A DNA stretch of 64,000 bases, taken from NCBI GenBank assembly GCA_027073495.1, contig JALSVQ010000192.1, forward strand, positions 1 to 64,000, given 5' to 3'. The translations under genes and the position numbers were made by a program. Source of the stretch: Flavobacteriaceae bacterium (GTDB lineage: Bacteria; Bacteroidota; Bacteroidia; Flavobacteriales; Flavobacteriaceae). How positions within the stretch are numbered: the stretch's first letter is position 1; each line of letters starts with the position of its first letter. The notes under the pieces were generated by a model. It was given only the letters and a program-made list of their open reading frames with translations. It did no database searches and was not told the DNA's origin. Positions 1-64,000 of the stretch are shown here, piece by piece.

Positions 1-894
1 TATATTTTGGTCTTTGGTCAATAAACAACTGGTCAGTTGGTCATCACCATCAGTACCATAACTTTGTTGCCAGATTACGCTACCTTCTTTGTCCAATTGC
101 AAGACCCACCAATCATTTAAACCCATAGTATGACTGCGTTTATTACCACTCATAGGCGAATTGGAAGTTCCAGCTAGTAGCAAATTTCCTGTTGGAAGTT
201 CAATTACTTTTTGCAGTACATCACGATATTTTCCGCCATAGGTTTTTTGCCAAAGGAGCGCTCCTTCTTTATCTACTTTTAGTACCCAATAATCTAAATT
301 GCCGTAGTTTTTATCTTCTTTTAACACGGTACTTTCGTCTTGTATTAATGTATCATCGTCATAATACGTGCCATCACTAGCCGAAGTTCCTGCTATAATA
401 AAATTGCCATCTTTGGTTCTAATCACCGAATTTATATTTTCATTAGCCAAACCACCAATGGTTTTTTGCCAGGCAATAGCGCCTGTTATGGTTATTTTGA
501 CCAGCCAAATATCTTGCATCCCAATGTGTGCGCTGGTCTTGTCATTAGAAACCGCAGAATTGCTAATACCTGCAAGCAGATATCCGCCATCGTAAGTATT
601 GGTGATGCTTTTGATAATGTCTTGTTTTTCGCCACCTAGTGTTGTGACCCATTCCAAATCACCATGTTCTGATATTTTGGTAATCAAGTAGTCATAATCA
701 CCATTGTTTTTTTCAACATCACCGCTTGCATTAGATAGCGTACCACCTACCATAATAAAACCATAATCAAAGGTTGGCATCGCATCGTATAGATAATCGG
801 CGTGCTTACCACCAAAGGTTTTTTCCCATGCTATATCTTGGGCACTTATCGTTATACTTATTAAAAGAATGAGTATTTGTATTGTGTTTTTCAT
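1..894 (-). CDS. Secreted repeat-rich protein (beta-propeller-like repeats), truncated by the window edge
   Basis: Open minus frame from ATG at 894 to the window edge (absent from the ORF track because it has no stop here). N-term MKNTIQILILLISITISAQDIAWEKTFGG is a signal peptide. Recurrent units such as DYWVLKVDKEGALLWQKTYGG / DWWVLQLDKEGSVIWQQSYG / DIWLVKITITGAIAWQKTIGG. Confidence 0.8.
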   Translation of the reverse strand, partial: MKNTIQILILLISITISAQDIAWEKTFGGKHADYLYDAMPTFDYGFIMVGGTLSNASGDVEKNNGDYDYLITKISEHGDLEWVTTLGGEKQDIIKSITNTYDGGYLLAGISNSAVSNDKTSAHIGMQDIWLVKITITGAIAWQKTIGGLANENINSVIRTKDGNFIIAGTSASDGTYYDDDTLIQDESTVLKEDKNYGNLDYWVLKVDKEGALLWQKTYGGKYRDVLQKVIELPTGNLLLAGTSNSPMSGNKRSHTMGLNDWWVLQLDKEGSVIWQQSYGTDGDDQLTSCLLTKDQNI

Positions 895-904
895 AATATT
901 AATT

Positions 905-3900
905 TTAAGGTCTATAATGGTATTGGTTTTCTGATAGGATATTACCAGCTGCATCTTTTACATATTGTAACCTATTAAAATTATCGTAAAAGTAGTATTG
1001 CATATCACCTTTTGGGTCGGTAATGGTGCTTAGACCTACTAGAGGAATATGAGTATAAGTTGTGATTTCTGTATTAGGGACACTATTAACAAACTCTCTT
1101 AAACGACTTAGTCTACTTAATAAGTTATTTTCATTATCCAAACTAGCAGTTTTTATTTCATTTATTAAGATATCAGGTATAGCCTCCATTCTTATACCAT
1201 TTATTTTGGCAACTAAATAGTTGTCATTATATGCCCATATTAATGCAGTATGTCTATTGTCACCATAATGATCATTGGTATTGTCAATGGTATAATAATC
1301 TAAAATATTACCTTTCCTGTCCCTTTTATTAATTGTAGTACTCACTTCTAGTGGCTGATTTCCTTTAGCACTTGCGATGCTTTTTATAGTTACTTTATTA
1401 GGAAACCACCATCCATATTTATATTTTTTTTGTGATAATAAAACATTGTTTTTGTAGGATTCTATTTTTATAGGCTCCGAGATACGATTGGCTTGAATTA
1501 AATTCCTCATATAAGGCTCATTGCTCACTTCGGGGTCATGTGGATAATATAGTTTTGTTTTTAATGTTGCGTTATTAGAATCTATTGTTTTCATTTCTTT
1601 GATTAATGGATAATTGACATCATAACTATATATTTTTGTAGTCGTAACAGGACTGCCGTTTAAATAGCTTGTACTTGTCTCTGTAGTTACTAAATTACGT
1701 TCAATATTTAACTGGGTTTCTGCTGTAAATTTATAGGGGCCATGAGCTGGGTCAATAGAGCCTGAAACTGAATTATCATGAATTAGTGTGTAGCTATCAA
1801 ATAGCTTATAGGTATAGTTAAATGTGTTTTTTAGCACAATAGCATTAGTTTCTGATTTAATGGTTTTGCTTAATAATTTTCCGCGTTTTATATCATTGTT
1901 TGTATAGTTTTTTGATAAGTATGCACTATTATTAAATAAAAAATTCAATTTATTTAATACATTAGGCATATCATATAGGGGGAGTATATTAGTTTCATCT
2001 GTATTAGGATATTCATTTGGACTAGAATAGACATATGTTGTAGAACCATTACCAATTTCTTTTTCTATTATTTTTGAATACCCTACATAGCTCCCCGTTG
2101 TATATTCCATACCGCAAGTATATTTGTCAAAGGTGGTGAAATCTTGAAGCCAATGATTTGCCGATTCATTAAGTGTTATAGTATTTGAATTGGGATAACC
2201 AAAAGCAGGAATATTATTAATATAGCCTGTTGAATTGCCATTACTATCTGTATAGCTGTATTCAAAAACACGTTCATCACCCTGTCCATTGTTTATTTTT
2301 TGACGTTTAATCCGAGTGCCACCAGCGGTATAATCATGACCATTAAAATGAAATTTGTGTGTTTCATATTCAAAAGATGAAAAGCCACCTGTTGGATAGG
2401 TTATCTTTTTTAATGTTCCTGTAATCGAATAATCATTGGGTTCTAGTGAATAACCTGGGATTTCTCGTGAAGCACTAACATCAAGCCTTCTAAAGGGTAG
2501 AATAGAATATTTACCTTTATTGGGGTGGAAATATAATTTTGGACTTGGACCCATACCGAAATAACCCATAAAAGAATAGGTTTCGCCATTATTATTAAAG
2601 TAGCCTAAATAATCTCTTTGTAAGGAAGTTCTTCGTGGCAAAGGATTGTCATAATTATAATCAAACAAATATTTTTCTTCTTCCCCACTGTTATTATTTT
2701 CTATAAAACTCACTTCATCTAATTTCAAACGCTTACAATCTGGAGCATCACAACCGTCATTAACATTGAAATAACTGTACTTTAAAATCACTCTTTTGAT
2801 TATTGCATTGAACTTGTTTTTTATGACCACCTCTGTCAATGCTTTTTCACCTAAATAATCCAAACGATTTAAATTATAATGAAATTCAACAGTGCCGCCA
2901 TCCCAAGTGATGTTGGTTATTCTATTCAATCTTGGATACTTTGTTAATAATTCATTGGAATGATAGAACTTTGCTGGCTCAACAAAAAATGTGCCTTCAG
3001 GTTGATATGCAGCATGAATGTATTTTGTATTTTGCGAATTATAGTAATAATCATCATATATATCTTGGCGTGTTCCCGTGTAATTATATAGATGTTCAAT
3101 ATCCGATTTTGAATATTGCTCATAATTAAAAGTCACATTTTGGTAAGATAAAGGGCTTGTTATTTTTTCTAAATGCCAAGTTGTTATTCTAGAATTATAG
3201 TGGTCTATAAAAGAACCTGATATTGGTGATTTCCAAGTTTCAACAGCATCTTTTTTATTAAAAACATATTGAAACCCATTGTTATTTAAAGTAAATGTAT
3301 TAAAATCAAAAAATCTGTTTTTAGTCAAATTATGGTACGTTGTTAATCCTTGACTCATATCTGCTGGATCCATTATATTGTCATCGCCTACGTGAGTAGG
3401 ATAATATTCATAAGGGTCTCCATTCTCATGGAAACCAAAACGATTTATTTCTATATTAGATCGCGATATGGAATTTTCTAATTTCACATTAGAATGATTT
3501 ACAAATACTGCGTGATATCGTCTTTGTGTAAATAGTGTATTATAATCACTTTCATTAGTATCTTGTAAAAAGAATCGTGCATTCAAACCAGGAGCAACAG
3601 CATTGTACAAATCAGGAGAACTATCAATGCTAACCTCTTTAGAATTTGGTCCATTACCAAAAGGGTATGTTATAGAATGTATAAAAGAGGAACTACCAAT
3701 ATTATAAAAATATGGTGCGTTTTTACGATGATAACCTATGCTACTCATTGACATATCTAAAATACCTTGCCCTAATTCCACATCATCAGGCTCACCTATT
3801 GTTTGAGCACGAACACTATCATCTTCAATGCCTTTTATTATCTTTGAAATGTTTCCTCCTGCATTTAAGCTCCAGCCCAGTCCAACATTTGAAGCAACTT

Positions 3901-4168
3901 CATCTACTTTTACACCACCAGAGTTATAGGATAATGAGATTGGTATTTTTAAACCATCAAGCGTAATTTCATAGATTGGAACAGTTACATTTACTTTTCC
4001 TGTATAGAGGTTTACAGGTAAAAAATGTTGTTTTTGGAATGCATTAACACTTGGAGCCGTCAACATATCATTTTTTGGTATTGTGCTGGGTATAGTTGGA
4101 AGTTCTACTTGAGCTAGCACATTTAAATAAAAAAAAGATGTGATAATAATTAAGAATTTTCTTTTCAT
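905..4168 (-). CDS. RHS/YD-repeat-like secreted protein
   Basis: 1087 aa with signal peptide (MKRKFLIIITSFFYLNVLAQ). N-terminal VNLYTGKVNVTVPIYEI...ISLSYNSGGVKVDEVASNVGLGWSLNAGG, typical of Bacteroidota RHS-like proteins. C-term YYFYDNFNRLQYVKDAAGNILSENQYHYRP is a YD repeat. Confidence 0.85.
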   Translation of the reverse strand: MKRKFLIIITSFFYLNVLAQVELPTIPSTIPKNDMLTAPSVNAFQKQHFLPVNLYTGKVNVTVPIYEITLDGLKIPISLSYNSGGVKVDEVASNVGLGWSLNAGGNISKIIKGIEDDSVRAQTIGEPDDVELGQGILDMSMSSIGYHRKNAPYFYNIGSSSFIHSITYPFGNGPNSKEVSIDSSPDLYNAVAPGLNARFFLQDTNESDYNTLFTQRRYHAVFVNHSNVKLENSISRSNIEINRFGFHENGDPYEYYPTHVGDDNIMDPADMSQGLTTYHNLTKNRFFDFNTFTLNNNGFQYVFNKKDAVETWKSPISGSFIDHYNSRITTWHLEKITSPLSYQNVTFNYEQYSKSDIEHLYNYTGTRQDIYDDYYYNSQNTKYIHAAYQPEGTFFVEPAKFYHSNELLTKYPRLNRITNITWDGGTVEFHYNLNRLDYLGEKALTEVVIKNKFNAIIKRVILKYSYFNVNDGCDAPDCKRLKLDEVSFIENNNSGEEEKYLFDYNYDNPLPRRTSLQRDYLGYFNNNGETYSFMGYFGMGPSPKLYFHPNKGKYSILPFRRLDVSASREIPGYSLEPNDYSITGTLKKITYPTGGFSSFEYETHKFHFNGHDYTAGGTRIKRQKINNGQGDERVFEYSYTDSNGNSTGYINNIPAFGYPNSNTITLNESANHWLQDFTTFDKYTCGMEYTTGSYVGYSKIIEKEIGNGSTTYVYSSPNEYPNTDETNILPLYDMPNVLNKLNFLFNNSAYLSKNYTNNDIKRGKLLSKTIKSETNAIVLKNTFNYTYKLFDSYTLIHDNSVSGSIDPAHGPYKFTAETQLNIERNLVTTETSTSYLNGSPVTTTKIYSYDVNYPLIKEMKTIDSNNATLKTKLYYPHDPEVSNEPYMRNLIQANRISEPIKIESYKNNVLLSQKKYKYGWWFPNKVTIKSIASAKGNQPLEVSTTINKRDRKGNILDYYTIDNTNDHYGDNRHTALIWAYNDNYLVAKINGIRMEAIPDILINEIKTASLDNENNLLSRLSRLREFVNSVPNTEITTYTHIPLVGLSTITDPKGDMQYYFYDNFNRLQYVKDAAGNILSENQYHYRP

Positions 4169-4637
4169 GTTGCTTTATTAAAATTTGTATTTATAACCGT
4201 TCGCGGTATAGTATATTTTTTTAATATATAACAAATATATAGTATTATTTTATTGTTAAGTAACTAAACATTAATTTATTAGATAGTTAAATTATTGATA
4301 ATCATATATATATATATATATAGCATTTTATACTAATATATCTATTAAAAAAGCCTTATAAAAAAACAGTTTTTATTGCTTTTATACTTACTAGTTCCAC
4401 TACTACTTCATTTGTTACCCATTAAAAATGATTATTTTTAAACTGGAAGTATAAATAAATTGAAAAACCTGCCACTTGATAGCTGCTTGACTATTTAATA
4501 TGTTGATTGTATGGACTTGTTTTTTTAATTTTCTACTACGCATCAAGAATATAATGCCTTCATTAAGAAATAATATAATTAGAAAGTTGTTGTTTATAAC
4601 TATATTTTTTTCTATTAAAAACAAATAACTATTTACG

Positions 4638-4645
4638 TATTTTTG
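4638..4645 (+). promoter_or_regulatory. TAnnTTTG -7 box of pcrA, 4 nt before the ATG
   Basis: TATTTTTG-cttt-ATG(4650). Confidence 0.6.
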
Positions 4646-4649
4646 CTTT

Positions 4650-6968
4650 ATGGATAACGAAGCATTATTAGCACAACTCAACGAACCCCAACGCGAAGCG
4701 GTATTGCACAAAGATGGTCCCATGCTTATTATAGCAGGTGCTGGTTCAGGGAAAACGCGTGTGCTGACACTACGTATTGCACGCCTTGTTCAGTTGGGTG
4801 TTGATCCTTTTAATATTCTTTCGCTTACCTTTACCAATAAAGCTGCACGTGAGATGAAAGCGCGTATTGCTAATTATGTAGGAAACTCTGAAGCCAAGAA
4901 CCTATGGATGGGAACGTTTCACTCTGTTTTTGCCAAAATACTGCGTATTGAAGGTGATAAGCTGGGTTTTCCAAGTAATTATACTATCTATGATTCTCAA
5001 GACTCGCAACGCCTTATCACGAGTATCATCAAAGAGATGAAACTGGATAAAGAGGTTTATAAAACCAAGCAAGTACTCAATCGTATATCATCCTATAAAA
5101 ATAGTTTGATAACTGTACACGCTTATAAAAATGACTATGAACTTCAAGAAGCAGACGCTATGGCAAAACGTCCAAGAATGGGCGCTATTTACCAAGCTTA
5201 CGTTGACCGTTGTTTTAGAGCTGGTGCTATGGATTTTGATGATTTGCTATTGCGTACCAATGAGCTGTTAACGCGTTTTCCAAAAGTATTGGCAAAATAC
5301 CAAGATCGTTTTCGTTATATTTTGGTTGATGAGTATCAAGACACCAATCATTCACAGTACTTGATAGTTCGTGCTTTGGCAGATCGTTTTCAAAACATCT
5401 GTGTAGTAGGTGATGATTCGCAGAGTATTTATGCTTTTCGAGGCGCTAATATTTCTAATATTTTGAATTTTCAACGTGATTATAGTGATGTGGCTACTTT
5501 TAAATTGGAACAAAATTACCGTTCTACTAAAAACATTGTTGAAGCTGCAAATTCCGTTATTGCTAATAATAAAACCAAGCTCGAAAAAGTTATTTGGACA
5601 TCTAATGACGCAGGTGAAAAGATAAAAGTAGCACGAACCACAACCGATGCAGAAGAAGGGCGTTTTGTGATCAGTCAAATCTTTGAAACCAAAATGCAAA
5701 ATCAATTAATGAATAGCGATTTTGCAATACTATATCGTACCAATGCACAGTCACGTGCTATGGAAGATGCCTTGAGAAAAAAAGATATTCCATATCGTAT
5801 TTATGGTGGATTATCTTTCTACCAGCGTAAAGAGATAAAAGATGTATTGGCTTACTTACGTTTGATTATTAACCCAAAGGATGAAGAAGCGCTTAAGCGT
5901 GTGATTAACTATCCTGCACGAGGAATAGGTCAAACAACTTTAGCCCGTTTGATAGTTGCTGCAAATGAATATAACGTGAGTATTTTTGATGTGCTGACCA
6001 AAATTAATGCTATTGATTTAAAGATCAATGCAGGAACACGAAATAAAATTCAGAATTTTGTAACCTTAATAAAAAGTTTTCAAGTTTTAGATCAAAAAAT
6101 GAATGCTTTTGAGCTCACAGAACATGTGATAAAAAATACAGGACTGTTTGTAGAACTCAAAAAAGATGCTACTCCAGAAGGAATAGGGAAAATGCAAAAT
6201 GTAGAAGAATTGCTCAACGGGCTGAAAGATTTTGTAGTAGGACAAGAAGAAATACCTGAAATGCAAGGTAAACTAAGTGAGTTTATGGAAGATGTGGCGT
6301 TAGCTACAGACCTTGATAAAGATACAGGCGATGATGACCGTGTTTCTTTAATGACCATTCACCTTTCCAAGGGTTTGGAGTTTCCTTATGTGTATATTGT
6401 AGGAATGGAAGAGGATCTTTTTCCGAGTGCTATGAGTATGAATACGCGTGAAGACTTGGAAGAAGAACGTCGTTTGTTTTATGTGGCATTAACACGAGCC
6501 GAAAAACAAGCCACGCTGACTTACACCATGTCGCGGTATCGTTGGGGAAAATTAGTCGATGCTGAGCCGAGCCGTTTTATAGAAGAAATATCTGAAGAAT
6601 ATTTAGAATATCTTACACCAAAAGAGCAGGGGAGATACAACCCAATGCTGGATGCTTCGTTGTTTGGAGAAGTCGATAAATCTAAGTTTAGATTGAAGAA
6701 ACCTGTGAGTAGCAAACCACCTACTTTTTCAAGTCTTCAAGGGCGAAAACTACGCAAAATAAAGCCTGCAAATAGTGCGGCTACCTCTAAAACCAATCTA
6801 TTTGACGCAAGCCTTATTGCTGGGAGTAAAGTGCGCCATGCGCGCTTTGGTCTGGGTACTGTACTGAAAATAACAGGAAATGGTGCTGACAAAAAAGCAG
6901 AAATTCAATTTGAAAAAGGCGGTATCAAAAACCTTTTATTGCGCTTTGCAAAGTTGGAGGTGATTTAG
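4650..6968 (+). CDS. pcrA: UvrD/PcrA-family ATP-dependent DNA helicase
   Basis: 772 aa; Walker A AGAGSGKTRVL, LVDEYQDTN, QNYRST, VSLMTIHLSKGLEFPYV, VALTRAEK motifs. Confidence 0.95.
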   Translation: MDNEALLAQLNEPQREAVLHKDGPMLIIAGAGSGKTRVLTLRIARLVQLGVDPFNILSLTFTNKAAREMKARIANYVGNSEAKNLWMGTFHSVFAKILRIEGDKLGFPSNYTIYDSQDSQRLITSIIKEMKLDKEVYKTKQVLNRISSYKNSLITVHAYKNDYELQEADAMAKRPRMGAIYQAYVDRCFRAGAMDFDDLLLRTNELLTRFPKVLAKYQDRFRYILVDEYQDTNHSQYLIVRALADRFQNICVVGDDSQSIYAFRGANISNILNFQRDYSDVATFKLEQNYRSTKNIVEAANSVIANNKTKLEKVIWTSNDAGEKIKVARTTTDAEEGRFVISQIFETKMQNQLMNSDFAILYRTNAQSRAMEDALRKKDIPYRIYGGLSFYQRKEIKDVLAYLRLIINPKDEEALKRVINYPARGIGQTTLARLIVAANEYNVSIFDVLTKINAIDLKINAGTRNKIQNFVTLIKSFQVLDQKMNAFELTEHVIKNTGLFVELKKDATPEGIGKMQNVEELLNGLKDFVVGQEEIPEMQGKLSEFMEDVALATDLDKDTGDDDRVSLMTIHLSKGLEFPYVYIVGMEEDLFPSAMSMNTREDLEEERRLFYVALTRAEKQATLTYTMSRYRWGKLVDAEPSRFIEEISEEYLEYLTPKEQGRYNPMLDASLFGEVDKSKFRLKKPVSSKPPTFSSLQGRKLRKIKPANSAATSKTNLFDASLIAGSKVRHARFGLGTVLKITGNGADKKAEIQFEKGGIKNLLLRFAKLEVI

Positions 6969-7132
6969 TTGATGAAATAATTTTACTATTATTTATTCCT
7001 TTGTAAATAGTTCCGCTAATGATTCTCCTTGTCTTAAAACTCGGTCTATATAAAATCACAAACTAAAAACTATGTAAAATTAATATAATTGTAAGCTGCA
7101 AACAAAAAAATGATATTTTGTAGCGTTATTTG

Positions 7133-7906
7133 CTAAAAAATTTGATTTAAAACTCCCGCTAAACGCACACCTCCTTTTTGAAGTTGTTGTTTTACAGTTC
7201 CGATATATTTATAGGAGTAATTATAACTTAGTTTTTCTCCTTTCTGAACAGTAGCATAGATTTCATCAGTAATGACTCTGTTTTCTATAGCCCAATCTAG
7301 GGGAGTTCCTGCTTGCATAGCCGCAATCTGTTTTTTACTGAGTGGACGGTCAGCATTTGCTGCTAGTTCGGTATAGCTCATATTCCACGTTGCTATCATA
7401 TCAATATCCCAAACGTGATGAATATTAGTATTTTTTCCATGCCAAAGCACTTGTATGGTATTTCCTCCTTTGTCTTTTTTGTGTCCAATATGCAGCGGTT
7501 GGTGCAAATCGCCAATAAGGTGAACGAGCATTTTTAGATAGAATACTTTATCTTTTTTACTAGTGGCTTTACTTTTAAGCACTATAATACAAGAGTCTAT
7601 TCCTGTGATAATGTCTCCTTTTGGGTTTTTTGGAGCGCTAGCATAACTACCGCCTTTAGGGTAATTGACATAATGCCAAGCACTAAATTTTCTATAATTT
7701 TTATCTGATTTTATTTCATCTGCATAGGTAGCTATTTCGGCAAGGCTTGCACCATCTAATATTTTGGCAATGGCTTTGCGTGTTTTTCGCTTTAAATAGT
7801 GTTCTGCTATTGCTCCTGTAGTACGATGCCCTGTTGGACCCCAAGAGATTAATATACTTATAGTAAATACAAGGAGAAAACGACGAAATAATTTAGATTG
7901 AGACAT
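7133..7906 (-). CDS. S1/P1 nuclease family protein
   Basis: 257 aa; WGPTGHRTTGAIAEHYL, HLIGDLHQPLHIGHKKDKGGNTIQV, HHVWDIDMI zinc ligand motifs. Confidence 0.9.
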   Translation of the reverse strand: MSQSKLFRRFLLVFTISILISWGPTGHRTTGAIAEHYLKRKTRKAIAKILDGASLAEIATYADEIKSDKNYRKFSAWHYVNYPKGGSYASAPKNPKGDIITGIDSCIIVLKSKATSKKDKVFYLKMLVHLIGDLHQPLHIGHKKDKGGNTIQVLWHGKNTNIHHVWDIDMIATWNMSYTELAANADRPLSKKQIAAMQAGTPLDWAIENRVITDEIYATVQKGEKLSYNYSYKYIGTVKQQLQKGGVRLAGVLNQIF

Positions 7907-7908
7907 TA

Positions 7909-8523
7909 TTAAAATTTAAAATTTATTGAAAAAATCAGTTGATTTACGCGGTTATCAATATTACTATTGATATAGTTTGGGTCTGCAATATTGTTATTGT
8001 CTAGAAAAGTAACTTCATTGGCTTTTAAACTGCGTTCGTAGCGTGCATCAATACCAATAGAGCCAAATTGAAGACCAACACCAAACTGTAAGCCCAAAGT
8101 AAAATCATCATATTGGAGTTGTGAATAATCAACATCTTGTATAGCAATATTTGTAATATATTGAAAAGCAGGACCTCCGAAGAGTGTCAATGGCCCAGCT
8201 ATTTTTTTACCAACCAAAACAGGAACATCTATTTTTGATGTAGTAATGGCTGCCGTATTCGTGGTATTCCATGTGTAGCCACTTTTTATTTGTGTATAAA
8301 CAGCTTCTGGTCTTACAAAAAAACTATCGCCTATCTGAAGATATACTCCGGCGTGATAACCTGTTTTTCCAGACGATCCTGCTAAAACATCTTCTCCAGA
8401 AGTTTTTAGTTCTGCAAAATCTCCAGTTGAATTATAATTGACTCCACCTGTGAAACCAAACTGTGTTTGCGCTTGTATTTGAATACTAACTAATACGATG
8501 AGTACTACTAAAATCTTTTTCAT
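7909..8523 (-). CDS. Outer membrane beta-barrel protein (PorT-like)
   Basis: Signal peptide MKKILVVLIVLVSIQIQAQ; QFGFTGGVNYNS...GYHAGVYLQIGDSFFVRPEAVYTQ; terminal aromatic. Confidence 0.8.
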   Translation of the reverse strand: MKKILVVLIVLVSIQIQAQTQFGFTGGVNYNSTGDFAELKTSGEDVLAGSSGKTGYHAGVYLQIGDSFFVRPEAVYTQIKSGYTWNTTNTAAITTSKIDVPVLVGKKIAGPLTLFGGPAFQYITNIAIQDVDYSQLQYDDFTLGLQFGVGLQFGSIGIDARYERSLKANEVTFLDNNNIADPNYINSNIDNRVNQLIFSINFKF

Positions 8524-8526
8524 AAT

Positions 8527-9480
8527 TTATTTTCTTTTTAGAACTTCTTTTACAGCTATAACGATATCAGTATCTTTTATATTGTATTTTTGCATTAACT
8601 GCTCTGGAGTTCCAGATTCACCAAAGGTGTCATTTACAGCCACAAACTCTTGTGGAGTAGGGCTTGTAGTAGCCAGTTCTCTAGCAATACTTTCGCCAAG
8701 TCCACCAAGTTTATTGTGTTCTTCGCAAGTAACAATGCATCCTGTTTTTTGAACTGATTTTAGTATAGCAGGTACATCAAGCGGTTTGATAGTATGTATA
8801 TTTATGACTTCTGCGCTAATACCTTCTTTATCTAAAGTTTTTGCAGCCTCTAGTGCTTCCCAAACCATATGCCCTGTGGCAACTATAGTTACATCTTTAC
8901 CTTCTTGGAAAGTTACTGCTTTACCAATTTCAAATTTCTGATTGGCAGGAGTGAATACTGGTATTTTTGGTCTTCCAAAACGCAAGTAAACAGGACCTTT
9001 ATATTCAGCAATAGCTAATGTTGCAGCCTTGGTCTGATTGTAATCACAAGGGTTAATGACCACCATTCCGGGGAGCATTTTCATCATACCAATATCTTCT
9101 AAGGTTTGATGTGTAGCACCATCTTCTCCAAGTGTTAGTCCTGCGTGCGAAGCACATATTTTAACATTTTTTCCTGAATACGCTATGGCTTGACGTATTT
9201 GATCGTAAACACGAGCTGTTGAGAAATTGGCAAAAGTTCCTGTAAATGGTATTTTACCTCCAATGGTAAGTCCTGCAGCAACGCCCATCATATTGGCTTC
9301 TGCAATTCCCATTTGAAAAAAGCGTTCTGGATGATTCTTTTTGAAATCACCCATTTTTAATGAACCTGTAAGGTCAGCGGTAAGTGCCACTACGTTTTCA
9401 TTGGTTTTTCCGAGTTGAGTTAAGGCATCGCCAAAACCAGAACGCGTGTCTTTTTTTTCGGTATATGTATATGTTTTCAT
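8527..9480 (-). CDS. Transketolase C-terminal subunit
   Basis: 317 aa; TRSGFGDALTQLGKTNENVVALTADLTGS..., pyrimidine-binding and C-terminal transketolase domains. Confidence 0.9.
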   Translation of the reverse strand: MKTYTYTEKKDTRSGFGDALTQLGKTNENVVALTADLTGSLKMGDFKKNHPERFFQMGIAEANMMGVAAGLTIGGKIPFTGTFANFSTARVYDQIRQAIAYSGKNVKICASHAGLTLGEDGATHQTLEDIGMMKMLPGMVVINPCDYNQTKAATLAIAEYKGPVYLRFGRPKIPVFTPANQKFEIGKAVTFQEGKDVTIVATGHMVWEALEAAKTLDKEGISAEVINIHTIKPLDVPAILKSVQKTGCIVTCEEHNKLGGLGESIARELATTSPTPQEFVAVNDTFGESGTPEQLMQKYNIKDTDIVIAVKEVLKRK

Positions 9481-9487
9481 CTGCTTT

Positions 9488-10336
9488 CTAATAATCGTTT
9501 AATGTTTCTGGATTTTGTGCTAATGCAGCTTCCAATTGTTCATCTGATGGTGCTTTTCCATGCCACGCATGTGTTCCCATCATAAAGTCAATGCCATTTC
9601 CCATTTGCGTATGCATAATAATACAGACAGGCTTTCCTTTTCCTGTTTTTACTTTGGCTTGAGTCAAACCTTCTAAAACAGATGCGATATCATTTCCTTT
9701 TGTTACTTCTATAACATCCCAACCAAATGCAGTGAACTTAGCTTTCAAATCGCCCATAGGAAGTACTTCGTCTAAGTCGCCATCTATTTGTTTGTGATTG
9801 TAGTCTATAGTTGCAATAAGATTATCTACTTTGTTTCCTGCGGCATAAAGTATCGCTTCCCAATTTTGTCCTTCTTGCAGTTCGCCATCTCCACTTAATG
9901 TGTAAACGAGATGCGAATCACTATTCATTTTTTTGGCTAAAGCAGCTCCAATTGCTACACTTAACCCTTGACCTAATGAACCCGAAGCAATACGAATGCC
10001 TGGAAGTCCCTCGTGTGTGGTTGGATGACCTTGCAATCTTGAATTGAGCAATCTAAATGTATTCAATTCTTCTACAGGAAAATAGCCACTACGAGCCAAA
10101 ATACTATAATATACAGGAGAAATATGACCGTTTGACAAAAAGAATAGGTCTTCATTGTTTCCATCCATAGTAAAATGCTTCGGATTGTAGTCCATTACTT
10201 CTTGAAAAAGACTTGCAAAAAACTCCACTGTTCCTAGTGATCCTCCAGGATGTCCTGACTGTACTTTATGTACCATGCGTACAATATCACGGCGCATTTG
10301 GATGCTTAATTGTTCTAAATTCTTAATTTTTGTCAT
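9488..10336 (-). CDS. Transketolase N-terminal subunit
   Basis: TPP domain GHPGGSLGTVEFFASLF, SGDGELQEGQNWEA. The ORF-track start (10396) is trimmed to MTKIKNLEQ at 10336; the longer start runs into the upstream terminator region. Confidence 0.88.
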   Translation of the reverse strand: MTKIKNLEQLSIQMRRDIVRMVHKVQSGHPGGSLGTVEFFASLFQEVMDYNPKHFTMDGNNEDLFFLSNGHISPVYYSILARSGYFPVEELNTFRLLNSRLQGHPTTHEGLPGIRIASGSLGQGLSVAIGAALAKKMNSDSHLVYTLSGDGELQEGQNWEAILYAAGNKVDNLIATIDYNHKQIDGDLDEVLPMGDLKAKFTAFGWDVIEVTKGNDIASVLEGLTQAKVKTGKGKPVCIIMHTQMGNGIDFMMGTHAWHGKAPSDEQLEAALAQNPETLNDY

Positions 10337-10402
10337 AAATATTCTATTTGTTACAAAAGTACTTAAAAAAAATGTAGTTCTATTTATTAATTGCACAAAA
10401 AA

Positions 10403-10426
10403 AAGCCCAACTTATAAGTTGGGCTT
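10403..10426 (-). terminator. Rho-independent terminator of the 10452-10814 gene
   Basis: Palindrome aagcccaacttataagttgggctt followed by a T-run on the minus strand. Confidence 0.8.
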
Positions 10427-10451
10427 CCTCAATATATAAGTATTGATTAGT

Positions 10452-10814
10452 CTATTTTTGAGCTTTCAAATATTTTTTGAATTGCTTTTTTGAAAGAATC
10501 TCTTTCAGTTTTCCTTGGTAATTCATTTTGTCTTTAACAGCAGCTGTAATTGTAGCGATATCTGCTGGAGCAAATGATTCTTTTCCATCCATTTCTGCTA
10601 CAACCAATTGTTTTTGGATAGCGTAACCAACTACATTGTTCCACTTAGCTAGTTTAGTAGTTTGTTCTTCATCAAGTTTAACGGTACTTGCTATTTGTTT
10701 TGTTGCTGTTTTGATAAATCCTTTAACATCAAATGTTTCTGAAGTTACTTTTGCAGTTTGTGCTTGTAATGCAAATGTCAATATTAATGCAAAAACGGTG
10801 ATAATTCTTTTCAT
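10452..10814 (-). CDS. Small secreted hypothetical protein
   Basis: MKRIITVFALILTFALQAQ signal peptide; the track start 10850 is probably 12 codons too early. Confidence 0.65.
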   Translation of the reverse strand: MKRIITVFALILTFALQAQTAKVTSETFDVKGFIKTATKQIASTVKLDEEQTTKLAKWNNVVGYAIQKQLVVAEMDGKESFAPADIATITAAVKDKMNYQGKLKEILSKKQFKKYLKAQK

Positions 10815-10943
10815 CTTATTTTTATTTATTTGTTTAAATTCAAGGTTCAATTTTAAGAATTTTTTTTTAGTTGTGCAACTAAATAATTACTTAATAAAAA
10901 TAAATTTTAGTGCTAATTAATTTGTTGTTTCATATAATTATTA

Positions 10944-10967
10944 TAACTTTGCATTTCAAAGTACTTT
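10944..10967 (+). promoter_or_regulatory. Promoter -7 box TAACTTTG overlapping inverted repeat ctttg-cattt-caaag and palindrome aaagtacttt
   Basis: Direct reading; copy 1 of a two-site set (see 11913-11936). Confidence 0.55.
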
Positions 10968-10973
10968 TACAAA

Positions 10974-11585
10974 ATGGAAGAAAAAGATTATTTACAAGAC
11001 CTATCAGCTATTAAAAATATGATGAATCGTTCGTCACGATTTATTAGTTTAAGTGGACTTTCGGGTATTATGGCAGGTAGTTATGCGCTTATTGGTGCTT
11101 GGTTTGCTAGAAGCATATTGTATAAATTTAAACACGGTATAAGCTATCGTCAAATTAATTATTTGACCAACGAGCTTTGGTTTATTGCTATTGCTGTAGC
11201 GGTATTTTCTATACTTACGGCCTATGTTTTAACCAGTAAACGTGCTAAAAAAAATGGTGAAGAAATTTGGGATGTTTCGACTAAAAATTTAGTAGTTGCT
11301 TTTTTAATTCCTTTGCTTACAGGTGGTGTTTTTGGACTTTTGCTATTGAATCAACGCTATTTTGGACTGATAGCACCGATAACTTTATTGTTTTATGGTT
11401 TGGCATTGATTAATGCGAGCAAATATACCTTGGGAACGGTTAAATATTTAGGGTTTTCAGAGCTTATTTTAGGTTTATTGTCAACCTACTTTGTAGGTTA
11501 TGGCCTGCTATTCTGGACACTAGGTTTTGGTGTAATGCATATTGTTTATGGTACAATAATGTACTTCCGTTATGAAAAAAAATAA
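10974..11585 (+). CDS. Multi-pass membrane protein of unknown function
   Basis: 203 aa with several hydrophobic helices; 7-nt gap to the regulator gene. Confidence 0.75.
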   Translation: MEEKDYLQDLSAIKNMMNRSSRFISLSGLSGIMAGSYALIGAWFARSILYKFKHGISYRQINYLTNELWFIAIAVAVFSILTAYVLTSKRAKKNGEEIWDVSTKNLVVAFLIPLLTGGVFGLLLLNQRYFGLIAPITLLFYGLALINASKYTLGTVKYLGFSELILGLLSTYFVGYGLLFWTLGFGVMHIVYGTIMYFRYEKK

Positions 11586-11592
11586 ATGATAG

Positions 11593-11895
11593 GTGAAAAC
11601 TATTTTACAAAATATTAATAAGGTTTTTGACAATCGGGTGCGTTTGGGCATTATGAGTGCTTTGATGGTCAATGAAAATCTCGATTTTAAATCGCTTAAA
11701 AAATTATTAGGTGTAACGGATGGTAATTTGGCAAGTCACATCAAATCGTTGCAAAAAGCGGGTTATATCGTGGTGATGAAACAATTTATTGCCAATAAAC
11801 CCAATACCAGTTATCAGATTTCGCTAGAAGGGCGTAATGCCTTCAAAAAACATATTGATGCATTGGAGCGTTTAATACAATTACGAAACAAATAA
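11593..11895 (+). CDS. Winged-helix DNA-binding transcriptional regulator (MarR/ArsR-like)
   Basis: GTG start; VRLGIMSALMVNENLDFKSLKKLLGVTDGNLASHIKSLQKAGYIVVMKQFIANKPNTSYQISLEGRNAFKKHIDAL. Confidence 0.85.
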   Translation: MKTILQNINKVFDNRVRLGIMSALMVNENLDFKSLKKLLGVTDGNLASHIKSLQKAGYIVVMKQFIANKPNTSYQISLEGRNAFKKHIDALERLIQLRNK

Positions 11896-11912
11896 CATTT
11901 TTTTTAACTTAT

Positions 11913-11936
11913 TAACTTTGAAATGCAAAGTACTTT
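11913..11936 (+). promoter_or_regulatory. Promoter -7 box TAACTTTG overlapping inverted repeat ctttg-aaatg-caaag and palindrome aaagtacttt
   Basis: Its 15-nt inverted repeat is the exact reverse complement of the one at 10947-10961. Confidence 0.55.
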
Positions 11937-11949
11937 TAATTACAATATA

Positions 11950-12426
11950 ATGAATATACGAACAACACTTTTGGTCTGGCTATATGATATATCAAAAAAA
12001 GCTTATGCGCAATATTTTAAAAAACAAGCACCTTGGAAAGCGACGCGGCAATCGTTGTTGTTTTATCCAAAAGACTCTTTGGCTTATGCTTTGGGAATGT
12101 TTTTGACCAAAAACAATTTCACTATGGAAGCCAAGCTCGAATCGCACGATGTTTTTCATACCATCATTGGTTTTGATACCAAAATACAAGATGAACTAGC
12201 CATGCAATATTTCTTAATGGGCAATGGCAAGCGTAGCGTTTATATGTTTTTAGTACTTATTTCAGGCTCATTTTTGTTTCCAGAGCATTGGATTTATTTT
12301 AAAAAATCATACCGAAAAGGTAAAGAAACACCGCCTTTTTATCATTGGAATTTTGAGAAAATGCTTGCTATTTCTTTACAGAAAATTCAACAAATTTTAT
12401 TTAATCAATCAATTTATACATTATAA
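11950..12426 (+). CDS. Coq4-like protein (HDxxH-x11-E motif)
   Basis: MNIRTTLLVWLYDISKK...; SHDVFHTIIGFDTKIQDELAMQYF matches HDxxH-x11-E of the COQ4 family. The track start (11923) lies inside the promoter/operator, so 11950 is preferred. Confidence 0.6.
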   Translation: MNIRTTLLVWLYDISKKAYAQYFKKQAPWKATRQSLLFYPKDSLAYALGMFLTKNNFTMEAKLESHDVFHTIIGFDTKIQDELAMQYFLMGNGKRSVYMFLVLISGSFLFPEHWIYFKKSYRKGKETPPFYHWNFEKMLAISLQKIQQILFNQSIYTL

Positions 12427-12428
12427 TT

Positions 12429-13817
12429 ATGAAAACTATTTTAACAACTAGTACAGCGCTAATTTTTAGTGTTTTATTTTACAAACAAGCATTAGGACTC
12501 AATGTATTTCTATTTGCTGTCTTACTCGTTATTTTTGTTTTATATCAAAATAAAAATCGTTTTAACAAGCTCCAAATCTTAAATGGTATGCTCCTTATCA
12601 TTATGGCTTTTTTAGGTATTTTGTATCAAAATGCATTAACGCTCTATGCCATATTTTTTAGCTTATTGCTATTTGTAGGAAGCATTTCGAATGTACGTTC
12701 TAGTTCGTTTGTAATGCAACTTAACGGTTTGCTCTCGATTATATCAGGAGTACTAATGCATCGTTTTGAACAAGTAAAAATGCCTAAAGAAAACACCAAT
12801 AACAATGCGCTAAATTATGCTTATTGGTTTAAACTCTTGGCTGTTATCTCGGTTGTTTTATTTGTGTTCATAATGCTTTATCGTAATGCAAACCCTATTA
12901 TTAATGCCTTTATATCAAAAATAAATTTTGATTTCATCAGTTTACAATGGTTGTTTTTTACTGCCGCAGCTTATTATTTTATTAATAATATGGTTTATCC
13001 AACGGTCATAGAGCCGCTTACGAGTAAAGATTTGAACGCTTCTAATGCACTTGATTCGTCATCAAATAAAGTGCTTTCTGAACAAAAAACACACGAAAAA
13101 AACCAAATGGGAGTAGTGCTATTTTCATTATTAAATGTATTAATAGTATTTGTATTAGCTACAGACGTTATTTTTATGTTTCGTGATAAACAATTGAATG
13201 CAATGCAGCTTTCCGAACAGTTGCACCAAGGTGTTAATGCCTTAATTGTAGCCATAGTGAGCGCTATTTTTTTGATTTTGTACTTTTTTCAAGGCAATCT
13301 CAATTTTTATAAAGCCAATAGACGACTCAAACAAGTCACTTATCTTTGGATTGTACTTAACCTGTTTTTAGCAATGAGTACGTGGTACAAAAATTATCAA
13401 TATGTAAGTTCTTTTGGCTTAACATATAAGCGTATCGGTGTTTTTGTATATCTTATTTTGGCGCTTTCTGGGCTTATTTTTACATTTATTAAAGTCTATA
13501 AAATTAGAAACTTTTGGTTTCTTATGCGCAATACTATACGACAAGCTTTTATAGTTCTTTTTATCAGCGCATTAGTCCCTTGGGATACTTTAATTACACA
13601 TTATAATACCAAGTTTATTACAAATTTTGATATCAATTATCTGCTTAATCTAAACCATAATAAAGCGGTTTTATATGCTATAAAAGATAAATATCAATTT
13701 GAAAGGGATACTTACAATGTTATTGTAAAAAATTACAATGACTATAAAGCGGAGCAAGCCAAAAACACTTGGCAAGCTTATTCTTGGTATAATGTTAAGA
13801 CACAATTCAATGATTAA
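12429..13817 (+). CDS. DUF4173-like (DUF4153-family) membrane protein
   Basis: 462 aa polytopic; YQYVSSFGLTYKRIGVFVYLILALSGLIFTFIKVYKIRNFWFLMR resembles the DUF4173 C-terminal signature. Confidence 0.7.
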   Translation: MKTILTTSTALIFSVLFYKQALGLNVFLFAVLLVIFVLYQNKNRFNKLQILNGMLLIIMAFLGILYQNALTLYAIFFSLLLFVGSISNVRSSSFVMQLNGLLSIISGVLMHRFEQVKMPKENTNNNALNYAYWFKLLAVISVVLFVFIMLYRNANPIINAFISKINFDFISLQWLFFTAAAYYFINNMVYPTVIEPLTSKDLNASNALDSSSNKVLSEQKTHEKNQMGVVLFSLLNVLIVFVLATDVIFMFRDKQLNAMQLSEQLHQGVNALIVAIVSAIFLILYFFQGNLNFYKANRRLKQVTYLWIVLNLFLAMSTWYKNYQYVSSFGLTYKRIGVFVYLILALSGLIFTFIKVYKIRNFWFLMRNTIRQAFIVLFISALVPWDTLITHYNTKFITNFDINYLLNLNHNKAVLYAIKDKYQFERDTYNVIVKNYNDYKAEQAKNTWQAYSWYNVKTQFND

Positions 13818-14208
13818 AGCGATTTCTTCTACCGCACTCCGCTCAAGTTTAATGGCGTCGGGCTTATTAATATTGATAATAATGATGAATGAAACAGTTG
13901 GCGTTTATATTGTTTTGATAGCTTTTATCAGTTTTATTATCACTTTTTTCATAGCGCTGTTTATGATAATTGCCACTGTCGTTCCTTTGATACTATATGG
14001 TTTGCTTATTCAGCATAGTACTATAGAAACTGTTTTTAAGCAATTCTTCCCTTATTATGCATTATTTTCTTTTGGATTCTGTGTCTATTTGTCTTTAAGC
14101 GATGATGAAGCATATTACATTTTTGTTCCTGCATTTTTCACTTCCATAATGGCTTGGTTATGGCTTTTCAAATCACTTCTAAATACTAATTATGAAAACA
14201 AATACTAA
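13810..14208 (+). CDS. Small multi-pass membrane protein
   Basis: Hydrophobic; ATG at 13810 overlaps the upstream stop (atgattaa). Track start 13738 is inside the previous CDS. Confidence 0.6.
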   Translation: MIKAISSTALRSSLMASGLLILIIMMNETVGVYIVLIAFISFIITFFIALFMIIATVVPLILYGLLIQHSTIETVFKQFFPYYALFSFGFCVYLSLSDDEAYYIFVPAFFTSIMAWLWLFKSLLNTNYENKY

Positions 14209-14821
14209 AATACTAGTACTAACAGTCTTGAGTTTCTTACTTTTAAAATATAGAATTCATACAACACAAAGTTATTTTTATCTCTTTCTGATATGGAACT
14301 TGTTTTTGGCATTTGTGCCATTAGGATTAAGCACGTATTTGTCTCAAAATATAAATAAATATAGTGTGTTCGCCATTTTTCCTATTTGGTTGCTCTTTTT
14401 GCCTAACGCACCTTATATTTTTACAGATTTAATACATTTGGGAAAATACAGTAAAATGGGGTTTTGGTATGATTTAGTACTCATTAGCAGTTTTGCAAGC
14501 ACAGGAATGTTAGCATATTTTATTACAGTAAAGCAAATGTATGTTATTTTAAAACAGTATTTAAAACCCAAAAACGTACAGTTGCTATTTGTTTTTATAG
14601 CATTTCTCAATGGTTTTGGCATTTATTTAGGGCGTTTCTTACGTTGGAATTCTTGGGATATTATTCATAAACCAAATAAGTTGTTTTTGGAAATATTTAC
14701 ACGCTTAAGGCATCCAATTGTACATATTAATTCGTGGTTATTTACTGTAGCATTTGGTAGTATTCTTGCTCTAGGTTTTTGGAGAATAGTGATTCAGGAA
14801 TTGAAAAACGAGAAACTATAA
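14192..14821 (+). CDS. DUF1361 domain-containing membrane protein
   Basis: WLLFLPNAPYIFTDLIHLGK ... GFGIYLGRFLRWNSWDII signature. Confidence 0.85.
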   Translation: MKTNTKILVLTVLSFLLLKYRIHTTQSYFYLFLIWNLFLAFVPLGLSTYLSQNINKYSVFAIFPIWLLFLPNAPYIFTDLIHLGKYSKMGFWYDLVLISSFASTGMLAYFITVKQMYVILKQYLKPKNVQLLFVFIAFLNGFGIYLGRFLRWNSWDIIHKPNKLFLEIFTRLRHPIVHINSWLFTVAFGSILALGFWRIVIQELKNEKL

Positions 14822-14987
14822 AACAATAATAGGTGTCTTAAAAGGCTATAGGCCGCTTTGCTGTAAGACAATCTCAAATATATCAAACGCAAGTGATTTT
14901 AGACGGTAACAGTAATAAATAATCTAAGATTCTATTTTTGGTAGGGTTTTTGCAATATGAATAGTTATAGTATTAAATAGAAAGATT

Positions 14988-15293
14988 ATGAAAAAAAGAT
15001 TACTTATTATATTGCTCGCATTTTATAGCTTTGGTTTTGCTCAAAATCAAACCGAAAAGCAGTTGAATCAAGATATTACCTTTGCTATTTATCCTAATCC
15101 TGTGCATCAAGTGTTTCATATTAAAACGGATGAAGTTATTGTCAAAGTAAAGATTTTTAATATTCTGGGAAAACAAGTGGAGCAGTTTGATACGCAAGAA
15201 AAATATGATGTTTCGGAACTGAAAAGAGGAATATACTTACTGCATCTCGAAACAGCATCTGGTATTGCAGTTCGTAAACTAGTTGTTAAGTAG
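14988..15293 (+). CDS. Minimal T9SS type A sorting domain protein
   Basis: Signal peptide, then FAIYPNPVHQVFHIKTDE...VKIFNILGKQVEQFD...YDVSELKRGIYLLHLETASGIAVRKLVVK. Confidence 0.85.
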   Translation: MKKRLLIILLAFYSFGFAQNQTEKQLNQDITFAIYPNPVHQVFHIKTDEVIVKVKIFNILGKQVEQFDTQEKYDVSELKRGIYLLHLETASGIAVRKLVVK

Positions 15294-15328
15294 TATTTTA
15301 CAGATCAATACATTATGATATTTTCAAA

Positions 15329-16120
15329 CTACATATTACGATGCAGTGCTTTGAAATAAGCAAAAGCATTAATGAGGCGCGAACCATACCAAGAAAAATA
15401 TTCTCCAGATACCAAAATGGTTTTTATGCCTGTTTGTTTTTCTAATGCAATCACATCATTATCCTTAAAAGGGTAGGGCTCAGAGCTAAGTAATAATAGT
15501 TCTGCATCAGCGAGTTCTGCGAGTTCAATTTGAGGATAATGACCTTTATTAGAAATACTATTTTCAAATTTGTTTAATGCCAATAATGTATTGATAAACG
15601 TAGCTTCTCCAGCGACCATCCAAGGGTTTTTCCAAATAAAATAAGCCACTTTTTTTATTTTTTTATTTTTAATAAATTCAATAAAATCTATTTTTTTTGT
15701 AATGATTTCTTGATTAATTTCCATTGCTTTTTCTTCGCATTTGAGCATTGTTCCTAGTGTGGTGATAAGATTTAAAGTATCTTCAATAGTGTTGATATCA
15801 CTTACAAAAACAGGTGCTATTTGCTGCAATTTCAAAACCATTTCTTGCGTATTTTCCTCTTTATTGCATAAGATAAAATCAGGTTTAAGGGCTTTTATTT
15901 TTTCGAAGTTTACTTGCTTTGTGCCGCCAACTTGTACTTTTTCTTTCCGTAAATGTTTTGGATATATACAAAAGCGTGTAATACCTACAAGCTGTTGTTC
16001 CAAACCTAAATCAACAAGCAATTCTGTGAGCGATGGCACAAGTGAGATAATACGTTTAGGAACTTGCTCTAGTGTCAGTTCAAAGCCTAAAGCATCAACT
16101 ATTTTTTTGGGATAAGCCAT
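15329..16120 (-). CDS. Helical backbone metal receptor / ABC transporter substrate-binding protein (BtuF-like)
   Basis: [64 protein letters not shown]. Confidence 0.85.
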
Positions 16121-17556
16121 AAACCTAAAAATGTAATTAATCCGTTAATACCCAAAAGTTCAAACCCGAAGTGATAACCAGTTTTAAGCGGTACAAAATA
16201 GTTTAGTGCATAACTTATAGCTACTGATAGTACGCTAATTATGGGTATCCATTCACCTTTAACTTTTTTGCCTATAAAAATAGCAAAGAAGAAGATTCCC
16301 ATAAGTGGGCCATACGTGTATGAAGCGATAGTGAATAACCCTGTAATAACACTTTGATCGAGCAGTTCATAAAACAAGATGATAATTAGTATTAAAGCAA
16401 TAGATACCAGAATATGTGTTTTCTTACGCAGTGCTTCTTGCTCGCTTTTTTCTTTTTTCTCGATATCTAAAAAATCCACACAAACAGAAGTAGTAAGCGA
16501 TGTTAATGCAGAATCAGCACTAGAATATGCAGCAGCTATCAAACCTAAGATAAATACAATAGCAAGCGGCATGCCTAAACCACTATTAACGGCTATTTCT
16601 GGAAATAATAAATCAGTTCGTGTTTTTCCAGCAATCATCGGTATTTCAATACCTTTTTGGTTGGCGTAGATAAATAGTAATGCTCCTAGAGATAGAAAAA
16701 TAAAATTAACAAAAACCAATAAGCTAATCATGCTAAACATGTTTTTTTGTGCATCTTTAAGATTGCGACAGGTCAAATTTTTCTGCATCATATCTTGATC
16801 CAAACCTGTCATTGCTATTGCCATAAAAGCACCACCAAATAGTGATTTCCAAAAATAGGATTTGCTTTTGAAATCATCAAAAAATAGAATTTTATTGTAT
16901 TCTTTTAAAGCATCTGAATGTAAAAAATCTTGAACAGACCAATTCAATTGATTTAAAATAAAGAAAATTGCCATTATAACAGCTGCAAGCATAAAAAATG
17001 TTTGCAAGGTATCTGTCCAAACTATGGTTTTTATTCCTGCACGATGTGTATAGACCCAAATAAGTGCAATAGAAAAAATAACGGTGACAGCAAAAGGCAC
17101 GCCTAACTGTTCAAAAATAAGATATTGAAAGGTCAGCGCAACTAAATATAGTCGAAAAGCCGCTCCTATAGTTCGTGATAGTAAGAAAAAAGCGGCTCCA
17201 GTTTTATGTGCTTCTGTTCCCAATTTTTTATCAAGATATTGGTAGATAGAAGTAACATTAGCTTTATAATAAATAGGTAATAATACATAAATAATGACCA
17301 TTGTACCGATAAAAAAACCAAATACCATTTGCATATAGCTAAAGTGAGCAGTGCCAACAGTTCCAGGTACAGAAATAAAGGTAACTCCAGAAAGTGTAGC
17401 GCCAATCATTCCAAAAGCAACCAAATACCAAGGCGATTGTTTTCCTGCTTTAAAAAAAGCTTCATTTGAAGTGCTTTTTCTACTCGTAAGATAGGAGATG
17501 AGCATCAAAAGAAAAAAATAGCCAACAATAAGTATAATAATATGTAGTGGTTTCAT
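16099..17556 (-). CDS. Sodium:solute symporter family protein
   Basis: SSS-family motifs; start trimmed to [17 protein letters not shown] (17556) because the track start 17724 runs through the divergent recR gene. Confidence 0.88.
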
Positions 17557-17608
17557 AAAACTTAAATTTGAGTTTGACAAACTTAACAAAAAATAAGGAA
17601 ATATAGTG

Positions 17609-17616
17609 TATATTTG
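17609..17616 (+). promoter_or_regulatory. TAnnTTTG -7 box of recR, 4 nt before the ATG
   Basis: TATATTTG-ccca-ATG(17621). Confidence 0.6.
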
Positions 17617-17620
17617 CCCA

Positions 17621-18232
17621 ATGGAATTTGCATCAAAACATCTGGAAAAAGCGGTGAGCGAGATTGCGCAATTACCCGGTATTGGTAAGCGCACGGCTTT
17701 GCGTTTGGCTTTGCATTTACTCAAGCAGCCACCGTCTCAGACAGAAAAATTGACCACAGCATTACAAAATCTTGTTACTGAAGTCAAATTTTGCAAATCG
17801 TGTCATAATATTTCGGATGTTGCTATTTGTGAAATCTGCTCAAGTCCAAAACGTGACACAACACTAGTTTGTGTGGTAGAAGATATCCGTGATGTGATAG
17901 CTATAGAAAATACAGCTCAATTCAATGGTTTGTATCATGTGCTTGGCGGAAAAATTTCGCCGATTGACGGTATAGCACCTTCAGATTTGAATATAGATAC
18001 TTTAATACATAAAGCGGCTTCTGGAACGGTTAAAGAAATAATTTTTGCATTAAGTCCAACCATCGAAGGCGATACTACCAATTTTTATATTTATAGAAAA
18101 CTCAAAGATTTTGATTTGAAAATAGCAACCATAGCACGAGGTGTTTCTATTGGTGATGAATTGGAATATGCAGATGAAGTCACCTTAGGACGTAGTATTT
18201 TGCATCGTATTCCTTTTGAGAACGCGCTTTAA
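17621..18232 (+). CDS. recR: Recombination mediator protein RecR
   Basis: [34 protein letters not shown]; zinc finger [16 protein letters not shown]; Toprim domain. Confidence 0.95.
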
Positions 18233-18304
18233 ATTACACTAGCTTAAAACTCATAACTCATCACTATTTTTCACTTTTCGTTATACATTTTTCATTCAAG
18301 GATA

Positions 18305-18343
18305 AGATTTCTCGATGTTCGTTTCTCACTTTGTCGAAATGAC
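18305..18343 (+). repeat. Dispersed intergenic repeat, copy 1 (agatttctcg...tttgtcgaaatgac)
   Basis: Reverse complement resembles 20118-20152. Confidence 0.55.
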
Positions 18344-18432
18344 AACTCCTAATTCATCACTCATCACTATTTTCATTCTCGCTGTTTATCAACAACTTAT
18401 TAACAAGAGTTATGAACAGAATATTTTATAAT

Positions 18433-18478
18433 TATAATTGTATTTTTGCCTTCAAATTTGAATATAATTGTATTTTTG
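18433..18478 (+). promoter_or_regulatory. Duplicated promoter core tataattgtatttttg x2, 30-nt spacing, upstream of dnaB
   Basis: Identical 16-mers at 18433-18448 and 18463-18478; the second gives TATTTTTG-agct-ATG(18483). Confidence 0.6.
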
Positions 18479-18482
18479 AGCT

Positions 18483-20087
18483 ATGGAAAAAGCTTTAAAA
18501 AAACATCAAAATTTCAATACCCAATCGGGGAATATCATCGCCTTAGAGAAAGGAAAATTGCCGCCACAAGCACTTGATCTTGAAGAGGTTGTTCTTGGCG
18601 CGATGATGATTGATACCAAAGGGGTAAACGAAGTAATTGATATTTTAAGCCCTGAGGCTTTTTACAAAGAAGCACATCAAGAAATCTTTCGTGCTATTTT
18701 CAAACTCTTTACAGAAACACAACCTATTGACTTGCGTACTGTTGCCAATCAGCTTAAGAAAGATGCTAAGTTAGCATTGGTAGGAGGTGATTTTTATTTA
18801 ATTAATCTGACTCAAAAAGTAGCTTCATCGGCGCATATCGAATTTCATTCACGTATTATTTTACAGAAATTTATCCAGCGTGAACTGATTAAAATTTCCA
18901 ATGAAATCATTGAAGACGCTTATGATGAAACAACCGATGTTTTTGATTTGCTTGACAGTGCCGAGAGTAAACTTTTTGAAGTAACACAAGGAAACCTCAA
19001 AAGAAGCTCGGAGTCAGCAATGAGTTTGGTGTCGCAGGCAAAACTACGTATTCAAGAGATTGCTAGTAAAGAAGGTACGAGTGGAATAGCAACAGGCTTT
19101 ACCAAAGTAGATGAGGTTACCTCAGGGTGGCAACCTAGTGATTTGGTCATTCTTGCTGCGCGTCCTGGTATGGGTAAAACGGCTTTTGTGCTTTCTATGG
19201 CACGTAATATGGCTATTGATTCGGAAGCACCTGTGGCTTTTTTCTCGCTAGAGATGTCTTCAGTACAGCTAATCACACGACTTATTTCTTCAGAAACAGG
19301 TATTAGTTCTGAGAAACTACGTACAGGAAAACTTTCAAGCACCGAATGGAATGTCTTGAATACTAAAGTAAAAGATTTAGAAAAAGCACCATTATATATT
19401 GACGATACACCTGCATTATCTATTTTTGATTTACGCGCTAAGGCGAGGCGTTTGGTTTCTCAATTTGGAATTAAAATAATTGTAGTCGATTATTTACAAT
19501 TAATGACAGCTTCATCAAGTAAAGGCGCAGGAAATCGCGAACAAGAAATTTCTACTATTTCTCGTAATCTTAAAGCCTTGGCAAAGGAACTTGAAGTTCC
19601 TGTTATTGCATTGTCACAATTGTCGCGTGCCGTAGAAACACGTACAGGGTCGAAGCGTCCTATACTTTCCGATTTACGTGAATCTGGAGCTATTGAACAA
19701 GATGCAGATATTGTTTCGTTTATCTACAGACCTGAATATTATAAACTCGAGACTTGGGATGATAACGAGCAAACACCTTGTGCTAATCAAGCAGAAATTA
19801 TTTTTGCAAAGCATCGTAATGGTTCACTAGCAGATGTTCGTTTGAAATTTGAAGGACAGTATGGTCGTTTTGCCAATTTGGATGAATTTGATATTCCGCA
19901 AGAATTTCAATCTAAAATGAATGCAACACCGAGTTTTGAAACTATAGCAGAAGATAAAACAGACGAAAATATTCATAAGAAAAAAATACAAAATCCTAAT
20001 GATGCTTTCCCTTCAAATGACGTTTTCCCGTCAATAGATGATACAAGTTTTGAAGATGATTCAGAAGAGGATAGTTTAGATTTTTAA
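18483..20087 (+). CDS. dnaB: Replicative DNA helicase
   Basis: 534 aa; LPPQALDLEEVVLGAMMID, Walker A ARPGMGKTAFVLS, VVDYLQLM, SDLRESGAIEQDADI. No intein. Confidence 0.97.
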   Translation: MEKALKKHQNFNTQSGNIIALEKGKLPPQALDLEEVVLGAMMIDTKGVNEVIDILSPEAFYKEAHQEIFRAIFKLFTETQPIDLRTVANQLKKDAKLALVGGDFYLINLTQKVASSAHIEFHSRIILQKFIQRELIKISNEIIEDAYDETTDVFDLLDSAESKLFEVTQGNLKRSSESAMSLVSQAKLRIQEIASKEGTSGIATGFTKVDEVTSGWQPSDLVILAARPGMGKTAFVLSMARNMAIDSEAPVAFFSLEMSSVQLITRLISSETGISSEKLRTGKLSSTEWNVLNTKVKDLEKAPLYIDDTPALSIFDLRAKARRLVSQFGIKIIVVDYLQLMTASSSKGAGNREQEISTISRNLKALAKELEVPVIALSQLSRAVETRTGSKRPILSDLRESGAIEQDADIVSFIYRPEYYKLETWDDNEQTPCANQAEIIFAKHRNGSLADVRLKFEGQYGRFANLDEFDIPQEFQSKMNATPSFETIAEDKTDENIHKKKIQNPNDAFPSNDVFPSIDDTSFEDDSEEDSLDF

Positions 20088-20117
20088 TAGTTGTTTTTAT
20101 AAAAAAACATTTCTAAT

Positions 20118-20152
20118 TTTCGACAAAGCAAAGAATGAACGCCGAGAAATCT
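20118..20152 (-). repeat. Dispersed intergenic repeat, copy 2, inverted relative to copy 1
   Basis: tttcgacaaagcaaagaatgaacgccgagaaatct versus reverse complement of copy 1 tttcgacaaagtgagaaacgaacatcgagaaatct. Confidence 0.55.
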
Positions 20153-20201
20153 ACTAGCTGCAATCAATTGATCTGCGACTAAATGACATAAAAGAAAATT
20201 T

Positions 20202-22322
20202 CTATCGTTTCAAACTAAAATGTCCTCGTAGTATTTCTTGATTATTCAATAAAATGACATACCAATAATCAGCACTTGGCATTGCTACATTATTTAGTGT
20301 GCCATCCCAACCTAGGGTATTAGGGTTTAATTGTTTTATGATTTTTCCATAACGATCAAAGATGTTAATACTTTGTATTTGATTGTCACTATCAATTATT
20401 TTCCAGTAATCATTATAACCATCTCCATTGGGTGTAAACTGACTTGGTATTTCAAAAAGTGTAATATAAAAATTAATACTGTGTATTTCGCAACTATCAC
20501 TATCTCTTACGGTCAATGTATGTATTCCTGCAGGCAAATCATAGAAATAATTATTAGGCTGGAAATTATAATTATCCAATTGATATTCAAAGGTAATACC
20601 TGTTTCGGTCATTATTACTGTTAAATCATTTTGATTACTTATATGTAATCTGTCTAATGTTAATGCAAACGGAATAATTGGGTCAACTGCAAGATTGAAA
20701 GTAGTTTCATCATAACATTCAAAGTTATTGGTAACGCGCACGGTTATCGTTTCTTGATACGCTACAGTATTGGTGTAAGGATCTGTAAGGTTGAGTGTAT
20801 TTCCTGATTGATCATAGTAGCTTACAGTAAGTCCTGTTTGTGAACCTATAACTTGATTTTCAATGTTGGGCAAGTCGGTATTGAAACTAGCAAATCCATT
20901 TTGATTACTATCACAAGTGTGTATATCGGCCACTGGAAGTGCGTGAAAATTATTATCTAAAGTTGTATTATTAATAGATGCTAAAGTAAAATATTTAATA
21001 CTGTTTGTAGGAAATTGTGTTGTAGAAAGCCCTGATAAAGTCACAATATTTCCACTAATACTTATGTTTAATCCTCCAGAGCTGTCAAAAATTGTAGCAT
21101 TGGTAAAATCGCCATCATCATCTACGAGTAGTCGTAAATCGGAAGCATTAATAGGAGGAATGTCAACACAAATATTGAGTTGTAAATCAATATTAAATTG
21201 CGCTGTAGAATTTGTGTTTTGAAGTTTCCATTCGCGAGCCAATCGACTAACTACACCTGCTGGTCGCTCTGGATTTATGGGTATCGTTACACTTGTAAAT
21301 TCATCATTTCTTCCAAGGACAATAAATGAATTATCATTTGTAAAACTACCAGTATTTAATTGATTGCTACTAGCCAAGCTAGCCAAATATATTCTTAAAT
21401 TATCAGCAGTAGTGTGTGATTGTTTTTGGTTTAATTGGCTTGCATCATCACGACCTATTCCAATAATGTCATGCCAATATTGATAAGATCCATTTCCTGT
21501 GAATATACTTGTTCCATTACTATCATAGAAATTGTCATTTATACCAGATCGGTTAGGTGTGATGCCGTATTTTAATGCCAAATAAGAGTTGATTTTATAG
21601 CGGTCAGTGGAACTTGGTACATTATCATAGATTATAACTTCTGCTATATGCCCTTTGTGACTGTTGGCAGTGTTATTACCACCGCCAATATTACTACTTC
21701 CTCCATCTCCGATGCTACCAGAAAAAGACATACTGCCATTTAAAGCTGTATTCCGATAATAGTTTATGTTTGATCCGTCATAACTCCCTTCAAGAATAGA
21801 CGAGCTCATAGTAGGTCCTCCTATAAATGTACTGCTAGATTTATTACCCCATTGGTTTACCCAAAAACCAAAGTCAACTTGTCCGTTAAAACTTGCTAAA
21901 CCATAACCTCCAGAAGTCCATTGACTATCGGTTTGTCCAGAGACCATAGCGTGCCAATAATCACCACCACCTTCGTTGGTTCCTACTGCGAAGACTGTTA
22001 CGGTATTACTTGCGGGATTTATGAGGTCATTCATGCTTAAATGCTCATTGCTGCCGTCAAAATATAACGCGGGGTTGTAATTGTTGAAAATTGAATTAAA
22101 CGACGGTTGGTATGCTGTGTTTAGTTGTGTAGCATCATTTCCATTTAAACTGCTATCAGTCCACGAAGACACATTACCAGCTCCATCAATTGTAAGTCCA
22201 GTATCAGCTTTAGTCCAAAAAACATTATTAGTACTTACACCACCAGGAGCTTGTGCCCAATTTTGTAGTGTTAATAATGTGCATATTAGTATTAATATGA
22301 ATTTTGAAGCACTGTTTTGCAT
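20202..22322 (-). CDS. LamG-like surface protein with T9SS type B sorting domain
   Basis: Signal peptide; C-term PSQFTPNGDGYNDYWKIID...INIFDRYGKIIKQLNP...GWDGTLNNVAMPSADYWYVILL (gliding-motility-associated C-terminal domain). Confidence 0.88.
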   Translation of the reverse strand: MQNSASKFILILICTLLTLQNWAQAPGGVSTNNVFWTKADTGLTIDGAGNVSSWTDSSLNGNDATQLNTAYQPSFNSIFNNYNPALYFDGSNEHLSMNDLINPASNTVTVFAVGTNEGGGDYWHAMVSGQTDSQWTSGGYGLASFNGQVDFGFWVNQWGNKSSSTFIGGPTMSSSILEGSYDGSNINYYRNTALNGSMSFSGSIGDGGSSNIGGGNNTANSHKGHIAEVIIYDNVPSSTDRYKINSYLALKYGITPNRSGINDNFYDSNGTSIFTGNGSYQYWHDIIGIGRDDASQLNQKQSHTTADNLRIYLASLASSNQLNTGSFTNDNSFIVLGRNDEFTSVTIPINPERPAGVVSRLAREWKLQNTNSTAQFNIDLQLNICVDIPPINASDLRLLVDDDGDFTNATIFDSSGGLNISISGNIVTLSGLSTTQFPTNSIKYFTLASINNTTLDNNFHALPVADIHTCDSNQNGFASFNTDLPNIENQVIGSQTGLTVSYYDQSGNTLNLTDPYTNTVAYQETITVRVTNNFECYDETTFNLAVDPIIPFALTLDRLHISNQNDLTVIMTETGITFEYQLDNYNFQPNNYFYDLPAGIHTLTVRDSDSCEIHSINFYITLFEIPSQFTPNGDGYNDYWKIIDSDNQIQSINIFDRYGKIIKQLNPNTLGWDGTLNNVAMPSADYWYVILLNNQEILRGHFSLKR

Positions 22323-22323
22323 A

Positions 22324-23064
22324 CTATTTTTTAATTATCTTGATACTTTTGCTTTTGCCATTTTGTTTTATTTTTATAAAATAAACACCTGTAATGAGAC
22401 TTTGTGTATCCAATGTTAACGATGTTCTTGGGTTAATATTGTTTTTTGTTCCTTTTAATACAACACGTCCTAATAAATCATACACATAATAGTCAATAGC
22501 TTTTTCTGAAAACGTATCTATGATAACATTTATAGTGTCTGAAAATGGATTTGGGTATGCTTTTACAGTTAAATCAGCGATAGCAGTTTCATCTGCGCTC
22601 AAAGAGCCATCAATATTAAATAGTAATTCACTAAACCCAAAACAAGATCCGCCATAGTTTGATGTTGGTGTGATAAGCACATAACGTGCAGAAACACCTC
22701 CAAAATCAGGACCAAATTCACCTTCGTATTGTGATAGTCCATTGGCTTGATTTGCAGTAAAACTACCTAAATTTGTCCAGTTTGTTCCATCTATAGAATA
22801 ATCAACTTTATAGTCCATAATTCCATAGTCGAGATGGCTAGGGTCATTGCTGTTCCAAAGTTTGGTGTTATGCAAGGTGTAGGTATAGCCTAAATCATAT
22901 TTTATCCAATGAGTGGTACCATAACTTGTTTTTGGATTGGGTGAAGCTGTACATGAAATCCAGCCGTCATACCAATTGGTACTATGTCTGTTTTCTAGAC
23001 ATTGTGCTTGACTTGTTAAGCCAGTAAGCATAAAAATAATAAAGAGTGTAACTAATTTTTTCAT
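22324..23064 (-). CDS. F5/8 type C (discoidin)-like domain protein with T9SS type A sorting domain
   Basis: Discoidin-like N-terminal half; C-term VKAYPNPFSDTINVIID...YYVYDLLGRVVLKG...LITGVYFIKIKQNGKSKSIKIIKK. Confidence 0.82.
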   Translation of the reverse strand: MKKLVTLFIIFMLTGLTSQAQCLENRHSTNWYDGWISCTASPNPKTSYGTTHWIKYDLGYTYTLHNTKLWNSNDPSHLDYGIMDYKVDYSIDGTNWTNLGSFTANQANGLSQYEGEFGPDFGGVSARYVLITPTSNYGGSCFGFSELLFNIDGSLSADETAIADLTVKAYPNPFSDTINVIIDTFSEKAIDYYVYDLLGRVVLKGTKNNINPRTSLTLDTQSLITGVYFIKIKQNGKSKSIKIIKK

Positions 23065-23068
23065 TGTT

Positions 23069-24481
23069 TTATAGTGTCATAAATCCAATTGGAGCTACAC
23101 CAGAACTGGTATCGTAGAAATTGGATAAGTTAGGAAATATTAAATTTAAATCTGAATTGGAAACACCAAACCATTTTGCCAATTCGGCAAAATAAAGATC
23201 GGTTGCAGTAGTAGGAAGTACAACGCCTCTACTGTGTAAGCTCGTATTACTATTCAATGCTAGCGAAGGAAATGTGCCATACATATCTTTACCATTCACT
23301 GCGCCACCCATCATAAAAGCATTTCCGCCCCAAGCGTGGTCAGTTCCATTGCCATTTGAGGTTAATGTTCTCCCAAAGTCAGAAGCACTAAAAGTGGTTA
23401 CACCATTAGCAATATTTAATTCTTCGGTCACACCATTAAAATAGTTTAAGGCTTCGTCTACCATAGCAAGTTTTAGCCCGTGGTCATGGAGTAGTTCCGC
23501 ATGATGATCCCAACCGCTTGCTTCCACAAAAAATATTTGTCTTGAAAAACCAAGTGTGTCACGAGCAGCAATAGTTTTTGCGACCATACGTAACTGTGCT
23601 GCTAGATCATTTCCTGAAGGGTAAGGTGTTGTGAAGCTAGGAACAGCATCTATAGCATCTTGAAAAACCAAACTCGTATCATTAGAGCTTTTTATAGTGT
23701 TTTTGTAAGTGTTTTTATAAATATCATAGTAATCTTGATCCATCATAGAAGTCATGGCTGTTTTTCTAGCGAGACTATACGGATCTGTAGCTTCCCAATC
23801 GGTAATACTTATAGCTCCGTCTGCAGTAATTACATAAGGAATAACTTCATTACCATATTGGAATGTATTGATACCGTTAAGTGAAATATTCATAGAAATA
23901 TCCTGATTGGTATTCATAGATTGTATAATATCTGCTACACGACCGCCCCAACCTTTGTGTGTACGCTCATTAGGGCGTCCTGTTTGCCATTGCATTCTTT
24001 GGTCAAGATGCGAGTATAAACCCAACGGACGTTCAACAGTGCCATTAATGTATTGTGCCTTTGTCATAGGAGCTACTAATGTACCAACATTGCTCAAAAA
24101 AGCCAATTTATTATTCTCAAATAGGTTTTGAAAGTTAGGCATTGAAGGGTTAAGTCCGTAAGTTCTTCCGTCAGAAGTCAATGGATTAATAGCCAAAAGA
24201 TCAGCTTGTGAAATAGCCAAATTAGAACGTGTCGTTTGATATTCTGAATATTCTGTATTACCTCTTGGTATCAGCATATTAAAAGAATCATTACCACCAT
24301 TAAGCATAACCATAACGAGTGCTTTATAATCACCAGGAGGAAAAGCTGAGTTATCTGCCGCTGCTGCCGCAAAAGCTTTAAGGTTTATCAATGACGAAAA
24401 TATACTCGTGTAAGCCATTGCACTGCAAGATTGCCCTAGGAATCGTCTTCTTGAAATATTATTTTTATTATTTGAATGCAT
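23069..24481 (-). CDS. DUF1501 domain-containing protein
   Basis: Twin-arginine-like SRRRFLGQSCSA; YKALVMVMLNGGNDSFNMLIP; TTFSASDFGRTLTSNGNGTDHAWGGNAFMMGGAV. Confidence 0.92.
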   Translation of the reverse strand: MHSNNKNNISRRRFLGQSCSAMAYTSIFSSLINLKAFAAAAADNSAFPPGDYKALVMVMLNGGNDSFNMLIPRGNTEYSEYQTTRSNLAISQADLLAINPLTSDGRTYGLNPSMPNFQNLFENNKLAFLSNVGTLVAPMTKAQYINGTVERPLGLYSHLDQRMQWQTGRPNERTHKGWGGRVADIIQSMNTNQDISMNISLNGINTFQYGNEVIPYVITADGAISITDWEATDPYSLARKTAMTSMMDQDYYDIYKNTYKNTIKSSNDTSLVFQDAIDAVPSFTTPYPSGNDLAAQLRMVAKTIAARDTLGFSRQIFFVEASGWDHHAELLHDHGLKLAMVDEALNYFNGVTEELNIANGVTTFSASDFGRTLTSNGNGTDHAWGGNAFMMGGAVNGKDMYGTFPSLALNSNTSLHSRGVVLPTTATDLYFAELAKWFGVSNSDLNLIFPNLSNFYDTSSGVAPIGFMTL

Positions 24482-24487
24482 ACTCGT

Positions 24488-26281
24488 TTATTTAATTATT
24501 GCATAATCTGGACTTATCAAAAGTAGCCAAAGTGCGATTTTAGATTTTTTTAATAATGTGGCGTCATCACTTCCTACAAAGTTTGCCATAGCATCTTTTA
24601 TTATAGTTCTTGTGTCATTAGATAATTGCCCATTGGTAAAGAGCTTATCAAGATAGTTTAGTAAAGTTTCAGGATCTCGTGCGTAATATTTAAGTTGTGT
24701 AAAATCAAAAGTAGCATCAGCAAGACCAAAGTGAGATTGGTCACCATATAAAGGGTTTTGAAGATAAATGTATGCATCAAAAGTATTGAGATAGCCGATA
24801 CTCGTAAAAGAATCGTGTATTTGAAACTCTGGCGCTAGCATACCTGCATCTGCAATAGGTCCATTAGGACTAAAATCAGGATAATAAAAGTTGAATATAC
24901 TCAAAGCACTAAGTGGTGCTTGATAGGTGTAACTTTGAAAATCACTTCCATCGTTCCAGTGTTTCCCTGAAGGATTGTTAAGTGGTATTTGTCGTAAAAG
25001 ATTAAAATAACGAATCATTGGTTCGCGTAGTTTTCCTTGATTTGGGTTTGTAGTCCAACTGCAAGAACGTGCTTCAGGATGGAGTAGAATAGCTTTAATT
25101 ACAGCTTTCATATCACCTCTAACGCCATTGGTATTATTAAACGCATTAGCAACAGCATTAATATATTGTGGTGAAGGGTTTGATTTTACCAAACGCTGTA
25201 TGAGTCGTAATGCAATAAATGGCGCTGTATTTTGATGCGTGAATAATAAATGAATAGCATCGGTTACGTCTTGCATGCCTGTTTGCCCAGCAGGAATCAC
25301 ATAACCGTCTAATAAATATTTTTCTCCAGCTTCGTGGTAGGCATCATACATAGCCATTGGCGTTTGTTTATTGACGGTAGAAAAATCAAGTCCAAATGAG
25401 GCAGGAACCCCATATAAACCTGCTCCAGCACCAAAGCCGGTAAATACTTTTGCAAACTCGCCAATAGCATCATTATCATAAGTGGGAATACGATTGCCAC
25501 TTCCATCCAATTGATACGAGCCATCGTTATTAAGTTTGTAGAGTCCAATGGTAAAGAGTTGCATTACTTCACGTGCATAATTTTCATCGGGAAATTGGTT
25601 ATTTGCTAAGTCTGATTTCGGATTGTTATAATAAGTAAGGTATCTACCCATCATCGGCTGACGTGTTACATCCATTAAAAGTGTTTCAAAATTGCCAAAT
25701 GCATCATTGAGTAAAACATCGTAAAAATAGCCAGAACCCTCTCCCCAGCGCTCTTTTTCGAGTTCATCAGAAAAAGAAAAAATTTCACTTAAAGCTAAAG
25801 CCACACGCTGTCTTAATAAGTCCTCATTATTGGTGTTCATCTCCCACCAAGCGTACATAAAATGAAAATCTTGAGGTCCAAAATAGGTACCTGGAGTTCC
25901 TCCATTGTCATAATAAAGTGTTTTTGCATCTTCAAAAATAGATGTGGTAAGGTCACCCATAGATTGTGTTGTCGTTGGTAAGGTAAATTGGTTATCAATC
26001 CAAGCTTCAAAAGTGCCTTCTGATACATTTTTGATGTAGTTCAAATCGGTGCCAAAAGTTGCTTGAGCTAGAAAACGTGATGTTTCTAGTAGTCGCGCAT
26101 CCAAACCTTGTCCATCAATGGTATGTTCAGGGCTAGCGGTCTCTGTCCAATCAACTTTACTTTGTTGACTACTTGCAGTGGCTGTAACTCCTGTGCTATG
26201 ACCTGCTCCGACATAATCGGTGTACTGTGCTTGTGTATTAATGCTAATAAAAAAAGCACAAAAATAAAATAAAAACTTCAT
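24488..26281 (-). CDS. DUF1800 domain-containing protein
   Basis: SRFLAQATFGTDLNYI...RQRVALALSEIFSFSD...NENYAREVMQLFTIGLYKLN...REPMIRYFNLLRQ. Confidence 0.92.
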   Translation of the reverse strand: MKFLFYFCAFFISINTQAQYTDYVGAGHSTGVTATASSQQSKVDWTETASPEHTIDGQGLDARLLETSRFLAQATFGTDLNYIKNVSEGTFEAWIDNQFTLPTTTQSMGDLTTSIFEDAKTLYYDNGGTPGTYFGPQDFHFMYAWWEMNTNNEDLLRQRVALALSEIFSFSDELEKERWGEGSGYFYDVLLNDAFGNFETLLMDVTRQPMMGRYLTYYNNPKSDLANNQFPDENYAREVMQLFTIGLYKLNNDGSYQLDGSGNRIPTYDNDAIGEFAKVFTGFGAGAGLYGVPASFGLDFSTVNKQTPMAMYDAYHEAGEKYLLDGYVIPAGQTGMQDVTDAIHLLFTHQNTAPFIALRLIQRLVKSNPSPQYINAVANAFNNTNGVRGDMKAVIKAILLHPEARSCSWTTNPNQGKLREPMIRYFNLLRQIPLNNPSGKHWNDGSDFQSYTYQAPLSALSIFNFYYPDFSPNGPIADAGMLAPEFQIHDSFTSIGYLNTFDAYIYLQNPLYGDQSHFGLADATFDFTQLKYYARDPETLLNYLDKLFTNGQLSNDTRTIIKDAMANFVGSDDATLLKKSKIALWLLLISPDYAIIK

Positions 26282-26387
26282 AATGAAAGTGTAAAATTAA
26301 GTAGTTGTAATTCAATAGTGCAAAGATAATAAAAAAAAAGAGAACTGCAACTATTTTTTTTGTTAAAAAAATAAATATCTTTGAAAA

Positions 26388-26920
26388 ATGAACTAAATAA
26401 CTGAGAATAAGAAGGAAACGAGTAGTGATTTTGCATTAAGACCATGTTTTCGTTTTGAAGTCAATTATTCTAGAGATGCATTGCTTCAAGACTTTAAGCA
26501 AAATTTATCCGAACAATCTTGCGCGCTTTGCGGACTAGTGAGTAAACACGTGGTTATAAATGTGCCGAAAGAAGATGAACATTTTTGGTCTCCCCAATTA
26601 AGTTTAGATGTAGAGGTCAATCCCAATAACCCGAAGAAAGCTATTGTGAGGTATTGTGAGGTATTTTTGCTCCCAAGCCGCAAATATGGACGATGTTTAT
26701 GTTTTTTCATTTTGCTATTGCAGCAGCTTTTTTTGTTGCTTTAACGGTACTTTATGTCAATTGGCAACTTGAAAAAGATTATACAGCTGCACTATATAGT
26801 GTATTTGTATTACCAGCTTTAAGTGGCTTATTGTTTCTAGCAGGACAATATGGCAAACGCAAAGGGCACAATCAAATGCTTAATTTATACAAATTTTTAG
26901 TTAAAAGTTTAGAAGGCTAA
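26388..26920 (+). pseudogene. Degraded hypothetical membrane protein gene
   Basis: ATG AAC TAA, then an open frame ITENKKETSSDFALRPCFRFEVNYSRDALLQDF...NNPKKAIVR that shifts at tandem tattgtgagg x2 (26642-26661) and continues in another frame as GIFAPKPQIWTMFMFFHFAIAAAFFVALTVLYVNWQL...KSLEG. Confidence 0.65.
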
Positions 26921-26969
26921 TTTTTTGGAATAATTTTTGTAGTTTTGATAACTAGAATAAAAAATCAAA

Positions 26970-28235
26970 TTGAAAAAGAAAATATATTTTATCATACTGT
27001 TTAGCCTCATTAATTTTTGGCAAATTCGAGCATCGTATTTGTTGATTCCGATGGATTATGAAAGTCAAAAAAATCATTTAAAGGCTTATGGTATTACGTA
27101 TTGGGTTTTAAATAAAGGGCAAAAAGTCAAATGGTTACTCAATTATCGAGGAGGGAGTTTTCTGCTCGAAGATGATCCAGAAACCAAAAAAGAATGTTTA
27201 ATACGAGGTGTTTCTTTTGAAGAAATTTCTACTGATAAAGCAACACAAATACTTACAGAAATAAGCAGTCCTAGTGTTAATCAAGAAGCTATTGTGCTAG
27301 AAAAAGCACCAAAAATAGCCGTATATTCACCACCAAGTAAACAACCTTGGGATGATGCCGTAACTATGGTACTTACTTTTGCCGAGATACCTTATGATGT
27401 TATCTATGATAAAGATGTATTGGATGATAAGCTGTTATTGTATGATTGGTTACATCTGCACCACGAAGATTTTTCAGGACAGTATGGCAAATTTTATGCT
27501 TCGTTTCGTGCAGCACCATGGTATATAGAAAATAAAAAGTTTCTAGAAGAAGAAGCACAAGAATTGGGTTTTGATAAAGTTTCAAAATTAAAACTCGCAG
27601 TTGCTCAAAAAATTTCGAATTACGTTATTGGTGGTGGTTTTATGTTCGCGATGTGCTCTGCTACAGATAGTTTTGATATTGCACTTGCGGCAGCAAATAC
27701 TGATATTTGTGAACCCATGTTCGATGGTGACCCTTCTGCGGCTAATTATCAAAATCAATTGGACTATACCAAACCCTTTGCGTTTAAAGATTTTAAGCTA
27801 GAGCGTAGCCCTTTAGTTTACGAATTTTCAAATATAGATACTACTAGAAAAAGAAGAGTCCCCAAAGAAGCTGATTATTTTACTTTAATGCAATATTCTG
27901 CTAAGTGGGATCCAATACCAACCATGCTTACGCAAAATCACACCATGCTCGTTAAAGGTTTTATGGGGCAAACAACGGCCTTTAACCCAAAACTGATTAA
28001 ATCTCCTGTTTTAATAATGGGAACGACCAAAATTAATGGCGAAGCAAAATATATTCACGGCATAAAAGGTAAGGGCATGTTTACTTTTTATGGCGGACAC
28101 GACCCCGAAGATTATCAGCATCGCGTGGGTGAACCACCAACAGAACTCGAATTGCACCCAACATCACCAGGATACCGTTTAATATTAAATAACGTACTTT
28201 TTCCTGCGGCGAAAAAAAAGAAACGAAAAACTTAA
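26970..28235 (+). CDS. Secreted protein of the Bacteroidota family often labelled 'asparagine synthetase B' (function doubtful)
   Basis: TTG start; signal peptide; ASYLLIPMDYESQKNHLKAYGITYWVLNKGQKVKWLLNYRGGSFLL; no recognisable Asn synthetase catalytic motifs. Confidence 0.65.
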   Translation: MKKKIYFIILFSLINFWQIRASYLLIPMDYESQKNHLKAYGITYWVLNKGQKVKWLLNYRGGSFLLEDDPETKKECLIRGVSFEEISTDKATQILTEISSPSVNQEAIVLEKAPKIAVYSPPSKQPWDDAVTMVLTFAEIPYDVIYDKDVLDDKLLLYDWLHLHHEDFSGQYGKFYASFRAAPWYIENKKFLEEEAQELGFDKVSKLKLAVAQKISNYVIGGGFMFAMCSATDSFDIALAAANTDICEPMFDGDPSAANYQNQLDYTKPFAFKDFKLERSPLVYEFSNIDTTRKRRVPKEADYFTLMQYSAKWDPIPTMLTQNHTMLVKGFMGQTTAFNPKLIKSPVLIMGTTKINGEAKYIHGIKGKGMFTFYGGHDPEDYQHRVGEPPTELELHPTSPGYRLILNNVLFPAAKKKKRKT

Positions 28236-28247
28236 AAATAATTTATA

Positions 28248-29402
28248 ATGAAAAAATATAGTTTAATAGCCCTAGCAGCATTATTTAGTTTAACTGCTTG
28301 TGGACAAGAAATAAAAAAAACAAATCAATTTGATACGCCTTATAAGTTCACATCAATAATAGATGTAGATGCTACAAGTGTAAAAAGCCAAGGACGTACA
28401 GGTACATGCTGGAGTTTTTCAACTTCCTCTTTTGTAGAATCCGAAATACTACGCAAAACAGGAAAAATGGTTGATGTTTCCGAAATGTATAATGCTAGAG
28501 AATCGTATGAGCGCAAAGCAGAAAACTATATTTTGCGCAGCGGAAAAGCACAATTTGGTGAAGGCGGATTAGCCCACGACGTGATGAATAATATTCGCGA
28601 AAATGGTATTGTTCCAAATGATTTATACGATAAAACCAAAGAAGAAAAAGGCTATTATGATCATAGTAAATTGGTAAAAGAGCTCGAGTATTTGGTACAT
28701 AGCGTGGTGCATAATAAAGATTCATTAAAAATGGATTGGCATCAAATGATTAATACTACTTTAGATAATTATTTTGGCAAAGAACCGCATAAATTTGTTA
28801 TCGCAGGGAAAACCTATTCACCACGAAAATATCGTGACTATTTAAAAATTAACCCAGCTGATTATATTACAATCACTTCATTTACACATCATGAGTTTCA
28901 TAAACCTTTTGTATTAGAAATACCAGATAATTATGCCAATGGTGCTATGTACAATCTGCGTTTGGATGAGATGATGCAAACTCTTGAAAATGTAGTGCGC
29001 AAAGGCTATTCTGTGGCTTTAGATGTAGATGTTTCAGAAGCTACTTTTAATGCCAAAGCAGGAATGGCAATTTTGCCAAAGGAAAGCGTAGAAAAACTGA
29101 AAACGAATGGTAAACTATTTAAAGTCATTACTCCAGAGCAAAAAATCACAGCGGAATATAGACAAAAAGAGTTTTATAATGGAGACACTACCGATGACCA
29201 TTTAATGCATATTACAGGTTTGTTAAAAGACCAAGCAGGAAATCTATATTATAAAGTTAAAAATTCTTGGGGAAGCAAAAATTTAGGACATGGCGGTTAC
29301 GTATATATGTCAGTTCCTTATTTACGCCTAAAAATGATTTCGTTTATGGTCAATAAAGAAGCTTTAGATGCCAAATTAAAAACAACATTAGATTTGGAAT
29401 AA
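28248..29402 (+). CDS. C1 family peptidase (bleomycin hydrolase/aminopeptidase C-like)
   Basis: VKSQGRTGTCWSFSTSSFVESEILRKTGK (catalytic Cys), DDHLMHITGL (His), YYKVKNSWGSKNLGHGGY (Asn). Confidence 0.93.
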   Translation: MKKYSLIALAALFSLTACGQEIKKTNQFDTPYKFTSIIDVDATSVKSQGRTGTCWSFSTSSFVESEILRKTGKMVDVSEMYNARESYERKAENYILRSGKAQFGEGGLAHDVMNNIRENGIVPNDLYDKTKEEKGYYDHSKLVKELEYLVHSVVHNKDSLKMDWHQMINTTLDNYFGKEPHKFVIAGKTYSPRKYRDYLKINPADYITITSFTHHEFHKPFVLEIPDNYANGAMYNLRLDEMMQTLENVVRKGYSVALDVDVSEATFNAKAGMAILPKESVEKLKTNGKLFKVITPEQKITAEYRQKEFYNGDTTDDHLMHITGLLKDQAGNLYYKVKNSWGSKNLGHGGYVYMSVPYLRLKMISFMVNKEALDAKLKTTLDLE

Positions 29403-29434
29403 GGCTATTGAAATTTTTAAAGAGAAAACTAAAA

Positions 29435-29466
29435 AAAAAATCCGTTGAGTAACCTGCGGATTTTTT
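29435..29466. terminator. Bidirectional intrinsic terminator between convergent genes
   Basis: aaaaaatccg...cggatttttt hairpin. Confidence 0.7.
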
Positions 29467-29525
29467 AATTTCAATTTTTAAAGACTTATTGTAAATTAGC
29501 CAAGGTCTTTTGTTTAATATTTTAT

Positions 29526-29540
29526 AGCGAAGCGGTCTAA
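29526..29540 (+). repeat. agcgaagcggtctaa dispersed repeat core
   Basis: 15-nt identity to 30857-30871; abuts the desaturase stop codon. Confidence 0.5.
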
Positions 29541-30641
29541 TTATGCTGCGACATATTCAGGTTCTTGACCTAGCTCTTTAAGTTGTTTGTAATGCGCTTT
29601 TATAGCATCCCAAATAGAGTCGTATTCATGATATGGAAGATTGTATTCTTGTGCAGTTTCTTTTACAAATGCAGCTATTTTTTTGTAGTGGACATGACTG
29701 ATATTTGTAAATAGGTGATGTTCTACTTGATGATTAAGTCCGCCAGTGTAGAATTCAACAAATCTACCATTAGGTGAGAAATTTGATGTTGTATGCAATT
29801 GATGAATTGCCCAAGTATTTTTTATAGCTCCATTTTCATCTGGGAGAGGCATATCAGTGTTTGGCATTATGTGAGCCAATTGAAAAACAACACTGAGTAT
29901 TATGCCTGCAGTATAGTGCATAATGAAGAAGCCAATTAATACTTGCCACCAATCAAACCCTGATAATAGTGGTAATGCTACCCAAATAGTATAATAGATA
30001 ATTTTGGCTACAATAACTGTTGTCCACTGTGTTACAGGGTTAGGCGCTTTTCCATAAGCTAATTTTCGCTTCAAATATTGATAGGTTTGTTTAAAATCTG
30101 TAGTAATAGCCCAATTAATGGTTAATAATCCATAAAGGATAAAAGCATAATATTTTTGAAATTTATGAATTTTCAACCACTTGGCATGTTTCGAGAAACG
30201 AATAATTCTACCAGCATCTATATCTTCGTCATAACCTTGAATATTGGTGTATGTATGATGAAGTACATTGTGTTGTATTTGCCAATTATAAACATTTCCT
30301 GCTAGGATGTAAATACTACTTCCCATAAGCTTGTTTACCCATGCTTTACTTGAAAATGCACCATGATTAGCATCGTGCATCACGTTCATCCCAACTCCAG
30401 CCATTCCGAAACCAATAGTGATAACTAGCAGCAATTGAGCCCAAGTAGGTACTTCTATAGTAAGCAATACAACTAACGGAGCTAGAAATAATGCGAACAT
30501 TACAAAAGCTTTAAAATACAAGTAGGAATTTCCTGTTTTCTTTATGTTATTCTCTTTAAAATAGGAGTTTATTTTTTTATTTAAAGTTCTGTAAAATCGA
30601 GTTTTATCTACGTTTGAAAACTTAATAGTTTTTGTTTCCAT
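29541..30641 (-). CDS. Membrane fatty acid desaturase (acyl-CoA/acyl-lipid type)
   Basis: His boxes HDANHGAF, HNVLHHTYTN, NHQVEHHLF. Confidence 0.92.
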   Translation of the reverse strand: METKTIKFSNVDKTRFYRTLNKKINSYFKENNIKKTGNSYLYFKAFVMFALFLAPLVVLLTIEVPTWAQLLLVITIGFGMAGVGMNVMHDANHGAFSSKAWVNKLMGSSIYILAGNVYNWQIQHNVLHHTYTNIQGYDEDIDAGRIIRFSKHAKWLKIHKFQKYYAFILYGLLTINWAITTDFKQTYQYLKRKLAYGKAPNPVTQWTTVIVAKIIYYTIWVALPLLSGFDWWQVLIGFFIMHYTAGIILSVVFQLAHIMPNTDMPLPDENGAIKNTWAIHQLHTTSNFSPNGRFVEFYTGGLNHQVEHHLFTNISHVHYKKIAAFVKETAQEYNLPYHEYDSIWDAIKAHYKQLKELGQEPEYVAA

Positions 30642-30832
30642 AATAATTTTGTTTTTTTAATTTTTAACGAAAGTACTTCTTTTTTATTTTATACTTCTAT
30701 TTTTTTAATAAAATAAGTCATTGTTGTCCGATTAAAAATATTTTATATTCTGCCAAGTTAATATACTGTTGGGTTTAAAAGATATTTATTTTTTTTTAAT
30801 AATTATAACGCACATTATCAATCAGTTACTAT

Positions 30833-30880
30833 TAAGTCTTTAGTCTAACATCTAAAAGCGAAGCGGTCTAAAGTCTTTTA
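30833..30880 (+). repeat. 48-bp dispersed element containing gcgaagcggtct
   Basis: Gap-free similarity to 53847-53894. Confidence 0.5.
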
Positions 30881-30966
30881 TCGGACAATAGTAAAAATAA
30901 GTAGAAAGAATAAAATTAAATTTTTGTACTTTTGTGCATCATTTTATAAGCCAAAATAGTTATTGT

Positions 30967-33336
30967 ATGCAGTTTGAAGATTTCAAAAAAGAAGTAATAG
31001 AAGATTATAAATTAGCACGTATTAGTCGTGAAACAAGCCTTTTGGGAAGACGCGAAGTACTGACTGGAAAGGCTAAATTTGGAATTTTTGGAGATGGAAA
31101 AGAAATACCGCAATTGGCTATGGCAAAGGTATTTGAAAATGGTGATTTTCGCTCAGGATATTATCGCGATCAAACCTTTATGCTGGCTATAGGAGCACTT
31201 ACGGTGCAGCAGTTTTTTGCAAGTCTCTATGCCGATGCCGATGCGCTTAGAGAACCTGCTTCTGGAGGAAGACAGATGAATGGACATTTTGCAACGCCAC
31301 TTTTGGACGAAAAGGGTGAGTGGTTAAAGCTTACAACTCAAAAAAATTCAAGTGCCGATATTTCGCCTACTGCAGGGCAAATGGCACGCCTTGTTGGACT
31401 TGCTCAAGCTTCCAAAATCTATCGTAATGAAAATGCATTAAAAAATAAAACAAATTTTTCTATTGATGGCAATGAAATTGCTTGGGGAACAATAGGAAAT
31501 GCAAGTACATCAGAAGGTGTTTTTTTTGAAGCTATTAATGCTGCGGGAGTATTGCAAATTCCTATGGTAATTAGTGTTTGGGACGATGAATACGGTATCT
31601 CGGTGCATGCAAAAGATCAAACAACAAAACAAAATATATCTGAAGTCTTAAAAGGTTTTCAACGTACAGATAAAGCTAATGGTTTTGAGATAATAACGGT
31701 TATGGGTTGGGATTATCCAGCACTTGTTACCGCCTATCAAACAGCTTCAAAAATAGCTCGCGAAGAACATGTTCCTGTGCTTGTTCATGTGAGAGAGCTA
31801 ACGCAACCACAAGGGCATTCCACTTCAGGCTCGCACGAACGCTACAAAAGTAAAGAGCGTTTGGCTTGGGAACAAGAATACGACTGTATTTTGAAAATGC
31901 GAAATTGGATGCTAGAATCGAATATTGCTACAGGCGAAGCCCTAGACGCGATAGATAAAGAAGCAAAAAAAGAAGTTGCAGCGGCAAAACGTAGTGCTTG
32001 GGATAATTTTATTAATCCAATAGTAGCCATAAAAGATGAAGCACTTCTCTTAATTAATGCACTAGCAGAAACAAGTGAAAATACTGTTTTTATCACAAAA
32101 TATGCTAAAGATTTAGCCGCAGAAAAAATCCCTTCGAAGACATTAATATTGCAAACAGTTCATAAAGTATTACGAAAAGAAAAAAACAATACAGCCGCAA
32201 AAAGTGCTTTGCAAGAATGGTTTTTAGCTTCTAAAGCATCCGAACAACTAAAATACAGTTCGCATTTAATGAGTCATAATAAACCAGCTTCTCAAGTAGA
32301 AAGTGTAGCTCCAGAATATGATGCTGAGGCAGAATTAGTAGATGCACGTATTGTACTTCGTGATAATTTTGATGCACTTTTTAATACGTATCCTGAAGCA
32401 TTAATATTTGGAGAAGATTCAGGTAATATTGGGGATGTCAATCAAGGTTTGGAAGGTTTGCAAGAAAAATACGGCGCTTTGCGAATAGCTGATGTTGGTA
32501 TTCGCGAAAACACCATTATTGGACAAGGTATTGGTATGGCAATGCGTGGTTTAAGACCTATAGCAGAAATCCAATATTTAGACTATTTAATGTATGGTTT
32601 GCAACCACTTTCTGATGATTTAGCGACCTTGCATTGGCGAAGTAACGGAAAACAAAAAGCACCAATGATAGTTCGTACGCGTGGGCATCGTCTGGAAGGT
32701 GTTTGGCATTCAGGATCTCCAATGGGTATGATTTTAAACACTTTGCGAGGTATCAATATTTTAGTGCCACGCAATATGACGCAAGCAGCAGGTTTCTATA
32801 ATACAATGATGGAAAGTGACGAGCCTGCTTTGATCATTGAGAGTCTTAATGGTTATCGTTTAAAAGAAAAAAAACCTACTAATTTAGGTGTATTTAAAAC
32901 AGCTGTTGGTAAAGTAGAATTTCTGCAAGAAGGAGCAGATATTACCATAGTTTCTTATGGTTCTACGCTGCGTTTGGTAGAACAAGCTACAAAAATACTG
33001 TTAGAAGAGGGGATAACGTGCTCTATTATTGATGCACAAAGCTTATTGCCTTTTGATTTGAATCACGATATTGTTGCTGATTTAGCAAAAACAAATAGAC
33101 TGCTAATAGTAGATGAAGATGTGCCTGGAGGTGCATCAGCATATATTTTGCAGCAAATAATAGAAGAACAAAACGGGTATGTACATTTAGATAGTAAACC
33201 AAAAACACTAACAGCAAAAGCACACCGGCCTGCTTATGGTACCGATGGTGATTATTTCTCAAAACCATCTGCAGAAACTATTTATGATGCTGTTCTTGAA
33301 ATAATAAAAGAAGCAGAACCAAATCGTTTTGCATAA
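30967..33336 (+). CDS. Fused alpha/beta 2-oxoacid dehydrogenase E1 component (thiamine diphosphate-dependent)
   Basis: SGGRQMNGHFATPLL...WGTIGNASTSEGVFFEAINAAGVL...; beta half FGEDSGNIGDVNQGLEGLQEKYG...RIADVGIRENTIIGQGIGMAMRGLRPIAEIQYLDY. Start trimmed to MQFEDFKKE. Confidence 0.9.
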   Translation: MQFEDFKKEVIEDYKLARISRETSLLGRREVLTGKAKFGIFGDGKEIPQLAMAKVFENGDFRSGYYRDQTFMLAIGALTVQQFFASLYADADALREPASGGRQMNGHFATPLLDEKGEWLKLTTQKNSSADISPTAGQMARLVGLAQASKIYRNENALKNKTNFSIDGNEIAWGTIGNASTSEGVFFEAINAAGVLQIPMVISVWDDEYGISVHAKDQTTKQNISEVLKGFQRTDKANGFEIITVMGWDYPALVTAYQTASKIAREEHVPVLVHVRELTQPQGHSTSGSHERYKSKERLAWEQEYDCILKMRNWMLESNIATGEALDAIDKEAKKEVAAAKRSAWDNFINPIVAIKDEALLLINALAETSENTVFITKYAKDLAAEKIPSKTLILQTVHKVLRKEKNNTAAKSALQEWFLASKASEQLKYSSHLMSHNKPASQVESVAPEYDAEAELVDARIVLRDNFDALFNTYPEALIFGEDSGNIGDVNQGLEGLQEKYGALRIADVGIRENTIIGQGIGMAMRGLRPIAEIQYLDYLMYGLQPLSDDLATLHWRSNGKQKAPMIVRTRGHRLEGVWHSGSPMGMILNTLRGINILVPRNMTQAAGFYNTMMESDEPALIIESLNGYRLKEKKPTNLGVFKTAVGKVEFLQEGADITIVSYGSTLRLVEQATKILLEEGITCSIIDAQSLLPFDLNHDIVADLAKTNRLLIVDEDVPGGASAYILQQIIEEQNGYVHLDSKPKTLTAKAHRPAYGTDGDYFSKPSAETIYDAVLEIIKEAEPNRFA

Positions 33337-33406
33337 TCCATAATAATGCCAAAAAACTTTTAGTATATTTGGCAAATAAAAAAATAAAAGATAAAATAAA
33401 TAGGAA

Positions 33407-34120
33407 ATGGGAAGAGCATTTGAATTTAGAAAAGCACGAAAAATGAAACGTTGGTCAGCAATGGCAAAAACCTTTACTAGAATTGGTAAAGATATTGTTA
33501 TGGCAGTAAAAGAAGGAGGTCCCAATCCAGATACCAACTCGCGTTTGCGTGCAGTTATACAAAATGCGAAGGCAGCAAACATGCCCAAAGATAATGTAGA
33601 GCGTGCTATAAAAAAAGCATCTGATAAAGACACTGCGGACTACAAAGAAGTGTTATTTGAAGGCTACGCTCCGCATGGTATTGCTGTAGTTGTAGAAACG
33701 GCAACAGACAATAATAATAGAACAGTAGCTAATGTACGCGCAGTTTTTAATAAATGTAATGGTACTTTTGGAACATCAGGTTCGGTAATTTTTATGTTTG
33801 ATCATACATGTAATTTTAGAATTCCGCTTAATGAAGAATTAGATTTGGAAGAGTTAGAATTAGAACTTATCGATTTTGAAGTAGAAGAAATATTTAATGA
33901 TGAAGATGGGATTGTTATCTATGCTCCTTTTGAGCAATTTGGAAATATTCAAAAATATCTCGAAGCGCATAATCTTGAAATATTATCATCTGGATTTGAA
34001 CGTATCCCTACGAGTACAAAAAAACTAAGCGAAGCCGATCAAGCAGATGTAGAAAAACTATTAGAACGTCTTGAAGAAGATGATGATGTACAGAATGTAT
34101 ATCACAGTATGGAGCTTTAA
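33407..34120 (+). CDS. YebC/PmpR family DNA-binding regulatory protein
   Basis: MGRAFEFRKARKMKRWSAMAKTFTRIGKDIVMAVKEGG...NMPKDNVERAIKKAS. Confidence 0.93.
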   Translation: MGRAFEFRKARKMKRWSAMAKTFTRIGKDIVMAVKEGGPNPDTNSRLRAVIQNAKAANMPKDNVERAIKKASDKDTADYKEVLFEGYAPHGIAVVVETATDNNNRTVANVRAVFNKCNGTFGTSGSVIFMFDHTCNFRIPLNEELDLEELELELIDFEVEEIFNDEDGIVIYAPFEQFGNIQKYLEAHNLEILSSGFERIPTSTKKLSEADQADVEKLLERLEEDDDVQNVYHSMEL

Positions 34121-34140
34121 ATATTGTGCTATAATATAAA

Positions 34141-34177
34141 AAAAGAGCAAGTTCATATTGAACTTGCTCTTTTTTTG
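34141..34177. terminator. Intrinsic terminator downstream of yebC-like gene
   Basis: gagcaagttca-tat-tgaacttgctc flanked by A and T tracts. Confidence 0.85.
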
Positions 34178-34231
34178 CTTTATTGTATAAAAAAATGCAA
34201 CGTACTAAATTGCAGTTGCATTAAAAAATTG

Positions 34232-34305
34232 TGATCGCGATAGGATTCGAACCTATGACCGTCTGCTTAGAAGGCAGATGCTCTATCCAGCTGAGCTACG
34301 CGACC
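34232..34305 (-). tRNA. tRNA-Arg (anticodon TCT)
   Basis: Minus strand ggtcgcgtagctcagctggatagagcatctgccTTCTAAgcagacggtcataggttcgaatcctatcgcgatca. Confidence 0.93.
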
Positions 34306-34349
34306 CTAAAGTATTATATTAAATAAAACTTTAAAATTATGAAAAATAG

Positions 34350-34424
34350 TCGGGGTGGCAGGATTCGAACCTGCGACCTCCTCGTCCCAAACGAGGCGCG
34401 ATGACCGGGCTACGCTACACCCCG
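34350..34424 (-). tRNA. tRNA-Pro (anticodon TGG)
   Basis: Minus strand cggggtgtagcgtagcccggtcatcgcgcctcgtTTGGGAcgagg...ggttcgaatcctgccaccccga. Confidence 0.92.
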
Positions 34425-34434
34425 AATAAAAAAG

Positions 34435-34518
34435 CGGAGAGACAGGGACTCGAACCCTGGCAACGCTTACACGTTGACAGATTAGCAATCTGCTCCATTA
34501 CCACTCTGGCACCTCTCC
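34435..34518 (-). tRNA. tRNA-Ser (anticodon GCT)
   Basis: Minus strand ggagaggtgccagagtggtaatggagcagattGCTaatctg...variable arm...ggttcgagtccctgtctctccg. Confidence 0.92.
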
Positions 34519-34611
34519 AATGTTTTATTCTAAAAGAACTATCCCATTTTTCTCAAACGGGTTGCAAATATAAATAATTCTTATCATAAAAAAAGGATTA
34601 TTTGTATTTTT

Positions 34612-36642
34612 TTAATCAGGATATTCAATTCTTAAATGATAAATATTATTGAGTTTCTTTTTTAAGACCTCTTTGATACTTTCAATCTCTTTGAATGTCA
34701 CATTAGCATTGAGAAACTGCCCATTTGCCATTTGTAAGTCAATTATTTTTTCTACAAAGGCTGCAATTGAATTGGAAGTCGGTTCTTTTAAACTTTTTGA
34801 AGCTGCCTCGACTGAATCACACATCATCAAGATGGCTGTTTCTTTAGAAAAAGGTTTAGGACCTGGATATTGAAAATCTGCTACTGCTACATTTTCTTCT
34901 CCCAATAACTCACATTCTTTTTTATAAAAATAATAAACCGAAGTTGTACCGTGATGTGTACGTATAAAATCTATTATTCTGTCAGGTAGATTGTGGCTTT
35001 TAGCCAATTGAATACCGTCAATAACATGATTTATGATGATTCGTGCACTTTCTTTTGGAGTCAGTTCATTATGTTTATTAACTCCTGTCATCTGGTTTTC
35101 TGTAAAAAATGTAGGTTGTTGTATCTTGCCAATATCATGGTACAATGCGCCAACACGTGTAAGCATAGCATTTGCGCCAATTTCATTAGCTACTGCTTCT
35201 GCTAGATTGGCTACTTGAAGCGAATGGTGAAATGTTCCAGGCGCTTTGTCTGCTAATGTTTTTAGTAAAGGAGAGCTGGTGTTAGATAGCTCCAATAGTG
35301 AAATATCAGAAACAAGTCCAAAACTCTTTTCATATACATATATCAATAGTTGAGAAAGTAACCATACCAAAATTCCATTTCCTAAAAGATAACCTAAATG
35401 GGTAAATTTTATTTGTGAGATATCACCATTTTGTATTAGCCTAAAAGCGGTATACGAAATGAGGTAAACCAATGCAATTTGACCTACAGATATAAAAAGA
35501 TTGGCACGCTTGTATAATTCGGATACCGTAAGAATGGTTATCATCCCTGCAATGAGCTGTAAAAAAATAAACTCAAAAGGGTTGGGCACAATAAAGCCTA
35601 ATATAAGTACAGTAATTACATGTGTAAATAAACCTAATCGTGCATCAAAAAAGGCTTTTATAATAATAGGTACTATCGCCAGTGGAGCGAGGTAAACCAA
35701 GTTAACATCCAATTGAACAAAATAAGAGGTTAATGCTACTATAAAGATAATATTGAAAAACAGAAAGAACATCTGTGTATTATCTTTGAAAATATCTAAT
35801 CGGTATTTGCGTACAAACAGTAACAACATAAGTAAAGCCAAACCAACTAATATGATGTAGCCAGCCATAATCCAATAGCGTTTGCTGCTTCCCCAATTAC
35901 GCGATTGGTAGTTTTTTTTAATACTTTGTAGCAAACTATACTTATCACCAGATTGTAATTGCCCTTTTTGAATGATAAGTGTTCCTTTGTTAATTAATGC
36001 TTTTGCGTAAGCTATTTGTTTTATAGCATCGTTTTTAGCAATCTGATTGAGACTTTTATCGTTTTTTAAATTGGGTTTTAATAGCTTGAGAAGCAATGAT
36101 TCTATAGGAGTAACAGCTTTATTATGCACAAATTTCAGTACTTTTTTTGCATCAAAAAGATTGTCTTTCTTTTTGCCTTTTGCAAGCAAACTATCTCGTA
36201 TTGTTATTGTTGCTGCCTTTGTTTTGCTGTCTAAAAATCCGATTTTGTAAATGCTATTTATGATAGCTAAACCGTTTTTTCGTAAAGAATCTTTTGTTGC
36301 CTTGTCAAAGTTGTATTCTGAAATAGCGCTGTCAAAATGACTTAAAAACTGCGTGTTTGCTTTTTCTGCTACAGTTTTGTCTAAAACATAAATTGGAGGA
36401 ATGGCATTGAGAATTTCTTTTTTTTCTAGAGCTATTTCTTCAGGCGTTTTTTCAAGTGTAAAATCAAACGGCGCATAATAATTGTTGTATAACCACGGTT
36501 TCCCTTGCTGAATGTCATAAGTAAATTTACTGCCTTTTGGGAACAGATTAACCAAAACGGCTACTGCAGTAATATAAAGTAAAAAGCGGTATATAAACGC
36601 GTGGTTCTTAAATAGTTTGTTTATTAAATCTTTCAAAGTCAA
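34612..36642 (-). CDS. 7TM-HD (PgpH-like) HDIG phosphohydrolase
   Basis: Extracellular N-domain, multiple TM helices, HHSLQVANLAEAVANEIGANAMLTRVGALYHDIGK. Confidence 0.9.
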   Translation of the reverse strand: MTLKDLINKLFKNHAFIYRFLLYITAVAVLVNLFPKGSKFTYDIQQGKPWLYNNYYAPFDFTLEKTPEEIALEKKEILNAIPPIYVLDKTVAEKANTQFLSHFDSAISEYNFDKATKDSLRKNGLAIINSIYKIGFLDSKTKAATITIRDSLLAKGKKKDNLFDAKKVLKFVHNKAVTPIESLLLKLLKPNLKNDKSLNQIAKNDAIKQIAYAKALINKGTLIIQKGQLQSGDKYSLLQSIKKNYQSRNWGSSKRYWIMAGYIILVGLALLMLLLFVRKYRLDIFKDNTQMFFLFFNIIFIVALTSYFVQLDVNLVYLAPLAIVPIIIKAFFDARLGLFTHVITVLILGFIVPNPFEFIFLQLIAGMITILTVSELYKRANLFISVGQIALVYLISYTAFRLIQNGDISQIKFTHLGYLLGNGILVWLLSQLLIYVYEKSFGLVSDISLLELSNTSSPLLKTLADKAPGTFHHSLQVANLAEAVANEIGANAMLTRVGALYHDIGKIQQPTFFTENQMTGVNKHNELTPKESARIIINHVIDGIQLAKSHNLPDRIIDFIRTHHGTTSVYYFYKKECELLGEENVAVADFQYPGPKPFSKETAILMMCDSVEAASKSLKEPTSNSIAAFVEKIIDLQMANGQFLNANVTFKEIESIKEVLKKKLNNIYHLRIEYPD

Positions 36643-36770
36643 TATTGTTAAGGCTCAAAAGTATTAAATAATTAGCACAATACCGTATTCTGCTATAAAA
36701 AGTCAGTTATTTTTTCTTTACTTCGAGCTATTTTAATTAAATTCGCATCATAAATTTATAATACAAGATA

Positions 36771-37955
36771 ATGAATAATAAAGATATCGTAATAGTAGCT
36801 GCTGCAAGAACGCCAATAGGGAGTTTTATGGGTGGCTTATCAAGTGTAGCTGCACCAAAATTGGGAGCGGCAGCAATACAAGGCGCTTTAGAAAAAATCA
36901 ATTTAGATAAAAATACAATTGATGAAGTATTTATGGGAAATGTACTTCAAGCTAATTTGGGGCAAGCACCAGCAAGACAAGCTGCACTTTTTGCAGGATT
37001 ACCAAATAGCATTCCATGTACCACAGTTAATAAAGTATGTTCTTCTGGTATGAAAGCCTTGATGAGTGCAGCACAAACTATAAAATCTGGTGATGGCGAA
37101 ATCGTTATTGCAGGAGGTATGGAAAATATGAGTAGCGTGCCACATTATCTTTCTGGGCGTAAAGGGCAGAAACTTGGCGATATCAAAATGGTTGATGGCT
37201 TAGTAAAAGATGGTTTAGTGAATGTATATGACCAAAATCATATGGGTGTTTGCGCCGATTTATGTGCTACAGAAAAAAACATCTCAAGAGCGCAGCAAGA
37301 TGCCTTTGCGGTAAATTCATACGCACTTTCAGCAAAAGCTTGGGAAGCAGGAAAATTTGATGAAGAAGTAGTGCCTGTTGCTGTACCGCAGCGACGAGGA
37401 GATGATGTTATTGTTTCAAAAGATGAGGAATTTACCAATGTTAAATTAGAGAAAATTCCTTCATTACGTCCTGTATTTACCAAAGAAGGTTCTGTTACAG
37501 CGGCAAATGCCTCTACACTCAATGATGGTGGAGCAGCATTAATATTAATGACTTACGAAAAAGCAACGGCTTTAGGCTTAAAACCTTTGGCAAAGATAGT
37601 GTCTTATGCTGATGCAGCACACGAGCCCGAATGGTTTACGACTGCACCAGATAAAGCAATACGAAAAGCATTAGACAAAGCAAAATTAGCTATTGATGAT
37701 ATGGATTATTTTGAACTTAACGAAGCTTTTGCTGTCGTAGGTTTGGTTAATGTTGACTTATTAGGAATTGATGTTTCAAAAGTAAATGTAAATGGAGGAG
37801 CTGTTTCTTTAGGACATCCACTTGGTGTTTCTGGAGCGCGAATTATTATTACATTAATGAATGTATTAAAACAAAATAATGCCAAATATGGTGCTGCTGG
37901 TATCTGTAATGGTGGCGGTGGAGCAAGTGCAATGATTATTGAAAATTTAACCTAA
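36771..37955 (+). CDS. Acetyl-CoA C-acyltransferase (thiolase)
   Basis: AAARTPIGSFMGGLSS, NKVCSSGMKALM, GGAVSLGHPLGVSGAR, CNGGGGASAMI. Confidence 0.95.
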   Translation: MNNKDIVIVAAARTPIGSFMGGLSSVAAPKLGAAAIQGALEKINLDKNTIDEVFMGNVLQANLGQAPARQAALFAGLPNSIPCTTVNKVCSSGMKALMSAAQTIKSGDGEIVIAGGMENMSSVPHYLSGRKGQKLGDIKMVDGLVKDGLVNVYDQNHMGVCADLCATEKNISRAQQDAFAVNSYALSAKAWEAGKFDEEVVPVAVPQRRGDDVIVSKDEEFTNVKLEKIPSLRPVFTKEGSVTAANASTLNDGGAALILMTYEKATALGLKPLAKIVSYADAAHEPEWFTTAPDKAIRKALDKAKLAIDDMDYFELNEAFAVVGLVNVDLLGIDVSKVNVNGGAVSLGHPLGVSGARIIITLMNVLKQNNAKYGAAGICNGGGGASAMIIENLT

Positions 37956-37959
37956 AATA

Positions 37960-38730
37960 ATGCAGTACGGTATCACGCATTTAAGTATTGTTCCGCTTCG
38001 AAAAGAAGCGTCAGATACAAGTGAAATGGTTTCGCAACTCCTGTTTGGCGATACGTTTGAAATACTCGAAACGACAAAAAAATGGGCATTTATTCGCTTG
38101 AGTTATGATAGCTATGAAGCTTGGATTGATACCAAGCAGTTTCTCGTAATTGAACATGCTAATTTTGAACAGTTAACGGCAGTAAAACCAAAATTAACGG
38201 GAGCATTGACGCAATTTATTCAAGCAGAAAATGAAGATTTAACCGTCTTGCCATTAGGTTGTGAACTCCCTAATTACAAAAATAATACTATTGTAATTAA
38301 TGATACTTCCTACCGCTATGAAGGAGCGCTATTTGACACCAATTTGGGTAAAACAAATATTATAAATACAGCTTTTCTCTATCTTAATGCACCGTATCTT
38401 TGGGGAGGAAAAACACCCTTTGGTATTGATTGTTCAGGCTTTACGCAAATGGTTTATAAACTTAATGGTTTTAAATTGCCACGTGATGCATCGCAACAAG
38501 TCAAACGCGGGCGTGTACTTAGTTTTATAGAAGAAAGTGAACCAGGTGATTTAGCATTTTTTGATAATGAAGAAGGCAATATTACTCATGTTGGTATTAT
38601 TATGAAAAACAATTATATTATTCATGCTTCAGGAAAAGTGCGTATTGATAGGCTTGATCAGTTTGGTATTTTCAATCCAGACACAAAAAAGCACAGCCAT
38701 AAACTACGTGTGATTAAAAGAATTATATAG
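37960..38730 (+). CDS. C40 (NlpC/P60) peptidase with SH3 domain
   Basis: YLWGGKTPFGIDCSGFTQMVYKLNG, PGDLAFFDNEEGNITHVGIIM. Confidence 0.92.
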   Translation: MQYGITHLSIVPLRKEASDTSEMVSQLLFGDTFEILETTKKWAFIRLSYDSYEAWIDTKQFLVIEHANFEQLTAVKPKLTGALTQFIQAENEDLTVLPLGCELPNYKNNTIVINDTSYRYEGALFDTNLGKTNIINTAFLYLNAPYLWGGKTPFGIDCSGFTQMVYKLNGFKLPRDASQQVKRGRVLSFIEESEPGDLAFFDNEEGNITHVGIIMKNNYIIHASGKVRIDRLDQFGIFNPDTKKHSHKLRVIKRII

Positions 38731-38731
38731 T

Positions 38732-39646
38732 TTGAGTCAGAAAATTCTTATTAGTATTTCGGGAGCTACCGCAATAGGGAAAACCGCTTTGAGTATTGCT
38801 TTGGCAAAGGCTTTAAACTGCGAAATTATTTCTTGTGATTCGAGACAGTTTTATAAGGAAATGGCTATTGGAACAGCTGTTCCAAATGAAACGGAGTTAC
38901 TGCAAGCAAAGCATCATTTTATACAACATATTTCTATTTTAGAACCCTATAGTGTAGGTAAATATGAGCAAGATGCATTGGCAAAACTCGATACTCTATT
39001 TTTGACTAATGATTATGTAATTCTTGTTGGTGGAAGCGGGCTTTATGCTAATGCAGTAACTGATGGACTTAATTATTTTCCTGATGTTCCCAAAGAAGTA
39101 CGTGAAACTCTAAATAATGAATTATTAGAAAAAGGTATAGAATCACTACAAAATGAACTTAAAGAAGTTGATTTGGCTAGTTATAACCGTATTGATATAG
39201 CCAACCCACATCGTTTGATACGGGCGCTTGAGGTATATCGTGCCTCAGGAGAGCCGTTTAGTACTTTCTTAAATAAACCAAAGCCACAGCGTCCTTTTAG
39301 AACTATAAAAATAGGTTTGCAAGCAGCACGTCCTTTGCTTTATGAACGCATTAATAAACGTGTGGAAATGATGCTTGATCAAGGCTTATTAGAAGAAGCC
39401 AAGAAATTGTATTCTTTTCGAGATAATAATGCTTTGCAAACCGTTGGTTACCGTGAGTTATTTCGTTATTTTGATGGTGAATTTACATTAGACTTTGCTA
39501 TTGCTGAAATTAAAAAAAATACGCGACGTTTTGCGAAGCGACAAGCAACTTGGTATCGAAAAGATGATGCTATAAAATGGTTTGATTTTCAAACAGGCTA
39601 TGACGAGATTAGGGCTTATATTAAAGCTATTGTAGCTTCTATATAA
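38732..39646 (+). CDS. miaA: tRNA dimethylallyltransferase
   Basis: TTG start; SGATAIGKTALSIALAKAL, CDSRQFYKEMAIGTAVP, RRFAKRQATWYRKDD. Confidence 0.93.
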   Translation: MSQKILISISGATAIGKTALSIALAKALNCEIISCDSRQFYKEMAIGTAVPNETELLQAKHHFIQHISILEPYSVGKYEQDALAKLDTLFLTNDYVILVGGSGLYANAVTDGLNYFPDVPKEVRETLNNELLEKGIESLQNELKEVDLASYNRIDIANPHRLIRALEVYRASGEPFSTFLNKPKPQRPFRTIKIGLQAARPLLYERINKRVEMMLDQGLLEEAKKLYSFRDNNALQTVGYRELFRYFDGEFTLDFAIAEIKKNTRRFAKRQATWYRKDDAIKWFDFQTGYDEIRAYIKAIVASI

Positions 39647-39648
39647 AA

Positions 39649-39675
39649 AAACTCTAATAGAAATTAGAGGTTTTG
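39649..39675 (+). terminator. Likely intrinsic terminator of miaA
   Basis: aaactctaat-agaa-attagaggttt hairpin. Confidence 0.55.
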
Positions 39676-39925
39676 CGGTGCGAATAGTAATTGGTCGATT
39701 CCTATTCTTTACGTCTAAAAACGACACCCCAATTAGTTCTGTGACGTACGTCTTTATGACAAACTAACACTATAATAGTAACAAAAAAGTTTTAAATAAA
39801 TCGTTCTTTGAACTTTTTATGATGAATTACAATGCATTTTATTTATAAATATTATAGAATAGCAAAATTAAATTAGTAAATTTGTAGCATTATAAATAAA
39901 TAAGTACAAATAATACAAAAATAAT

Positions 39926-40864
39926 ATGAGAAAAGTAACCGTAGTTGGTGCTGGTAATGTTGGTGCAACTTGTGCCAATGTTTTGGCCAACAAAGATATT
40001 GTTAATGAAGTAGTTTTATTAGATATTAAACCAAATTATGCAGAAGGGAAAGCATTAGATATTTGGGAGTCTTCTCCAGTAAATATGTTTAATACACGTG
40101 TAGTTGGTTCTACTTCAGACTATAGTAAAACAGCAAACTCTGATGTTGTTGTGATTACCTCTGGAATACCACGTAAACCTGGAATGTCACGTGATGACTT
40201 AATTGCTACAAACGCAAAAATAGTAAAATCTGTAACAGAAGAAGTAGTAAAACATTCTCCAGATGCAGTTATTTTAATTGTTTCAAACCCTTTAGATGTA
40301 ATGACATACGCGGCTTTTCAAGCAGCAAAAAAATCAAGTAGCAAAGTGTTTGGTATGGCTGGTGTTTTGGATACAGCGCGTTACCGTTCTTTTATTGCAC
40401 TAGAATTGGATTGTTCGCCAAAAGACATACAAGCAGTATTAATGGGTGGGCACGGAGATACTATGGTGCCGCTACCACGTTATACTACTGTTGGAGGAAT
40501 ACCTGTAACAGATTTTATATCAGATGAACGTTTAGATGAGATTGTAGCGCGAACTAAAAAAGGTGGAGGAGAAATTGTAAATCTACTCGGAACATCAGCT
40601 TGGTATGCGCCAGGAGCTGCTGCAGCTCAAATGGTTGAAGCTATAGTTAAGGATTCAAAACGTATTTTTCCAATCTGTGCAATGCTGCAAGGTGAGTATG
40701 GAATGAAAGATATTGCGCTTGGTGTACCAGTAAAATTAGGAAAAAACGGTATAGAAGAAGTGATTGAGTTAAAACTAGACGACAAAGAAATGGAAGCTTT
40801 GAAAACATCGGCTTCACATGTGCGTAAAGTAATGGACACTTTAGATGATATGAAATTATTTTAA
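39926..40864 (+). CDS. mdh: Malate dehydrogenase
   Basis: MRKVTVVGAGNVGATCANVLANKD...ITSGIPRKPGMSRDDLI...VLMGGHGDTMVPLPRY. Confidence 0.95.
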   Translation: MRKVTVVGAGNVGATCANVLANKDIVNEVVLLDIKPNYAEGKALDIWESSPVNMFNTRVVGSTSDYSKTANSDVVVITSGIPRKPGMSRDDLIATNAKIVKSVTEEVVKHSPDAVILIVSNPLDVMTYAAFQAAKKSSSKVFGMAGVLDTARYRSFIALELDCSPKDIQAVLMGGHGDTMVPLPRYTTVGGIPVTDFISDERLDEIVARTKKGGGEIVNLLGTSAWYAPGAAAAQMVEAIVKDSKRIFPICAMLQGEYGMKDIALGVPVKLGKNGIEEVIELKLDDKEMEALKTSASHVRKVMDTLDDMKLF

Positions 40865-40888
40865 TAATTTCTATTTTTTTTAATATAT

Positions 40889-40931
40889 AACCGATTTAAG
40901 GTATTTATTACTTTTTAAATCGGTTTTTTTT
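40889..40931 (+). terminator. Intrinsic terminator after mdh
   Basis: aaccgattta...taaatcggtttttttt. Confidence 0.8.
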
Positions 40932-41063
40932 CATAAAAAGACGCATATATAAACAATAGCTGAAAATTTGTTAATAAAAAGAGTGATATTTATTGTTATT
41001 TCTTGGCTGATGTTTTATATTTGCACGTTTTAAAAATTAAGACATAAATTAAATTTATATATA

Positions 41064-44000
41064 ATGCAAAATAAAGGACTCGTTAAATTTTTTGCCATCG
41101 CATTGTTATTGATAAGTATTTATCAATTATCATTTACGTTTGTTGGTAATAAAATGGAAAAAAAGGCAAAAGCCTATGCTAAAAGTAAAATTGATCAAAA
41201 GCTGCCAAACGTTAATGATTTAATGCAAGAGCAAGAAGTAGCTTACTTAGATTCATTGAAAAAAGAAACTGTTTTTGCTGGTTTTACTGGTAAAGAAGTG
41301 CAAAAAAATGAATTAAAATTAGGGTTAGACCTAAAAGGTGGTATCAACGTATTACTTGAAGTATCTGTAAAAGAAATATTAGATGGGCTTGCTGATAAGA
41401 GTCAAAATCCAATTTTTCAAAAAGTTTTAGATGAAACTGCTAAAGCGCAACGCGATAGTCAAGATAGTTTTATTGATATCTTTTTTGATAAATTTGATGA
41501 AATAAGCCAAGGTAAACTAAAACTAAATGATCCAGAAGTATTTGGAACACGTGCTTTAGTAGATAGCAAAAAAATCAATACACTTTCTGATTCTGAAGTA
41601 AAAGATGTTATTAGAAAAGAAGTTGATGGAGCTATTAACCAAGCTTTTATTGTAATAAAAACGCGTATTGACCAATTTGGGGTAGCGCAACCAAAAATAC
41701 AGAAAGTAAAAAACTCGGATCGTATTGTTGTTGAGCTTCCAGGAGCAAAGAATGTTGAACGTATCAAAAAATTATTGCAGAATACTGCAAAATTAGAATT
41801 TTGGTTTACAAAACAAAGTGGAGCACTTCAAAGTTTTGTACAGCAAATCAATGGAAAGCTAAAAGCAGATCAAGATGCAGCTAAACCTGCAAAAAAAGAA
41901 GAAGCTAAAAAAGAAGATGACTTAGCGACTCAAAAAGATAATACTGATGGTAGTGTTGTTGATGTAAACAACTTAATCACCGATGAAGATAAAGCTGCAG
42001 CAGCTGATGCTGAAAAAACACCAGAAGAACTAGCGGCTGAAAATCCATTCTTTAGTATTTTTACACCTACACTTCAAGGACCAGTTCTTGGTGTTACTAG
42101 TTCACGTAACTTGAAGAAAGTATTAAAAATGCTTAATGAAAGAAGAGATTTACGTGCTTTCTTACCAGAAGGGTATAATAATGTCAAATTCTTAGCAGGA
42201 AAAATAGATGAAGAAACAGGAGCTGTTCGTATCTATACAATAGATTATAACCGTAGTGGAGAAGCGCCTTTAGACGGTGATGTAATCACCAATGCAAATA
42301 ACTCATTTACACAAAGAGGAACACCTTCTGTAAATATGCAAATGGATAATCTAGGAGCTAGTAAATGGGAAGAAATGACTGGTAAAGTATTTAGTAATAA
42401 AGGTAATATTGCCATTGTGTTAGATAATACAGTATATTCTGCACCAGGCGTTACTTCTGGACCGATATCTGGAGGACGTTCTGAAATAACAGGTGACTTT
42501 ACTATTGAAGAAGCAAAAGATTTAGCAAATGTGCTTAAAGCAGGTAAATTGCCAGCGCCAGCACGTATTGTACAATCAGATATTGTTGGGCCTTCTTTAG
42601 GTCACGAAGCAATTAACAGTGGTATGGTTTCATTTGGTTTTGCATTACTAATTGTATTAGTTTGGATTATCTTTTACTACGGTAAAGCAGGTCTTTTTGC
42701 TGATTATGCATTATTATTGAACTTAGTATTTATATTCGGTGTTTTAGCTTCTTTTGCAGGAGCAACATTAACATTGCCTGGTATTGCGGGTATTGTCCTT
42801 ACCATTGGTATGTCGGTAGATGCCAACGTACTTATATTTGAACGTATTCGTGAAGAATTAGCCAAAGGAAAAAGTCAGAAAGAAGCTATTGCAGATGGAT
42901 TTAGTAATGCACTTTCTTCCATATTAGATGCCAATATTACAACAGGGTTAACAGGAGTTATCTTATTATTCTTTGGTTCAGGACCTGTTAAAGGTTTTGC
43001 TACTACTTTATTAATAGGTATTGTTACTTCATTATTCTCAGCTATATTTATCACGAGATTGTTTATTGATTGGTATCTTGAGAAAGGAAAAAAATTAGAT
43101 TTTTCTACTAATTTTTCAAAAAATTGGTTTAAAGATGTTCATATTGATTTCTTAGGAAAACGTAAAATAGCATATACTGTTTCAGGAGCAATTATAGCTT
43201 TGGGTATATATTCTTTGATGACTATTGGATTGAATAAAGGGGTAGATTTTACTGGTGGACGTACATATACTGTTCATTTTGATAAAGCTACTAATCCAGA
43301 AGAAGTGCGTACAGCATTGAATAACGTGTTTATGGTTGATGGTGTTGCTATGCCGCCAGAGGTTAAAACTTCAGGTAAAGCAAGTCGTCTAAAAATAACA
43401 ACGAAATACAAAATAGATTCTGAAGATACAGGAGTAGATGCAGAAATTGAAGGACTATTATTTAATGGTTTGAAAAATTTCTTACCAGACGGTTTTACAC
43501 AAAAAGAATTTGTAAATAATGATGACGCTAAAACTATTGGTATTTTAGAAGCTACAAAAGTAGGACCAACTATTGCAGATGATTTACAGAAAAACTCATT
43601 ATGGGCAGTTTTAGGCTCGCTAGTAGTTGTGTTTATCTATATTTTACTACGATTCAGAAAATGGCAATTTAGTTTAGGAGCTGTTATAGCAGTATTCCAT
43701 GATGTATTGATAGTACTTGGTTTATTCTCTATCCTTTGGAAATATGTGTCTTTCAACATGGAGGTTAATGAGTCATTTATAGCAGCAGCACTGACTGTAA
43801 TTGGGTATTCGCTAAATGATACCGTAGTTATCTTTGATAGATTACGTGAGAATTTAGGCATAATGAAAGGAAAAACACTTTATGATTTAACTAATGAGTC
43901 ATTAAGTTCAACATTAAGTAGAACATTGAATACATCTATTACAACCTTATTAGTATTGTTAGCAATATTCTTCTTCGGAGGAGATTCTATCAAAGGATTT

Positions 44001-44108
44001 ATCTTTGCATTATTAGTAGGTGTTGTAGTTGGTACATACTCTTCATTGTTTGTGGCTACACCAATAATGTACGATACATTTAAAAAAAATTATAATAAAA
44101 AAGATTAA
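41064..44108 (+). CDS. secDF: Fused protein translocase subunit SecDF
   Basis: 1014 aa; LGLDLKGGINVLLEV, IVLTIGMSVDANVLIFERIREEL, TVIGYSLNDTVVIFDRLREN. Confidence 0.95.
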   Translation: MQNKGLVKFFAIALLLISIYQLSFTFVGNKMEKKAKAYAKSKIDQKLPNVNDLMQEQEVAYLDSLKKETVFAGFTGKEVQKNELKLGLDLKGGINVLLEVSVKEILDGLADKSQNPIFQKVLDETAKAQRDSQDSFIDIFFDKFDEISQGKLKLNDPEVFGTRALVDSKKINTLSDSEVKDVIRKEVDGAINQAFIVIKTRIDQFGVAQPKIQKVKNSDRIVVELPGAKNVERIKKLLQNTAKLEFWFTKQSGALQSFVQQINGKLKADQDAAKPAKKEEAKKEDDLATQKDNTDGSVVDVNNLITDEDKAAAADAEKTPEELAAENPFFSIFTPTLQGPVLGVTSSRNLKKVLKMLNERRDLRAFLPEGYNNVKFLAGKIDEETGAVRIYTIDYNRSGEAPLDGDVITNANNSFTQRGTPSVNMQMDNLGASKWEEMTGKVFSNKGNIAIVLDNTVYSAPGVTSGPISGGRSEITGDFTIEEAKDLANVLKAGKLPAPARIVQSDIVGPSLGHEAINSGMVSFGFALLIVLVWIIFYYGKAGLFADYALLLNLVFIFGVLASFAGATLTLPGIAGIVLTIGMSVDANVLIFERIREELAKGKSQKEAIADGFSNALSSILDANITTGLTGVILLFFGSGPVKGFATTLLIGIVTSLFSAIFITRLFIDWYLEKGKKLDFSTNFSKNWFKDVHIDFLGKRKIAYTVSGAIIALGIYSLMTIGLNKGVDFTGGRTYTVHFDKATNPEEVRTALNNVFMVDGVAMPPEVKTSGKASRLKITTKYKIDSEDTGVDAEIEGLLFNGLKNFLPDGFTQKEFVNNDDAKTIGILEATKVGPTIADDLQKNSLWAVLGSLVVVFIYILLRFRKWQFSLGAVIAVFHDVLIVLGLFSILWKYVSFNMEVNESFIAAALTVIGYSLNDTVVIFDRLRENLGIMKGKTLYDLTNESLSSTLSRTLNTSITTLLVLLAIFFFGGDSIKGFIFALLVGVVVGTYSSLFVATPIMYDTFKKNYNKKD

Positions 44109-44130
44109 TTTATTAATCAGATAATAAATA

Positions 44131-44163
44131 AAAACCTCGACATTTATGTTGAGGTTTTTTTTT
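44131..44163 (+). terminator. Intrinsic terminator after secDF
   Basis: aaaaacctcgacatttatgttgaggttttttttt. Confidence 0.75.
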
Positions 44164-44249
44164 GAATGAAATGTCATATCAAATGAATTTGAGATATCTT
44201 TCCATATATATTATTATTTTTCATTTATCATTTTTAATTCAATTAGTTG

Positions 44250-44257
44250 TATTTTTG
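44250..44257 (+). promoter_or_regulatory. TAnnTTTG -7 box of uvrB, 4 nt before the ATG
   Basis: TATTTTTG-ggct-ATG(44262). Confidence 0.6.
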
Positions 44258-44261
44258 GGCT

Positions 44262-46250
44262 ATGCAATTCAAACTTAAATCTGATTTTTCACCAACAGGA
44301 GACCAACCTCAAGCTATTGAGAAATTGGTAAAAGGTATTGATGCTAATGAAAAAGCACAAGTATTGCTTGGTGTTACAGGATCGGGTAAAACATTTACTG
44401 TTGCTAATATTATTGCTAACACACAGCGACCAACGCTTATACTTGCTCATAATAAGACATTGGCAGCACAACTCTATGATGAGTTTAAAAACTTTTTTCC
44501 TGATAATGCAGTAGAATATTTTGTTTCGTATTACGATTATTATCAGCCCGAAGCTTATATTCCTGCTAGTGGTACGTATATCGAAAAAGATTTATCTATT
44601 AATGAAGAGATAGAGCGCTTGCGAATACGTACAAGTTCATCGTTATTATCGGGTAGGAGAGATGTCATTGTTGTTTCTTCCGTGTCGTGTTTGTATGGAA
44701 TTGGTAATCCTATAGAATTTAAAAAAAATGTAATACCTATAGCCGTTGGGGATGTATTTTCAAGAACCATGTTTTTAAAAAAATTGGTAGCAAGTTTGTA
44801 TTCACGTACGGAAGCCGAATTCAAATCAGGTTCGTTTATGGTTCGTGGCGATGTGATTTCTGTATTTCCATCGTATGGTGAATTGGCTTATCGCATTCAT
44901 TTTTTTGGTGATGAAATAGAAGAAATAGAATCTTTTGATGTACTCTCAAATCAAGTACTGGATAGCTTTGACAAATTAACAATTTACCCTGCAAATTTGT
45001 TTGTGACTTCACCTGATGTCCTTCAAAATGCCATTCATCAAATCCAAGAAGATATGATGAAACAAGTTGATTATTTTATTGAAATAGGAAAACGACTCGA
45101 AGCTAAGCGCTTAAAAGAACGTACCGAGTTTGATTTAGAAATGATACGTGAGCTTGGTTATTGTAGCGGTATAGAAAACTATTCGCGCTATCTTGATCAG
45201 CGCCCACCAGGAACACGCCCTTTCTGTTTGTTAGATTATTTCCCCGATGATTATCTTATGGTTATTGATGAGAGTCACGTTACTATTCCACAAGTACACG
45301 CTATGTATGGTGGCGATCGGTCGCGTAAAGAAAATCTTGTTGAATATGGTTTTCGTTTGCCTGCAGCAATGGACAATAGACCCTTGAAGTTTGAAGAATT
45401 TGAAGCCATACAAAATCAAGTGTTATATGTTTCTGCTACACCAGCAGATTATGAACTTCAAAAAACAGAAGGAATCTATGTTGAGCAGGTTATCCGTCCT
45501 ACAGGTTTGCTAGACCCAGAAATAGAAGTACGACCAAGTCTCAATCAAATAGACGATTTGATAGAAGAAATACAGCTACGTATTGAAAAAGATGAGCGTG
45601 TTTTGGTGACTACATTGACCAAGCGTATGGCAGAAGAATTGACAAAGTACTTAACACGCATACAGATACGCTGTCGTTATATTCATTCTGATGTTGATAC
45701 GTTGGAGCGCGTAGAGATAATGCAAGATTTACGTAAAGGGCTTTTTGATGTGTTGATTGGAGTTAATTTATTACGAGAAGGTTTAGATCTTCCCGAAGTG
45801 TCATTAGTAGCAATATTAGATGCTGATAAAGAAGGTTTTTTGAGAAGTCACCGTTCTTTAACACAGACTATTGGGCGAGCTGCTCGTAATGTAAATGGTA
45901 AAGCAATATTGTACGCTGATAAAATAACCAAAAGTATGCAACTTACTATGGATGAAACAGCACGCAGAAGAGCGAAACAAATTGCTTACAATACAGCACA
46001 TGGTATAGTGCCTACGCAAATCAATAAGAAAATTTCTAATGCTTTAGATGTAAGCCCAATTACATCATATCATTATGATAATACAGTAGATAAAGCTGCC
46101 GAAGAAAATGAAATTTATCTTACCAAAAAAGAACTGACAGAACGTATTCGTGAAGTCCAAAAGCAAATGGAAAAAGCAGCCAAAGAACTTGATTTTGTTG
46201 CTGCAGCACACCTGCGTGATAGGATGAAAAATTTAAAAGCTAAATTGTAG
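44262..46250 (+). CDS. uvrB: Excinuclease ABC subunit B
   Basis: MQFKLKSDFSPTGDQPQAIEKLVKG, GVTGSGKTFTVANII, YYDYYQPEAYIP, UVR motif near C-term. The track's TTG start (44247) is inside the promoter. Confidence 0.96.
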   Translation: MQFKLKSDFSPTGDQPQAIEKLVKGIDANEKAQVLLGVTGSGKTFTVANIIANTQRPTLILAHNKTLAAQLYDEFKNFFPDNAVEYFVSYYDYYQPEAYIPASGTYIEKDLSINEEIERLRIRTSSSLLSGRRDVIVVSSVSCLYGIGNPIEFKKNVIPIAVGDVFSRTMFLKKLVASLYSRTEAEFKSGSFMVRGDVISVFPSYGELAYRIHFFGDEIEEIESFDVLSNQVLDSFDKLTIYPANLFVTSPDVLQNAIHQIQEDMMKQVDYFIEIGKRLEAKRLKERTEFDLEMIRELGYCSGIENYSRYLDQRPPGTRPFCLLDYFPDDYLMVIDESHVTIPQVHAMYGGDRSRKENLVEYGFRLPAAMDNRPLKFEEFEAIQNQVLYVSATPADYELQKTEGIYVEQVIRPTGLLDPEIEVRPSLNQIDDLIEEIQLRIEKDERVLVTTLTKRMAEELTKYLTRIQIRCRYIHSDVDTLERVEIMQDLRKGLFDVLIGVNLLREGLDLPEVSLVAILDADKEGFLRSHRSLTQTIGRAARNVNGKAILYADKITKSMQLTMDETARRRAKQIAYNTAHGIVPTQINKKISNALDVSPITSYHYDNTVDKAAEENEIYLTKKELTERIREVQKQMEKAAKELDFVAAAHLRDRMKNLKAKL

Positions 46251-46339
46251 GTTTGTTTCTGCCATAAGCACATTACTTTAATGCATTGCATAACAAATAT
46301 AATAGCGTATATTTGTAAAAATGATTTAAATAATACAAT

Positions 46340-47344
46340 ATGTATCAATCTAAAATAATAGGAACAGGCTTTTATGTTCCAGATAATATAGTTACTAATG
46401 ATGATTTGTCTAAAATAATGGACACTAATGATGCTTGGATACAAGAGCGTACAGGTATAAAAGAACGCCGTTGGATAAAAGATGGTTCTGGAGAAACAAC
46501 TGCTACAATGGCGGCAGAAGCTTCTAAAAATGCATTAAAAAACGCAAATATTTCTAAAGATGATATCGACTTTATTATTTTAGCAACATTGAGTCCAGAT
46601 TACTATTTTCCTGGAGGAGGAGTTCAAATACAAGACATGTTAGATATGCCAACTATTGGTGCGTTAGATATAAGAAATCAATGTTCTGGTTTTATTTATG
46701 CAATGTCAGTTGCCGATCAATTTATCAAAACTGGAATGTATAAAAATATTTTGGTTATAGGTTCAGAATATCATTCTGGAGGAATTGATAAAACTACGAG
46801 AGGTCGTGGTATTTCAGTGCTGTTTGGTGATGGAGCAGGAGCTGTTGTTGTTTCACGTAGTGACGACGATTCTGGAATATTATCTACACATTTGCATTCG
46901 GAAGGGAAATTTGCTGACAAACTGATTATGGAAGGACCTAGTACTAAAGATTGGGTTCCTAATATAATTGCTAGAAATAATCCTGATGAAGAAACGTATT
47001 TTCCACATATGGATGGACAACTAGTATTTAAAAATGCTGTTGTGCGTTTTTCTGAAGCTATTAATGAAGGACTAGAAGCTAATAATTTGACCAAAGAACA
47101 GATTGATATGTTAGTTCCTCATCAGGCTAATTTGAGAATATCACAATTTATTCAGAAAAAGTTCCGATTAAATGATGATCAAGTTTTTAATAATATAATG
47201 AAATATGGTAATACCACAGCTGCATCTATTCCAATAGCATTGGCAGAAGCTGTAGCTCAAAATAAAATCAAAAAAGGAGACCTTGTAGTACTTGCTGCTT
47301 TTGGTAGTGGCTTTACTTGGGGTTCTGTGATTATGAGATGGTAA
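46340..47344 (+). CDS. 3-oxoacyl-ACP synthase III family protein
   Basis: IIGTGFYVPDNIVTNDDLSKIMDTNDAWIQERTGIKERR; IRNQCSGFIYAMSVAD; VPHQANLRI; KYGNTTAASIP. Confidence 0.92.
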   Translation: MYQSKIIGTGFYVPDNIVTNDDLSKIMDTNDAWIQERTGIKERRWIKDGSGETTATMAAEASKNALKNANISKDDIDFIILATLSPDYYFPGGGVQIQDMLDMPTIGALDIRNQCSGFIYAMSVADQFIKTGMYKNILVIGSEYHSGGIDKTTRGRGISVLFGDGAGAVVVSRSDDDSGILSTHLHSEGKFADKLIMEGPSTKDWVPNIIARNNPDEETYFPHMDGQLVFKNAVVRFSEAINEGLEANNLTKEQIDMLVPHQANLRISQFIQKKFRLNDDQVFNNIMKYGNTTAASIPIALAEAVAQNKIKKGDLVVLAAFGSGFTWGSVIMRW

Positions 47345-47357
47345 TAATCAAAATAAA

Positions 47358-47846
47358 TTAACGAAAATCTGAAGGAAAAGTTACTAAGGTAGTTTTTCCT
47401 TTTTTTATGTCTTTCCAGTGCTTTGTATCAAAAGTAATACCTATTATGCCACACGTTGGTACATGAGCTATTGGCTGGTTACCATATTTATTAATAAATG
47501 AAGTAATTCCGTGGTCGTGACTGAATATTATAGCGCTTTCAAATGCGTCATCAAGTGCTTTGATGGTTTTAACCAAATAGCCATCCGAAAAATTATATAA
47601 TGTTTTTTTGATTATTAAATTAGATAATGGATAGGAAAATGTATCACAAAATATCATGGCTGTATGCAATGCTCTATTGGCGCTACTTGCTATAAATACA
47701 TTAGGCGTTTTAATAGTTGATTTTAAATGATCAACCATTAAGTATGCATCATTAATACCTCGTTTTTTCAGCGGTCTGTCAATGTCTTTTATGTTTTTAT
47801 AGCGCCATGAAGATTTGGCATGACGAACGATATAAATTGTTTTCAT
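47358..47846 (-). CDS. Histidine phosphatase family protein (SixA-like)
   Basis: MKTIYIVRHAKSSWRYKNIKDIDRPLKKRG; IIFSHDHGITSFINKYG. Confidence 0.9.
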   Translation of the reverse strand: MKTIYIVRHAKSSWRYKNIKDIDRPLKKRGINDAYLMVDHLKSTIKTPNVFIASSANRALHTAMIFCDTFSYPLSNLIIKKTLYNFSDGYLVKTIKALDDAFESAIIFSHDHGITSFINKYGNQPIAHVPTCGIIGITFDTKHWKDIKKGKTTLVTFPSDFR

Positions 47847-47873
47847 TTCTTTTACTTCTTATACAAAAATACA

Positions 47874-47902
47874 AAAAGCTCACTTGATTCAAGTGAGCTT
47901 TT
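47874..47902 (-). terminator. Intrinsic terminator of gdhA
   Basis: aaaagctcacttga/tcaagtgagctttt. Confidence 0.8.
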
Positions 47903-47935
47903 CTATTTATTTCTAAATTATTTATTGAAGTACTA

Positions 47936-49279
47936 CTAAACAATACCTTGAGCAAGCATTGCATCAGCAACTTTTACAAATCCTGCTACATTGGCACCAA
48001 GTACATAATCGACATGACCATCTTCTTTAGTTCCATATTTTACACATTGCTCGTGAATACTATTCATTATGCCGTGTAATTTTTGATCAACTTCTTCTCT
48101 TGTCCAATTGTAACGTAATGAGTTTTGACTCATTTCTAGCCCTGAAGTTGCTACACCTCCAGCATTTGATGCTTTACCTGGAGAAAACAATACTTTAGCA
48201 CTTTGAAACGCCTCTATAGCTTCTGGAGTTGTTGGCATGTTTGCGCCTTCAGCAACAGCTAGAACACCATTTTCTATTAGTTTTTTAACATTGTTAAGTT
48301 CCAATTCGTTTTGCGTAGCACATGGCATTGCAATATCACATTTTACACTCCAAGGACGTTCTCCTTTAAAGAATTTTGCCGAAGGATATTTTTCTGCGTA
48401 TTCATGGATTCTACCACGTTTTACATTTTTAAGTTCCATAACAAATGCTAATTTTTCAGCATCGATACCTGCTTCATCATAGATGTATCCTGAAGAATCT
48501 GACAGTGTAACCACTTTAGCTCCTAATTGAGTAGCTTTTTCAGTAGCATATTGTGCTACATTACCTGAGCCAGATATTGCAACAACTTTGCCTTTGAAGT
48601 CTTCTCCTTTTGTTTTTAACATGTTTTCAGCAAAATAAACAGCTCCATAGCCAGTTGCTTCTGGTCTTACTAGAGAACCTCCATATGCCATTCCTTTTCC
48701 TGTAAGAACGCCTGTAAATTCATCACGTAATCTTTTGTATTGACCAAATAAATAGCCAATTTCACGACCTCCAACACCAATATCTCCAGCAGGAACATCA
48801 GTATTTGCACCAATGTGTTTTTGAAGTTCTGTCATAAATGATTGGCAAAAACGCATCACTTCGTTATCTGATTTTCCTTTAGGATTGAAGTTTGAACCTC
48901 CTTTTCCACCACCCATTGGCAATGTAGTTAGTGAGTTTTTGAAAACTTGCTCAAATCCTAAAAACTTTAAGATACTTAAATTTACCGTAGGATGAAAACG
49001 TAAACCACCTTTGTAAGGTCCTATGGCAGAGTTAAACTGCACTCTAAAACCCCGATTTATTTGTGTGTTTCCTTGATCATCTATCCAAGGCACTCTAAAG
49101 ATAAAAGTACGCTCAGGTTCAACCATACGTTCTAGAAGCATTTTGCCTTTATATTTAGGATTAGCCTCTATAAAAGGGATTACTGTTTCAGCAACTTCGT
49201 GAACTGCTTGTAAAAATTCAGGTTCATTAGGATTTAATGCTTTCACATAATCCATAAATGTATTTATTTTTGATTCCAT
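47936..49279 (-). CDS. gdhA: NADP-specific glutamate dehydrogenase
   Basis: 447 aa; PYKGGLRFHPTVNLSILKFLGFEQVFKNSLTTLPMGGGKGGSNFNPKGKSD. Confidence 0.95.
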   Translation of the reverse strand: MESKINTFMDYVKALNPNEPEFLQAVHEVAETVIPFIEANPKYKGKMLLERMVEPERTFIFRVPWIDDQGNTQINRGFRVQFNSAIGPYKGGLRFHPTVNLSILKFLGFEQVFKNSLTTLPMGGGKGGSNFNPKGKSDNEVMRFCQSFMTELQKHIGANTDVPAGDIGVGGREIGYLFGQYKRLRDEFTGVLTGKGMAYGGSLVRPEATGYGAVYFAENMLKTKGEDFKGKVVAISGSGNVAQYATEKATQLGAKVVTLSDSSGYIYDEAGIDAEKLAFVMELKNVKRGRIHEYAEKYPSAKFFKGERPWSVKCDIAMPCATQNELELNNVKKLIENGVLAVAEGANMPTTPEAIEAFQSAKVLFSPGKASNAGGVATSGLEMSQNSLRYNWTREEVDQKLHGIMNSIHEQCVKYGTKEDGHVDYVLGANVAGFVKVADAMLAQGIV

Positions 49280-49411
49280 TATAAGTATGAATTAATTATT
49301 TATAAAATTCTATACAAATATAAAGTAATTTTATTGGAATATTCATTCTTTAGTTTTGAAAATTATTAAAAATCTTTTCATTAAATTTACACAAAATATT
49401 ATTATATACAT

Positions 49412-51145
49412 ATGGATTATCTTAGCAATAATAAAATACTATCGAAACTTCCCGCAAGGTTAAAGCAGTTTGTTGTTGATCAACATTATAAAGATTACAC
49501 CGCTATAGATCAAGCGGTTTGGCGTTATGTAATGCGTGTTAATATGCATTTTTTATCAAAAATAGCGCATAAATCTTATCTAGAAGGGCTACGCAAAACA
49601 GGTGTTAGTATTGATGCAATACCAAGTATTGAAGAAATGAATGTTATTTTGTCCGAGATCGGTTGGGCTGCCGTTGCTGTAGATGGTTTTATTCTACCCA
49701 ATGCTTTTATGGAATTTCAAGCATATAATGTTTTGGTCATTGCTGCTGACATTCGTCAGCTTGAACATATAGCATATACGCCAGCGCCAGATATTATTCA
49801 TGAAGCAGCGGGTCATGCGCCTATTATCGCTAATCCTGAATACGCTGAGTATTTACGCCGTTTTGGAGAGATAGGAGCCAAGGCTATTTCGTCTGCCAAA
49901 GACTATGAACTTTATGAGGCAATACGGCATTTGTCTATTATAAAAGAAACAAAAGGTACGACAGATAGTGCTATTGCTGCTGCTGAAAATGAAATCAAAC
50001 GGATTAGTGATACTATGGACGAACCTTCGGAAATGGCAAAAATTCGAAACTTGCATTGGTGGACTGTAGAATATGGATTGATAGGTGCTTTGGATAATCC
50101 TCAAATTTATGGTGCTGGCTTATTGTCTTCTATTGGAGAGAGTATTTCTTGTTTTAAAGATGATGTAATAAAAATGCCATATTCTATTTTGGCAGCCGAT
50201 CAAAATTTTGATATTACCAAACCACAACCCCAATTATATGTCACACCAGATTTCCCACATTTGAGTTTTGTTTTAGAAGAATTTGCGAATACTATGGCGG
50301 TTCGAAAAGGCGGTTTGAAAGGGTTAGAAAAATTAATTGCTTCAAAAAGTTTAGGAACTGTAGAATTAAGTACGGGCTTGCAAGTGTCTGGAGTTTTTAC
50401 CAATGTTATAGATGATGGTAATTATAAACCAGTTTATTTTCAGACATTAGGAGAAACGGCTTTAGCATATCGTGATAAAGAATTAATAGGTCATGGTGTA
50501 GCATATCATAAAGATGGTTTCGGCTCTCCTGTTGGTAAACTAAAAAATATTAATCTTGCCATTGAAGATATGAGCCCAAAAGATTTGGAGGCGTACGGTA
50601 TTTATGAAGGAAAAGATATTGAACTTGTTTTTGAAGGCGAAATAAGTGTAAAGGGCGAAATAATAACAGGTGTGCGTAATTTGCAAGGTAAAATAATATT
50701 GATAAGCTTTAAAAACTGTACAGTTAAACATAAAGAGCGTATTTTATTTCAACCAGAATGGGGAGTTTATGATATGGCTGTTGGTAAAGATGTCGTTTCA
50801 GCCTTTTCTGGGCCTGCTTCTTATGAGTCTTTTGCTGTAAAACTACAAGTTCCAAAAGAAAAAACAAGGCAAAAATCGCTTGTTTCAGGAGATTTGGTCT
50901 TGGAAAATTATTATAAACAGGTGCAAATGCATCGTGAAGGAATTAAAAAAATAAAAATTTTTAACATTTTTAATGAAATAATGACTTCATATCCAAAGGA
51001 ATGGTTGCTTATTTTTGAAATATGTGAAATTTCTAAAGAAAATATTTCATTATATGAAAAAATTTATAGACATTTGCACTCGTTAATGAAACAAGAGCCT
51101 TTAAAAAAGTTAATTCAAAATGGTTTGATACTAATTAATGAATAA
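49412..51145 (+). CDS. Aromatic amino acid hydroxylase with long C-terminal extension
   Basis: Iron-ligand motif PDIIHEAAGHAPII; hydroxylase fold in about the first 300 aa, then about 270 aa I cannot assign. Confidence 0.85.
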   Translation: MDYLSNNKILSKLPARLKQFVVDQHYKDYTAIDQAVWRYVMRVNMHFLSKIAHKSYLEGLRKTGVSIDAIPSIEEMNVILSEIGWAAVAVDGFILPNAFMEFQAYNVLVIAADIRQLEHIAYTPAPDIIHEAAGHAPIIANPEYAEYLRRFGEIGAKAISSAKDYELYEAIRHLSIIKETKGTTDSAIAAAENEIKRISDTMDEPSEMAKIRNLHWWTVEYGLIGALDNPQIYGAGLLSSIGESISCFKDDVIKMPYSILAADQNFDITKPQPQLYVTPDFPHLSFVLEEFANTMAVRKGGLKGLEKLIASKSLGTVELSTGLQVSGVFTNVIDDGNYKPVYFQTLGETALAYRDKELIGHGVAYHKDGFGSPVGKLKNINLAIEDMSPKDLEAYGIYEGKDIELVFEGEISVKGEIITGVRNLQGKIILISFKNCTVKHKERILFQPEWGVYDMAVGKDVVSAFSGPASYESFAVKLQVPKEKTRQKSLVSGDLVLENYYKQVQMHREGIKKIKIFNIFNEIMTSYPKEWLLIFEICEISKENISLYEKIYRHLHSLMKQEPLKKLIQNGLILINE

Positions 51146-51222
51146 TGTAACTCAAGTTACAATATGTTCTTTAAAAATGTTTTTTATTTGCACCTATAAT
51201 CAATTAATAATTAAATAGAAAT

Positions 51223-51534
51223 ATGGGAATAATGAGTATGTTTGGTTTCGGGCCAAAACCAGAAGAAGTTAAGGAGTATTTAGATGGTGGTGCAACAATT
51301 TTAGATGTTCGTACACCTGCGGAATACGCAGAAGAACATATTGAAGGTTCAGTAAATATCCCTTTGGATACTGTTCCTCAAAATGTAGATAGAATAAAAA
51401 AAATGGGAAAAGTAGTAGCACACTGTAGAAGTGGAGCGAGAAGCGGAAACGCTACTGATTTCTTAAAAAAACAAGGAGTAGATATAATCAATGGTGGAGG
51501 AATTGCCAACGTTCAAAGCCTAATCAACTCTTAA
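51223..51534 (+). CDS. Rhodanese-like domain protein
   Basis: ILDVRTPAEYAEEHIEGSVNIPLDTV...VAHCRSGARSGNATDFLKKQG. Confidence 0.92.
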   Translation: MGIMSMFGFGPKPEEVKEYLDGGATILDVRTPAEYAEEHIEGSVNIPLDTVPQNVDRIKKMGKVVAHCRSGARSGNATDFLKKQGVDIINGGGIANVQSLINS

Positions 51535-51582
51535 TACAATTTTCATAGTGTTTGGTTTTTAGGCAGGAGACTGTCTAATAGG

Positions 51583-51612
51583 AAAACCCGTCTTAATTGG
51601 TGGGTTTTTTGT
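51583..51612 (+). terminator. Probable intrinsic terminator
   Basis: aaaacccgtcttaattggtgggttttttg. Confidence 0.55.
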
Positions 51613-51668
51613 TTATAAATATTTTTGTTTTGAGCGAAGCACTCTTAATATTTCCTTGATTGTATTTT

Positions 51669-52685
51669 TTATAAAGCTACTTTTGCTAGTATAGGTTTGT
51701 GGTCTGAATAATGAACTGTTCCAGTTTCAAAATCACTAATCTTAATTTTAGAATCTATAAGCATAAAATCAATACGAAAAGGAAAATAAAAAGCACCAAA
51801 TGTCTTTCCAAACCCTTTTCCTTTGCTCACAAAAGCATCCTGTGTTTCTTTGGATAGCTCGTGGTAGCTGTATGAAAAAGCAGTGTTGTTGAAGTCTCCA
51901 CAGAGAATAGTTTTGTAAGGACATTGTTTCTTGTTTTCTAGTATTTGAGCAACTTGCTTTTGCTGTTCTTTATTCGTTTCACTTATTCGAGTGGCAATCT
52001 TTTCTTTATTATCAGTAGCGTTTTTAGCTAAATTATAGATTTTTAATGACTGTAGATGAATATTATATATTCGAATAGTGTCTTTTCCCTTTACAATATC
52101 GGCATAAATGGCATTGTTTGCAGTGCTATCAAAGTTTAATGAGCCCGAATTGATAATTTTATATTTAGAATAAATAGCTTGCCCAAATTTTTTAGTCTTG
52201 CTACTTCCTTTTATATAATGATAGTTGTACGTTTTTAAAACTAATTTGTTGTCATTATAATACTCTTGAAAGCATACAATATCAGCTTGTTTTTCATTAA
52301 TATAATTACTTATTTTTGATGGAACATCATTTTGTTTTATCCATTTGTAGATATTGAAACCACGAACATTGTAGCTCATAATACTCAAATTTGCTTTTTC
52401 GCTTGTATTAGAATTACTAAAATTATAAAGCTTTTTGACTTGAGAAAATCCAATAATTAATAGTAGTAGCGAAATGAAAACTTCTTTTTTGAGCTGTACT
52501 AACCAGTAGATTACAAAAAGAACATTTAGAAGAATCAAAATAGGAGTGAAGATGCTTAATACAGATAGTATTCCGATAGTTTGGGGTTCTAGATAAGGTA
52601 TGGCAAAAGCTAATAAAAGCAGTAATGCGAAAATCGAATTAAGCCATTTTATTAAAAATCGTATTATTTTAGCTAGTTTACTCAA
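51669..52685 (-). CDS. Endonuclease/exonuclease/phosphatase family protein with N-terminal TM helices
   Basis: LSIMSYNVRGFNIYKW...DIVCFQEYY...TILCGDFNNTAFSYSY...YSDHKPILAKVAL. Confidence 0.9.
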   Translation of the reverse strand: MSKLAKIIRFLIKWLNSIFALLLLLAFAIPYLEPQTIGILSVLSIFTPILILLNVLFVIYWLVQLKKEVFISLLLLIIGFSQVKKLYNFSNSNTSEKANLSIMSYNVRGFNIYKWIKQNDVPSKISNYINEKQADIVCFQEYYNDNKLVLKTYNYHYIKGSSKTKKFGQAIYSKYKIINSGSLNFDSTANNAIYADIVKGKDTIRIYNIHLQSLKIYNLAKNATDNKEKIATRISETNKEQQKQVAQILENKKQCPYKTILCGDFNNTAFSYSYHELSKETQDAFVSKGKGFGKTFGAFYFPFRIDFMLIDSKIKISDFETGTVHYSDHKPILAKVAL

Positions 52686-53483
52686 TTATTTTCCGCTTTT
52701 GAATAAATATAATTTTTCTTTTGTACTCAAACTCTCATAACCAGATTTATTCATTTTGTCTAATATCTTATTGATTTGAGCCTCTTCGTCTTTTGTAAAT
52801 TTTTTACTGGTCTTAATTACCGATCGATGTACCGTTTTTAACTGGTTTTTATTTTTTTGAAAAAGATTTCCTTTAAGATAATATGCAAAAACTACACCAA
52901 ATAAAACACCTCCTAAATGTGCGAAATTTCCACCACTGTTTCTATTGGAAGTCAGCGTGATATATACGAGTGTAATAGCTGAAATAATCCATATAGCAAC
53001 TTTGGCGTTTTCAGTAAAATATATATTATACTGCGGTCTGTAAATGGTAATAGTGATCAAAAGCGCCAAAATTCCAGCAGAAATACCTAGTAAAATTGCT
53101 TCGCCTTGATAATTTGGAATAAAATTTGTGGCCAATAGAAAAATAAAAGCACCTGAAATAGCGCCACCAATTAAGACTTGCAGAAACTGTTTGCTATTGA
53201 ATAAATTTAAAAATTCTCGTCCAATAAAATATAAGAAAATAAGATTACCAACGAAGTGGTTTACACTCTTGTGAAATAACATAAAGGTTACTATTGTCCA
53301 TGGTTTTTTACTAAATAATTGAAATTGATTATTTAAGCCAAAAAACTTTGCTATACCGCTTGTAATATAATGGCTTGTGCTTAAAAACAATACGGTTTGG
53401 AAGATAAAAATCAATACAAGAATGCTGATGGTGCGTGTGAGTACATTGGCACGTTTCCATTGTTGTTTTATACTGTCTAACAC
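52686..53483 (-). CDS. Rhomboid family intramembrane serine protease
   Basis: GEAILLGISAGILALLI, GGNFAHLGGVLFGVVFAYYL; note GISAG motif. Confidence 0.85.
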   Translation of the reverse strand: MLDSIKQQWKRANVLTRTISILVLIFIFQTVLFLSTSHYITSGIAKFFGLNNQFQLFSKKPWTIVTFMLFHKSVNHFVGNLIFLYFIGREFLNLFNSKQFLQVLIGGAISGAFIFLLATNFIPNYQGEAILLGISAGILALLITITIYRPQYNIYFTENAKVAIWIISAITLVYITLTSNRNSGGNFAHLGGVLFGVVFAYYLKGNLFQKNKNQLKTVHRSVIKTSKKFTKDEEAQINKILDKMNKSGYESLSTKEKLYLFKSGK

Positions 53484-53779
53484 TAGCGTAAAATGATTTT
53501 TGTGATCACTTCTTTACGAAGTTCTTCGTTAATTAGATTAATTATTTTTTCTTTTCCAAAGCTTAATTCCTCTCGAAGTACAGCAGAAGTTAAGGTTACA
53601 TAGAGTGTTTTTTGACGTATTTGAATATCCTTCGTGTAACTAGTTACTCCATTGCCCATAAGTTTTTCCCAAGCAGCTTTAATATCAAGTTCTTCAATAC
53701 CTCTATCCAAACGATTGTGTTTTAAAACATCGCCTAAAATACTTCTTACTAAATTGGGTTTGTATTTACGGTAACTCAT
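53483..53779 (-). CDS. DUF721 domain-containing protein
   Basis: IKAAWEKLMGNGVTSYTKDIQIRQKTLYVTLTSAVLREELSFGKEKIINLINEEL. Confidence 0.88.
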   Translation of the reverse strand: MSYRKYKPNLVRSILGDVLKHNRLDRGIEELDIKAAWEKLMGNGVTSYTKDIQIRQKTLYVTLTSAVLREELSFGKEKIINLINEELRKEVITKIILR

Positions 53780-53846
53780 AGTGCAAACTTACGTTTTTTT
53801 TTATAACAATACTATATTGAATAATACCCAATTATTACCTTACAGA

Positions 53847-53894
53847 TAAGTCTGTTGTCTTGCGCCTTTCAACGAAGCGGTCTTAGGTCTTTTA
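53847..53894 (+). repeat. 48-bp dispersed element containing cgaagcggtct
   Basis: taagtctgttgtcttgcgcctttcaacgaagcggtcttaggtctttta; compare 30833-30880. Confidence 0.5.
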
Positions 53895-54611
53895 ATGGTT
53901 TTTTAGTAAATATTTAATGACTTCTGCTGCAGCATGCAAACCAAAAACAGCAGGCATGTAGCTTATAGTTCCGTAATAAGATCGTTTGTAATCACTGCCA
54001 TCGGTCAGTTCAAGGCTTTCTAAATCTTGAGCTTCTGTAGAGTAAACAGCACGTATTCCTTTGTTTACTCCTTTTTTGTTGAGCTCCTTACGTATTTTTC
54101 GAGCCAAAAGGCATTGTTTGGTATTGTGAATGTCGGTTACTTGTACTTTAGAAATATCCATTTTTCCACCAGCTCCCATAGCGCTAACTATTTTGATGTG
54201 TTTGCGTTTAGCGGCAACCAACATGTTTATTTTGGGCTGAATGCTGTCAATACAATCTACAATCCAATCGTATTTTGGGTCAATTAAAGTGCTGATTTCT
54301 TCGGGATTTTGAAAAGTAGCAATAGTTGTGATATTCAGTTCAGGATTGATATCCAATAATCGGTTTTTAAGAACTGCTGTTTTGGACAGTCCAATTGTAC
54401 TGTTAAGTGCTAATAGTTGTCTGTTGATATTGGTTTTGTCGATGGTGTCTCCATCTACAATAGTGATGTTTCCAATGCCTGCGCGCACAAGCGCTTCTGC
54501 AGCATAACTACCTACACCTCCAATACCAACTACGAGTATGTTTGCGTGGTTTAAAATGGTAATACCCTGCTCTTTAATTAATAATTCGGTGCGTTGTAAA
54601 AAATGGTTCAT
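53892..54611 (-). CDS. tRNA threonylcarbamoyladenosine dehydratase (TcdA/ThiF family)
   Basis: VGIGGVGSYAAEALVRAGIGNITIVDGDTIDKTNINRQ. Confidence 0.9.
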   Translation of the reverse strand: MNHFLQRTELLIKEQGITILNHANILVVGIGGVGSYAAEALVRAGIGNITIVDGDTIDKTNINRQLLALNSTIGLSKTAVLKNRLLDINPELNITTIATFQNPEEISTLIDPKYDWIVDCIDSIQPKINMLVAAKRKHIKIVSAMGAGGKMDISKVQVTDIHNTKQCLLARKIRKELNKKGVNKGIRAVYSTEAQDLESLELTDGSDYKRSYYGTISYMPAVFGLHAAAEVIKYLLKNH

Positions 54612-55246
54612 TATGATTTAAATACGGCTTTAAAATTTGTAACTAATTCTTTTTTTAATGCTGGCAAAGATACATTTAATTGTTTTGCAGCGCTAGTATA
54701 AATAGTTTGAATATTGATATCACTAGTATCAGTTTCTAAAAATAATAGTTGCATATTAATACCTTCTAATAAATTGTTATTGCTAAGGATATGCCTTCCG
54801 TAGGACAAGTAAAAACCATGTTTTTGGAGTTGTTTTCCCAATATGTTGTTCTTGTTGAAACCGTGTATAATCATTATGATATCAGGATGCTGTTTTTTTA
54901 AAGCGATAAGCTTGTCAAAGGCTTTTACGCAATGTATTATCATTGGTTTAGCTGTGTTTTTGGCTAGTTGAATTTGTTTGTTGAATACTTCTTGTTGGAG
55001 TTCAAAATTGGTATCACATACTTTATCTAATCCACATTCCCCAATAGCAAGGCATTGTGATGATTTAATGTGTGTTTCAATTTGTTTTAAGTCTGTATTA
55101 ATTTGTTCGGAATTAATAAACCAAGGATGAATTCCGATACTATAATATAGTACATTTTTAAAATTGTTTAGATCTTGGTTAAATATACTTACTATATTGT
55201 TGTTAGTTTCTTTATGATGTGTATGAAGATTGATAAAAGGAAACAC
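54611..55246 (-). CDS. TatD family hydrolase
   Basis: INLHTHHKE, IGIHPWF, CLAIGECGLD, IIHCVKAFDKL, LFLETDTSD. Confidence 0.88.
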   Translation of the reverse strand: MFPFINLHTHHKETNNNIVSIFNQDLNNFKNVLYYSIGIHPWFINSEQINTDLKQIETHIKSSQCLAIGECGLDKVCDTNFELQQEVFNKQIQLAKNTAKPMIIHCVKAFDKLIALKKQHPDIIMIIHGFNKNNILGKQLQKHGFYLSYGRHILSNNNLLEGINMQLLFLETDTSDINIQTIYTSAAKQLNVSLPALKKELVTNFKAVFKS

Positions 55247-56353
55247 TACAATTCGTTTTTACTTGGTTTTTGGCCATTCATCATAAGGTATGCTTTGAGC
55301 AATTCATCTATTTCGCCATTCATTACCGCATCTACATTAGTTGTTTCGTAGCCAGAACGAACATCTTTTACGAGTTTATAAGGGTGCATCACATAATTAC
55401 GAATTTGCGAACCGAAATCAATTTTCTTCTTATTAGCTTCTATTTCGTTACGTTTTGCTAATTTTTTTTGCAATTCAATTTCGTATAATTGCGATTTTAA
55501 TAGTTGCATTGCCTTGGCTTTATTCTCAAGTTGTGAGCGTGTTTCTGAATTTTCAATCATTATTCCCGATGGTTTGTGACGTAGGCGTACTGCGGTTTCT
55601 ATTTTATTAACACCTTGACCTCCTGCACCACTACTACGCATGGTTTCCCAAGAAATATCAGCAGGATTAATGGCTATTTCGATACTGTCATCGGCGAGTG
55701 GATATACATATACAGAAGCAAAGGATGTGTGTCTCTTGGCATTACTATCAAAAGGGGAAATGCGTACCAAGCGGTGGACGCCATTTTCTCCTTTGAGATA
55801 TCCAAAAGCATATTCACCAGCTATTTCTATAGTTACTGTTTTAACACCAGCTACATCACCTTGTTGGTAGTTGAGCTCTTTGACTTTATAGTTGTTGTTT
55901 TTTGCCCACATTAAGTACATGCGCATCAACATTTCTGCCCAATCACAACTTTCTGTTCCTCCAGCGCCTGCAGTTATTTGGAGTACGGCACTTAGATTGT
56001 CACCTTCATTGGAAAGCATGTTTTTGAATTCAATGGCTTCTATTTCTTGAGTCAATTGTTTGTAAAGCTCCATGACTTCTGCTTCAGTAGCTTCTTTTTC
56101 TTTATAAAAGGTATAAGTAATCTCTAGTTCTTCATAAAGGGCTACTATATTAGTATAGGCATCTATCCATTGTTTGAGATTTCTTATTTTGCGTTGCGTT
56201 GCCTCTGCTTGCTTAGAATCGTTCCAAAAATCAGGATTGTATGTTTTTTCTTCTTCGTTGTTGAGTAGTGTTTTTTTACTTGCTAAGTCAAAGATAGTGG
56301 TTTAAAGCGTTGATTTGAACTTTTAAAGTAATGATATTTTCAGTAGTTATCAT
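55246..56353 (-). CDS. prfB: Peptide chain release factor 2, programmed +1 frameshift
   Basis: GGQ motif [19 protein letters not shown]. Upstream 21-codon [27 protein letters not shown], then +1 frame [41 protein letters not shown]...MELYKQ. Slip site CTTTGAC at 56293-56287. Confidence 0.93.
56287..56293 (-). promoter_or_regulatory. Programmed +1 ribosomal frameshift site CTT-TGA-C in prfB
   Basis: Minus strand ...CAC TAT CTT TGA C TTA GCA... Confidence 0.9.
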
Positions 56354-56517
56354 AATTCAATTTTTTAGATTTCAAAGATACATTTTTTCTGTTATAAACA
56401 ATTCACATCATTTTGTTAATAAATAATACAATAAATACAGTAAGTATTGCAAAATTTATTATCTTTGTAAAGTCTATTAATGACAATTTTTAAATTAAAA
56501 CAATTAAAACAATTAAC

Positions 56518-57615
56518 ATGAAAAAAGTATTATTTTTCGTAGCTCTAGCTTTTGGAGGTTCAGCAATGGCTCAAGATGTCGCTACACAAGAAGTTGGTAA
56601 GTGTTACAAGCGTTGTACAACGCCAGATGTATTCTCTAACCAAGATGTAACGGTTCAAACAAAACCAGCTTACAAAGTATTAAAAGTAGTTCCAGCTAAT
56701 TATGAAACAGTAACTGAAAAAGTATTAGTTAAAGAAGCTAGTAAAAAACTAAAAGTAGTTCCTGCGGTTTGGGGTACAAAAACTGTATCTTACACAAAAT
56801 CAGTAACAGGTTCTACATTAAAAGTTGTTCCTGCTACTTTCGCTAACGGTTCACAAACTGTTGAAGTAAAACCAGAATCTGCACGTTGGGAAATGACTGA
56901 TGTACCGCCATCAGAATGTCAATCTGCTGATCCTAATGACTGTCGTTACATGTGTTATAAAGCAATCCCTGCTGAATACAAAACTATAGCTACAAAAGAA
57001 TTAGCTTCTGATGCATCAGTTCAAAGTACTCCAGGAGGACAAGCTACTGGTACTTACACAGTAAAAATAGTAACTACTCCAGCAAAAGTTGAAGAAGTTC
57101 CTGTTCCTGAAGAATATTCAACTATCAAAAAGACAGTATTAGTAAAAGATGCATATACTACAGAAGAAGTAATTCCTGCAGTATTTACAACTGTTTCTAA
57201 ACAAGTATTAGTAACTAAAGGTGGTACTTCATTAAAAGAAGTTGACTGTAAATTAGTAACTTATAATGCATTGCCAATTAACTGGAATTCAGGTTCTGCT
57301 ACTTTAACAAGTGCTGCAAAAAACATTATCGATACACACTTAATGAAAGCGTTAAACGATAACCCTGGTTCTAAAATGGAAATTGCTTCTCATACAGATT
57401 CAAGAGGTTCAAAAACTTCTAATCAAGCTTTATCAGAAAGAAGAGCAAAAGCAGTTGCTGACTACTTAATTTCTAAAGGAGTTAATTCTTCTCGTTTAGT
57501 AGCTAACGGTTACGGTGAAACGCGTCTTAAAAACAGATGTAAAGATGGTGTTTCTTGTACAGAAGAACAACACGCTGTAAACAGAAGAACTGAATTTAGA
57601 ATTATCAACAACTAA
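56518..57615 (+). CDS. OmpA family protein with N-terminal degenerate repeats
   Basis: C-term OmpA domain (MEIASHTDSRGSKTSNQALSERRAKAVADYLISKGV...VNRRTEFRI); N-term repeats VVPANYETVTEKVLVKEAS / VIPAVFTTVSKQVLVTKGG. Confidence 0.9.
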   Translation: MKKVLFFVALAFGGSAMAQDVATQEVGKCYKRCTTPDVFSNQDVTVQTKPAYKVLKVVPANYETVTEKVLVKEASKKLKVVPAVWGTKTVSYTKSVTGSTLKVVPATFANGSQTVEVKPESARWEMTDVPPSECQSADPNDCRYMCYKAIPAEYKTIATKELASDASVQSTPGGQATGTYTVKIVTTPAKVEEVPVPEEYSTIKKTVLVKDAYTTEEVIPAVFTTVSKQVLVTKGGTSLKEVDCKLVTYNALPINWNSGSATLTSAAKNIIDTHLMKALNDNPGSKMEIASHTDSRGSKTSNQALSERRAKAVADYLISKGVNSSRLVANGYGETRLKNRCKDGVSCTEEQHAVNRRTEFRIINN

Positions 57616-57638
57616 TATTGTTGAAAATATAAATCATA

Positions 57639-57671
57639 AAGAAAGGCTGTTCATTTTGAACAGCCTTTCTT
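57639..57671. terminator. Intrinsic terminator between convergent genes
   Basis: aagaaaggctgttca-ttt-tgaacagcctttctt. Confidence 0.85.
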
Positions 57672-57692
57672 GTTTTCTAACATTAAGTAAAA

Positions 57693-58868
57693 CTAAAGTC
57701 TAGCACGATATTGAGCGGTACTTTCAAAAATATGTTTTAAAATAGCTCTTTCAGTATCGTTAAATACTTGTTCTCTGCGTTTCATTACTGCTTCGGCAAC
57801 TTCATAGGCTTTTTTAAGGTTGTATTCTTTAAGTCCTTGTTTTCCTCCCCAAGTGAATGAAGGAATGAAATTTTTAGGGAATCCACTACCAAAAATATTG
57901 GCAAAAACACCAACGACTGTTCCTGTGTTAAACTGTGTATCTATGGCACACTTAGAATGATCTCCGAGCATTAGGCCACAGAATTGTAGTCCTGTTTTTT
58001 GAAAATGTTCAGCTTCATAATTCCATAATTTTACTTCACTATAATCATTCTTTAAATTCGAATTGTTTGAACCTGCACCAATGTTACACCATGCGCCTAT
58101 TACAGCATTTCCAAGGTAACCGTCGTGACCTTTGTTGCTGTTCTCAAAAAACACCACATTACTTATTTCTCCACCTACTTTGCAATTAGGTCCAATAGAA
58201 GTGTTTTTGTAGATCTTGCTCCCCATTTTTAGAATTGATTTTTCACCTAATGCAAATGGACCACGAACTAAACTACCATCCAATATTTTGCTATTTTTAG
58301 CAAGGTAGATAGGACCTTCTAAAGCATTCAGTACAACGTGTTCAAGTGTAACACCTGCTTCAATAAATATTTGAGAGGAATTCGTTGCTTTTACATGGTT
58401 TGGAATAGGTTCCGAATTTCGATTTGCAGTAAGTAATTCAAAATCATTTATAAGTTCTTCGCCATTGAAACTAAAGATGTGCCAAGTGTGCTCTAGTCTT
58501 TTTATAGGTTTAGCATATTGAATATGCTCTTTGTCTTCTAAAGGCTTTTTTTCCTCTTCTTTAGCATAAAAAGCAATGAGAACTTCGTCTTTGTAAAGCG
58601 CTTGATTTTCTTGTAATGATTTAACTGCCTTGACCAAGTCTAAGTTTGGAAAAACAGATCCATTAATCATAATATTGTTTTCAAACAATACCAAAGGATA
58701 TTTTTCGGTTAAATAATCTTCAGTAATTATGGTAGTAGTACTATTTAATAGGTGCTCCCATTTTTCTTGCAGTGTCATTATACCACAGCGTATTGCTGCT
58801 ACTGGGCGTGTGTAAGTGAATGGTAATAGGTTGTCTCGTGTTTCTCCGTCAAATAAAATATAATTCAT
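57693..58868 (-). CDS. GlmU-like putative sugar nucleotidyltransferase
   Basis: MNYILFDGETRDNLLPFTYTRPVAAIRCGIMTLQEKWE; left-handed beta-helix hexapeptides. Confidence 0.88.
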   Translation of the reverse strand: MNYILFDGETRDNLLPFTYTRPVAAIRCGIMTLQEKWEHLLNSTTTIITEDYLTEKYPLVLFENNIMINGSVFPNLDLVKAVKSLQENQALYKDEVLIAFYAKEEEKKPLEDKEHIQYAKPIKRLEHTWHIFSFNGEELINDFELLTANRNSEPIPNHVKATNSSQIFIEAGVTLEHVVLNALEGPIYLAKNSKILDGSLVRGPFALGEKSILKMGSKIYKNTSIGPNCKVGGEISNVVFFENSNKGHDGYLGNAVIGAWCNIGAGSNNSNLKNDYSEVKLWNYEAEHFQKTGLQFCGLMLGDHSKCAIDTQFNTGTVVGVFANIFGSGFPKNFIPSFTWGGKQGLKEYNLKKAYEVAEAVMKRREQVFNDTERAILKHIFESTAQYRARL

Positions 58869-58911
58869 ACGTTGTATTTATTTTTGTAAAAGTAATCAAA
58901 ATACATAAAAA

Positions 58912-58939
58912 AAAGCCATCTTTTATAAAAGATGGCTTT
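58912..58939 (-). terminator. Intrinsic terminator of rpmE2
   Basis: aaagccatcttttataaaagatggcttt. Confidence 0.8.
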
Positions 58940-58961
58940 AATTAATACACTAATTGTATTA

Positions 58962-59213
58962 TTATTTTTTGAACTTTGCGTATTTAGTTTTGAATTTGTC
59001 AATACGCCCAGCTGTATCTACTAGTTTCATTTTTCCTGTGTAGTAAGGGTGTGATGTTCTAGAAATCTCTAGTTTGAATAATGGATATTCAACACCATCA
59101 ACTTCTAAATTTTCTTTTGTTTCACATGTAGATTTAATTAAAAATACATCATTGTTTGACATATCTTTGAATGCTACCATTCTGTAATCTTCTGGGTGTA
59201 TTCCTGCTTTCAT
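58962..59213 (-). CDS. rpmE2: 50S ribosomal protein L31, type B
   Basis: [61 protein letters not shown]. Confidence 0.93.
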
Positions 59214-59370
59214 ATTCGTATTGCTTATATAATCTTATATCTTATTTCGAGGGGCAAATTTAAAACTATTTTTTTAATAAGCTAATGTTTTTTACAAAAT
59301 ATTTATTCTTTTTATAAAAAAATAATCATTTAAATAAATACCTTTGCATGCAAATATAATAAAAATAGTT

Positions 59371-60564
59371 TTGAAAAAGAAAAAACGTGTTGTTGTAGGA
59401 CTTTCAGGTGGAGTAGATAGTAGTGTAGCCGCTTATTTGCTCAAAGAGCAAGGTTATGATGTTATCGGTCTTTTTATGATCAATTGGAAAGATGATTCGG
59501 TTACTATTTCTGATGAATGCCCTTGGCTAGAAGATAGTAATGATGCTATGTTGGTTGCAGAAAAATTAAATATTCCATTTCAGGTGGTAGATTTGAGTGA
59601 GCAGTACCAAGAACGTATTGTTGATTATATGTTTGCTGAATATGAAGCAGGTCGTACACCAAATCCTGATGTGCTTTGTAATCGTGAAATTAAATTTGAT
59701 GCTTTTATGAAAATAGCATTAAGTCTTGATGCAGATTATGTAGCTACTGGACATTACTGTAGAAAAGGTGTGTTAGGAGATGATAATAAAACCTATCAAT
59801 TATTAGCAGGAGTAGATGGCAATAAAGATCAATCGTATTTTTTATGTCAATTGTCTCAAGAACAACTTGCCAAATCACTATTTCCTATAGGAGAATTGAC
59901 TAAGCCAGAAGTGCGTAAAATAGCACACGAACTAGATTTGATAACAGCAGATAAAAAAGATTCACAGGGGCTTTGTTTTATTGGAAAAGTGTGTTTGCCA
60001 GATTTTTTGCAACAAAAATTAAAACCAAAAGAAGGGAATATTATTAAAATACCGAGTGATTCACCATTATATAAAAATATAACGCAAGTTTTTGAATCTA
60101 AAGCCGATGAATTAGCTTATAAATCGCGACATATTGTTTATAAAGAATCAGATGGTACTGTTGTTGGGAAGCACCAAGGGGCGCATTATTTCACTATAGG
60201 ACAACGTAAGGGTTTGGCAGTAGGAGGGATGAAAGAACCACTTTTTGTGATAGCTACGGATACTGAAACCAACACAATTTATACAGGAGAAGGAAAACAA
60301 CACTCAGGATTGTATGGAACGGTGCTTTACATACCTAATGAAGATTTGCATTGGGTGCGACCAGATTTAGCTTTAAAGGCAGAAGAAAAACTTAAAGTCA
60401 AAGCGCGAATACGCTATAGACAAGCTCTAGTAGAAGCTGTGTTGTACCAGTTTGAAAAGGGATTATATGTTGAGTTTGATGTAGCGCAATCAGCAATTAC
60501 CGCAGGACAATTTGCTGCTTGGTATCTTGCTGATGAACTTATAGGAAGTGGCGTTATTGCATAG
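59371..60564 (+). CDS. mnmA: tRNA 2-thiouridine(34) synthase MnmA
   Basis: [60 protein letters not shown]. Likely TTG start at 59371. Confidence 0.93.
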
Positions 60565-60604
60565 TATAGCGAATTATGATAAAAATATTTAAAATAAAAC
60601 TACT

Positions 60605-60820
60605 ATGAGTATTGAATTAAAATCAACACTAACTTGCCCAGAATGTGGACATAAAAAAGAGGAAGAAATGCCAACAGATGCTTGTCAATTTTTCTATGAA
60701 TGCAACAATTGTAAAGTAATACTAAAACCAAATGAAGGAGACTGCTGTGTTTATTGTTCCTTTGGAACAGTTCCTTGCCCACCAATACAAGAAGATAATT
60801 GCAAAGATACATGCTGTTAA
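60605..60820 (+). CDS. GDCCVxC domain-containing (seleno)protein family, Cys form
   Basis: MSIELKSTLTCPECGHKKEEEMPTDACQFFYECNNCKVILKPNEGDCCVYCSFGTVPCPPIQ. Confidence 0.88.
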   Translation: MSIELKSTLTCPECGHKKEEEMPTDACQFFYECNNCKVILKPNEGDCCVYCSFGTVPCPPIQEDNCKDTCC

Positions 60821-60833
60821 GTTTATTTAAGTT

Positions 60834-61213
60834 TTGAAATCAAGTCGCTTAATAGCTATATTTATTGCTCTTGTTGTTTTGAGTTGGGTTATTTATTTAA
60901 CTTTTACAAAATTTAATTTGAACGTAAAATACACACGAGGTCAAAAAATAGATAGTTTACACGGTGTTTATGTTTATTATAATGGGAAAACACAAAATGT
61001 ATCTGGTCGAAATTTAGTAAATGGTTATAATTTAGGACTGAACTATCAATGTGTTGAATTTGTAAAACGTTACTACTTTTAGTATTTGAATCATAAAATG
61101 CTGATAGTTATGGACATGCCAAAGATTTTTTTAATAAAAATATAGCCGATGGACAGCTGAATATTATAAAAAAGTTTATATTAGCAGATATATTATATCT
61201 TATGACCAATTAA
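60834..61213 (+). pseudogene. CHAP-like domain gene remnant
   Basis: TTG-start TM protein reads to NYQCVEFVKRYYF, TAG, then YLNHKM and, after a frameshift, DSYGHAKDFFNKNIADGQLN. Confidence 0.7.
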
Positions 61214-61226
61214 AACTTAATATCTC

Positions 61227-61625
61227 ATGAAAAATATTTTAGCATTAATCGTACTCTTTTCTTTTTTTAATGGATATTCACAAAGTTTATCTAATCAAGA
61301 AAAAACACAATTGAAGAGTTTAAATATTACTACTGAAAATTTAGATTTATCTAATTTTACTGTTCAAAAAAAATTAAATGATATTTTAAAACTTGAAAGA
61401 AAACGAATGACAAACATAACGGTTGCAATTGTATTAACTTCGTTAGCAGCTTCGACGGTGATTTTTGCAGGAAATTTTAACAAAAAAGATGTTAGATCAA
61501 ATACTTTTAGAGGGATTGCGCTATCTCAAAGTGCTATTTTTGCGGCGGCTACAATACCCTTGTGGTTAGCATCAAATAAACGAAAAAAAGAAAGAAATAG
61601 ATTGATAAAGAAGCTTAATGAATAG
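61227..61625 (+). CDS. Small membrane-associated hypothetical protein
   Basis: Signal peptide plus two hydrophobic segments; basic C-term. Confidence 0.6.
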   Translation: MKNILALIVLFSFFNGYSQSLSNQEKTQLKSLNITTENLDLSNFTVQKKLNDILKLERKRMTNITVAIVLTSLAASTVIFAGNFNKKDVRSNTFRGIALSQSAIFAAATIPLWLASNKRKKERNRLIKKLNE

Positions 61626-62307
61626 CTGTTTTACGACTTCTTATAATCAATCGTAATGCTTCTTTTTTGCTCAAGTTACTGAGTGCTGTTTTATTTACAA
61701 AATCAATAACCCAAGCAGGATTCGTTTTACTGTACTCTCTAAGAATCCAACCGATTGCTTTATTGATAAAAAATTCATTTGAACCGAGAAGTGAATCAAT
61801 AATATAAACTAAAAAAGCAGTATCCAATTCATCTTTATATTTGAGCTGAAATAGTAGTGCGGAACGTTGGAGCCAAATATTGTTTGAAGCAAGCCAACGC
61901 TGAATGATTTTGTCTCTTTCTTGTGGAAATTGCTTAAAATAGGAACTTACAAGTTTTGTTGCAATAAAATCTACGGTGTCCCACCACGATTTGTTATTAA
62001 TCATAAATTCCAGTAGTTCAATGTCGTTTATTTGAAATTGATTGGAATATTTGAATACGAATTCTTGTGCAAAATAGTGGTATTCTCTCTTGTTTTCTTT
62101 CCAAAGTAATGTTGTTATCTGTTTTAACTCTTTTTTTGGAGGTAAATATTTTTTGACAAGAAAAGGTTGTTGAATTTTGCGTCTTTTGGGTGTTTTGATG
62201 CCATAAAACGCAAATTTATTTTTCATATATGCTTGCTGACCAATCGCAATATCAGAATTAGCATGCGATTCAAATGCTGATTTTAGTGTGTTTATGTAAG
62301 TGTTCAT
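61615..62307 (-). CDS. DNA alkylation repair protein (AlkD-like HEAT repeat)
   Basis: FYGIKTPKRRKIQQPF...REYHYFAQEFVFK...SWWDTVDFIATKLV...NIWLQRSALLFQLKYK...FFINKAIGWILREYSKTNPAWVIDFV. Confidence 0.9.
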   Translation of the reverse strand: MNTYINTLKSAFESHANSDIAIGQQAYMKNKFAFYGIKTPKRRKIQQPFLVKKYLPPKKELKQITTLLWKENKREYHYFAQEFVFKYSNQFQINDIELLEFMINNKSWWDTVDFIATKLVSSYFKQFPQERDKIIQRWLASNNIWLQRSALLFQLKYKDELDTAFLVYIIDSLLGSNEFFINKAIGWILREYSKTNPAWVIDFVNKTALSNLSKKEALRLIIRSRKTAIH

Positions 62308-62331
62308 ATTGACAATAAATAATGTTTAATA

Positions 62332-62372
62332 AAAAAACGCAATACAATTGAACAGATTGTATTGCGTTTTTT
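62332..62372. terminator. Strong hairpin terminator (downstream of rny on the minus strand)
   Basis: aaaaaacgcaatacaat-tgaacag-attgtattgcgtttttt. Confidence 0.8.
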
Positions 62373-62420
62373 ATAATTTTCACTGAGATAGTATTAATAA
62401 TTTCTCAGAGACTAAGCTGA

Positions 62421-63989
62421 TTATTTTGCGATATTTACAGCGCGTGTTTCGCGTATTACAGTCACTTTTACCTGACCAGGATACGTCATCTCAGTTTGTA
62501 TTTTTTGTGATATTTCAAAAGATAAACGAGCTGCTGTAGCGTCATCTACTTTTTCACTTTCTACCATCACACGAAGTTCTCTACCGGCTTGTATAGCGTA
62601 GGCTTTTTGTACACCTGTAAAGCCAAAAGCGACATCTTCAAGATCTTTTAGACGTTGAATGTATGAATCCAATACTTGACGTCTTGCTCCGGGTCTTGCT
62701 CCAGAAATAGCATCACAGACTTGTACAATAGGAGCGTAAAGTGATTTCATTTCTACTTCATCGTGATGGGCTCCAATAGCATTACAAATAACATCTTTCT
62801 CTCCGTATTTTTCTGCCCATTGCATACCTAAAATAGCATGTGGTGTTTCTGCTTCTTCAGTTGGTACTTTACCAATATCGTGTAAAAGACCAGCACGTTT
62901 AGCTAGTTTTGGGTTCAATCCTAACTCTGATGCCATAGTGCCACATAATTTGGCTACTTCGCGAGAGTGTTGTAATAAATTCTGACCATAAGAAGAGCGG
63001 AATTTCATTCTACCAATCGTTTTTATCAATTCAGGATGTAAACCGTGAATACCTAATTCTACAACAGTACGTTTTCCTACTTCTGCAATTTCTTGATTGA
63101 TTTGTTTTGTGGTTTTATTTACAATTTCTTCTATACGTGCAGGATGTATTCTTCCGTCTGTAACCAAGCGGTGCATAGATAGTCTTGCAATCTCACGACG
63201 TACAGGGTCAAAACAAGAAAGTATAATAGCCTCTGGTGTATCATCTACTATTATTTCAACTCCTGTTGCAGCTTCTAATGCTCTAATGTTTCTACCTTCA
63301 CGACCGATAATACGTCCTTTTACATCATCAGATTCCAAATTGAATACAGAAACACAATTTTCTACAGATTCTTCTACACCAATACGCTGAATGGTGTTGA
63401 TGATAATTTTTTTAGCATCTTGTTGTGCTGTTAGCTTAGCTTCTTCCATTGTGTTTTGGATATAAGCTAAAGCATCTGTTTTGGCTTCTTCTTTTAGAGA
63501 TGTTACCAATTCTTTTTTTGCTTCGTCAGCAGATAAACCAGAAATTGTTTCTAATTTTTCTATCTGTTTGCGATGTGTTTTTTCTACTTCGGTATTTTTT
63601 TTGTCTAAAAATTCTAATTTATAATCAAAGTCTTTTTCCTTTGCTTCAAGGTCTTTATTGAGACGTGTTGTTTTTTGCACTTCTTTATTAAGATTTGCTT
63701 CTTTGTCACGGACACGTTTTTCAATATCGCTTATTTTGCGTTCTCTATTGCTTATTACTTTTTCGTGCTCAGACTTGAGCTCAATAAAGCGTTCTTTAGC
63801 CTGTAAGTATTTTTCTTTTTTGATACGTTCGCCCTCTTTATTAGCATCTTTTATAATGCGCGAAGCGTTTTTCTTAGCTTTGTTGACTAAGCTATTGGCA
63901 CTTCCTTTTGCTAAGAATTTGCTTATAAAAAATCCGATTGCTATTCCTACGACAGCAGCTATTATTGTATAAAGTATTAAATTTTCCAT
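62421..63989 (-). CDS. rny: Ribonuclease Y
   Basis: N-terminal TM, coiled coil, KH domain [31 protein letters not shown] domain [12 protein letters not shown]. Confidence 0.96.
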
Positions 63990-64000
63990 GTTGTTATTTT

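Follow-up and report, generated by a model that had tools for sequence, protein, structure and literature searches.

Small winged-helix proteins are commonly autoregulatory, and both the PadR-like proteins and PH1061 of Pyrococcus horikoshii are small dimeric regulators, the PadR-like ones being repressors that are often encoded beside membrane-protein genes; we know of no operator or regulon for PH1061. On the side of the target genes, the CreBC two-component system of Proteobacteria controls creD (PMC4689548), and in Stenotrophomonas maltophilia the integrity of the envelope is compromised when CreD is lost (PMC4689548). Bacteroidota promoters follow the -33/-7 consensus TTTG/TANNTTTG (PMC6847099), in which TAnnTTTG is the -7 box and the -33 TTTG had been described earlier (PMC6847099, PMC9723704). 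In Flavobacterium johnsoniae this box spans -12 to -5 (PMC6847099), and the SM5 promoter box of Flavobacterium psychrophilum reads TAnnTTGY (PMC9723704). Here we consider two short elements that accompany a gene for an HTH_34 winged-helix protein in the window, by which we mean the whole 64-kb stretch of Flavobacteriaceae DNA that was analysed. We think it probable that this protein represses its own operon together with the operon that follows by blocking the promoters of both.

The original prediction described two 15-mers that are exact reverse complements of each other, and reading the sequence places them exactly, CTTTGCATTTCAAAG at 10947-10961 and CTTTGAAATGCAAAG at 11916-11930. As it also described, both overlap a promoter box, TAACTTTG at 10944-10951 and at 11913-11920, and both continue with TACTTTTA to give CAAAGTACTTT with its AAAGTACTTT palindrome; TAA precedes both 15-mers, and CAAAGTACTTTTA continues both. 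The reverse complementarity itself is real as sequence but turns out to be incidental, since the arms are palindromic and invariant and only the 5-nt spacers, here CATTT and AAATG, decide it. Reverse-complementary spacers were found at 9 of 73 loci as compared to 6.0 expected by shuffling (P = 0.12), and we rejected the relation as a meaningful feature. The two sites are better described as same-direction copies, that is direct repeats, of one oriented element with the consensus T(T/A)ACTTTG-N5-CAAAGTACTTT, which at each of two promoters covers both the -7 box and the predicted start site. The first putative operator/promoter, TAACTTTG-CATTT-CAAAGTACTTTTA, occupies 10944..10969 and the second, TAACTTTG-AAATG-CAAAGTACTTTTA, occupies 11913..11938, both on the + strand.

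The window has two exact copies of the 21-nt core of the element, CTTTGN5CAAAGTACTTT, as compared to none in any of 100 shuffles, and within the source assembly (2.35-Mb, 88.6% complete) the exact 21-mer is found only at these two sites. Two one-mismatch matches elsewhere in the same genome both lie within coding sequence, and looser or partial matches, considered as further operators, were set aside as falling mostly inside genes; a partial site 157 nt upstream of an asparagine-synthetase-like gene was judged to be a chance match.

Site 1 stands before a gene for an inner-membrane protein of 203 aa (10974..11585, + strand), referred to below as the partner, and its 21-mer ends 6 nt before the partner ATG. 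After 7 nt follows the regulator gene (11593..11895, + strand, GTG start), then site 2, and then, all on the + strand, genes for a Coq4-like protein (11950..12426; Pfam PF05019, E 2.6e-05), which is the first of the second operon, a DUF4153 membrane protein (12429..13817; PF13687, E 1.1e-31), a small membrane protein without a Pfam match (13738..14208, an ORF whose listed start overlaps the preceding gene) and a DUF1361 membrane protein that is likely the last of the operon (14192..14821; PF07099, E 6.3e-41). This gene order bears out the earlier placement of the two sites before a membrane-protein/regulator operon and a Coq4-like operon. The operon of the regulator carries site 1 in its own promoter, an autoregulatory arrangement common to most of the 80 named loci introduced below, and in the ORF list the HTH_34 gene is the only regulator gene encoded beside the sites. 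Further upstream, at 8527-10396 on the - strand, two adjoining ORFs resemble by eye the halves of a split transketolase.

With regard to the promoters, the earlier description of the elements as operators needs amending: they stand as putative operators, but the left arm serves at the same time as the -7 box of the promoter, and TAACTTTG at both sites of the window is a perfect -7 box. Promoter 1 has both parts of a sigma-A promoter (TAnnTTTG with TTTG some 19-20 nt upstream), namely a candidate -33 TTTG at 10921-10924 on the + strand, placed 19 nt before TAACTTTG, and TTG is conserved at about that distance across loci. Promoter 2 has TAACTTTG without a clear -33 TTTG. Counting from the position of -5 at the end of the -7 box in F. 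johnsoniae (PMC6847099), we predict transcription starts on the + strand at 10956 for the membrane gene/regulator operon and at 11925 for the Coq4-like operon; these would be the last base of each spacer, and the element would then run from about -12 to +12. The listed start of the Coq4-like ORF, ATG 11923, lies inside operator 2 and 5' of the predicted transcription start, and ATG 11950 is in the same frame; given a start at 11925, ATG 11950 is the likelier beginning of the gene.

A tract of the form A-T8-A lies upstream of site 2 (11897..11906, + strand) and is conserved in site-2 promoters, with at least five T in 73 of 76 site-2 loci and exactly seven in 47. Taking the window and loci L100-L179, a near-invariant A-T7-A stands 8-16 nt upstream of site-2 operators, at the place where site-1 promoters have the -33 TTG, and because the tract replaces the usual -33 TTG, promoter 2 may be something other than an ordinary sigma-A promoter. 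The tract was rejected as the sign of a more general promoter class, the pattern ATTTTTTT-N5-9-TAnnTTTG giving 14 matches genome-wide as against 13 for the reversed control, which is no enrichment. It was likewise rejected as an intrinsic terminator, the upstream folding being barely below that of shuffles (mean z -0.7) and no consistent hairpin preceding the tract. We also note that site 1 in most relatives (for instance L101 and L120) has the sequence TACTTTGY, a better match to SM5 than to the sigma-A box; this is true of neither the window nor site 2.

If the sites are the operators of the HTH_34 protein, repression rather than activation is strongly indicated as its mode of action. A dimer of the protein would bind the inverted repeat TACTTTG-N5-CAAAGTA (AACTTTG-N5-CAAAGTA in the window), and binding would probably be extended by a third half-site in CAAAGTACTTT. 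Because the site runs from the -7 box to about +12, the bound dimer would be expected to block RNA polymerase, and both sites are very probably where the regulator sits to shut both promoters. The regulator would in this way repress its own operon, of partner and regulator, and the adjacent envelope operon, until an envelope signal, perhaps sensed through the six-helix partner with its N-terminal segment, lifts the repression and both operons are expressed together. Alternatively, the regulator bound at these sites might be an activator, or a dual regulator, that recruits polymerase to a poor promoter or remodels it there. Site 2 with its missing -33 TTG, and a -7 box whose second base is off consensus in most loci, do look like promoters in need of help; however, steric repressors classically bind where this element lies, over the -7 box and start site, the usual place of activators is further upstream, and the -33 TTTG of promoter 1 is good and its TAACTTTG in the window perfect, so that we consider activation unlikely.

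The repressor that we propose is a protein of 100 aa that matches Pfam PF13601 (HTH_34) with E 9.6e-30 and 103 bits (cut-off 27) over profile positions 1-80 of 80. It is the only HTH_34 protein found by a search of its genome, the same genome that has the two sites. Its AlphaFold2 model (pLDDT 92.6) consists of three helices, a beta hairpin and a C-terminal helix, and the sequence TDGN-x-x-SH is near-invariant in the presumed recognition helix. The best PDB matches of the model are winged-helix regulators, of PadR type and PH1061. PH1061 (PDB 1UB9) is the closest solved homologue, likewise a winged-helix protein of 100 aa, with 35% identity in the structure alignment and a phmmer E of 1.7e-10, although it is archaeal. 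The likeness to PadR-like regulators (TM-score 0.79 with Rv3488, 5ZI8, and 0.84 with the Bacteroides fragilis PadR-like protein 5H20) is one of fold alone, since the sequence family of the regulator is HTH_34 and thus differs from that of Rv3488, LmrR and 5H20; a Pfam search at E 0.001 gave no PadR domain, the only matches being HTH_34, HTH_24 and HTH_5.

The partner gene lies upstream of the regulator gene in all 80 named loci, either immediately before it or at a distance of up to about 1.4 kb. Its AlphaFold2 model (mean pLDDT 88) shows a conserved N-terminal helical segment, SSRF-I/L-SLSGLSGI, followed by six long helices; a Pfam search with the protein gave no match, and a fold search of the PDB with the model gave no significant one. 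From its co-transcription with the regulator and its conservation, we offer a role of the partner as the sensor as a tentative suggestion, somewhat short of an even chance.

The link between element and regulator was followed in two samples of genomes. In the first, of 251 genomes of the same family, where the motif was scored as an exact match and a regulator orthologue as a match with E below 1e-29, the motif was present in 120 genomes and the orthologue in 124; 119 of the 124 genomes with the orthologue had the motif as compared to 1 of the 127 without it (Fisher P 2e-64, ignoring phylogeny). Both were thus present in 119 genomes, the regulator by itself in five and the motif by itself in one. 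The single motif in a genome without the regulator (G166) falls within coding sequence and was rejected as an operator. The two regulator-only genomes that were read, out of the five, have, close to the regulator gene, sites that are altered at one or two positions (L061 and L072). In the second sample, of 396 genomes from across the phylum, where the regulator was called by profile search and the motif again by exact match, all 82 genomes with the motif had the regulator, and the presence of the motif tracked that of the gene over 17 families. A reversed-pattern control gave zero matches in every genome of both samples. The co-occurrence in either sample is given without correction for phylogeny. 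The original prediction had named occurrence of the motif at many unrelated promoters as evidence that would count against it; what we found was the motif in none of the 170 phylum genomes without the regulator.

This co-occurrence in the family and the phylum, the retention of the paired sites in most of the 80 named loci and the unlinked intergenic copies described below all support the earlier proposal of operators for the regulator encoded at 11593, and on this comparative evidence we are highly confident that the sites are such operators. Shared ancestry accounts in part for co-inheritance within one locus, and as the evidence is correlative, a different transcription factor with the same distribution, co-inherited with the locus, might instead bind the sites. 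We regard this as very unlikely, given that HTH_34 is the only regulator beside the sites, that autoregulation is common and that the motif follows this gene over so many families.

For the named loci, 80 were taken from GTDB genomes and sites were counted within two mismatches, some loci ending at contig borders. A site 1 stands before the membrane gene in 77 of them, a site 2 follows the regulator on its 3' side in 75, and both are present in 72. These loci come from Flavobacterium, Winogradskyella, Aquimarina, Marinoscillum, Xanthovirga and Proteiniphilum, among others, and from MAGs titled Saprospiraceae, Sphingobacteriales and Ignavibacteria. Among the aligned sites within 2 mismatches of the consensus (78 of site 1 and 76 of site 2), CTTTG and CAAAG are 100% conserved and TACTTT 92-100%, with spacer and flanks far less so; the element thus combines dyad symmetry with arms conserved across species, as befits an operator. 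A departure to GTTCTTT is shared by both sites in three loci as compared to 0.27 expected (P 0.0016), although these loci may not be independent, and both sites of L061 carry it as well. In a phylum genome of another family (L239), a diverged pair of membrane-protein and HTH_34 genes has the exact 21-mer 38 nt before the membrane gene, start to start.

The same alignments bear on two further readings. The element might be the promoter of an alternative sigma factor, with the regulator incidental to it, and TACTTTGY at site 1 in most relatives does fit the SM5 box (PMC9723704). At site 2, however, the position of the SM5 pyrimidine is mostly occupied by A, and the sequence in the window is AACTTTG; the element stays conserved and dyad-symmetric past the start site to about +12, and presence follows the HTH_34 protein, all of which leaves this reading a shade less credible still than that of another factor. 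An RNA hairpin in the 5' leader, serving as an attenuator or in translation control, is highly improbable: the arms could form a short stem, but the predicted start in the spacer means that only the right arm would be transcribed, and the arms are invariant rather than co-varying and the stem short and A/U-rich. An Rfam search over 10700-12200 gave no match at E up to 1.

To return to the HTH_34 protein as the repressor of these promoters, the strongest sign of a trans-acting factor is the set of sites that lie far from the regulator gene. Among 36 such unlinked sites that were read, 35 lie outside any long ORF, and at 29 the gene that follows belongs to a recurring group, the genes being grouped by Pfam on representatives only and by eye for the remainder. 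The genes that follow encode a small membrane protein that carries MQF-x-x-EV-x-W (12 sites), a YiiX-type C92 peptidase (6), a membrane protein of about 110 aa (4), Coq4-like, DoxX/MauE-like and DUF2809-like proteins (2 each), creD (1) and other genes (7). Where most other sites have membrane proteins, one unlinked exact motif (L236) precedes a gene resembling that for a B12-dependent radical SAM protein. That the two sites of the window might be the termini of a mobile element with the regulator gene as cargo, as a pair of related short repeats bracketing two genes could suggest, can be dismissed, as the sites have the same orientation, both lie in promoters, the locus is phylum-wide and single copies precede other genes elsewhere; the bracketed interval holds only the membrane protein and regulator genes and no transposase-like gene.

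Counting the first five ORFs after site 2 at 75 loci, creD (PF06123) forms the largest group with 54 ORFs, followed by the small membrane protein (38), Coq4-like (34), DUF1361 (33) and DUF2809 (20). The second operon usually carries creD in relatives, as compared to the Coq4-like, DUF4153 and DUF1361 genes here, and no creD match was found in the genome of the window itself. Setting one marginal match aside, CreD was found in 77 family genomes; the regulator is present in 71 of them, often with creD within the next few hundred bases, and the six creD genomes without a regulator orthologue lack the motif too. Some 53 family genomes have the regulator without CreD, so the target set appears to be fluid. 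The harm to the envelope that follows loss of CreD in Stenotrophomonas suggests an envelope role for the target group.

The principle of a local autorepressor operator is already known and such operators are ordinary; what appears to be new is the regulon itself. From Flavobacteriaceae to distant Bacteroidota families it is marked by one 21-bp signal that hardly varies, which joins creD and uncharacterised genes into a single co-regulated envelope group and provides predicted targets in hundreds of genomes for one 100-aa protein and one sequence. We know of no description of this regulon, and none was found by a literature search of open-access papers, a set that has most subscription journals outside it. 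We put at about even the chance that these loci represent a regulon for envelope homeostasis that spans the phylum Bacteroidota and has not been described before, one in which a two-gene signalling module of membrane sensor and HTH_34 repressor would control creD, Coq4-like, YiiX-type peptidase, DUF1361, DUF2809, DUF4153 and small membrane proteins, as a one-component counterpart of CreBC-creD.

The resemblance to CreBC would lie in the control of creD (PMC4689548); the locus differs in having a one-component winged-helix protein with a membrane partner, a different operator and several other envelope genes. It likewise resembles the Bacteroidota sigma-A promoter of -33 TTTG and -7 TAnnTTTG, whose -7 box coincides with the left operator arm (PMC6847099, PMC9723704), but that promoter consensus has neither the second invariant arm of the operator nor the third half-site beyond the start site.
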